From: Planctomycetota bacterium | GTDB lineage: Bacteria; Planctomycetota; Phycisphaerae; UBA1845 | DNA length: 33,516 nt | Reading direction: 5' to 3' | NCBI GenBank assembly: GCA_024280855.1 | Contig: JAJRPG010000005.1 | Location: 1 to 33,516 of the forward strand | Shown: one piece after another, positions 1 through 33,516 of the stretch | Numbering within the stretch: position 1 is the first letter of the stretch | Layout of the letters: every line of letters starts with the position of its first letter | The notes under the pieces: generated by a model | Database searches by the model: none | Told to the model about the DNA's origin: nothing | Seen by the model: the letters and a program-made list of their open reading frames with translations, nothing else | Program-made: the position numbers and the translations under genes

Positions 1-1
1 A

Positions 2-133
2 TTTGCACTAGGCGCTCTGCATACGATATACGATCAGGAAATGAATGCGACTGAGATTGCAAAGCTAGCGGCTGAAGCCGCTGGTCGATTTGCTGGAGAC
101 TGTCGCGGCCCAGTCGTAGTTAGTGAATTGTGA
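2..133 (+). CDS. C-terminal end of an HslV-like Ntn hydrolase (partial)
   Basis: This is an open frame with no start in the window, ending with TGA at 131-133. The 43 residues include FALGALHTIYD, then an alanine-rich helix and a final V-V-V-S-E-L strand. This matches the last helix and strand of proteasome-type Ntn hydrolases: HslV has YALAAARAL followed by a helix and a terminal strand ending EEL. The N-terminal half of the same type of protein starts at 33206 and runs off the other end of the window. Joining the last two bases to base 1 gives an Arg codon and keeps the frame, so both are probably one gene on a circular molecule. The family call rests on recognised sequence patterns only. 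Confidence 0.6.
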   Translation, partial: FALGALHTIYDQEMNATEIAKLAAEAAGRFAGDCRGPVVVSEL

Positions 134-280
134 CCATTTAGTAAAAGTGTCGTCCTGATTGTGGTGTTATGTTGCATTGAAGCAACGCAACGAGCAAAAC
201 GAACGATTATCACATTTCGTCTACTTGGTGTAGTGTCCGTTTTGACCGGAGGAGGGTGTGGCGATGAAAGGAGCCCATCG

Positions 281-997
281 ATGAAGAAAAATCAATTCAA
301 GTCCGCCAAGAAGCCCGAGGCGCCGGAGGAAACAGCCGGTGACACATTTCACGCTGTTGTTCGGGCCAGTCTTTCAGCCGTCCCAATGGTGGGCGGGGCC
401 GCTGTTGAGTTGTTTACGCAGCTTGTCACTCCTCCCCTTGAGAGGCGTCGTGCAGAATGGATGCGCGAAATCGGTGAAGCTTTACAGCGGCTAGAGCAGG
501 AGAAGGGCGTGGATGTTGAAGCTCTTGGGAAAGACGAAGCGTTTATAGACACGATCATGCAAGCCAGCCAGGCAGCGATTCGTAATTCCCAAATCGAAAA
601 GCGGGCAGCGCTGCGTAACGCTGTGATCAATTCAGCGCTATCCTTAGCTCCTGAAATCATCCTTCGCGAGATGTTCATCGGATGGATTGATGAGCTGACG
701 GTAATGCATTTGCGGATACTTAAATTTTTTCAGAGTCCGAATGCGTGGTCCAAGCAGCATGGGTGTCGATATCCCGACGGAATCAGCAGCAGCCTGGAGG
801 AAGTAATGCTGGTGGCGATGCCGGAACTGAACGACCAACGCGAGGTTTACGATCAAGTCTGGCGCGAACTCAATCAGCGTGGTTTAGTGAACACGTCCAG
901 TCTTCACGGGATGATGAGTCCGAATGGGGCGACAGCAGATCGCGCCGCCGATCTGGGGAATAAGTTCCTGAGCTTTATTGAAGAACCAGAGTGGTAG
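281..997 (+). CDS. Hypothetical helical protein of 238 aa
   Basis: The start is ATG 281, preceded by AAAGGAG (267-273) at 7 bases. The frame stays open upstream to 161, but no good ribosome site supports an earlier start. After a Lys-rich, Glu-rich head of about 20 residues comes a hydrophobic stretch (roughly 26-50, with AVPMVGGAAVELF), then a charged amphipathic region (ERRRAEWMREIGEAL) and long helices with RNAVINSAL and LRILKFFQSP. I recognise this layout from uncharacterised bacterial proteins but cannot assign a function. The hydrophobic segment could be a membrane-associated helix. It lies 208 bases upstream of the nuclease-ATPase gene on the same strand, so it may work with it, but the gap argues against tight coupling. 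Function is unknown. Confidence 0.75.
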   Translation: MKKNQFKSAKKPEAPEETAGDTFHAVVRASLSAVPMVGGAAVELFTQLVTPPLERRRAEWMREIGEALQRLEQEKGVDVEALGKDEAFIDTIMQASQAAIRNSQIEKRAALRNAVINSALSLAPEIILREMFIGWIDELTVMHLRILKFFQSPNAWSKQHGCRYPDGISSSLEEVMLVAMPELNDQREVYDQVWRELNQRGLVNTSSLHGMMSPNGATADRAADLGNKFLSFIEEPEW

Positions 998-1205
998 GTC
1001 CCACGCCGCGCGATTCGTTATATTCGAGTCGGCCGATCGCCAGTTCAACCCCCCGCCGCGGTTTGCAGGAAACCGGATTTGTATTCGACACTCGTTATTG
1101 ATACACTATCTAGTTGTCTTTGAAGCACGGACCAAGTGGGAGCGTCGGGGACTTTGCCTGGCTGTCGTGTACGTGCTACAGACTAGGCTTGACAGGAGGT
1201 CCGGC

Positions 1206-3674
1206 GTGATCCCAAAGGAAAGCGAAATAGACGGCGCCCTACTGCGGTTCCAGAAATTCCGTGCTTATTCTCAGCAGTTCCTCAATCAACACTATAGTGA
1301 AGCGGATACACGCGTTAAGTTCGTCGATCGGCTCTTGGTAAATGTTCTGGGATGGAGTGAGTTCGACAACATCAAGCGAGAAGAGAATTACACACAGGAC
1401 AAGGAAAAGCGCTGCATCGATTATAAAATCAGTCTTTCGGTACCGGTGCTCGTTGTTGAGGCCAAGAAGCTACTCCGCCGCTTCGAAATTCCCACCGACA
1501 GGGAAGTAACTATATACTCTATGAGCGGAATCGTCAGAAATTGGACAGAGGCATGGGTCGCAATCCAGCAGGCACGCGCCTACTGCGATGCGATTGGCGC
1601 AAGGTACGCACTGGTCACAAACGGCACGCAGTTCATCGTCTTTCGATCCATCTCCGATGGCAAGGCATGGGACAAGCTCAAATTCCTGGCCTTCGCCAGT
1701 CTTGATGTTGTCGAACAGAATTTTCAAGTGTTCTACGAGTGCCTCGCTCGTTCGCAGATTCAACGAGACATCTTATCGGGCATTGCACTCGACGTTCCCG
1801 TTTCTTCGGTTCGAATCCGACCACGGTCGTTTATTCCCCCGTACTCCGGCGGATATCGCAACGAGGCCGCGAACGACATCGAACAGCACTTCCGCAGTAT
1901 GCTCCTTGACCTGCCGGAACCAACGCGTGAGTTTCTGGACGCCTGCTACTCCACCTCAATCGACGACACGCACAGTTTTGATCGCCTCAACACCCTACTT
2001 GCGGACCCGCTGCCGACGTTCTGCAACCCGGTTGAGGCAGTGCGACCGGGCGACCACAGAGACCCTTTTTCGAAGCGATTTGTAGGACTAGAGATGGGTG
2101 CCGCCCGACCGCTGGTCGTCGTAATGGGTGGCACTGGCGTGGGTAAGACAACGTTCCTGAATTGGTTCCTCAAGCGTGGATTGGACCATCAAAAACAGCA
2201 GTCTCTCATTGTGGCGTGGAGCGATTTCCGCACCATCGTCTGCGAACCTGACCAAGTATTCGATCGCACCATCGATGATGTGCTTCAAAACCTATTGCGC
2301 GCTTCGGAGCACCTGACGAATTCGTTCGCACAACAACGCGAAGTGTTCAAGGAAGATATAAGCAAGGCGCTATGCGGTGTACTCCAGCCGTGGGCCACAG
2401 ATTCTGATATCGATAAGAAGATCGGCGACCATCTCGCGAAACTCCGGGAGAATAAACGCACATACATCGAGCGTTTGGTCCAGTACCTGACAGTACACTG
2501 TCAGCGGACCGTGGTCCTGGTGCTCGACAACATGGATCAACACAGTGACGAGCTACAGCGTCGAGTGTATAAGACGGGACACGAGATCTCATTGTCCTGC
2601 AAGGCCATTACGATTGTCTCGCTTCGTGAAGCGAGCTTCCGGCGTCAAATCCGAACACGTTCTTTTGACGCGTATTCACACATGGATTTCCATGTAAGGT
2701 CGCGTCCCATAGCCGCTGTTCTAGAACGCCGTTTCGATTACATGGCATCACAAGGCAAACGCGTCCTCTTGCATGTGACCGCCGCTGGGAACATAAACTA
2801 CGAAGTGACCCTCTGTGACCTCCTTGACGTACTGAAGCGCTCATTCTGTTCCAATGAGGACTCAGAAACGACGGAGTGCTTGCAATGTCTGGCCAACTCA
2901 AATCTGCGAAGACAGCTACGATTATGCTATCGGTTCCTCGTAAGCGGACAAACGAAGTTGGCGGAATATTTGGGTGCTCTGGTTGAGCGCGGTATGCGGG
3001 AGATACCTTTTCATGAATTTCTTCACAGCGTTATCCTTGGCGACCGCCGTTACTTCGACCAGGAGGAGGACGACGAGTTTCTAAATATTTTCGAGCCAGC
3101 CCCGAGCGGAACTTCGAGCCACTTCACCGCATTGAGGATACTTGCGTATCTACATTATGAACTTGGCCAAGAAGGTGACCTAAGAAACAACGATTTCTTG
3201 GAGACAGGGGTGATCGTGAACGCTATGGAGCCGCTTGGAGTTACGCGAGAGGAAGTCTCGTTCCATGTTGGGAGAATGGAACACTTCGGTCTCTTGTTGC
3301 CGGATTCAGAGGAGTTGTCGAAGAATGTGATGGAACAGCCATGCGCCCTGACGAAGTGTGGATTGTACTACTTGACACGATTGTATTCGGCCTTCGCGTA
3401 CTTCGCGCTGATGGGCATTGATACTTCATTGCATGACGAGCGTATCGCTCGCGACATTGGCTTGGGCGTGAAGGAGACCATTGATGTTGCGAAGATGCCA
3501 CTAGTCACGAGAGCCGCAGCAGCGGCTGTTTTTGTAGAGTACTTATCGAAGAAAGAAACCGTGGAACTTGCTACTCCATCAATTAGGAACCGTCCAGTCT
3601 TCGCACAGCACACATTCACAGCAGCCATGCAAGCGTCGCTTGCAGATGTGGAACGTACTCTTTCTTTTGCCTGA
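1206..3674 (+). CDS. Restriction-like nuclease fused to a P-loop ATPase (putative defence protein)
   Basis: The start is GTG 1206, with a near-perfect AGGAGGT (1194-1200) at 5 bases. The open frame extends back to 978, but that part overlaps the previous gene and reads as non-coding. The product is 822 aa. Residues of about 20-90 resemble the N-terminal domain of type I restriction HsdR subunits (TRVKFVDRLLVNVLGW), with a PD-(D/E)xK-like triad D72, E85 and K87 (DYKI, then VVEAKK). A P-loop ATPase follows, with Walker A GGTGVGKT at 308-315 (Lys314) and Walker B LVLDNMD at about 438-444 (Asp441). The C-terminal third contains a probable winged-helix region near LRILAYLHYELG and ends without recognisable repeats. 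Nuclease-ATPase fusions of this type are frequent in phage-defence systems such as STAND/Avs and in standalone restriction genes. Defence is therefore an inference. No methyltransferase partner lies nearby. Confidence 0.8.
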   Translation: MIPKESEIDGALLRFQKFRAYSQQFLNQHYSEADTRVKFVDRLLVNVLGWSEFDNIKREENYTQDKEKRCIDYKISLSVPVLVVEAKKLLRRFEIPTDREVTIYSMSGIVRNWTEAWVAIQQARAYCDAIGARYALVTNGTQFIVFRSISDGKAWDKLKFLAFASLDVVEQNFQVFYECLARSQIQRDILSGIALDVPVSSVRIRPRSFIPPYSGGYRNEAANDIEQHFRSMLLDLPEPTREFLDACYSTSIDDTHSFDRLNTLLADPLPTFCNPVEAVRPGDHRDPFSKRFVGLEMGAARPLVVVMGGTGVGKTTFLNWFLKRGLDHQKQQSLIVAWSDFRTIVCEPDQVFDRTIDDVLQNLLRASEHLTNSFAQQREVFKEDISKALCGVLQPWATDSDIDKKIGDHLAKLRENKRTYIERLVQYLTVHCQRTVVLVLDNMDQHSDELQRRVYKTGHEISLSCKAITIVSLREASFRRQIRTRSFDAYSHMDFHVRSRPIAAVLERRFDYMASQGKRVLLHVTAAGNINYEVTLCDLLDVLKRSFCSNEDSETTECLQCLANSNLRRQLRLCYRFLVSGQTKLAEYLGALVERGMREIPFHEFLHSVILGDRRYFDQEEDDEFLNIFEPAPSGTSSHFTALRILAYLHYELGQEGDLRNNDFLETGVIVNAMEPLGVTREEVSFHVGRMEHFGLLLPDSEELSKNVMEQPCALTKCGLYYLTRLYSAFAYFALMGIDTSLHDERIARDIGLGVKETIDVAKMPLVTRAAAAAVFVEYLSKKETVELATPSIRNRPVFAQHTFTAAMQASLADVERTLSFA

Positions 3675-3702
3675 AACCCGTTTGGATATGTAGTCGTCCT
3701 TG

Positions 3703-3721
3703 AAAAAGCCGCCTAAGCGGC
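3703..3721 (-). terminator. Rho-independent terminator after the recombinase gene
   Basis: On the minus strand this is GCCGC, loop TTAG, GCGGC, then TTTTT, beginning 40 bases after the recombinase stop codon. The stem is only 5 bp but the T-run follows at once. On the plus strand no T-run follows, so it mainly serves the minus-strand gene. Confidence 0.6.
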
Positions 3722-3760
3722 AGTTCACTGAGCTCGCTCACAACCTGGAAATCCGATGGT

Positions 3761-4744
3761 TCAGTAGCTCACCTTGAACGTCGGGCTGTCTTCCGGCCGC
3801 GACTTCCGCCGGTCGTAGAGCCTCGTCGTCGAAATGTTACTATGCCCCAGCCAGGTCTGCACATAGGCGATGTCGGCTTGGTGTTCGAGAGCGTTGGTAG
3901 CCGCCGTAGCCCGTAGGGCGTGTAAACAAAGCCCATCAAGCGTAATACCAGCCTTGCGTCCGTAGACTTTCACCATTTCGTAGACCCCATTACCGGTCAT
4001 GGCTTTATCAAGCGTGCCGTCCACATTATTTTTGACCGGTCTAAACAGTGCCCCGGACTTGTCATCGCGGTGTCCGGCATCATCGAGATAGTCGTTGATC
4101 GCCGATAGGGCGGCAGGGTGGACCGGAACGTATCGCGTTTTGGAACCTTTGCCAAAAACAGTGATATGCACAACACCGCGCCTCTCAGCCAGACTGGAGA
4201 CTTTCAAATCCACCAACTCCGCACGCCGAAGGGCATGGAACAAATACACCGCAATAATAGCCCGATCCCGCTTGGCTTTGAGCGAATCTCCTTCAGGCGC
4301 TTTCAATAACATCCGGGCTTGGTCATCAGAAAGTGCCGGTGTTTTGCCTTCATTGTTATCTGCAGCTGGCCGTTTAACGCCGGAGACCGGATTATGTGTA
4401 ACGGCGTTTTCATTGCACAGATGATCAAACAATGACGCCACAGCGGAAAGTTTCCGCCGAATAGTCGCCGCAGCTAATTTCCGGCTTTCTAAAACTTTTC
4501 GCCAGCCAATCACATGAGCTCGTGTCACATCCCGAAACTCTTCCGAGTTTTCCATCCCTAGAAAGGCCATAAAATCTTCCACATCATTTTGGTAAGCCCG
4601 CCGTGTGTTGGGGTTGTCGATATTAGCGAACCAAACTCCGGCAGCCGGAACCAGCGAAAGTTGGTGAAACTGCTCAGCAGTGAGAATCCGGTCGCGATGT
4701 TGAACCAGGTCTGCGGATTGTCGGTAATGCGTCAAATCGGTCAT
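3761..4744 (-). CDS. Tyrosine recombinase / phage-type integrase (XerC/D-like size)
   Basis: This 327-aa protein starts at ATG 4744; a GGAAGG lies about 12 bases upstream. The longer open frame (to 4906) would overlap the dif-like site and adds low-quality sequence. The N-terminal SAM-like core-binding domain spans about 35-120 ([19 protein letters not shown]). The catalytic domain carries Arg173 (HALRRAEL), Lys202 ([11 protein letters not shown]), the His275-x-x-Arg278 box (HALRAT), His301 (LGHSNI) and the nucleophile Tyr310 (TTRLYDRR). All catalytic positions are intact, so it should cleave and rejoin DNA. Its length and lack of an arm-binding domain resemble Xer-type or simple plasmid resolvases more than lambda-type integrases. 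A dif-like 11-6-11 site lies 31 bases upstream of its start and is its likely substrate. Probable roles are plasmid dimer resolution or movement of the neighbouring cargo. Confidence 0.9.
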
Positions 4745-4774
4745 ATGGTATCTATCGCCCTTCCGAGTCAGTTT

Positions 4775-4802
4775 ACTGGTGATAATATATTTTATCAACA
4801 GT
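4775..4802. other. dif-like recombination core site next to the recombinase gene
   Basis: Left arm ACTGGTGATAA (4775-4785), 6-bp centre TATATT (4786-4791), right arm TTATCAACAGT (4792-4802). The arms are inverted copies with one mismatch, and the complementarity extends to TTTACTG (4772-4778) and CAGTAAA (4799-4805). The 11-6-11 architecture with ATAA and TTAT facing the centre is that of XerCD dif sites. It lies between the recombinase start and the cargo operon. I did not find a second copy in the window. It could instead be the operator of the recombinase promoter. Confidence 0.6.
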
Positions 4803-4939
4803 AAAAATAGTCTGTGGGGGGAGCTATGGCCTGATGATATCGTCACGCGATCTTGTAGTCTACAGAATTCGAGAAGTCTAACGTCGGAGGTTTGTAGGGC
4901 CAACACTATTAGTATATATTCCGGCTAGTGGAGATGACC

Positions 4940-6037
4940 ATGGTAGAAAGTAACCTACAGCTTTGTCGAGCAGTCGCGGACTTCGAGCCACACGAGCGGT
5001 CATGGATTCTTTGGCCTTCTCGGCCTGACAATTGGCGGGATAATGCAAGACCTGCACAGACTGTTTTTAAGGAGTTGGCAACGGCGATAGTTGCGGATGA
5101 ACCATTGACTATTGGTGTTCTTCCAAGACATTCCGAGGGTATTGAACTAGCAATTCCGCAGGGCTGCAAAGTTGTAGAGATGGAGTACGACGATATATGG
5201 ATTCGGGATACGGGCCCCGTTTTCATCGATAGGAATGGAGAAATAGCGGGCGTTGACTGGCGTTTCAATTCATGGGGTGGTGGCGATCAGCCTCTTTTCG
5301 GAACCTGGGCCAAAGACGACAGTGTGGCGCAACGGGTTCTTACTGTCGAATCGCTCCCAGTCGTCCATTCCTCGGTTATTCTTGAAGGTGGAGCAATCGC
5401 AACGAATGGCCGTGACACCCTACTTACGACTCGAGAGTGCCTTCTCAATCCTAACAGAAATAAATTGATGTCTGAGGCTGAATATGAGGCAGTCTTTTCG
5501 GAACTGCTCGGAACGCGCAAAGTCATCTGGCTTGACGAAGGCCTCGATCACGATGAGGCTGGTGGACACATTGATAATGTCGCAGCATTCTTGGCACCAA
5601 ACATGTTGCTAGTTGCCGATCCCGCGGCAGCACCAACGTGCCAACGTGCGCGACTTAAGCGTTCACTGCAAATTCTTCAACGGTCAAGAGACGCTGACGG
5701 CAATCAATTCGAGCTGGTTCTCGTTCCGATGCCGGAAACATTGATGATCACTGAATCGGAAGCGATGGGCTTTGCGCCGTCGGACGGTGCTATTCAGAGA
5801 CGTGCGGGTACGCCAATGGCGGGGTCATACATCAACGGAGTGTTCACTAACACGCGACTTCTTGTGCCTTGCTTCGACGACCCGATGGATACAGTCGCCT
5901 TGAATATCATACGGGACGCAGCCAAACCACGTACTGTAGCTGGCATCGCTTCTCGGGAGCTTGTACTCGGCGGCGGAGCCTTGCATTGTGTAGTATTGCA
6001 CCGACCCACAACAAGAAAAGGAGCTTCAAACTTATGA
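4940..6037 (+). CDS. Agmatine deiminase / peptidyl-arginine deiminase family enzyme
   Basis: The start is ATG 4940, with GTGGAG (4928-4933) at 6 bases; in-frame starts at 4928 and 4934 would lose this site. The product is 365 aa, close to the usual length of agmatine deiminases (about 340-370). Family motifs are in order: DDIWIRDTGP (Asp90), WRFNSWGGG, LEGGAI (Glu149), AGGHIDN (His210, Asp212) and GGGALHC (nucleophile Cys350). The intact Cys/His/Asp/Glu set predicts hydrolysis of a guanidino group to an ureido group plus ammonia. The true substrate need not be agmatine: no N-carbamoylputrescine hydrolase or arginine decarboxylase lies nearby, and the gene heads an operon of tailoring enzymes. 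It overlaps the next gene by 4 bases (ATGA). A possible promoter (TTGTAG at 4892, TATATT at 4915, 17-bp spacing) would leave a very short leader. Confidence 0.88.
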   Translation: MVESNLQLCRAVADFEPHERSWILWPSRPDNWRDNARPAQTVFKELATAIVADEPLTIGVLPRHSEGIELAIPQGCKVVEMEYDDIWIRDTGPVFIDRNGEIAGVDWRFNSWGGGDQPLFGTWAKDDSVAQRVLTVESLPVVHSSVILEGGAIATNGRDTLLTTRECLLNPNRNKLMSEAEYEAVFSELLGTRKVIWLDEGLDHDEAGGHIDNVAAFLAPNMLLVADPAAAPTCQRARLKRSLQILQRSRDADGNQFELVLVPMPETLMITESEAMGFAPSDGAIQRRAGTPMAGSYINGVFTNTRLLVPCFDDPMDTVALNIIRDAAKPRTVAGIASRELVLGGGALHCVVLHRPTTRKGASNL

Positions 6038-6783
6038 CAAAGCATGCGTTGGTGACCGGCGTTTCGCGAGGGATTGGTCAGGCAATCTGCGAACGCCTTC
6101 TCTCCGAAGGCTATATGGTTTACGGAACCTACAACACAGGACGCGACGAAGCGGAAGCTCTCGCAGCAGAGCACGAAGCGTTGGAGATTCTGCAAGCAGA
6201 CTTTACAGACAGGGCTCAGGTGCGCGATCTAGTGAAGAGCCTCGCGGATCACCCTTTGGATGCGATAGTGAACAATGCGGGTGCGCTCGATATGCAGGCA
6301 TTCTCACGCTTCAATTTCGATCAGTGGTCTTCCGTTTTCGAAGTCAACCTTCATACGCCTGTCTTCCTCACGACGGCTTTGGCGGGCCAATTGCGAAAGG
6401 GCGGCTCAATCGTCAACATCGCTAGCACAGATGGATTTATTGGATCTTTCAGTAGCATGGCGTACAGCGCGAGTAAAGCTGCCCTGATCAATGTGACCAA
6501 GAGCTTGGCGAACAACTTTGGCTCGCGCGGAATTCGTGTGAACGCCATCGCACCTGGTTGGATTAATACAGGGATGTCGACAGACGAATCATACGAGGCA
6601 AACCAGCTGACTCCCTTGGGGCGCAATGGCAGACCGGAAGAGGTCGCCTCCGTTGTTTCCTTCCTTCTTTCCGATGCAGCGTCGTTCGTGACTGGGGCAT
6701 GCTACGTCGTCGATGGTGGCTACACCTGCGTAGACTACATCATGAAACAGGAGGCCGCAGCGACCGAGTCAGCTGATGAATGA
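6034..6783 (+). CDS. Short-chain dehydrogenase/reductase (FabG-like)
   Basis: The start is ATG 6034, overlapping the previous stop codon, with AAGGAG (6018-6023) upstream. The product has 249 aa, the standard size for classical SDR enzymes. It has the cofactor loop TGVSRGIG (8-15), NNAG (80-83), catalytic Ser131 (NIASTDG), the Tyr144-x3-Lys148 pair (YSASK), and the RVNAIAPGWINTGM segment typical of FabG-like oxidoreductases. NAD(P)H-dependent reduction of a ketone or oxidation of an alcohol is expected. The C-terminus after VVDGGY carries about 20 extra residues. Translation is coupled at both ends (4-base overlap before, 8-base overlap after), so it belongs to one pathway with its neighbours. 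The substrate cannot be read from sequence. Confidence 0.92.
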   Translation: MTKHALVTGVSRGIGQAICERLLSEGYMVYGTYNTGRDEAEALAAEHEALEILQADFTDRAQVRDLVKSLADHPLDAIVNNAGALDMQAFSRFNFDQWSSVFEVNLHTPVFLTTALAGQLRKGGSIVNIASTDGFIGSFSSMAYSASKAALINVTKSLANNFGSRGIRVNAIAPGWINTGMSTDESYEANQLTPLGRNGRPEEVASVVSFLLSDAASFVTGACYVVDGGYTCVDYIMKQEAAATESADE

Positions 6784-7525
6784 TCTTAGGAATCGACGGA
6801 TGCAAGAGCCAAACTCTCATTATTGGGACACTATCGCTCCATCGTACGATGAACTGTACAACGACGAATGGAGTCAGTTGGAAGACTCGGTGACGCGAGA
6901 CATGGTCGAGGGCGTTCTTGCCCCCGCCGGTAAGCGCGTCCTTGACATAGGATGCGGAACAGGTCTTGGGTACACCCTTGCTAAGGATTTGGATTCTCGC
7001 GTCGATTATACGGGAATTGACTCTTCGCCGAAGATGATTGCGGTCGCGCAAGCGCGTTTTCCTGACGGCCAGTTCATATGTAATGGCCCAGGAACCACCG
7101 ACCAATATGACCTTGGCAAGTTCGATGTTGTGCTAATGCTGAACGGAGTCTTGTCGTTCGTGGATAGCGCAGAAGAGGCTCTGCGGTATTCAGCGCAGCG
7201 GTTGTGCGCCGGCGGGAAAATTCTAGCCTCAGCACTTTCACGATATTCTGTTCGTCGATTAGTTAGGGGGCGGGTGAGGGCGGTTGAAAACTTTGCTACA
7301 CGTGGTGCGGAAGGAGTACGACACCGAACGATAGCTCATGGTCTTCGATTGAGTCAGCTGCGTCAGCTTTTTGACAGAACAGGATTTGACGACTCGCGAA
7401 TACAGGGTGTTGGTGTTTTTTCCGGAATTCTTCAGTGGCCGAAGTTGTGGGGGGTGGATCGAGCATTGTGCCGAGTCATGCCCAGTCAGGCACACACTCT
7501 TTGGGCCACAGGCATTCGCCGGTGA
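6776..7525 (+). CDS. Class I SAM-dependent methyltransferase
   Basis: The frame is open from ATG 6776, which overlaps the dehydrogenase by 8 bases. An alternative start at ATG 6800 (MQEPNSHYWDTIAPSYD) has AGGAA at about 7 bases and begins just before the conserved helix, so either is possible. Motif I is VLDIGCGTG (57-63 for the DIGCGTG part, counting from 6776). It is followed by an acidic residue after the second strand (YTGIDSS, 74-80) and FDVVLMLNGVLSF as motif II. The pattern is that of small-molecule methyltransferases of the UbiE/Methyltransf_11/25 type. The C-terminal part is Arg-rich and less conserved. It probably methylates the product of the neighbouring enzymes; the acceptor atom is unknown. 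Confidence 0.9.
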   Translation: MNDLRNRRMQEPNSHYWDTIAPSYDELYNDEWSQLEDSVTRDMVEGVLAPAGKRVLDIGCGTGLGYTLAKDLDSRVDYTGIDSSPKMIAVAQARFPDGQFICNGPGTTDQYDLGKFDVVLMLNGVLSFVDSAEEALRYSAQRLCAGGKILASALSRYSVRRLVRGRVRAVENFATRGAEGVRHRTIAHGLRLSQLRQLFDRTGFDDSRIQGVGVFSGILQWPKLWGVDRALCRVMPSQAHTLWATGIRR

Positions 7526-7537
7526 TTGGAAAACGAT

Positions 7538-8167
7538 ATGAGTAGGGATTTTCAGCTTCAACTGTTCAAGATAGAAGAGGTTGCAGAGTCCGTGCCATCT
7601 GACTGGTCGAAGCAGGTCTGCACTGTTGCGTCCGACGAGTCAGTGCGCACGGTGCTTGATGGCTCGTCGGAAACGTCCAGAGAAGGCACGCCGGTGGCGA
7701 TTGAGGTCTACGTTGTGGATGGAGTTTCCGTTCAGCGACACCTACCTTGGCTCAACACTTTGTACCGTACGAAGCTTCTTGAGCTTGCGTCCGCAATGAC
7801 CGGCCTCTCGATGGTGCCGTCAATCGATCTATGTAGCGGCCTAAACATCAATAGCATCCGTGGATTGGGCGGTCGGTACGAGCGTCACGTCGACTCCAAT
7901 CCCCTCACAGGCGCCTTGTTCGTGACTGATCACTCCCCAGAAGAAGGAGGCGTACTGGAGTTTGACTGCGGAGATACGATCAGAAGAGTCGAACCACGCG
8001 TCGGACTGCTTGCCATGTTCGACGCTCGGGAAACACCGCATGTGGTGACACCATTGAAGCGTGAAATAACAAGGATCAGCGTTCTCATGAACTTCTATAT
8101 ATCTGGTTACCCGCAAGCGCGGCCAACCGATCTAAATGATTACTTGTACGACGAGGCTCCGTCGTAA
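7538..8167 (+). CDS. 2-oxoglutarate/Fe(II)-dependent oxygenase (prolyl-hydroxylase-like)
   Basis: ATG 7538 is the likely start; the frame also contains TTG at 7526 directly after the previous stop. The product is 209 aa. The double-stranded beta-helix core shows the iron ligands His117-x-Asp119 (RYERHVDSN) and His168 (ETPHVVTP), followed by Arg179 (TRISVLMNFY), the usual 2-oxoglutarate anchor. The middle segment GALFVTDHSPEEGGVLEF is typical of P4Hc/2OG-FeII_Oxy_3 proteins. These enzymes hydroxylate small molecules or protein side chains. The position in a coupled operon with a methyltransferase, a reductase and a guanidino hydrolase suggests tailoring of one amino-acid-derived product. The residues needed for activity all appear to be present. 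Confidence 0.87.
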   Translation: MSRDFQLQLFKIEEVAESVPSDWSKQVCTVASDESVRTVLDGSSETSREGTPVAIEVYVVDGVSVQRHLPWLNTLYRTKLLELASAMTGLSMVPSIDLCSGLNINSIRGLGGRYERHVDSNPLTGALFVTDHSPEEGGVLEFDCGDTIRRVEPRVGLLAMFDARETPHVVTPLKREITRISVLMNFYISGYPQARPTDLNDYLYDEAPS

Positions 8168-8187
8168 CCTTCTGGAAACATCCAATT

Positions 8188-9018
8188 ATGGACGATGCGA
8201 TCAAAACGAGAGAGGAACTCTTAAAGGAACTGTGGGAGTTGAGGAAGTGGAAAGACGAGCAGCAAGCGGCACTCCCAAAGCACCGAGAAGATCTGATTCG
8301 ACTTACGCTGATTGAAACGGCTCCTATAACGATGTGGGCGTGTGACAGGGATTGCAGGATTGTATGTTGGAACCAACAAGCGGAAGTGGTCTACGGTTTT
8401 ACCGCAAAGGAAGCCATAGGACAGAATTTCGTACAGCTGTTCGTGGACGATTGCGAAAGGGATCAAGCGGAAAAAGATTGCCATGTGATTATCGATTCGG
8501 GGCGAGAATTTCGAAACTTCTTGGCTTACGATGTGACAAAGGCTGGCGAAAAACGAACCATGCTAACAAACTGCTTTCGCGTTTGGGACGAAGAATCGAA
8601 GGCATACCTACAGGCCGAATTGGGCCTAGAAATCAGCGATTTGGATACGAGTGACAAGAAACATAGGAATATTCGTGAGTTGGGCTCAGCGTTGATCGCG
8701 GAGCGTGGTAAGACTGAGGAAATCAAGCGAGCAGAAATGTCCAACCTCCTCGAGCACAACAGGTGTAAGGTCGATGGGAGGTTGAGCCAAAAGAAATGCG
8801 ATTTGGAAGAATGGGAGCGGAAAATCCAACGAATGGGTAATGTAAATGCTTCGGAGCAATCGATTGTTGTCGTGAGGGAAAAGCTTGCAGACGACCAACA
8901 ATATTTATTACGAAAGTGTCGGGATCTACGTGAGCTTATCAATACTGCGACAGGGATGGAGCAACTCGAAAGCATACGCCCCAAAATTGACGCTATCAGT
9001 ATCATCGGTGAGGAGTAG
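8188..9018 (+). CDS. PAS-domain protein with helical C-terminus
   Basis: The start is ATG 8188, 20 bases after the previous stop, with GGAAAC (8173-8178) upstream. The product has 276 aa. A short coiled coil (about 5-35, TREELLKELWELRKWKDEQ) leads into one PAS domain (about 38-150) with the signatures ITMWACDRDCRIVCWNQQAE and GFTAKEAIGQNF. The rest (150-276) is charged and helical, with no histidine-kinase, GGDEF or DNA-binding motif that I can see. It may be a sensor that acts through protein contact. Ten Cys-containing or charged patches are visible, but no heme- or flavin-specific motif. It is the fifth gene of the 4940 operon and is followed by the small membrane protein after 5 bases, which suggests these two work together in sensing or localisation. 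Confidence 0.75.
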   Translation: MDDAIKTREELLKELWELRKWKDEQQAALPKHREDLIRLTLIETAPITMWACDRDCRIVCWNQQAEVVYGFTAKEAIGQNFVQLFVDDCERDQAEKDCHVIIDSGREFRNFLAYDVTKAGEKRTMLTNCFRVWDEESKAYLQAELGLEISDLDTSDKKHRNIRELGSALIAERGKTEEIKRAEMSNLLEHNRCKVDGRLSQKKCDLEEWERKIQRMGNVNASEQSIVVVREKLADDQQYLLRKCRDLRELINTATGMEQLESIRPKIDAISIIGEE

Positions 9019-9023
9019 ACTAC

Positions 9024-9398
9024 ATGTTCAGAGCAAACCCTGCAATTTATGCGTTTCTGGGAGGCATTTTCGTGTCCATGGGGATGGGATTCGTTTCGTC
9101 CGTCGTAACCCCAAGCAAGTTCCCTGATCGCTGGGCGGTACTGTTCGGGGCCGCAGGATTAGCCGTAGTTTCGGGCTCGCTGTGGACCATATTGGGATGG
9201 CGCCTCGACGAACTTCAACGTGTTGCGATTCGCGAGGCACCGAGCTGGGTGGATGACAAGTCTGTATGGCAGAATGTTATTAAGCCTCTAAAAAGTCGAA
9301 TGATCGCGTTTGTGATTCTCGCGATGTTGACCGGAATTGGAGCATGTGGGATATTATTATTAACGTCGGAAGGAATTCCGTTGCTTAAAGAGTGTTGA
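9024..9398 (+). CDS. Small inner-membrane protein
   Basis: The start is ATG 9024, 5 bases after the PAS gene stop, with GAGGAG (9010-9015) at 8 bases. The 124 aa contain three probable membrane segments: about 8-28 (AFLGGIFVSMGMGFVSSVV), 38-58 (AVLFGAAGLAVVSGSLWTI) and 93-115 (MIAFVILAMLTGIGACGILLL). A charged loop of about 30 residues lies between the second and third. No family recognised. It is probably the last gene of the 4940 operon and could anchor or partner the PAS protein. It converges with another membrane-protein gene on the minus strand. Confidence 0.7.
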   Translation: MFRANPAIYAFLGGIFVSMGMGFVSSVVTPSKFPDRWAVLFGAAGLAVVSGSLWTILGWRLDELQRVAIREAPSWVDDKSVWQNVIKPLKSRMIAFVILAMLTGIGACGILLLTSEGIPLLKEC

Positions 9399-9430
9399 CC
9401 AAGAAGGGAAAACTATAAACGATTCGTTTC

Positions 9431-10015
9431 TTATTGCGGCTTGTATTCGTAGCGTTTAAGCCGCACCACTATCAGGATCATATAAGCAAGTACCACGGCC
9501 AAAAAACCAGCATACGCAATCTGTGCCTGCCCCACCGTATCAACCGTTTGCAAGAACATGAATGCACAGCCGATTAACAACGTCACTACAGTAACCAATA
9601 CGGCTCCGATGGTTTCAAATCCTGTTCTTCCACCAACACGGTGTCCACGGCTGGGATGCCGCGACTGAAAACATATCGCTTCATGGTCAAGTAATTCATT
9701 TACATCCCCTTCAATCTGCTCAATACGTCGCAGAACATCCTCGAAAGATCGCGCATGGTTAATAGTAGTTCTCAGGAACCAAACGAGTGCCATCGGCAAG
9801 CCTAAGAAAACAATCATCAATGCCTGTTGTGGAATTGCGGCCACACTCGCCAGCGTAGCCGTCAGTGTTGCACCCGCTATCGGCACACGTCGATCAAGAG
9901 AAGACATTCGGAATTGAACCAAACCATACATGGCCCGGTATTCCTCGAAGAGACTATCGATCTTTAACTTGCGTAGTTCCTCTTCATGAGTGGGTATGGG
10001 AACAGGTTCTTCCAT
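9431..10015 (-). CDS. Four-helix membrane protein of unknown function
   Basis: The 194-aa product has an acidic-basic cytoplasmic head of about 45 residues (HEEELRKLKIDSLFEEYRAMYGLVQFR). Two membrane segments follow (about 46-62 and 66-84), then a charged amphipathic stretch (RSFEDVLRRIEQIEGDVNELLDHE), then two more segments (about 133-156 and 163-185) and a basic tail. Paired hydrophobic segments separated by a helical charged domain recall small effector or scaffold membrane proteins, but I cannot name the family. The gene stands alone: convergent with the 4940 operon (33-base gap) and separated from the XRE gene by 65 bases on the same strand, so the two could share a transcript. Confidence 0.7.
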   Translation of the reverse strand: MEEPVPIPTHEEELRKLKIDSLFEEYRAMYGLVQFRMSSLDRRVPIAGATLTATLASVAAIPQQALMIVFLGLPMALVWFLRTTINHARSFEDVLRRIEQIEGDVNELLDHEAICFQSRHPSRGHRVGGRTGFETIGAVLVTVVTLLIGCAFMFLQTVDTVGQAQIAYAGFLAVVLAYMILIVVRLKRYEYKPQ

Positions 10016-10080
10016 CGACCGCCAGTATGTATGAGATGCAATAGCAATTTGATATCACGATGAACCAAGCCGGGCAATCA

Positions 10081-10326
10081 TTATTTACCCAACCGGCGGT
10101 CAAGTTCGCGCACAAATCCAACGAATGAAATGCCCAGGCACTTGCACCATCGGCGAAGCTCGACCACATCAAGCCGCCTCTCCCCCCTTTCGACCTTACT
10201 GACCGCAGATTGCGTCATCCCAAGCCGATCTGCAATGATTATCTGGGTAATGTCAGCCCCCTGCCTCCGCTCTTTCAGGAGCTTCAGCATGGCTTCATAT
10301 TCTAAACTAAACACCGACTCAGTCAT
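10081..10326 (-). CDS. XRE-family helix-turn-helix regulator
   Basis: This 81-aa protein is nearly all HTH_3/XRE domain: ADRLGMTQSAVSKVERGERRLDVVELRRWCKCLGIS holds the two helices and the typical Q-S-A-V-S-K-V-E-R-G recognition turn. A GAGAGGG ribosome site lies just upstream of ATG 10326. It is divergent from the cupin gene. The space between them contains an inverted repeat (10372-10392) that is a reasonable operator, so it probably represses or activates the cupin gene and itself. XRE plus cupin is a common regulatory pairing, sometimes in one polypeptide; here they are separate. Confidence 0.88.
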   Translation of the reverse strand: MTESVFSLEYEAMLKLLKERRQGADITQIIIADRLGMTQSAVSKVERGERRLDVVELRRWCKCLGISFVGFVRELDRRLGK

Positions 10327-10371
10327 CGCCCTCTCATTTCAAGAAAAAGCGCAGCATGTAGTTGATTTTGG

Positions 10372-10392
10372 AATAGTCCAAGATAGACTATT
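10372..10392. promoter_or_regulatory. Inverted repeat between the XRE and cupin genes (candidate operator)
   Basis: AATAGTC (10372-10378) and GACTATT (10386-10392) form perfect 7-bp inverted arms, 7 bases apart. A weak promoter for the cupin gene (TTGATT at 10362 and TAGACT at 10384) would overlap it. The centre-to-centre distance suits an HTH dimer. Binding by the XRE protein is inferred. Confidence 0.5.
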
Positions 10393-10423
10393 ATGGATAC
10401 CTATTATTCGAGGAGAAAATGCG

Positions 10424-11131
10424 ATGAATCAAACTGGCATGGTAATGGAAATCGAACCCATATCTCTTAACTGTAATGTACACACACCTATTGAAGGCCT
10501 ACAGGCTTTGAAGGCTATTATTCAGCAGGCGGAGTCTTACACTGCGACGCTGCAGGCCAATGACAAGCACTCACCTAAAGCGATCTTAGGTCGTGTCCGT
10601 GGAACCGGCCCGGGCGTTTCATTTGGCTCGCTCGTGGATGCCATTCGCTCAGCATTCCCAGTTGAGATGGAATCGCCCTTTGAAGGAAGTAGCAACGTCG
10701 CAGGTGGTGTGCTACTACCCGCCGAGGCTGGCATACATGACCGCAATGACGGATTGTTATTCCTTCGGTTCGGAGCGAATACCACCGATTTGCCCATGCA
10801 CACACATGAACATTCCGACCGGTTCATCTACGTCCTGGAAGGTCGTGGCTTTTTTCATGTTACCCATGAGAATGTCTCTGAATTCGACGGCCACAAAGTC
10901 CGCCATGTTCCAGTACGCAGCCGGGACGTACTTTTGTTCAAACGTGGCACTGTACATACATTTAGTACCGGCGCGGAGCCAATGCTGCTCCTATCCTATC
11001 ATTCGCCGTTGATTTCGCTGACCGACCCCCGGCAATATAAGCTTCCAAACCGGGCAATCTTGCCGCCAGAAATAATTGATACGTCTCGCTCGAGGATCAC
11101 TTGTGATCCGGCTTGGTCGTGTTTGATATAA
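10424..11131 (+). CDS. Cupin-domain protein
   Basis: The start is ATG 10424, with GAGGAG starting at 10410 upstream; the frame is open back to 10130 but overlaps the regulator there. The product has 235 aa. Residues 1-100 show no domain I recognise. A single cupin barrel follows at about 110-195, with motif 1 LPMHTHEHSDRFIYVLEGRG (His126, His128, His130, Glu139) and a second motif ending RGTVHTF (His178), together a plausible metal site. Cupins of this type act as isomerases, dioxygenases or small-ligand sensors; nothing fixes the reaction. It is divergent from the XRE gene and is likely controlled by it. Confidence 0.82.
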   Translation: MNQTGMVMEIEPISLNCNVHTPIEGLQALKAIIQQAESYTATLQANDKHSPKAILGRVRGTGPGVSFGSLVDAIRSAFPVEMESPFEGSSNVAGGVLLPAEAGIHDRNDGLLFLRFGANTTDLPMHTHEHSDRFIYVLEGRGFFHVTHENVSEFDGHKVRHVPVRSRDVLLFKRGTVHTFSTGAEPMLLLSYHSPLISLTDPRQYKLPNRAILPPEIIDTSRSRITCDPAWSCLI

Positions 11132-11168
11132 CTCTCTGGCGAAATTTTACTATTTTTTTGTTTTTTTG

Positions 11169-11208
11169 CGGAATAATAACTTGACAGGTGTCGGAATAAT
11201 ATTATTGT
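11169..11208 (+). promoter_or_regulatory. Promoter with two direct repeats before the 70-aa gene
   Basis: TTGACA (11181-11186) is a consensus -35 box, with TATTGT (11203-11208) as the -10 at 16-bp spacing. The 10-mer CGGAATAATA occurs exactly twice, at 11169-11178 and 11192-11201, on both sides of the -35 box and 23 bp apart. Two sites on about the same helix face around a strong -35 box look like a regulator's operator. Confidence 0.5.
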
Positions 11209-11362
11209 CTTCAGTCCGATATTGTTACAGACAGTCGGGCATCCAGTTAGAGGGTGCGATGGACGGAGTATTATATCGAGCCTTTTTCTTAAGCAGGCTT
11301 GTTTATTTGCCTATATATGCTAAAGTGCCTATGGTCAACTACTAAAGTAGGGTTATTTTACA

Positions 11363-11575
11363 ATGGGTGATTTTTCTCTTGAAGACATAGCGCACTCGAT
11401 AGCGGCCGAGTTCAATGGGCAAAAAACCCCGCTGTTGAAGAAAATCATAGGTGACTCACCCTCATCTCTTGATCAAGAGCAGGATTTGGGGAACAAACCA
11501 GATTCTGATAACATCGAAGAAATATTGAAAACCAACTTCTCTCATGCTCGATTGAACGATCCGTTGATTGGGTAA
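11363..11575 (+). CDS. Small acidic protein of 70 aa, unknown function
   Basis: The ATG at 11363 has only a weak upstream TAGGG, but the strong promoter about 155 bases before it supports expression. The product starts MGDFSLEDIAHSIAAEF, contains KTPLLKKIIG and then an acidic, serine-rich stretch. It has no signal peptide, Cys or membrane segment. It is convergent with the cysteine-peptidase-like gene, with 17 bases between the stops. It could be a substrate, inhibitor or antitoxin of that protein, but this is only suggested by position. Confidence 0.5.
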   Translation: MGDFSLEDIAHSIAAEFNGQKTPLLKKIIGDSPSSLDQEQDLGNKPDSDNIEEILKTNFSHARLNDPLIG

Positions 11576-11592
11576 ACTCAACATTTAGAAAA

Positions 11593-13230
11593 TCAAAGAA
11601 TAGAAGTTGGATTTTTGGGGCTGCGAACCAGTTGTTCGTACTTTCCTAGGATCACATCATTGGGTTTAGTTGCGGTTAGATACAAAGCATTGGATATACG
11701 AATACTGAGTACTGGCTCTGTTCGCTTTCCATCGATGTGTTCACGGGTGTGTTCGAATAACGGCGATGTAGCGTCAATGAGGATTTCACCCAATAAATCG
11801 AACTCTCCTTTTAATCCATCGCACGGAACGCAAATGTCACAAACGTAAATATATCGAGGTAGTCGCATGGTTCTATAGGCCTTAATATGCTCCGGATCGA
11901 GACCCCGGCGACCTATTTTTGCCTCATGAATCAATGCCCTAAATCGTCGGCGTTGTTGTAGATAGATTCGATGTCTCAGTACCCCGTCATCTTCTTTTAT
12001 TTTCATACCTTGCATACACTCATCGATCTCAGGTTGATATTTGAGCAAGATTTGTTTAAACATCTCAACGGCTTTGGCATATTTAACATGAATACCTTCG
12101 GCAATCGCTGGGAGCACCATGATGCTATCAGCGTGTTCCAAACAATGTACTGATCGCGCCTCAGCAATGTCGGCGTGTGGGATATGGTTAGCTTTTCGGA
12201 ATTCTGGATCATCATCCCAGACCTCGAGAGGGAAATAAGGCCCTCGCTGATCATCTTGAACGTACAATTTCGAAACAAAGTCGGAATTAAGAAGAAAGGT
12301 GTCCTTTTGGCCCTCTCTCCATGCGGGTCTTATTTTCTTACCAAGGTCGTGCCCGACCACCATGACAACATGACCAATGTTCTTATCCTTAAACCAATAT
12401 CCTAGTAATACTGGGATATTGGATTGAACGTAACCATATATTTCCGCTAACAAGGAATAGTGTATTGCCTCTCGATCCGGACGATGCTGATGTTCTAGCC
12501 TATGTACATGTTGCAAGTGCAAATCGCATCCCATATGTCGCAACATACGAGCCATCTGCTGCGTTGTAAGACCGACGGCTGCAGTTCCAAGTTCAAAGTT
12601 GTTTGATGCGATTTCGGTGATTTGTTTTGGGAAATAGCGTGGCGTTCCGTAATGCCTGTGAAGATAGAATGCCGTAGCCCATATAGCCGCGCCAGCGCAT
12701 GCGTGGCTCGACAAATCCTGCTGCATAAAAGGACTGCCATCTACATCCAAGCGTATTCCCGTAAGATATGTAGAAAATTTTTGCTTAACATGAATAAATT
12801 GGTTTGCAGATGAAGATGGCGCAATTAGCGTCTTCCCAATGTATTCGCTACCGGTTGGACGGAACACTACAGATCCCAAATATGCTGGACGCGTTTTCTC
12901 GTTCGCTATTTTTTCTAGCCAGTTCGACTCAACTACCTCACCTGGTTCTCCTCCAAAAAAAAGTACTCTAGCGCAACCTCTGCTGTAATCTTTGAATGCT
13001 TTTACATAGTCACGAGCGTAGTCATGAAAAGCGTCCTCGTCCCGGTAGGGATAATCTACGATAGCAAATACAGCATTTCTCATGAGGATTTTTTTTATTT
13101 GATCCCAAGCCTTGTTTTTTATATTTGGAAGCTGAGTGCCTACACAAATGGATATTTCACTGAGCAAATCTAACCAGCCGCTTTCAACGCTCAAATCCAC
13201 ATATTGTAGTTTTAGATAGTTTTCAGACAT
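11593..13230 (-). CDS. Papain/C39-like cysteine peptidase-type protein
   Basis: ATG 13230 has GGAG four bases upstream on its strand, better than the open-frame start at 13251. The product is 545 aa. A likely catalytic core lies at about 165-320: Gln170/171 and Cys178 (SSHACAGAAIWATAF) at the head of a helix, His287 (NIGHVVMVVGHDL) in a strand, and Asn315/Asp317 (LLNSDF). This order and spacing is that of papain-fold enzymes, closest to C39-like peptidases. The N-terminal 160 residues and the C-terminal 200 residues (with a Cys pair in VCDICVPCDG) belong to no family I know. There is no signal peptide, so it should act in the cytoplasm. It could be a toxin or an effector protease of a defence system, or a non-peptidase transferase with the same fold. 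Confidence 0.6.
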   Translation of the reverse strand: MSENYLKLQYVDLSVESGWLDLLSEISICVGTQLPNIKNKAWDQIKKILMRNAVFAIVDYPYRDEDAFHDYARDYVKAFKDYSRGCARVLFFGGEPGEVVESNWLEKIANEKTRPAYLGSVVFRPTGSEYIGKTLIAPSSSANQFIHVKQKFSTYLTGIRLDVDGSPFMQQDLSSHACAGAAIWATAFYLHRHYGTPRYFPKQITEIASNNFELGTAAVGLTTQQMARMLRHMGCDLHLQHVHRLEHQHRPDREAIHYSLLAEIYGYVQSNIPVLLGYWFKDKNIGHVVMVVGHDLGKKIRPAWREGQKDTFLLNSDFVSKLYVQDDQRGPYFPLEVWDDDPEFRKANHIPHADIAEARSVHCLEHADSIMVLPAIAEGIHVKYAKAVEMFKQILLKYQPEIDECMQGMKIKEDDGVLRHRIYLQQRRRFRALIHEAKIGRRGLDPEHIKAYRTMRLPRYIYVCDICVPCDGLKGEFDLLGEILIDATSPLFEHTREHIDGKRTEPVLSIRISNALYLTATKPNDVILGKYEQLVRSPKNPTSIL

Positions 13231-13346
13231 ATTGCTCCATGCGCTTAACAACCACTGCCTAGCTTCAATTTCACTTCTGATTTCATACCTGAATTAGCGA
13301 TAGTAATACATGCTATACCGAGGCCATGGTAAGTAAATATACTATG

Positions 13347-13366
13347 CTTCGCAACATGTTGCTAAG
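13347..13366. promoter_or_regulatory. 20-bp near-perfect palindrome upstream of the cysteine-peptidase gene
   Basis: The centre GCAACATGTTGC (13351-13362) is a perfect 12-bp palindrome. Flanking CTT and AAG extend it to 20 bp with one mismatched pair. It lies about 117-136 bases before the minus-strand start at 13230, in an otherwise gene-free stretch, and is a candidate operator. The rest of 13252-13600 shows no gene I can support. Confidence 0.4.
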
Positions 13367-13612
13367 TCATGACAAGCCTTCTTCAATCATAATTCTTAGC
13401 TATGTGCAACGAACTTCATTATTCAAAGTGCATGATATTCAACCCGGTAGCCTTGAGATTGCACAAACTGCTATTTGGAAACTTTCACCGAACCACCATC
13501 CATGACCAAGTTCTGCCTCCACATTTAAATGATTCAGGGCTAATTGCGGCCGTTTTCCCCCGCCCTCCTCCTTTCGTGTTTGTCGACTCTTGATGCCATG
13601 CTGACGTTCGCA

Positions 13613-13723
13613 GCCCCGTTTTCAAGGGGCCGTGTGGTCACCCTGCGTAAGTGCGCCGGATGCCTGCCCGCACCCAGCCCCCATGACAACAGGCCAATCG
13701 CAAACGCCGTTTCGCTGGGCATC
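13613..13723 (+). ncRNA. Structured 5' leader of the 86-aa gene
   Basis: Several complementary pairs occur in order: GCCCC/GGGGC (13613-13617 with 13626-13630), GTGCG/CGCAC (13651-13655 with 13669-13673), CCCAGC/GCTGGG (13673-13678 with 13714-13719) and GATGCC/GGCATC (13659-13664 with 13718-13723). Some pairs exclude each other. No open frame runs through with a ribosome site, and the leader ends at the AAGGAG site of the next gene. It contains GGTCA, as do the leaders before 21299, 27806 and 28819. Function unknown. Confidence 0.4.
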
Positions 13724-13750
13724 GTCAACAAAAACGAAAGGAGAAAGACG

Positions 13751-14011
13751 ATGACTACGAACCAAAACAAACCAGCCCTGACAATCCGTGATGGAGCAAT
13801 CAAGGCCACTATATGGAAAAACACCAGTGAGAAAGGTACCTTCTGCAGCGTGCAATTCTCACGAACCTACCGGGACGAAGCTGGAAACTTCCACAACACC
13901 GATAGCTTCAGCGGCACTGATTTGCTCAAGCTGGCTTTCGTAGCCCAAAAGGCTTACGAGAACGCCGCAGCAATTCGCGAGCAGGCTGAAATCACCGGAG
14001 AGGGGGCGTAA
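13751..14011 (+). CDS. Conserved small plasmid/ICE protein of 86 aa
   Basis: The start is ATG 13751, with AAGGAG (13738-13743) at 7 bases. The sequence TIRDGAIKATIWKN, FCSVQFSRTYRDEAGN and DSFSGTDLLKLAFVAQKAY follows a pattern that I know from many small proteins of integrative elements and conjugative plasmids in proteobacteria. The fold is probably a compact beta-sheet with a C-terminal helix, and single-strand nucleic-acid binding has been suspected for such proteins, but I cannot confirm a function. It precedes the mobilization genes and has its own structured leader and terminator, so it is likely an independent transcription unit. Confidence 0.8.
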   Translation: MTTNQNKPALTIRDGAIKATIWKNTSEKGTFCSVQFSRTYRDEAGNFHNTDSFSGTDLLKLAFVAQKAYENAAAIREQAEITGEGA

Positions 14012-14020
14012 GCCCTCTCT
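13999..14020 (+). terminator. Hairpin terminator overlapping the stop codon of the 86-aa gene
   Basis: AGAGGGGGC and GCCCTCTCT form a 9-bp stem with one G-T pair, closed by a GTAA tetraloop that includes part of the TAA stop. It is followed by TCTTCCC, a weak pyrimidine run. Termination efficiency is uncertain. Confidence 0.5.
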
Positions 14021-14034
14021 TCTTCCCTAACCGG

Positions 14035-14078
14035 AATTGGCTCCTGGACACGAGTAATCGTGTTCAGGATTTCCAATT
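14035..14078. other. Long hairpin with GTAA loop
   Basis: TCCTGGACACGA (14042-14053) pairs with TCGTGTTCAGGA (14058-14069) with one G-T pair around a GTAA loop, and the stem is extended by AATTGG (14035-14040) with CCAATT (14073-14078). No T-run follows, so it may be a second terminator, an RNA-stabilising stem or part of the transfer origin. From 14079 to about 14500 I see nothing firm. Confidence 0.5.
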
Positions 14079-14550
14079 GGACTGCATAAATGTACGGAGT
14101 CTGTACATTCGTCTTAATTGAGAACTAGAGCAAAATACGCCATAGCCAGATGCTCGAAATGCACCCTGGAGATCGTACCAAATTCTGTCATATATGAAGA
14201 CTGTCCGCAGTATAGACATAACCACCCATGTACAATCCGGTCTTAATCAATGGCCAATCTTTGGAACATACATCTCAAATGTGAGCATCAACAACATCGG
14301 CAGCATAAAGATCAGGGATCGTTCTGGTCACATGAAACAAGCGTTAAAACTGGACAGCAAACGGGTCAGACATGGGTCACCTGGGAGCATTGAAGCGGCG
14401 GCGAATGCAGAGGGATGCGTCACCATCAAGGAAGTAATTGCAACTATAGGTTCTATAGAGTATCGTGCGGCGGTTTAGGATAGCCAGATATGTTTTTCGT
14501 ACCGAAAAACTCGCCTATAAAACCGCCTGACGGCAATTTTACGAGGCGAT

Positions 14551-14671
14551 CTGGTCAACGGTTTCGCCCGTTGAATGGCGACCAGGGATTCAGCCCCTGG
14601 TGGCGATTGAGTTCCACCATGACCCGCTCGTGCGAGTGGGTGTACCTCAGGCCCCAGCCGTTTCCGGGGCC
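14551..14671. other. Candidate origin of transfer (oriT) upstream of mobC
   Basis: Four inverted repeats are packed into 121 bases directly upstream of the relaxosome genes. CTGGTC/GACCAG (14551-14556 with 14580-14585) encloses CAACGG/CCGTTG (14556-14561 with 14568-14573). ACCAGGG/CCCTGGT (14581-14587 with 14595-14601), ACCCGCTC/GAGTGGGT (14622-14629 with 14634-14641) and GGCCCC/GGGGCC (14650-14655 with 14666-14671) follow. Position and structure fit an oriT. I could not identify a nic site with confidence. Confidence 0.5.
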
Positions 14672-14712
14672 GCCTTACATTGCCAATGAGAGCAGACACT
14701 GGAGTAATATCT

Positions 14713-15084
14713 ATGGCCACAACAGCAGCCAAATCATCACGCGGAGGGCGGCCCAGAAAACAGGAATACGAACGTCGCATCGCCTCCACACGCACCGACC
14801 TCACCCTCACGGAAAAGCAGTACCTGCGCAATCAGGCCCGCGAAGCCGGAATGAGTGAGGCTGCTTATGTGCACCGTCGGGTACTTGGCCTGCCCATTAC
14901 CGTGCCCAAACCCAAGACTGACGTGCGGCTACTCTATGAATTAAACGCCATCGGAGTGAATCTCAATCAACTGGCTCGTAATGTGAATAGCGGTCGAGAC
15001 GGTGTGCATGCGATGGATTGGGACATTGTGCGAGATAAACTAAGCCGCGTTCTCAGAAAGGTCGGAGCCGCGTTCGATGATTAA
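14713..15084 (+). CDS. mobC: MobC-like relaxosome accessory protein
   Basis: ATG 14713 has TGGAG (14701-14705) at 7 bases; upstream in-frame TTG/ATG codons (14680, 14686) lack such a site. The product has 123 aa. A basic head (SSRGGRPRKQEYERR) is followed by a ribbon-helix-helix-like segment RTDLTLTEKQYLRNQAREAGMSEAAYVHRRVLG. The conserved C-terminal helix LLYELNAIGVNLNQLARNVNSG is the hallmark of MobC/TraJ-type mobilization proteins. It should bind oriT and help the relaxase to open the strand. It overlaps the relaxase gene by 8 bases, which indicates coupled translation. Confidence 0.88.
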   Translation: MATTAAKSSRGGRPRKQEYERRIASTRTDLTLTEKQYLRNQAREAGMSEAAYVHRRVLGLPITVPKPKTDVRLLYELNAIGVNLNQLARNVNSGRDGVHAMDWDIVRDKLSRVLRKVGAAFDD

Positions 15085-16747
15085 CGTCATCCACCAGAAC
15101 GGGACCAGCTTCAAGGGGCTAATGGCCTACTTGATGCACGATAAAGGTGCGGACACTTCAGAGCGCGTTGCGTGGACGCATAGCCACAATCTGGCCACTG
15201 ACGACCCGGAAATCGGCTGGCGTACGATGGCGGCAACCGCCATGCTACAAAGTGACTTGAAACGCGAGGCTGGCATTCCGGCCACCGGACGCAAATCCAT
15301 CGCTTCGGTGATGCACTACACCTTGTCATGGGAGGCAACGGAACGTGATGAATTGAGCCGGGACGACATGGTGGAAGCGGCCCTGGCTTCGATGACCTAT
15401 ATGGGTACACAGGAAGGTGAGAAGATTGGCCGTAAGAAAAATGCTATTCGTACCCAGTTCGCCGACGAACATCAGGCCATTATCGTGTGCCACGACGAGG
15501 GTCCGGGCAACCCTCCTCATGTGCATATCATGCTGAATCGGGTCCATCCCGACCACGGCGTTATGCTTCCAGACTCCAAAGACTACGAGAAGCTTTCTGC
15601 CTGGGCACTTGAATACCGGAAGGCTCAGGGCCGGGAGGATTGCTGTCCGCAGCGCGTTATCAACGCGGCAAAACGCGCACAGGGAATCCTGACTTCTTAC
15701 CGGCGCAAGTCTCGCAACGCCTACGAGCAGGAACAGGAATTACAGGCCGCCGATCCCGGCACGCGCAAAGCGGCGTTACTGGAAATCATTAAACGCCGGA
15801 CTGCAGAACTTCGCACCAAAACTCTGGATCAGCACAAGAAACAAGCCGCAGAAATTCATCAGCTCGAAACAAAGCATATGAACGGCGAAAAGATGCAGCG
15901 ACAACGCACTGGTGAGGAAATCCGCGCCGCAAAAGCAAAGATTAAGACCGGCTATGCGCCGCGTATTGATGAACTAACCCGGCGACAACTAGACGAAATG
16001 AAAGCATTCGATAAGGCCCAGGAAACTGTGCGGGGCAGAGTGCGAAACGCCTGGGCAGCACTCAAGACCAAACAATGGATGACGGAAATTCGCCAGACAC
16101 CGCTACATGCAGCGGCCCATGCTTTTAAGCTATCTTATTCGTCCGGCCTGCAGCAAAAAGACATCGAGGACTTCCACGCCAAAGAGCAGCAGCAGATGAA
16201 GATCGAGATTCGTAAAGCCGGGCAGGCCGCCGCCCGCGATCATCGATCTCAGGAGCAAGCCCGGCTGGACGAAAAACGGCGGCTCTTTGAGATTGCCAGG
16301 AACGATTTATTGCTACAGCACGACATGAATAAGGCGAAGCTCAAGGCCGAGTGGAACGAGCATACTTTGTTCCGCGACGCGGCGGCAAGCGAGGATGAGC
16401 GGGTTCGAGAATTAAGGTCGCAGGAAAATCAGAACCAACGGAAAAACACACCATCTGGCGACAAGTCGGCATCCGGCCCGTCGGTAAAACCACCGAATTC
16501 GCAAGCGGTCAATAAGCCCGCCCCGCCACCGAAACATGAATCACTGAAACCAGAGTTTGAACAGGCCGCCGTACCGCCAGCACAGCAAATGGACGATGCG
16601 AAAGGTGACCGGCAACCCAACATTAACAAATCGGATAAGAAGATAACCGCTGAAGAGAAGCGTAAACGTGAGATAGAGGCGCTCAAGAAACAAATCCGCG
16701 ATGCTAATCGTGAGCGGGATCACGGCGGCGAAGATCGAGGCCGTTAA
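15077..16747 (+). CDS. MOBP-type relaxase (VirD2/MobA-like)
   Basis: This 556-aa protein starts at ATG 15077 inside the end of mobC. The N-terminal relaxase domain (about 1-260) carries Tyr18 in GLMAYLMHDKG as the likely nicking tyrosine, HYTLSW at 80-85, and the histidine motif His132 with HVHIMLNRVH (His148, His150, Asn154) for the metal ion. It should cut oriT, stay covalently attached to the 5' end and pilot the strand to the coupling protein. The C-terminal half (260-556) is highly charged and helical, with Lys/Glu/Gln-rich coiled coils and a Pro-rich linker near 475-500 (KPAPPPKHE), and probably contacts the coupling protein. It converges with the small charged gene on the minus strand, 14 bases away. 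Confidence 0.93.
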   Translation: MINVIHQNGTSFKGLMAYLMHDKGADTSERVAWTHSHNLATDDPEIGWRTMAATAMLQSDLKREAGIPATGRKSIASVMHYTLSWEATERDELSRDDMVEAALASMTYMGTQEGEKIGRKKNAIRTQFADEHQAIIVCHDEGPGNPPHVHIMLNRVHPDHGVMLPDSKDYEKLSAWALEYRKAQGREDCCPQRVINAAKRAQGILTSYRRKSRNAYEQEQELQAADPGTRKAALLEIIKRRTAELRTKTLDQHKKQAAEIHQLETKHMNGEKMQRQRTGEEIRAAKAKIKTGYAPRIDELTRRQLDEMKAFDKAQETVRGRVRNAWAALKTKQWMTEIRQTPLHAAAHAFKLSYSSGLQQKDIEDFHAKEQQQMKIEIRKAGQAAARDHRSQEQARLDEKRRLFEIARNDLLLQHDMNKAKLKAEWNEHTLFRDAAASEDERVRELRSQENQNQRKNTPSGDKSASGPSVKPPNSQAVNKPAPPPKHESLKPEFEQAAVPPAQQMDDAKGDRQPNINKSDKKITAEEKRKREIEALKKQIRDANRERDHGGEDRGR

Positions 16748-16761
16748 TGCCGTAAAATCCC

Positions 16762-17169
16762 CTACCGTGCCCGATCGAACGCTTCTCTACTGCGCTCTTG
16801 TGACGCTCGTATTTGCTCTTTGAAAGCGGCAATTTCCGCTTCGCGTTTTTCGGCGACTTCTCGATGCACCGCGTTTTCTGTTTGACCGCCGATAGTCAGA
16901 GACGGCGTTGGTGCAGGCGTTTCACGTTGAGATTCCAGGTCTTTAATCTGCTGCACTGTTACAGGCTGTTTTCCCTGCTCTACGCGTCCTCGCGCTGCTG
17001 CAGCCTCTTCGCGTTGTTTGCGAATTGCCGCGCCTACTTCCGAACGCGCTTGTGGGGGAAGTTTTTCCTGATTAACAGACGTAAGCCGCTGGACAGCCTG
17101 ATTATGATTGGCCGCATCATTCATGGCTTTGGTTACGTCAGGCGTGTTTGCACTACGTTCCTCGTTCAT
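16762..17169 (-). CDS. Small charged helical protein downstream of the coupling protein
   Basis: The 135-aa product is rich in Ala, Glu, Gln and Arg, with no hydrophobic core typical of a globular enzyme and a Pro/Thr-rich linker in the middle (QRETPAPTPSLTIGG). Its C-terminus is a strongly charged helix (EKREAEIAAFKEQIRASQERSREAFDR). The gene begins 29 bases after the coupling protein stop on the same strand and likely shares its transcript. Composition resembles the C-terminal part of the relaxase, so a role as a transfer accessory or scaffold is a reasonable guess. No family recognised. Confidence 0.65.
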   Translation of the reverse strand: MNEERSANTPDVTKAMNDAANHNQAVQRLTSVNQEKLPPQARSEVGAAIRKQREEAAAARGRVEQGKQPVTVQQIKDLESQRETPAPTPSLTIGGQTENAVHREVAEKREAEIAAFKEQIRASQERSREAFDRAR

Positions 17170-17198
17170 AGCTAATCTCCAATGATAGTCTGGAATCC

Positions 17199-19574
17199 TT
17201 ATCGCTTGTAATCGGGATCAGGATCATGCTGGCCTACGCGCCAGTTACTTTTGTCGAAGTCATCTTGCAGCCAGGGTGGTAATTTATTTCGTACCGCATT
17301 GCGGATTGCACCGATCAAACCCCTGTCGTAGTACGAGACTTTTTCTATCAATAGCGGTGACATACCCGCCCGCAGAATATACTGGCGACCACTGCCAGCC
17401 TCAACGTCACGCGCCACCTCGCTGGGATCGCGAAGCGGAACGCCAAGACGATTGGCCGATGTACCCAGCAGCGTTGCTGGAACCCGGTTGCCCAGGTGCT
17501 TGCTGACAAACTCGCAAGTCTCCTGGTCGAATACGCCAAAAATCTGTACAGCACGACTATTGGTAATAAAGGCGTTGACGCTCGCCTGGTATAAATCCTT
17601 GAGACGCCCAAAATCCTGCACAAAGGGCCATATGGTTAAATTATAGCCTGCCATCAGGCCGAAGGCGCGTTCCACTTGCTCCATGCGGCCCAGGGAGAGA
17701 AATTCATCCAGCATGAGCAATACCGGCGTCTTTGATCGCCCCCCTACCGACATGGAATTGATGGCCATGTTCACGAATAGTCGCAAGAACCGGTTATGCG
17801 TCTCCAGAAACTCTGGCGGTAGCACCAGATAAACTGTCGTAGGACGTTGTTTCAAATCGGCAAACTTGAAACTCGAGGTTCGCATCGCCGAAGCTATCGC
17901 TTCGCTACCAAGCCAGTCGGTATGTTTGTCCGCGTTCGAGAGGATACCGAGGATTTCATTGGTCTTGATACCGCGCATCACCCGCGCTGCCGCATCGCGG
18001 GCCAACCCCCCTGCCCTGGTGTTGTAACGCATATCCACCCATAGCTCAGCCTGATCCTCAAAGTCTTTGGTCATCCAATCGCGTAGGTTACCAAGCCAGG
18101 GGGTATTGTCTTTTGAATCTTGGCAAATGAGATGTGCTATTAATCCGCCGATGACGGTTCTCGCGCCATCATCCCAATGCTTCTCTCTCGTGCCGGGATC
18201 ACCAACCACGAGCGCATCCGCAATCACCATGATTTGTTCACGCACCGCAGGACCGTCCGGATCAAGTTCTGCCAGCGGATTGAAACTTGCCGTTTCGTTA
18301 TTGCCCGTGATATTGAAGGGATCAACGACATGAACATCATGCCCCATCGCTCTCCTGGCCCGTGCCGTCACTGCGGCATTGGTTCCCTTCGGGTCAATGA
18401 CCAGCGCTGATCCTTCCCATCGCAACAGGTTCGGGATAATCGCGGTAGCACCCTTGCCGGACCTCGATCCGGCAATCGTGAGCATATGACGTTTATCTTT
18501 AAGACCAATCGTCACCCACGGCTGGTATAGTGATCTTCCCAAATACAAGCCGTGATTCATGCCACCATACTGCAAAGTCCATTCTTCAAAGAGACTTGCA
18601 AAACGCCCCGACCCGCCAAGACCAAAACGACCCTGCTCCCAAAAACGAATAATTGACGAATAAGTTATTCCGAAATCGGCCTTCGAGGAAAACCAGAAGA
18701 TGTACCCGATCATGGCTACGATCAACGGAATCATAGGTCGCCTAATAGCAGACTCCCAATAGAACTGGGATACAGAAGTGTAAGGATTGCGGATCAGTTC
18801 GTTCCATTTTTCGCGGGCGGAAGTCTTTTCGTTGAAAATTACAGTCACTCTTGCATCAGGTGGTGGCGGGTAGACACCGCGGTCCCTGAGAAAGGAAACT
18901 TCATCTAAGTGATCGAAGATGACATCCTTCCGTTCCTCTTCGGTTGTAATTGTTCTATAAAATTTCTCTAAACTTTTTGAGTAAATGCCATCGACATCAC
19001 CTGTCCAACCTTTTTCTACCGAGAGGTTTTGCATGCCAACAAAATAAGTATGGAATAGCCATCTTGGCTCCTTGTCCCAGCCGCGAACTGGTGCGTCGAA
19101 CATGCCCGCCGCATCAGACATTTTATCACTGTACTCTTTCACATACTCATATAAGTTCTGGTTTGCCTGCGCTATTTCAGGCTCACGAAGAATCTCTTCC
19201 GCCAAACCGTTCTTGTTGAATGGCAGCCACATCAACACACCTATGGCGATCAGGAAAAACGAGACCAGTACAATCACCTCCGCGAGAATGCCCTGAATGC
19301 GACGCATGCGTTTGGTGCCGGAATACCGATGCGCACTTGGCACCATGAAGCTAACAAACGACAACATGCCCGGCAGTGCAAACCAGAAAACTATGAGCCA
19401 GATGGCGAACTGAATCCAGAATTCTGCGGGCTTGTGGAGGATTTCTTCGGGGCTGGTCATCGTGCCCAGGATCGTAGCAATAAACGCAACGACGATGGAA
19501 AGTTGGGTTAGTAGCGGACCCAGATGCCAGGCAAGCAGCGCGGCAACGAAAAGAAGTAGAATTCGTTTCGCCAT
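17199..19574 (-). CDS. Type IV coupling protein (TraG/VirD4 family)
   Basis: The product has 791 aa. The ATPase core has Walker A AGSRSGKG (368-375, Lys374), then ALVIDPKGTNA, and Walker B PVLLMLDEF (Asp623, Glu624), followed by the family motif GYNLTIWPFVQDFGRLKDLY. This is the inner-membrane hexameric motor that recruits the relaxase-DNA complex. Hydrophobic segments lie at about 4-36, 52-78, 97-117 and 281-296, leaving a region of about 160 residues between the third and fourth that is probably periplasmic. This is larger than in VirD4, which has two membrane segments and a small periplasmic loop. The ribosome site before ATG 19574 is weak. Mating-channel genes (VirB-like) are missing from the window. 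Confidence 0.93.
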   Translation of the reverse strand: MAKRILLLFVAALLAWHLGPLLTQLSIVVAFIATILGTMTSPEEILHKPAEFWIQFAIWLIVFWFALPGMLSFVSFMVPSAHRYSGTKRMRRIQGILAEVIVLVSFFLIAIGVLMWLPFNKNGLAEEILREPEIAQANQNLYEYVKEYSDKMSDAAGMFDAPVRGWDKEPRWLFHTYFVGMQNLSVEKGWTGDVDGIYSKSLEKFYRTITTEEERKDVIFDHLDEVSFLRDRGVYPPPPDARVTVIFNEKTSAREKWNELIRNPYTSVSQFYWESAIRRPMIPLIVAMIGYIFWFSSKADFGITYSSIIRFWEQGRFGLGGSGRFASLFEEWTLQYGGMNHGLYLGRSLYQPWVTIGLKDKRHMLTIAGSRSGKGATAIIPNLLRWEGSALVIDPKGTNAAVTARARRAMGHDVHVVDPFNITGNNETASFNPLAELDPDGPAVREQIMVIADALVVGDPGTREKHWDDGARTVIGGLIAHLICQDSKDNTPWLGNLRDWMTKDFEDQAELWVDMRYNTRAGGLARDAAARVMRGIKTNEILGILSNADKHTDWLGSEAIASAMRTSSFKFADLKQRPTTVYLVLPPEFLETHNRFLRLFVNMAINSMSVGGRSKTPVLLMLDEFLSLGRMEQVERAFGLMAGYNLTIWPFVQDFGRLKDLYQASVNAFITNSRAVQIFGVFDQETCEFVSKHLGNRVPATLLGTSANRLGVPLRDPSEVARDVEAGSGRQYILRAGMSPLLIEKVSYYDRGLIGAIRNAVRNKLPPWLQDDFDKSNWRVGQHDPDPDYKR

Positions 19575-19917
19575 AGGATTTGCTCACAGATTTACCCAGA
19601 ACGATGATATTCGATCTCAATTACAGGCCCAATCAGCCGGTTCGACATCAGGAAAAAACAACTCGTTGATCAAAGCGCAGCAAAGATCGCACGCCGATAT
19701 TATGGCGCAATGGATTTACTCGAATACTTGCCGCCGTCAGTCCAAGCTTGACCGGCAACGCACCCTACAAGGGCCACAAACGCTCGCACGTCGCATTTGG
19801 CCGGGCATAGGCCCCTTTTTATCAGGATTTCCTGTCACGCCGCTCTGTGGGCTTTGTTCGTCGAAATAGCGCTATGCTCCTAACCATTCAAACCAAACGC
19901 CCACTGGCAAAATAACA
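19575..19917. other. Gene-free stretch between the coupling protein and lipoprotein genes
   Basis: Open frames here (for example 19432-19869 on the plus strand) lack ribosome sites and have no coherent protein character. A weak hairpin GGGC-ATAG-GCCC followed by TTTTT (about 19803-19819) could be a plus-strand terminator. Promoters for the minus-strand coupling gene should lie here, but I could not choose one. Confidence 0.4.
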
Positions 19918-20871
19918 TTATTCCAGGAAGACCGGTCTAAAATGCATCTCTCCTGCCTTGGTTGGAACCAATTCATACAACCTCAGCGTCGGCCCGCCTG
20001 GTTTGACAAGCGCGCCAAGTTTACTCTTGGCAGATTTCAGACCGGATATGGCACGAGCAGCTATAGATGCTCCCTTCGGATAGACCTTTGGATTCTCTGC
20101 TATTTGCTGGAGCAATACCTGCTCAGCGTTCAGGATTGACCAAACTTTCCTGCCCTCTTTGATCACTTTGAGGATATGTATCTTGAGTTGATCGGGAGTC
20201 GTGAAAGTCACATCCTTCAGGGAGGCCAGTTTAGACCGTTGTAGCTCAATTCGAGAATGAATTGACTTGAACGGCTCGTCAGTTTTCATCTTTTCCAACT
20301 CTGATAGCACGTCATCATCCAAAATCGTGATGGTTGAAACAAGCTCGGGGAATGTATATGCCTGAATGCTCTTCGTAGCCCCAGCCCAGAAGCTATTGAT
20401 GGCAGGATCTGTCATATTGGTCGTCCCAAAGACCGATGGGAGAGCCGCTTCCAGAATTTTATCTGCGATACCGCTCGATTCTGCTGCTGCACCACTGCTA
20501 AGTAACGCACCCGCTGCACCAGTTAAAGCAGTGATGGTTTCCGGGCCTTTTGCATCATACTTGTTGTTAAACTCTGTAATGACGCCATTTTCGACCTTGA
20601 ACCCCACTTCAGCAGATCCCCAAATCGGAAGATATTTTACGGAACGCCGCTTCGTGACATCAGGAAATGTGATGATACGGGCCTTCTTTCCTTCTTTGGT
20701 ACTCTCGACTAGAAGGTAGCTCTTAGAAGCATAATACTCAAAACCAATATCCGTCGTCTTATCACCACCCAAATCTACAAATTTGACGGGGACACACCCA
20801 CTCGCACAAATGGCGATCATGAAAAAACATGCACGATAAATTAGTGAATAATTTCGGTGAAAACGTAACAT
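19918..20871 (-). CDS. Putative lipoprotein of 317 aa
   Basis: ATG 20871 is preceded on its strand by GGAAGGA (20879-20885). The N-terminus has a basic region, a hydrophobic core and a lipobox ASGC with Cys26 as the expected lipidated residue, so the protein should be anchored to a membrane on the periplasmic side. The mature part begins with strands (YLLVESTKEGKKARIITFPDV), has a Gly/Ala-rich stretch (LTGAAGALLSSGAAAESSG) and ends in a helical region with GLKSAKSKLGALV. I do not recognise the family. It is a lone gene between the transfer genes and the small-gene cluster. Surface exclusion or an entry-related function is possible, but nothing in the sequence shows it. Confidence 0.75.
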   Translation of the reverse strand: MLRFHRNYSLIYRACFFMIAICASGCVPVKFVDLGGDKTTDIGFEYYASKSYLLVESTKEGKKARIITFPDVTKRRSVKYLPIWGSAEVGFKVENGVITEFNNKYDAKGPETITALTGAAGALLSSGAAAESSGIADKILEAALPSVFGTTNMTDPAINSFWAGATKSIQAYTFPELVSTITILDDDVLSELEKMKTDEPFKSIHSRIELQRSKLASLKDVTFTTPDQLKIHILKVIKEGRKVWSILNAEQVLLQQIAENPKVYPKGASIAARAISGLKSAKSKLGALVKPGGPTLRLYELVPTKAGEMHFRPVFLE

Positions 20872-21145
20872 TTGCGCATCCTTCCGCTTTTTAGAATTTG
20901 CCCGAACTTTTGAACACAGACGAATATGTCAAGGGAGATTCTAGGCGAAAAGATGATTGTAATCCAGAGCGCCACCAGTCATGTATAGATGTAGCCCAAG
21001 GTTGGGTCCCGCCGTAAACTTCCCCAAAGATGCTCTGTGAGCTTCTGTAGGCGAAAGAGGGGCCTTCAGGCTCGTAGAGCAGCGCACTGTCTGCGCTCCT
21101 GTTTGCCCTTTATTTTACCTGAAAAATGGTCTATGGATGATGTTG

Positions 21146-21276
21146 CCGGGTGCTTACACCCGGTCAGGTGTCGAAACCTGACAGACGTTCGGCCTATGGG
21201 TCGGATCGCATCGAATAAGGGCTTCGGCCCCCAATAAGGTGCACCTACGTCTGTGGGTTTCGACGGTCCGACCCAC
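21146..21276 (+). ncRNA. Structured leader RNA with alternative pairings before the 39-aa gene
   Basis: Hairpins in order: CCGGGTG/CACCCGG with a CTTA loop (21146-21163), TCAGGT/ACCTGA (21164-21181) and GGGC-TTCG-GCCC (21219-21230). Long-range pairs CAGACGT (21182-21188) with ACGTCTG (21247-21253) and GGGTCGGA (21198-21205) with TCCGACCC (21267-21274) cross each other, as in a pseudoknot. A competing local hairpin GTGGGT/ACCCAC (21253-21258 with 21271-21276) shares bases with both and lies just before the ribosome site (21283-21288). This looks like a cis-regulatory RNA. The region 20872-21145 upstream contains no gene I can support, only a small hairpin AGCGCA/TGCGCT (21081-21097). Confidence 0.5.
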
Positions 21277-21298
21277 CAGGCGAAAGGAACATCTCACC

Positions 21299-21418
21299 AT
21301 GAAAGACCAAGAAATAGCCAAACAACTTACCGTCGTCGTTGACGACCTTCATTCCCTCATATTCTGCATTAATATAATTTGCCAGGAACTCCGGCAACGA
21401 CTGGAAAAGGAACCGTAA
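21299..21418 (+). CDS. Small protein of 39 aa
   Basis: ATG 21299 follows AAAGGA (21283-21288) at about 10 bases, and TAA lies at 21416-21418. The predicted product begins MKDQEIAKQLTVVVDDLHSL, has two Cys in a hydrophobic middle (FCINIICQEL) and ends in a charged tail. It could form one amphipathic helix pair. It directly follows the structured leader, which supports expression. It could alternatively be a leader peptide for the gene at 21743. Confidence 0.5.
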   Translation: MKDQEIAKQLTVVVDDLHSLIFCINIICQELRQRLEKEP

Positions 21419-21697
21419 TCCACCCAAAAAAGAAGGCATATTGCTTGTTGTGTCCGGGCCGGGAGTGTCTTGATTTTTATTATTTGTGGGGAAAAGCCTT
21501 ACCCCTGGGTTCAACCGGCCAGTGCCGTTTTCACCGCACCCCATTCCAGCGGGGACACCCCGCAACACCCCGACTAAGGGCTGCGCCCTCGCGCACTTCG
21601 CATAAAATAGACGGTCTCCCGAGGCTCGGCCTGCTTGGGCCTGCGCCCGCCGTCGATTTTCAACTCCGTTTGCTACCCCCTTCTCGGCGAAGCACCA

Positions 21698-21715
21698 GGG
21701 TTGCAGGTGCAACCC
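21698..21715 (+). promoter_or_regulatory. Hairpin just before the ribosome site of the 149-aa gene
   Basis: GGGTTGCA (21698-21705) and TGCAACCC (21708-21715) are perfect inverted arms ending 10 bases before AGAGGAGAA. The whole stretch 21419-21742 is gene-free and rich in stems, including GCGGGG-ACA-CCCCGC (21549-21563) and AGGGC-TGC-GCCCT (21577-21589). It reads as a long structured leader. Confidence 0.45.
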
Positions 21716-21742
21716 ATGTTTCATTAGAGGAGAATTAAAAAG

Positions 21743-22192
21743 ATGAAGAAACAAAACACCGAAAGAGCAACCGGCTATAACCCCGGCCACCCGTGGTATT
21801 ACCTACGCGGCGGCTGTGTCCAGACGCCCAGACAAATCATCGAAACGGTCAAGGAAAGGAAGTATCAGGGCTATAGAATCGGCGACTTTCAAAAAGTCAG
21901 CAGCAAACCGGAACCACAAAGATCGGAAAACCTCCGGAAAATCAGAAACGAAATCTATGAGGAATTCCGTGGCGATTTAAGCCGCTACCGGGAATTGGCC
22001 TGCGCCTTACGCAGATACAGGAATGAATTCGGGATGAATACCCAAACACTTGGTTGTCAGGATATTCACTCGAACATAAGCCTCAAATACAACCATCTTT
22101 TCAACGATCTGGCTCATCTGCTGCGACTGGATGAGCTACTGTCATACCAGCTTGATTTGTTCAACGACTGGCAAGACCCCCTGCCCGGCTAG
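21743..22192 (+). CDS. Hypothetical protein of 149 aa
   Basis: ATG 21743 has a very good AGAGGAGAA (21726-21734). The N-terminus (YNPGHPWYYLRGGCVQTPRQIIETVKERKYQGYRIGDF) is rich in aromatic residues. The rest is helical and charged (LRKIRNEIYEEFRGDLSRYRELACALRRYRNEFG, then LKYNHLFNDLAHLLRLDELLSYQLDLF). It has no signal peptide or membrane segment. No family recognised. Strong ribosome site and long structured leader suggest a regulated, well-translated backbone gene. Confidence 0.75.
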   Translation: MKKQNTERATGYNPGHPWYYLRGGCVQTPRQIIETVKERKYQGYRIGDFQKVSSKPEPQRSENLRKIRNEIYEEFRGDLSRYRELACALRRYRNEFGMNTQTLGCQDIHSNISLKYNHLFNDLAHLLRLDELLSYQLDLFNDWQDPLPG

Positions 22193-22341
22193 CTTTCGAT
22201 GCCGTGTGGCTTGCGATTGCCAAACAATGGACGCCAGCTTTTCCGCAAACGTAATTTGAATTTCGGATTGTAGAATCTGCCAGACCACCGGCGGTTTAAC
22301 ATCGGTGAAGCAGCCTTGAATTCGGTTTTGATCTTGTGCAT
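22189..22341 (-). CDS. Possible small basic protein of 50 aa downstream of the par operon
   Basis: The frame runs from ATG 22341 to TAG 22189-22191 and overlaps the end of the 149-aa gene on the other strand. The product is rich in Arg, Lys, Trp and Phe (RRWSGRFYNPKFKLRLRKSW), an unusual composition for a chance frame. No clear ribosome site precedes it. It lies after the 14-bp repeat array in the direction of par transcription. Weak call. Confidence 0.28.
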   Translation of the reverse strand: MHKIKTEFKAASPMLNRRWSGRFYNPKFKLRLRKSWRPLFGNRKPHGIES

Positions 22342-22417
22342 TTTCGTTTACTAAATTTTCACTATAAAAATGGCTTCTCGTATAGCACGGCACTGTTAAT
22401 GATTACAATCCTCTCAC

Positions 22418-22473
22418 ATAATGGCCATCATATAATAGCCATTTCGTAACGGCCATTTCGTAATGGCTATCTC
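22418..22473. repeat. Four tandem 14-bp repeats at the end of the par operon
   Basis: Repeats: ATAATGGCCATCAT (22418), ATAATAGCCATTTC (22432), GTAACGGCCATTTC (22446) and GTAATGGCTATCTC (22460), consensus RTAAYRGCYATYTC, with no gap between them. Each holds the same YRGCYA core as the large array at 23911-24483, here at a strict 14-bp spacing. The last copies overlap the end of the parB-like gene. This is probably a second binding array for the same protein. An iteron role in replication is the alternative. Confidence 0.75.
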
Positions 22474-22955
22474 GACTGTTTTTTTATCGCCTGAAACAAA
22501 TCTAGAAGGTAATTGGAGAGATCGGCTTCGAACTCTGCCATACCATCCTCGCTGCCGTTTGCTGGCCTTCTCAACGGTGGAGCCGAGACACGATCCATCA
22601 CATCTTCGGTGTCCAGCAATAATGCCCACATGGCACGCGTGACTTGGCTAAATTGAACTTTGGTGCCTACCCTTCTACCAATTCGTCTCGACAAATCGTC
22701 GATCATGTCTTCCTCTTCACTCGACACTAAAAGACGCTTTGTCTTGGAACTTTGTGTAACAGGCAGTCGATTCTGCAATCGTCGAGTAGCTTGCTTTCTA
22801 GGGCGCGAAGGTCTGGGGGTTTCTACTCTACTTTCTTCTTTCGCCAGGGGCTGTGGCGGCTGTGACGATGAAAGCATTGTGGCTTCTCTGGCCAAAGAAG
22901 TAAGGATTGGGCTTTCATCACCCAGCACATCTGCAATCGCATCCCGTTTAGCCAT
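22467..22955 (-). CDS. Ribbon-helix-helix centromere-binding protein (ParB-like partner)
   Basis: The 162-aa product starts 8 bases inside the end of parA (ATG 22955), so translation is coupled. Residues 1-70 are Pro/Ser/Arg-rich and probably disordered, with a basic patch RPSRPRKQATRRLQNR, which in such partners often stimulates the ParA ATPase. Residues of about 70-120 (KTKRLLVSSEEEDMIDDLSRRIG, VQFSQVTRAMWALLL) fit a ribbon-helix-helix DNA-binding fold: strand, two helices. The C-terminal 35 residues are acidic and helical. The genetic position next to parA and between two arrays of the TRGCYA core makes it the likely binder of those repeats. This partner-type ParB (type Ib) usually also represses its operon. 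The RHH call is from pattern, not alignment. Confidence 0.72.
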   Translation of the reverse strand: MAKRDAIADVLGDESPILTSLAREATMLSSSQPPQPLAKEESRVETPRPSRPRKQATRRLQNRLPVTQSSKTKRLLVSSEEEDMIDDLSRRIGRRVGTKVQFSQVTRAMWALLLDTEDVMDRVSAPPLRRPANGSEDGMAEFEADLSNYLLDLFQAIKKQSR

Positions 22956-23868
22956 TGACCACTTGCTCCACTACGTTTGCCTCGTCCTCTGACGTAGTTA
23001 CTTTGCTATCAACGCGCTCTTCCACCTCGCGAGCGAGATTACGATAAAGATCGCGCACTTCGTTGGTTGTACTAACCTCACTGGAGGGCGGATCGTAATC
23101 AAATAACGATAAACACAATGTAGAAGCTTTTCCGATCACCGCACGAGACGGTACAACAGTCTCAAAGAGACCGAACCCCCCCGCTGCTTCCAAATCCTTA
23201 CCGACCTTGGCAACATAAGTCCTTTGAAGCTTACGCCGACCATCCACCTGTGACATGATTGCACCCAAAACCCGTAATGATGGATTCACATTCTTAGCGG
23301 CAATGATATCCCGCATGGACCTCCGCAAGGCATCAACGGAGAGTTTTTCAGCCGTAGATGACAAAATAAACCACTCAGCCGCCTTATAGGCCGCAATCGT
23401 TAGCGTGCCAGCATTCGGGGCTGTATCCAGGAATATAAAATCATACTTACCTGAAAGCTCTGCCAATGGTCGTCCCAGTGTATCAATTGGCGAAATGAAT
23501 TTCAATTCGCCATCTTCCTCAGCTGCCGACGCAAATTCCTTCTCAAAATTCTCTATACGACGACTGGCTGGAATGACGTGGACGTTTTTTGGCAATGTAA
23601 TCATTTCGCCCGGTCGTGACGCCCTCTCCTGCTGGCTTTCGCTAGTGACAATCACATCCTCAACAGCTTCCTGCCTCGTAAGCATATGAAACGTCCCGAC
23701 CGTCGTTAGCGGAATGTCGAATGATAGCGTCAACCCCAGATTTGAATCGAGATCAACCACTAGACATTTGCGACCTCTCTCACCCAGCGCTGCTGCCAGA
23801 TGAATAGCGTTGGTCGTTTTACATACGCCCCCTTTTTGATTTCCGATGCCGATGATGTGCGTTTTCAT
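22948..23868 (-). CDS. parA: ParA-family partition ATPase
   Basis: ATG 23868 has an AGGTGA ribosome site (23872-23877). The product has 306 aa. The deviant Walker A reads KGGVCKTT (12-19) with both signature lysines (Lys12, Lys17), followed by the switch region VVDLDSN (Asp39, Asp41) and Walker B KYDFIFLDTAPNAG. A Cys (16) stands where Gly is usual (KGGVGKTT). There is no N-terminal HTH, so autoregulation must come from its partner. ParA proteins of this kind move plasmid copies along the nucleoid by ATP-dependent DNA binding and release by the ParB-centromere complex. The first repeat block of the array begins 43 bases before the start codon. Confidence 0.93.
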   Translation of the reverse strand: MKTHIIGIGNQKGGVCKTTNAIHLAAALGERGRKCLVVDLDSNLGLTLSFDIPLTTVGTFHMLTRQEAVEDVIVTSESQQERASRPGEMITLPKNVHVIPASRRIENFEKEFASAAEEDGELKFISPIDTLGRPLAELSGKYDFIFLDTAPNAGTLTIAAYKAAEWFILSSTAEKLSVDALRRSMRDIIAAKNVNPSLRVLGAIMSQVDGRRKLQRTYVAKVGKDLEAAGGFGLFETVVPSRAVIGKASTLCLSLFDYDPPSSEVSTTNEVRDLYRNLAREVEERVDSKVTTSEDEANVVEQVVNG

Positions 23869-23910
23869 GATTCACCTATCGTCATTATAAATTTTTTTCA
23901 TCATCATTAA

Positions 23911-23984
23911 TGGCCATCTGGCCATTTTATGATATGGCTGTTATATAATAGCTACTTAGCTATATAGCTTTTTTGTAATAGCCA
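23911..23984. repeat. Centromere block 1
   Basis: Cores at 23911 TGGCCA, 23919 TGGCCA, 23935 TGGCTG, 23949 TAGCTA, 23957 TAGCTA, 23965 TAGCTT and 23979 TAGCCA. Offset 16 is degenerate (TTATGA). Confidence 0.8.
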
Positions 23985-24067
23985 TGACAAATACAACCCA
24001 TCGCAGTTCAGCTTGACACCAACCATTTGCATTGTCAATTGTAAAGACGATCAGGCCACGCGATAAA

Positions 24068-24141
24068 TAGCTAGATAGCCATTTCATGTTATAGCCGTTA
24101 TAAAATGGCCAGATGGCCAGATAGGCATTTAGAAATGGCCA
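24068..24141. repeat. Centromere block 2
   Basis: Cores at 24068 TAGCTA, 24076 TAGCCA, 24092 TAGCCG, 24106 TGGCCA, 24114 TGGCCA, 24122 TAGGCA and 24136 TGGCCA. Offset 16 is degenerate (TCATGT). Confidence 0.8.
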
Positions 24142-24224
24142 TCATGTTACGAGCGAGGATTAATCTAAAATGCTTACATCGCTTCTATTGTCGAGACTAA
24201 TAACTAATCGAGATACAATCAAGA

Positions 24225-24298
24225 TAGCCAAATGGACATCTGGCTATCTAGCTATTATATAATAGCCAACTAGCTAACTAGCCACTTTATAATAGCCA
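24225..24298. repeat. Centromere block 3 (all eight positions occupied)
   Basis: Cores at 24225 TAGCCA, 24233 TGGACA, 24241 TGGCTA, 24249 TAGCTA, 24263 TAGCCA, 24271 TAGCTA, 24279 TAGCCA and 24293 TAGCCA. This is the only block in which the offset-16 position carries a good core. Confidence 0.8.
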
Positions 24299-24380
24299 TA
24301 ACAGTTCAACCATCACATATTCAGCAGTCTCTAAATCTCTCAAGACAACAAACACCAGAGTGGTTAATTCGCGCACATAA

Positions 24381-24462
24381 TAGCCATTTGGCTATTTCAA
24401 GAAATAGCTATTAAGTGATGGCTAGATGGCTAGATGGCCTTTTTGAAATAGCCAAATAGCTA
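24381..24462. repeat. Centromere block 4 with an extra core
   Basis: Cores at 24381 TAGCCA, 24389 TGGCTA, 24405 TAGCTA, 24419 TGGCTA, 24427 TGGCTA, 24435 TGGCCT and 24449 TAGCCA, plus an additional TAGCTA at 24457 (offset 76). Weaker cores CGGCTA (24470) and TCGCCA (24478) follow up to the ribosome site of the next gene. Offset 16 is degenerate (TCAAGA). Confidence 0.8.
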
Positions 24463-24497
24463 TAACAAGCGGCTAGATCGCCATCCAGGAGCCAAAA

Positions 24498-24638
24498 ATG
24501 CGCTTGACTCACTTAGAACGAATCAACAAAATGTATGGTAGGACTGTGTACATCACTCCCATATCTCGTACCTGCGTTCCAGCAGACGGGCAGGGGGATC
24601 ATCAACAAGGAGGCGTCGACAAGAAAACCCGCCCATGA
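24498..24638 (+). CDS. Small protein of 46 aa between the centromere and rep gene
   Basis: ATG 24498 has AGGAG (24487-24491) at 6 bases, and TGA lies at 24636-24638. The product starts MRLTHLERINKMYGRTVYIT, then PISRTCVPADGQ, and ends basic. It is followed at once by a terminator-type hairpin, which supports a real transcription unit. It might be a replication-control peptide because it sits just upstream of the initiator gene. No family recognised. Confidence 0.55.
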   Translation: MRLTHLERINKMYGRTVYITPISRTCVPADGQGDHQQGGVDKKTRP

Positions 24639-24640
24639 AA

Positions 24641-24662
24641 AAACCGCCTTGCAGGGCGGTTT
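24641..24662. terminator. Hairpin terminator after the 46-aa gene
   Basis: AAACCGCC and GGCGGTTT form an 8-bp stem around TTGCAG. On the plus strand the U-run is only the TTT of the stem. On the minus strand six T follow, so it may also shield the array from minus-strand transcription. Confidence 0.65.
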
Positions 24663-24699
24663 GATCGAAAGTCGTTTCGGCGGCTACGCCGATCGCTAA

Positions 24700-24726
24700 C
24701 TCTGAGCGAATTCAACAATCTCAGAG
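24700..24726. promoter_or_regulatory. Inverted repeat upstream of the replication gene
   Basis: CTCTGAG (24700-24706) and CTCAGAG (24720-24726) are perfect 7-bp arms, 13 bases apart, about 80 bases before the start of the initiator gene. A second small stem TCGGCG-GCTA-CGCCGA lies at 24677-24692. Candidate operator for copy-number control. Confidence 0.45.
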
Positions 24727-24747
24727 TATAGCGGTCATCATCGAACG

Positions 24748-24767
24748 TCAAGACAATTTTGTCTTGA
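24748..24767 (+). promoter_or_regulatory. 20-bp perfect hairpin in the leader of the replication gene
   Basis: TCAAGACAA and TTGTCTTGA are perfect 9-bp arms with TT between. The next bases are ATGGCGGGGTTTTATTG. It lies 40 bases before ATG 24807, so it may be an attenuator, an operator of the initiator or part of the origin. Confidence 0.5.
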
Positions 24768-24806
24768 TGGCGGGGTTTTATTGCCTACGCGGAAATGGAG
24801 TTCCGC

Positions 24807-26276
24807 ATGACCGAGTTACTCACGAAGCCCCAAAACCTGCGGAGCAGGGGGGGGCAGGCACCGATTGGCATCCGCCATCAAACCATCGAGGGCGGTTTTA
24901 TCAAAATAACCGTCCATCAACTCGCCCTTATGGCGTGGATGCACCGAGAAGGGCACATTTCGCGCCGCCAATGGCGTATTTGCTTTGCCGCCTTCGAAAT
25001 GCAAGCCAGACGCCGCTACATGGAAAAGGGCCGAAAGCCTTTGTACCAAAGAGCCGAGCTTCTAAAACTGATAGGGGGGCAGGGGACCGGCATCACCGCA
25101 GACTTGAAACACCTCGCCCAAATCGGCTTATTATGTTTCACCGAGCAAAACATTGACTTGGCCGTTTCGATAGATCAAATCAAAATCGATGACATTTCCG
25201 GGTTCTGGGACATATATCAAATCATCCCCAACCGGAAACGCTCTATTCCTATTCCAAGACGAACCGTCCGTACACTAGCTATAGGCCTATCAAGGGCCAC
25301 TATGGTCACCATGACCGCACTTCTTATCCGTGCCATGTTCTGGCACAAAGAGCAGGGCAACCACCGTATTGACGGACGGGTAACACGCGGCTGGATTGCC
25401 GATATCTTCGGCGTATCGCCTCGATCCGTCACCACAGCCATGAATGAACTCATCGAAATCGGCTGGATGGATAGGGTTCCATGCACCCAATGGGAATTGA
25501 ATAAATGGGGCCAAAGATTTGTCATTCATCCCGACTGGTCGCCTGATTCGACCGCCGCACGAGAAGTGGGGGGGTTAAGCCAATCTTCCACCCCAACCCC
25601 TCAAAAAGTGAGTCAATCTTCCACCCTATTAAACAGAACGCCTTTTCCTAACGGAAAAGATATAAAAACCAGAAGACCCGAGGCTGACGCTTCGCTCCGC
25701 CCGGACCGCACTGGTGTTTTTAAGACTCAGATTTCAAAAAAAGGTTGCCTGCAAGCCAGCAGTGCTACCCAAAGGCCAAAACCGAGGCTTTCCAACGTGT
25801 TGCCAGAGGATTTACAATCAACGGACAGAATGTTGGCACTATTCCAGCAAGCTACGGAGAAAAAACTCATTGCCAACAGCGAAGCAGGGCGGCTGGATTT
25901 TGTAGCCCTGGCCGAAAGGGCCAAAACCGAAGGGGCCAATCCGCCCGCCTTGTTTTCCTGGCTTTTAAGGCATAAACGCTTTGATTACATCACCCAATCG
26001 GATGAAGAAGCTTCGCGAATTCGCCTCAAATCACTTTACCAAGACGATTCCGACGATTTACAGTCGGTCCAAGCGCCTAAATCGGAGTGTAAGCCGTTCC
26101 GGCTCACCGAGAATGAACGCTTCGTTAGGGCCTGCTTGCAAGTTTCAGGGCAGACCCGTCACGAACCTCATATCCTCGCCCATGAAGCCAAGGGATGGAG
26201 CTATGAGCAATGGGAAGCCTTCCACGAGGCCTATCAGCAGAAAGACCGAGATCGGTGGGCTAATGATGCGGAATAG
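24807..26276 (+). CDS. Probable plasmid replication initiator (winged-helix protein)
   Basis: The preferred start is ATG 24807, with TGGAG (24796-24800) at 6 bases; ATG 24795 is in frame but has no such site. The product has 489 aa. Two helix-turn-helix-like segments are visible in the N-terminal 250 residues: one around GITADLKHLAQIGLL, the other GWIADIFGVSPRSVTTAMNELIEIGWMDRV, a good winged-helix pattern. A Ser/Thr/Pro-rich linker (about 250-330) precedes a second charged helical domain ending WSYEQWEAFHEAYQQKDRDRW. The position beside par, with inverted repeats in front and parDE behind, is what one expects of a rep gene, and no other candidate exists in the window. I do not recognise a named Rep family, so a transcription regulator remains possible. 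Confidence 0.62.
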   Translation: MTELLTKPQNLRSRGGQAPIGIRHQTIEGGFIKITVHQLALMAWMHREGHISRRQWRICFAAFEMQARRRYMEKGRKPLYQRAELLKLIGGQGTGITADLKHLAQIGLLCFTEQNIDLAVSIDQIKIDDISGFWDIYQIIPNRKRSIPIPRRTVRTLAIGLSRATMVTMTALLIRAMFWHKEQGNHRIDGRVTRGWIADIFGVSPRSVTTAMNELIEIGWMDRVPCTQWELNKWGQRFVIHPDWSPDSTAAREVGGLSQSSTPTPQKVSQSSTLLNRTPFPNGKDIKTRRPEADASLRPDRTGVFKTQISKKGCLQASSATQRPKPRLSNVLPEDLQSTDRMLALFQQATEKKLIANSEAGRLDFVALAERAKTEGANPPALFSWLLRHKRFDYITQSDEEASRIRLKSLYQDDSDDLQSVQAPKSECKPFRLTENERFVRACLQVSGQTRHEPHILAHEAKGWSYEQWEAFHEAYQQKDRDRWANDAE

Positions 26277-26284
26277 TCTAGGGC

Positions 26285-26578
26285 CTACAAGTTAATATCC
26301 GGGTCCATGACCTCATGGAGTACACGCCGGACTCGAAGTTCGTCGTCGGTGAAGGTATAGAACACTACATGGTGTTCAATTCGCTTGGACCAGTATCCAG
26401 TTCGTAGGCTATCTCGCTGTTTGCCACCTTTAGGCTTACTCACGAGCTTCTGAAGGCCATTCTCAATAGCGGACAGGTATCTATCAGCTTGGGCTTCGCT
26501 CCATTGCTCGAAAGAGTAAACCCAAATGCCGATCAGGTCAGTTTCGGCGGCCTGGTCTTTGGCAAGCGTTCTAGGCAT
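26285..26578 (-). CDS. parE: ParE/RelE-superfamily toxin
   Basis: This 97-aa protein starts 8 bases inside the end of the antitoxin gene. It shows the ParE pattern: AETDLIGIWVYSFEQWSEAQADRYLSAIENGLQKL, then SLRTGYWSKRIEHHVVFYTFTDDELRVRRVLHEVMD. The final R-V-L-H strand and the preceding arginines match ParE toxins, which inhibit DNA gyrase, rather than ribosome-bound RelE nucleases. With the antitoxin it forms an addiction module that kills cells losing the plasmid. The gene is full length with no visible damage. Confidence 0.92.
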   Translation of the reverse strand: MPRTLAKDQAAETDLIGIWVYSFEQWSEAQADRYLSAIENGLQKLVSKPKGGKQRDSLRTGYWSKRIEHHVVFYTFTDDELRVRRVLHEVMDPDINL

Positions 26579-26831
26579 GTTCAGTCGTCAATCCCGCTTG
26601 TTTTCTGGCATCGCGTTTGATTTGCTCAAAATCGAGCGGACCGGCATCGCCGCTGTCTTCACCTTCAATGAGGGCCTGGCGAAGTGCCTCAACTTTTTGC
26701 TCGTGTTCTTCCAGCAGGCGAAGAGATGCGCGTATAACTTCGCTCGCATTCCCGAACCGACCGGCTTTGATTTGAGTTCCGACGAAAGTCTCAAAATGGT
26801 CGCCGAGCGTAATGCTTGTGTTCTTGGCCAT
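26571..26831 (-). CDS. parD: ParD-family antitoxin
   Basis: The 86-aa product begins with the ribbon-helix-helix of ParD (NTSITLGDHFETFVGTQIKAGRFGNASEVIRASLRLLEE). Its helical C-terminal tail (ALRQALIEGEDSGDAGPLDFEQIKRDARKQ) wraps the toxin in known pairs. GAGAGGAA precedes ATG 26831. It should neutralise ParE and repress the operon by binding the repeats in its promoter. Confidence 0.93.
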   Translation of the reverse strand: MAKNTSITLGDHFETFVGTQIKAGRFGNASEVIRASLRLLEEHEQKVEALRQALIEGEDSGDAGPLDFEQIKRDARKQAGLTTEHA

Positions 26832-26850
26832 GGCAATTCCTCTCAGTATC

Positions 26851-26887
26851 TATACCATATAGTACCAAATTAAGGTATAATTGTCAA
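26851..26887 (-). promoter_or_regulatory. parDE promoter with operator repeats
   Basis: On the minus strand TTGACA (26887-26882) and TACTAT (26864-26859) are 17 bp apart. TATACC (26851-26856) and GGTATA (26874-26879) are inverted repeats covering the -10 and the spacer, as expected for repression by the ParD RHH dimer. Confidence 0.75.
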
Positions 26888-26967
26888 GGCTGTATTGTCG
26901 GTTTTATTGAGCTAGGGGGGGTACGACCCTCAATCAGCCTGTTTTGACTGTAAGGGTGAATTCGTAT

Positions 26968-27111
26968 TCAGGCATTCGGGCGGCTATTCGATTCTTGACG
27001 AGCCTGCTGGAAAATGTCTTCGACTGTTCGGGTACTGACGCCTTTTGTTCCGGCTTCCTGGATGCGTTGGTCCAAAACCGCTTCCAGTTCTGACAGGTCT
27101 TGTTCGGTCAT
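26968..27111 (-). CDS. Small acidic helical protein of 47-53 aa
   Basis: Two starts are possible: ATG 27129 (53 aa) or ATG 27111 (47 aa). The second has AAGAGGAA just upstream and is preferred. The product MTEQDLSELEAVLDQRIQEAGTK, then STRTVEDIFQQARQ, is one charged helix plus a short second helix, similar in style to antitoxin tails or small regulators. The codons read as coding throughout. It follows the 51-aa frame on the same strand and lies behind the parDE promoter, reading towards it. Confidence 0.55.
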   Translation of the reverse strand: MTEQDLSELEAVLDQRIQEAGTKGVSTRTVEDIFQQARQESNSRPNA

Positions 27112-27142
27112 AAATTCCTCTTGTTTCATGATTTAGTCAGTC

Positions 27143-27298
27143 TCATCGCACCACTCTGGGCTTGCAAAACACCAGTCTAAACACGGAGCGAAGTTTCCGG
27201 TAGGGCTGCGGGTTGTAACCCGGCTTGTAATACGGGTTCCACAGCGGGGCTTTGACTACTTTGAATTTCGCTGTGAGTGAATTCATATCGCCAGTCAT
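27143..27298 (-). CDS. Small aromatic, basic protein of 51 aa
   Basis: The frame runs from ATG 27298 (or ATG 27286) to TGA 27143-27145. The core PLWNPYYKPGYNPQPYRKLR is rich in Tyr, Pro and Asn, with two spaced N-P units, and is unlikely to be chance sequence. No strong ribosome site is visible. It probably forms a pair with the acidic gene 14 bases downstream. Function unknown. Confidence 0.42.
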   Translation of the reverse strand: MTGDMNSLTAKFKVVKAPLWNPYYKPGYNPQPYRKLRSVFRLVFCKPRVVR

Positions 27299-27418
27299 GG
27301 CACACTCGTGGCACTGACGTCAACATCTGGTCTCGCCCCTGGTCAGCAGGAAAGTTGCGCGATGCTTCTTCCGTGTGATAGCTTGAAATATTAGGTCAAA
27401 TCAACGATGGGGGGCAAC

Positions 27419-27628
27419 ATGGGCTGGTGGGAAACAGAAGAGGGCGACGTGATCGGTGATCCGGCCCTTGATTTACTACTGGCCTTTGAACAGGCCCATG
27501 CCTGGGTAACGCCCGCTGACATGCCCCTGAAGGCTTTGGAAGCAGTTGTCTCTGAGTATCGCACTGCCCTTGGCCGCAGTCCCAGCGATTCAGAAATCAC
27601 GGCGCTACTGTCGTTTCATCGATCGTAA
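27419..27628 (+). CDS. Small acidic protein of 69 aa
   Basis: ATG 27419 (MGWWETEEGDVIGDPALDLL) is preferred, with the G-run at 27409-27414 as a possible ribosome site; ATG 27407 is in frame and adds MGGN. The product is acidic and helical (PLKALEAVVSEYRTALGRSPSDSEITALLSFHRS). A good terminator follows 28 bases after the stop, which supports a true gene. I know similar short reading frames from plasmid backbones but no function. Confidence 0.6.
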   Translation: MGWWETEEGDVIGDPALDLLLAFEQAHAWVTPADMPLKALEAVVSEYRTALGRSPSDSEITALLSFHRS

Positions 27629-27655
27629 CATTCACTGGTAATCGACCTGACGAAT

Positions 27656-27680
27656 AGCCCGCTTTTTGGCGGGCTGTTTT
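27656..27680 (+). terminator. Rho-independent terminator
   Basis: AGCCCGC (27656-27662) and GCGGGCT (27669-27675) form a perfect 7-bp stem, followed by GTTTT. It ends the 69-aa gene unit. Confidence 0.75.
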
Positions 27681-27728
27681 CATGGATGGTCTCTGCTTGG
27701 TTTTCTTATTCGTTCTCAGCGGTGCGAC

Positions 27729-27762
27729 GCCTGACCCCCGGTCACGGGGTGAGGGGCCAGGC
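27729..27762 (+). ncRNA. Structured leader of the DUF6876-like gene
   Basis: GCCTG (27729-27733) pairs with CAGGC (27758-27762) around an inner hairpin CCCCG-GTCA-CGGGG (27736-27749), followed by GCGACGGTCGC (27761-27771). The leader ends at TTGGAGA (27791-27797) before ATG 27806. Like the leaders at 13613, 21146 and 28772 it carries GGTCA next to a GC-rich stem. Confidence 0.4.
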
Positions 27763-27805
27763 GACGGTCGCCGATCCCGGAAAACCATTATTGGAGACTT
27801 TAACC

Positions 27806-28213
27806 ATGAACGAAAACAATCAACCACTAACCAAAGCGGATCTTCAACAATTCTCAGGCGATTTGGAGCGATATCGTCACTCATTTAATCGGCGCGTGAT
27901 CTATACGCCAGGTGTTAAGTTCCTGGCCGAACGCGGTGGGGCGTACTGGCTCATTGACGCCATTGCTTCTTACTACGGTAGCAGCCTGATGAACAAAGCT
28001 TTAGCTCAGGATGATCGCTTACAGTCGTTACAGTTCTGGTGTCTTACCGTTGGCACTGATAAATCGGCGGTGCTAACCATGCGGGCAGATTCCGGCGTTA
28101 AACCTGTTATTACGCAGCATATTCCGTTTACTGACTTCCCACTTGATAGCGTTGACATCTGGGCTGGCTTCGATGGTACGCACTGGACGCTTTATTTGCC
28201 TTGTGAGCATTAA
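27806..28213 (+). CDS. DUF6876-like conserved mobile-element protein
   Basis: ATG 27806 has TTGGAGA at 8 bases. The product has 135 aa with the family-type pattern DLERYRHSFNRRVIYTPGVKFLAERGGAYWLIDAIAS, then LQFWCLTVGTDKSAVLTMR, ITQHIPFTDFPLD and a final strand WTLYLPCEH. Such proteins are common on plasmids and integrative elements; their role is unknown. Length is close to the usual one and no residue stands out. A structured leader precedes it and a strong terminator follows. Confidence 0.75.
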   Translation: MNENNQPLTKADLQQFSGDLERYRHSFNRRVIYTPGVKFLAERGGAYWLIDAIASYYGSSLMNKALAQDDRLQSLQFWCLTVGTDKSAVLTMRADSGVKPVITQHIPFTDFPLDSVDIWAGFDGTHWTLYLPCEH

Positions 28214-28223
28214 CGCCTTGCCT

Positions 28224-28249
28224 GGCCCGCCCGCTGGGCGGGCCTTTTT
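28224..28249 (+). terminator. Strong rho-independent terminator
   Basis: GGCCCGCCC and GGGCGGGCC form a perfect 9-bp GC stem with a GCT loop, followed by five T, 10 bases after the DUF6876-like stop. Confidence 0.92.
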
Positions 28250-28771
28250 CACATGCTCGATGTTTTCCATGATGCGTAATTAGTTTCGATAGAATGCTTC
28301 GAATGCCCGGACTGTTCAAGTGACTTGTCTCGGCAAAATTGATCTTTATGAAAAAAAATTTCGTGAGCTAAGGTCTTACCCCACAATAATTTATCAACCA
28401 ATCCCACATGCCCAACACCGCCCAAACAACCCAAAACCCTTGACTTATCGGAGCTTGGGTATACAATATGTCAATCTAGTACGAGGAGTGGGTGTCGATC
28501 TGACGCTCCCGAGTCGTAAGTCATGCGGTGAATGTGAAGTAGTAGTAATAGTTGTTCGCTCAGCCGGAAGGGGGTTGGCTATGAACTCAAGTTATTTAGC
28601 CATTCTCCCCTCGATCAATGAAAAGATGATATCGACAATCTAAAATCTCACTTTCTTGGTGTTGAAATTTAGTAGTCGAGAATTTTCTTTTCTTTGAGCG
28701 CGGCGTAAGCCGTTGGTGTTTCTATCTATAGAGGCGTGCGATTACATTGCCCGTTTATAGAGATCATAGTT
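28250..28771. other. Gene-free stretch before the RHS gene
   Basis: I see no gene here. The 107-codon plus frame at 28320-28643 lacks a ribosome site and has mixed composition. A small hairpin CGGC-GTAA-GCCG lies at 28701-28712. The RHS promoter must be in this stretch, for example in the AT-rich part at 28640-28700, but I cannot place it. Confidence 0.4.
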
Positions 28772-28801
28772 GCAGCCGTGGTCAGGCTGCGCGCATTTTT
28801 T
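28772..28801 (+). promoter_or_regulatory. Terminator-like hairpin in the RHS leader (possible attenuator)
   Basis: GCAGCC (28772-28777) and GGCTGC (28785-28790) form a 6-bp stem with loop GTGGTCA. A T-run starts at 28796, and GGAGGG (28805-28810) with ATG 28819 follow. A terminator-like element between promoter and start codon could hold back expression. Confidence 0.5.
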
Positions 28802-28818
28802 ATTGGAGGGTTTCGATC

Positions 28819-31800
28819 ATGATGAAAGTGAACAGTCGAAAATCATTGTTGGTAGCAATTGGTCTGATGTTTGCAGTTTTGCCATCGGCATCTTATGCAG
28901 CTGAACCTGGGAACATAGATTGTTCCAATTTGGCTCAGCCGGGCGCACCACGTCAGTGGGAGTCGGCCATTCCTGTTTCGACTTATTGCACGGCCAACGC
29001 GATCAACCGAAACCTTCATTGTGAAGTTCCCATCATTGGCTGGAATGGCGTCGGGCCTGATGTGGCTATTTCGCTGTACCACAACTCGGCGTCAGTCTCA
29101 TCTCCATATAGCCTTACCAACGATTTAGGTGCGGGATGGAAAGCGTCGTATTCGGCACAAGTTTTTACCGTACCGAGTCTCTCGTCTAATGGCGTACCAG
29201 GCGACTACATTTATGTGGAAGACGACGGAACGCAGCACCGTTTTCGTGGCATCTACGATCCCAACGTAGCTGGTCCGGTTGGCTTTACTTCTCCGCCTGG
29301 TGTGTTTAGCTCTTTGACGATAGAAGGCTTTAATAATGTGCGCATTACGCACAAGGATGGCTCTTCTAACCTGTTTAATTTCATGGGGCAATTGAAAGAG
29401 GTAGCCGATGCCCAAGGCAACAAGTTGAAGATTACGAACAGTTTAATCCTTTTCGGAGGAGCTAAGAAAACAATTACTGATGCGACTGGTCGGAAGGCCA
29501 CGATGATTTATTCCACCGTGAACAATGTGAAGAAAATTACGTCAATCACAACTGAAGCAGCGTACAGTGATAATAATTCAACAGCAAACATAGCGGCCCG
29601 TACTTGGACGCTAACCTACCCTGCCGGTAATCTCATCAAAATCTCCGATCCCTTGAGCAACGAACTCGATATCGCGTTCAGCATCAGCGGCTATATCACG
29701 CAGATGTCAGATAAGTGGGATACCACCGGAACCCAGCACGCTTACACTTTCACCTACGATGCAACTGAATATGACCGACTGGCGACTGTGACAGACCCGA
29801 CAGGTGGAACTTCTCAGCCGCAAAGTTTTAGCACCGCATGTTCGAGTAGTAACATTACGACCACCTATTCAGACCGTCGCGGAGCCTCCCGAACGTTTCG
29901 GGCTGGTGGCCTGAACTTACAAGGCGCTTTGCCCACGTTCGACGAGGCTAGTGGTCCGATTTACCGAATGACCGATCCAGTGAGCGGTGTGCAACTACTC
30001 AGCTATAATACCGATTGGCTAGAGACTACCTATACTGACGAGTTGAACCATGTTTGGAATTACACTTACGACGTCAATGGTAATTTGCTTACGTCAATCG
30101 ATCCGTTTCCCATAACCCAAACGTGGACTTACGACGCATATAATAACGTTACTTCATATACGGATGGGATGAACAATACAGTAACTTATCAGTATACAGA
30201 GTCCGGCTTACCCCGACTACTCAGCAAGATTATTGAACCGCCAGCCGCGTCAGGAGGCGTGGCTGCGGAAACGGTTTTTTCCTATCACACAGACAGCAAT
30301 CACGTTTGTTACGGCAGTGTTAATAATTACCCCGAAGGATGGAGTTCCATAAGCTGCAGCAGCGCTGCTCAATGTGCAACTGACGAAACTTGTGGGACCA
30401 GACTTGGCCTGCTTGAAACAGTGACCGATCCGAATAGTGTTATCACCCGATTCGCTTACGATGGCTGGGGGCAGCGGCGTTTATATCAGGAGGGTTATGA
30501 CAACACTGCTGGTTGGTCTGTATATGGACTAAAAACCATTCAGGATGGCGGTTCTAGGACTAGACGCACTTATTCAGAAGAGAACGGTTCAGGCTCAAGG
30601 GCCACCGCTGGTGGTGGTGGTGGTAGCTATGACGCCAATAACAATTTTACAAAATCATCTTGCGTAGCAGCGCGGAGTACGGTTGGCAGCAGAACTGTTC
30701 CTACGTCATTGGTTACGTTTCCTGATTTGCCTTGTGGCGCGCAACCACTTCATGAAATGACAGCTCAGAATGTCGGCTCCATTAAGTACACAGGGATGGA
30801 TTTAATCAAAGAAAGTCGGGTGGAGCTCAATGTGCTATCCGGACCGGAATCCATGAGTCCAGATAGAGTGCATGAGTATTCCTACGACCACCTTAATCAG
30901 TTATCAGCCACTAGTATTGATTCGGATGAGCACAAAGGTCAGGGCACAGCAGAGCGTATTTTCTCATATAATCGTGATTATGGTGCTGGCACAGTAGAGC
31001 AGACTGGTCCTGATGGTGTGGTGACTCGCGTGGAGACTGATTTGCTTGGCCGGGTGAATTTGGTTCGTCGTGGATCTTCTGATTTGGAGACAACATACAC
31101 TTACGAGCCTAATGGCCTAGAGAAGACCATCACCTACGTCGGTACGCCGAGCGTGGTGGCTACTTATAGCTACGAATCTAACAATCGCCTTAGCCAGATT
31201 TATTATAAATCATTGGGATCAATCAGTGCGGAGGTCGATCATAAGCTTGATTACATATACGATAATCGCGGCTTGGTGACGAGTATTACCGAACGCGATC
31301 ACCCATTTTCTGCTGGATGGCCTACGACGACGACGTATTATCAATATGACGATCGTGGCCGATTGACCCGTGAGCATAATGACAATGATCCAGCCGGGCC
31401 GTTTGATTTTACTTACGAATATGATCTAGGCGGCAATCGGACGAAGAAGATTGACGCCGTCAATGACATTGAGGTGACATATCATTACGACGTCAATGAC
31501 CTTTCGGATCCACCAGTTCTCGAAGGTATCAACAATCGGCTGATCTACTATTCGACCGACAGCACGCTTGGCGGTACGACCACTCCGATTTCCACGACGT
31601 ATTACGATTACACCAACGAAGGGAATCCGGATCGTATTATTACTGAGTTAGCCAACCCTGACCCGGGCCCGCCGGCAGAGCCTAGATTTTCAGCAACGCG
31701 GTTTGGGTATGCCAAGAATGGTCAAACCGTGGTTTACATGTTGGGAGAGACGTGGAACGAGGATGGCCCTGACTCCTTTGACTGCCCAGATAACTATAAA

Positions 31801-32751
31801 GTAACCTACGCCCGTGAATTCCGGTATGATGGCGCGAGGCAGCGATACTTGAATCGTGAGCTTGATCCGGATGCTTTACAGATGAATAATCTGTATGAAG
31901 AGATTCTTGCTACTACTGTCTGGTCTGACTATGCGGGCAATAATGTGTACAGTGATTATACAGTTCATTATGACGCAGACCCATTCGCGAACCCGCCGGA
32001 ACAGATGTTCACCGACGTGGCTATGTATGAGCCGGGGATCGGGCAAGTGACGGGGCTGGATACGCCAATCCCGGATTCGTCGTACTATGTGACGAATCAT
32101 TTAGGCACGACCATGAACAGTTTCAGTAAGGATAATGCCATCGCTACGTCACCAATGACATACTCGGCTTTCGGCGAACGAGTTGATACGGGAACGTATG
32201 AACGCTATGGCTACGCCGGTTCGTGGGGCTATCAGCAGCATAATACGTTCGAGTATACGGGTAGCGGAGAGCAAATCCCCAACGCCACGAAACACAGGGC
32301 CTTCCAGTTTAGCCATCTTGGGGCAAGGTACTACGACTCGGCTGTGGGGAGGTTTATGCAACGAGACCCGATTGGGGTCTGGGGTGGGGCAAATGTTTAT
32401 GCCTATGTAGGAAACGCGCCTACAAACGGGGTTGATCCATATGGTATGCGTCCACATGATGGGTTAACAAATGAGATCATTCAAGGGGGAGGAGATGGTG
32501 GTGGAAATAAAAAAGGTAACTTTGGCACAGGGAAGGGCAAGGAGCATAGAAAAAACAAGAGCAAGTCCAAAAAGGACAAGCATACTAAACCTCATTCTTC
32601 TAAAATTAAGAGCAAGGCGCGTAGACATAAGAGTTGGAAGCCAAGGACGGGTTGTGGATTTTTCATGACAATGCCTACAGATCTACTAGATTCGCTTGGA
32701 AATAACCTCGGCCCTCCACCTCCACCAGGTAGCCCTAGGCCTTGGACATAG
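28819..32751 (+). CDS. Secreted RHS/YD-repeat protein with RHS core and short variable tail
   Basis: ATG 28819 (next codon also ATG) follows GGAGGG. The product has 1310 aa. Residues 1-27 form a Sec signal peptide with a cleavage site ASYA before AEPG. The next 200 residues resemble the N-terminal domain of RHS proteins (VGPDVAISLYHNS, LGAGWKASY). Many YD-type repeats follow (YTDELNHVWNYTYDVNGNLL, YDDRGRLTREHN), which build a closed beta-cocoon. The RHS-associated core lies at about 1169-1209 (ARYYDSAVGRFMQRDPIG, then YAYVGNAPTNGVDPYGM). The tail of about 100 residues is Gly/Lys-rich, then has TGCGFFMTMPTDLLDSL and a Pro-rich end; no toxin domain I know. A Sec signal instead of a PAAR/VgrG link points to wall- or outer-membrane display rather than type VI secretion. 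No immunity gene follows. It may be a silenced toxin, an adhesin or a carrier. Confidence 0.9.
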   Translation: MMKVNSRKSLLVAIGLMFAVLPSASYAAEPGNIDCSNLAQPGAPRQWESAIPVSTYCTANAINRNLHCEVPIIGWNGVGPDVAISLYHNSASVSSPYSLTNDLGAGWKASYSAQVFTVPSLSSNGVPGDYIYVEDDGTQHRFRGIYDPNVAGPVGFTSPPGVFSSLTIEGFNNVRITHKDGSSNLFNFMGQLKEVADAQGNKLKITNSLILFGGAKKTITDATGRKATMIYSTVNNVKKITSITTEAAYSDNNSTANIAARTWTLTYPAGNLIKISDPLSNELDIAFSISGYITQMSDKWDTTGTQHAYTFTYDATEYDRLATVTDPTGGTSQPQSFSTACSSSNITTTYSDRRGASRTFRAGGLNLQGALPTFDEASGPIYRMTDPVSGVQLLSYNTDWLETTYTDELNHVWNYTYDVNGNLLTSIDPFPITQTWTYDAYNNVTSYTDGMNNTVTYQYTESGLPRLLSKIIEPPAASGGVAAETVFSYHTDSNHVCYGSVNNYPEGWSSISCSSAAQCATDETCGTRLGLLETVTDPNSVITRFAYDGWGQRRLYQEGYDNTAGWSVYGLKTIQDGGSRTRRTYSEENGSGSRATAGGGGGSYDANNNFTKSSCVAARSTVGSRTVPTSLVTFPDLPCGAQPLHEMTAQNVGSIKYTGMDLIKESRVELNVLSGPESMSPDRVHEYSYDHLNQLSATSIDSDEHKGQGTAERIFSYNRDYGAGTVEQTGPDGVVTRVETDLLGRVNLVRRGSSDLETTYTYEPNGLEKTITYVGTPSVVATYSYESNNRLSQIYYKSLGSISAEVDHKLDYIYDNRGLVTSITERDHPFSAGWPTTTTYYQYDDRGRLTREHNDNDPAGPFDFTYEYDLGGNRTKKIDAVNDIEVTYHYDVNDLSDPPVLEGINNRLIYYSTDSTLGGTTTPISTTYYDYTNEGNPDRIITELANPDPGPPAEPRFSATRFGYAKNGQTVVYMLGETWNEDGPDSFDCPDNYKVTYAREFRYDGARQRYLNRELDPDALQMNNLYEEILATTVWSDYAGNNVYSDYTVHYDADPFANPPEQMFTDVAMYEPGIGQVTGLDTPIPDSSYYVTNHLGTTMNSFSKDNAIATSPMTYSAFGERVDTGTYERYGYAGSWGYQQHNTFEYTGSGEQIPNATKHRAFQFSHLGARYYDSAVGRFMQRDPIGVWGGANVYAYVGNAPTNGVDPYGMRPHDGLTNEIIQGGGDGGGNKKGNFGTGKGKEHRKNKSKSKKDKHTKPHSSKIKSKARRHKSWKPRTGCGFFMTMPTDLLDSLGNNLGPPPPPGSPRPWT

Positions 32752-32954
32752 TAATATTTTGTTTATGATCAAAAAATATTAGAAAGTACTTTTGGCATTT
32801 TGTCGCCAGATACGTTCTTACCGACACGGTGATAGTCTTGGATGGAGACTTACTGCACATGAGTGGACAGATTGGTAAAAGTTAGTTTTTGTGGTTGCCG
32901 AAGGTCTTCAAAACCAGCCAAAACTGTTCACTTGGTCATGGGTAAGCAAGTATT

Positions 32955-33003
32955 GCCGTACTACAACGAGAATTCATAAACGAATGTCTCGATGTAGTAC
33001 GGC
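32955..33003. repeat. Long inverted repeat between the RHS and Ntn hydrolase genes
   Basis: GCCGTACTACAACGAG (32955-32970) and CTCGATGTAGTACGGC (32988-33003) are 16-base inverted arms with one mismatch. The inner bases ATTC/GAAT extend the stem to about 20 pairs with a 6-base loop. No T-run follows directly. The rest of 32752-33205 holds no gene I can support. It may be a protein-binding or recombination site or a stable RNA hairpin. Confidence 0.6.
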
Positions 33004-33205
33004 GACACTGGGTCGTTTTTTACACCATGTTGAGTTGATCGCGATCTCCGGCTGGAGCTACCGGCTACAGAACTGGTCCGGAAAAGTTGTGGCTTCAAGG
33101 ACATGCGTTAAGAAAAAGTTTGAAAAAAAGAAGCTATGAGGTATAAGAAGGGGAATGCTATTGGCTGGTTCTAACTTGCCAATAGGGCGAGGCAGGAGAA
33201 TAATT

Positions 33206-33516
33206 ATGTCGATTATAGTAGCGGTTGAAAAAAACGGATGTGTCTCATTTGCAGCGAATAGTACATCGTTCGATGGTATACATCTAAAACCTACTGATAT
33301 GGCGGTCGGGCCATTCAATGTGCGTCGAATTACAAATACACTATTGGGTGTCACTGGACATTCAGTATATTTTACTATCTTAGATCATCTCCTGGAAAAC
33401 CAAGAATCTGAACCACGATTTGAAAATCGTAACTCCGTTTTTGATTTTTTTCTCAATTTCACGGATACAATTAGCAAGAATTACCACTTCATTGAGGGAT
33501 CAACAGATGAAGCGAG
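33206..33516 (+). CDS. N-terminal part of an HslV-like Ntn hydrolase (partial, runs off the window)
   Basis: ATG 33206 has AGGAGA (33194-33199) upstream. The visible 103 codons begin MSIIVAVEKNGCVSFAANS, which fits the N-terminal strands of proteasome-type Ntn hydrolases (HslV TTIVSVRRNGKVVIGGDG). After removal of Met the nucleophile would be Ser instead of Thr, and the Asp at position 17 of HslV is Asn here, so activity may be altered or lost. The downstream pattern LLGVTGHSVYFTILDHLLEN corresponds to the next strand and helix. The C-terminal half lies at 2-133. The directly joined product would be 147 aa, about 30-40 residues short of what I expect for this family, with the two strands before the FALGA helix missing. 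Confidence 0.65.
   Translation, partial: MSIIVAVEKNGCVSFAANSTSFDGIHLKPTDMAVGPFNVRRITNTLLGVTGHSVYFTILDHLLENQESEPRFENRNSVFDFFLNFTDTISKNYHFIEGSTDEA

Follow-up and report, generated by a model that had tools for sequence, protein, structure and literature searches.

The ParA-type Walker ATPases of type Ib plasmid partition systems lack an N-terminal DNA-binding domain. The delta/omega module of pSM19035, which belongs to this type, is among the closest described counterparts of the locus considered here, an array of TRGCYA palindromes upstream of parA in a 33,516-bp contig from a Planctomycetota bacterium (the window, meaning the whole stretch of DNA that was analysed). In pSM19035, dimers of the ribbon-helix-helix (RHH) protein omega, each bound to a 7-bp repeat, form a left-handed protein helix around the DNA, and activation of ParA is described as requiring four or more contiguous repeats (PMC9499535; PMC5016525). 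The likeness, as far as these sources describe the system, lies in a small RHH centromere protein with a flexible N-terminus and in very short sites that are arrayed at several places, overlap promoters and take one dimer each (PMC9499535; PMC5016525). In contrast to the window, however, omega is described as reading contiguous, non-palindromic heptads, at least four without a gap, and each gene has its own promoter (PMC9499535; PMC5016525). In the window, palindromes are centred 8 bp apart and interrupted by regular 14-bp breaks, and parA and parB overlap; omega and the window ParB are compared here by description.

The boxes bound by ParG of TP228 are spaced 8 bp. In this ParF/ParG/parH system, also of type Ib, a small RHH protein is described as coating degenerate short boxes upstream of the operon, as in the reading we propose for the window, with AT-rich spacers between the boxes; unlike the window sites, the boxes are tetramers and not palindromes (PMC7308502; PMC5016525). 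Searched against the PDB as a profile, the window ParA finds 1wcv, a 'segregation protein', as its best match (E 5.1e-49); the delta-type ParA of pSM19035 (2oze, E 5.6e-21) is also a relative, and TP228 ParF (4dzz, E 1.7e-12) is more distant than either. The pCXC100 repeat unit is 9 bp, comparable to the lattice of about 9 bp that we find in three relatives of the window locus (L013, L056 and L058). A review describes the type Ib ParB of pCXC100 as an RHH centromere protein, the probable type of the window protein as well, and, unlike the window, gives direct repeats only. In the par locus of Myxococcus pMF1, an orphan ParB is reported to bind imperfect repeats on either side of the operon, ItA upstream and ItB downstream, with units like AGATGTCT, an imperfect complement repeat (PMC3235114). 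Repeats on both sides of the operon liken pMF1 to the window by description, as would its type Ib autorepression if the window array is an operator too, whereas an extra parC gene and the few repeats near the operon set it apart (PMC3235114).

We propose that the window array serves as centromere, and probably as operator too, for a type Ib-like module of plasmid partition that consists of parA and a small RHH-like parB, a reading to which, from sequence comparison, we give a probability of roughly 80%. Among the matches listed in a search of open-licence PMC papers, there was no report of this ParB family or of the rule of steps set out below.

Architecture of the array and its module

The window makes up an entire contig, one of 112 in a 4.56-Mb genome. 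Its relevant features, in order along the contig, are:

22422..22469, unstranded: second array, with sites at 22422, 22436, 22450 (one mismatch) and 22464, in exact 14-bp steps
22467..22955, minus strand: parB-like gene, 162 aa, overlapping the 3' end of parA
22948..23868, minus strand: parA, a 306-aa ParA-family Walker ATPase with its P-loop at the extreme N-terminus
23911..23984, unstranded: block 1, nearest parA, with sites at offsets 0, 8, 24', 38, 46, 54' and 68 (a prime marks one mismatch, here and below)
23985..24067, unstranded: spacer 1, 83 bp, with 0 exact sites and a single one-mismatch match at 24053, off the block code
24068..24141, unstranded: block 2, with sites at offsets 0, 8, 24', 38, 46, 54' and 68
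24142..24224, unstranded: spacer 2, 83 bp, with 0 exact sites and a single one-mismatch match at 24201
24225..24298, unstranded: block 3, with sites at offsets 0, 8', 16, 24, 38, 46, 54 and 68
24299..24380, unstranded: spacer 3, 82 bp, with 0 exact sites and a single one-mismatch match at 24361
24381..24483, unstranded: block 4, with sites at offsets 0, 8, 24, 38, 46, 54', 68 and 76, and degenerate sites at 89 and 97
24795..26276, plus strand: Rep-like gene, 493 aa, divergent from parAB and across the array from parA

Exact TRGCYA sites number 60 in the window, where 24.4 are expected (sd 5.4; no more than 40 in any of 100 shuffles), and the densest 600 bp hold 24 of them against 0.51 expected. 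Tandem pairs at 8 bp occur 16 times in the 4.56-Mb genome, ten of them in the main array. The four blocks start at 23911, 24068, 24225 and 24381; a recount agrees with the original prediction that these starts lie 157, 157 and 156 bp apart, that the intervening spacers measure 83, 83 and 82 bp, and that block 3 has an additional site at offset 16. The accompanying claim that all four blocks use the same offsets holds if one mismatch is allowed and fails for exact sites, since the shared offsets (0, 8, 24, 38, 46, 54 and 68) are exact in 22 of 28 cells and carry one mismatch in the other six (24 and 54 in blocks 1 and 2, 8 in block 3 and 54 in block 4). Each block opens with a run of up to four sites; after a break come three more and then a further break, with steps of 8 bp (a 2-bp linker) or 14 bp (an 8-bp linker, mostly A/T) and one 16-bp step in every block where offset 16 is empty. 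Block 4 continues with offset 76 and the degenerate sites that follow it, which accounts for the array end at 24483 in the original prediction.

Linker sequence inside the blocks has been conserved from one block to the next (111 identities in 192 pairwise comparisons, expectation 65; reached in 0 of 5000 shuffles), and this conservation, together with the site counts against shuffles and the density over 600 bp, rules out a chance origin of the array. The spacers, said in the original prediction to share no sequence, indeed show no significant similarity in any of the three pairs (ungapped p 0.07-0.21, local 0.20-0.84, global 0.10-0.77). Register 0 ranks second of 51 shifts in this comparison, a faint hint that the spacers may be of common descent. 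A consensus promoter scan for parA inside the array found none; in the relative L157, whose array is the same as that of L051, TTGACA and GATAAT hexamers 18 bp apart are visible by eye between blocks.

In the window ParA, which matches PF13614 in Pfam (E 6.9e-27), the conserved GNQKGG begins at residue 9 and leaves no room for an N-terminal DNA-binding domain; this absence, and the presence of short repeats upstream of the par operon, are both features of type Ib. All 17 ParA sequences compared keep both lysines of KGGxxK. The window P-loop has a Cys (KGGVCKTT) where relatives have Gly, Ala or Thr, and one relative has KGGCGKT.

The overlap of parA and parB recurs in most relatives. The window ParB finds no match in Pfam, NCBIfam or PHROG at E 0.1, and 27 members of its family, searched against Pfam and NCBIfam, gave stray weak matches only (DUF6203, AlkA_N, TonB, GltJ and similar), none of them to a ParB family. 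Canonical ParB/Spo0J proteins have an HTH/CTPase fold that curated families recognise; with no match to a curated family of this kind in the libraries searched, the window module does not class as a canonical (type Ia/chromosomal) ParABS system. A sequence search of the PDB gave nothing plausible, the top match being a myosin light chain at E 0.011. An AlphaFold2 monomer model has a pLDDT of about 56-72 up to residue 70, followed by helices at 79-96, 102-115, 117-120 and 136-161 in a confidently modelled C-terminal half. The first two of these helices come after the stretch that would be the RHH strand, although the monomer models lack a strand. Foldseek gave no match at E<=0.001 for the full or the trimmed model, which is no evidence for a new fold. 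Weak fold matches include RHH proteins (a PutA domain with Z 3.8 and rmsd 2.2 over 46 residues; TraM, Z 3.9; ParD2, Z 3.5; and pCXC100 ParB, 3no7, with Z 3.3 and rmsd 2.5 over 41 residues), but unrelated helical folds score as high or higher. We take the window ParB to be probably an RHH protein, these fold matches being too weak to carry the assignment by themselves; the prediction of a partition array with a small, probably RHH partner is supported. The third residue is basic (K or R) in 26 of 27 members, which would be in keeping with a tail that activates ParA.

The Rep-like gene finds no match in NCBIfam and only weak HTH matches in Pfam; from these and its position we take it to be a putative replication initiator. 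A homologue is found in the flank of 38 of 45 relatives, and in 26 of the 31 classed as array-bearing it is divergent and lies beyond the upstream region. In many members, the array sits between parA and the Rep-like gene, so that rep-array-parAB forms a conserved module. The contig also carries MobC/NikA-like, relaxase and coupling-protein genes, and is therefore likely a mobilizable plasmid or an integrated element; no terminal overlap indicating circularity was found.

Steps and site letters across the family

With its own genome included, 6 of 51 genomes from the family and 17 of 397 drawn from the class have a match to the window ParB; the same-genus genomes G023 and G024 have none. Among 114 genomes of the order, the nearest ParA is 49% identical (G029) and is accompanied by CATATG sites. 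A scan of GTDB genomes with the single ParA query confirmed no place, and a scan with a ParA alignment confirmed 250, the best 80 of which were kept. The ParB family follows parA in 39 of these 80 loci, in one case (L064) some 220 bp further downstream, and is absent from the other 41, which provide a natural control set. A scan of viral contigs gave 25 loci. Members occur in planctomycetes, verrucomicrobia (including Akkermansia MAGs), Acidobacteria and Bryobacterales MAGs, cyanobacteria, a Porticoccaceae MAG and a Thermoleophilia MAG, and on the named plasmids pNe_5 and pNSMS102 of Nostoc, pLBX of Leptolyngbya and pPSMK1 of Phycisphaera. Isosphaera plasmid pISOP01 (L148) has a related ParA, with a 61-bp tandem repeat and simple repeats upstream in place of an 8-bp lattice.

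To search for periodicity without presupposing a motif, we took the 600 bp upstream of parA and compared, distance by distance, the number of recurring 4-mers with that in Markov shuffles; this covered 46 non-redundant family loci (the window and 45 others) and 39 control parA loci. Three loci were dropped as too short (L052, L078 and L109) and four as redundant (L054, L075, L100 and L096), while L043 and L044, 79.5% alike, were both kept; six that repeat kept loci (L012, L015, L016, L031, L038 and L040) and three with no parA by tblastn (L035, L037 and L042) were not included. At lag 8, z is at least 3 in 21 of 46 family loci and in none of 39 controls, the peak being missing in the other 25 family loci. 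The corresponding numbers for family and controls are 19 and 0 at lag 16, 12 and 1 at lag 24, and 9 and 0 at lag 32; lags 14, 22 and 28 reach this level in 5, 4 and 4 family loci against none of the controls, and lag 30 in 4 against 2. The controls, whose upstream regions include coding DNA, peak at multiples of 3 as coding DNA does, for example at 12 and 21 (5 each). On pLBX, 21 repeats are counted at lag 8 against a mean of 4.0. In a scan of 35 loci in 300-bp segments, 19 reach a score of at least 12, with the best position upstream of parA in 15, inside the start-extended parA reading frame in 3 and in parB in 1. Thirteen further, previously unused parA loci, their ParB status unchecked, include five with z of at least 3 at lag 8 or 16. 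The 8-bp lattice recurs at related parA loci. The exact code TRGCYA-8-TRGCYA-14-TRGCYA is found among 184 loci only in L001, L004, L154 and L155, all from the window's own contig.

Sites also occur on the other side of the operon. The second array of the window, absent from the original prediction, overlaps the 3' end and stop codon of parB, and lag 14 has a z of 6.0 in the 500 bp 3' of the gene. Both Nostoc plasmids likewise have sites 3' of parB. Among 37 loci tested there, z is at least 3 at lag 8, 14 or 16 in six (L045, L046, L047, L079, L011 and the window); sites in this position are not a family rule.

Placed on a ParA tree of 46 rows, the steps follow ParA clades, being 8 bp only, 8 plus 14 bp (the window's clade) or about 9 bp. 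In a 15-locus clade, multiples of 8 have a mean z of 4.10, against -0.05 for 8a+14b lags and -0.06 for other lags. In the 11-locus clade of the window, the 8a+14b lags have a mean z of 1.17 and other lags -0.13; the difference between the clades at 8a+14b lags has p 5.8e-5 with the window left out; that set of lags was chosen post hoc, and the clades come from a ParA tree built afterwards. Support for placing the window in this clade is moderate (SH-aLRT 89) and its branch is long, and the data do not reject a tree that joins it to the other TRGCYA loci (p-AU 0.21). Four loci that form a clade with rep, parA and parB (L041, L072, L074 and L077) have no lattice upstream of parA by the lag test.

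Four site types, TRGCYA, CATATG, CGCG and GGACC, occur in the window's clade, where the letters thus appear to have changed under a kept step rule; the GGACC members have mainly 14-bp steps. In a five-locus clade, by contrast, TRGCYA-type letters are found throughout and the steps are 8 (L050), 8/14 (L032) or about 9 bp (L013, L056 and L058). The last three loci show steps of 9, 17, 26, 35 and 44 bp, as if the pitch were a non-integer of about 8.75. The original prediction that spacing and not sequence has been kept therefore describes the window's own ParA clade, in which 8/14 steps accompany other palindromes, and breaks down in the five-locus clade, in which letters are kept and steps differ. 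Over the tree, site class changes five times and lattice class four times, near the minimum for five and four classes, which were named by eye and in which the best enumerated palindrome differs from the label for L013, L030, L050 and L058 among others. Steps and letters therefore change separately, neither clearly faster than the other.

The site letters are associated with the predicted strand of ParB. Over 21 loci with a site class, seven predicted strand residues have an identity of 0.67 within and 0.19 between classes, compared with 41% and 27% for the remainder of the ParB domain. When this remainder is controlled for, strand and class have a partial correlation of 0.64; when the strand is controlled for, the remainder still correlates with class at 0.33 (0 of 2000 permutations in each case). 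That second correlation means that part of the strand signal comes from shared descent, which the permutation leaves in place. Among remote pairs, less than 30% identical elsewhere, strand identity is 49% within a class (10 pairs) and 19% between classes (121 pairs). The site labels were set before the strand table was made, but with the ParB sequences already visible; TGGTCATA was merged into CATATG, all CGCG forms were taken as one class, L036 was relabelled from 'GTCCCC?' to GGACC, and L034 and L064 were left out of this test. As a comparison of sequences, the association supports, and does not prove, the view that this ParB reads these sites.

The 157-bp block period

The regular period of the four blocks invites two explanations, both to be weighed within the centromere reading. 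We judge it slightly better than an even chance that the period reflects nothing but tandem duplication of a block with its spacer, so that neither the period nor the helix face would matter, a view compatible with a centromere. Block duplication is favoured because the linkers inside the blocks are conserved between blocks. Related plasmids carry block copies at other distances: in Nostoc edaphicum, two near-identical blocks lie 140 bp apart upstream of parA and parB is followed by five core copies, of which three are spaced at 88-bp steps; in Nostoc sp. MS1, two blocks lie 108 bp apart upstream and seven copies follow 3' of parB at 118, 131, 120, 131, 135 and 121 bp. The seven copies of TCGCGTTAACGCGA (L011, 5400-6170) stand amid partly repeated surroundings. 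Cluster distances differ among the other relatives and are irregular, and three more distant, diverged pairs of loci have 8, 6 and 11 gaps inside their arrays. The spacers of the window sit less easily with duplication, for they are dissimilar and yet 83, 83 and 82 bp long, where neutral drift would be expected to leave more indels; this equality of length is a hint of a length constraint.

The original prediction was that the partition complex has a fixed geometry, with spacer length and the helix face of the four blocks as functional elements, and this we consider unlikely. At 10.5 bp per turn, 157 bp is 14.95 turns and 156 bp is 14.86, and the lengths are equal within 1 bp. The Nostoc periods (88, 108, 118, 120, 121, 131, 135 and 140 bp), however, range from 8.38 to 13.33 turns and are mostly off-phase, so that in two relatives the spacing of blocks is seen to vary freely, which is the sequence half of an outcome named beforehand as refuting the idea (free variation while partition still works). 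Comparison of aligned pairs cuts both ways. Between L014 and L039, 3 gaps fall in the 270 columns of the array when its limits are set by its sites, against 17 in 303 outside (p 0.005; identity 64% in both), or 1 in 235 against 19 in 338 with a narrower bound that starts at -300 and excludes the outer sites (p 0.0004), and the gap-poor array includes a 63-bp step without a site; this leaves room for a constraint on length and counts against duplication alone. Between L043 and L044, on the other hand, there are 3 gaps in 253 columns inside and 3 in 337 outside (p 1.0), and the three diverged pairs mentioned above have gaps inside their arrays. The evidence for a conserved array length is thus mixed, and no close relative was found for a direct test of the 157-bp period. 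The period is probably a trace of block duplication, perhaps with a mild length constraint, and the sequences do not support it as a family rule.

Partition, replication and a possible two-part code

An origin of replication, with iterons bound by the divergent Rep-like protein or combined with a centromere, strikes us as improbable: the position of the Rep homologue beyond the upstream region in most array-bearing relatives would fit it, and repeats upstream of parAB in Deinococcus are described as serving as origin and parS-like element alike (PMC7671480), but both Nostoc plasmid loci have arrays and no Rep homologue in the 4-kb flank, none is present at L055, L057 or L049 (the last with 362 bp of flank) either, some loci have extra sites 3' of parB, away from rep, and the site letters associate with the ParB strand. 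We argue that partition is the primary role of the array, perhaps alongside a role as origin, because of the Nostoc loci, the sites 3' of parB and the association with the ParB strand. What stands against a centromere is the lack of a lag-8 peak in more than half of the family loci (25 of 46), the four-locus clade without a lattice, the weakness of the RHH assignment by fold search, the share of common descent in the strand signal, the position of the array next to a Rep-like gene in many members and the moderate support for the window's placement in its clade.

For a centromere, ParB binding, wrapping, repression and partition might be envisaged as follows. A ParB dimer would read each 6-bp palindrome through paired beta strands, and adjacent dimers on 8-bp centres would touch and wrap the DNA as a helix, so that the 8-bp lattice could act like the heptads of pSM19035 with a different pitch. 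The 14-bp steps would break the runs of ParB, ending or re-phasing the helix. Assembled blocks would present many basic ParB N-termini; these may stimulate nucleoid-bound ParA to hydrolyse ATP, and the plasmid would move as a result. Since type Ib centromere proteins are described as acting also as repressors (PMC5016525), the block closest to parA may double as the operator.

Tentatively, and at somewhat less than even odds, we suggest that the family uses a two-part code, in which contacts between ParB dimers would set the steps (8, 8/14 or about 8.75 bp), inherited with the ParA/ParB clade, and a few beta-strand residues would set the letters, which could be swapped. If so, new plasmid partition specificities could arise without rebuilding the array, and the 14-bp step would interrupt the ParB helix by design, in a way that pSM19035 does not tolerate. 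The module would add a partition family, with a ParB unrecognised by Pfam, NCBIfam and PHROG, in planctomycetes, verrucomicrobia, cyanobacteria and others. Its arrays suggest that natural centromeres can keep regular gaps, whereas pSM19035 needs contiguous repeats. Its natural variants separate step size from site letters, and thereby make it testable whether dimer-dimer spacing or base recognition defines an RHH partition complex, and how partition specificity changes.
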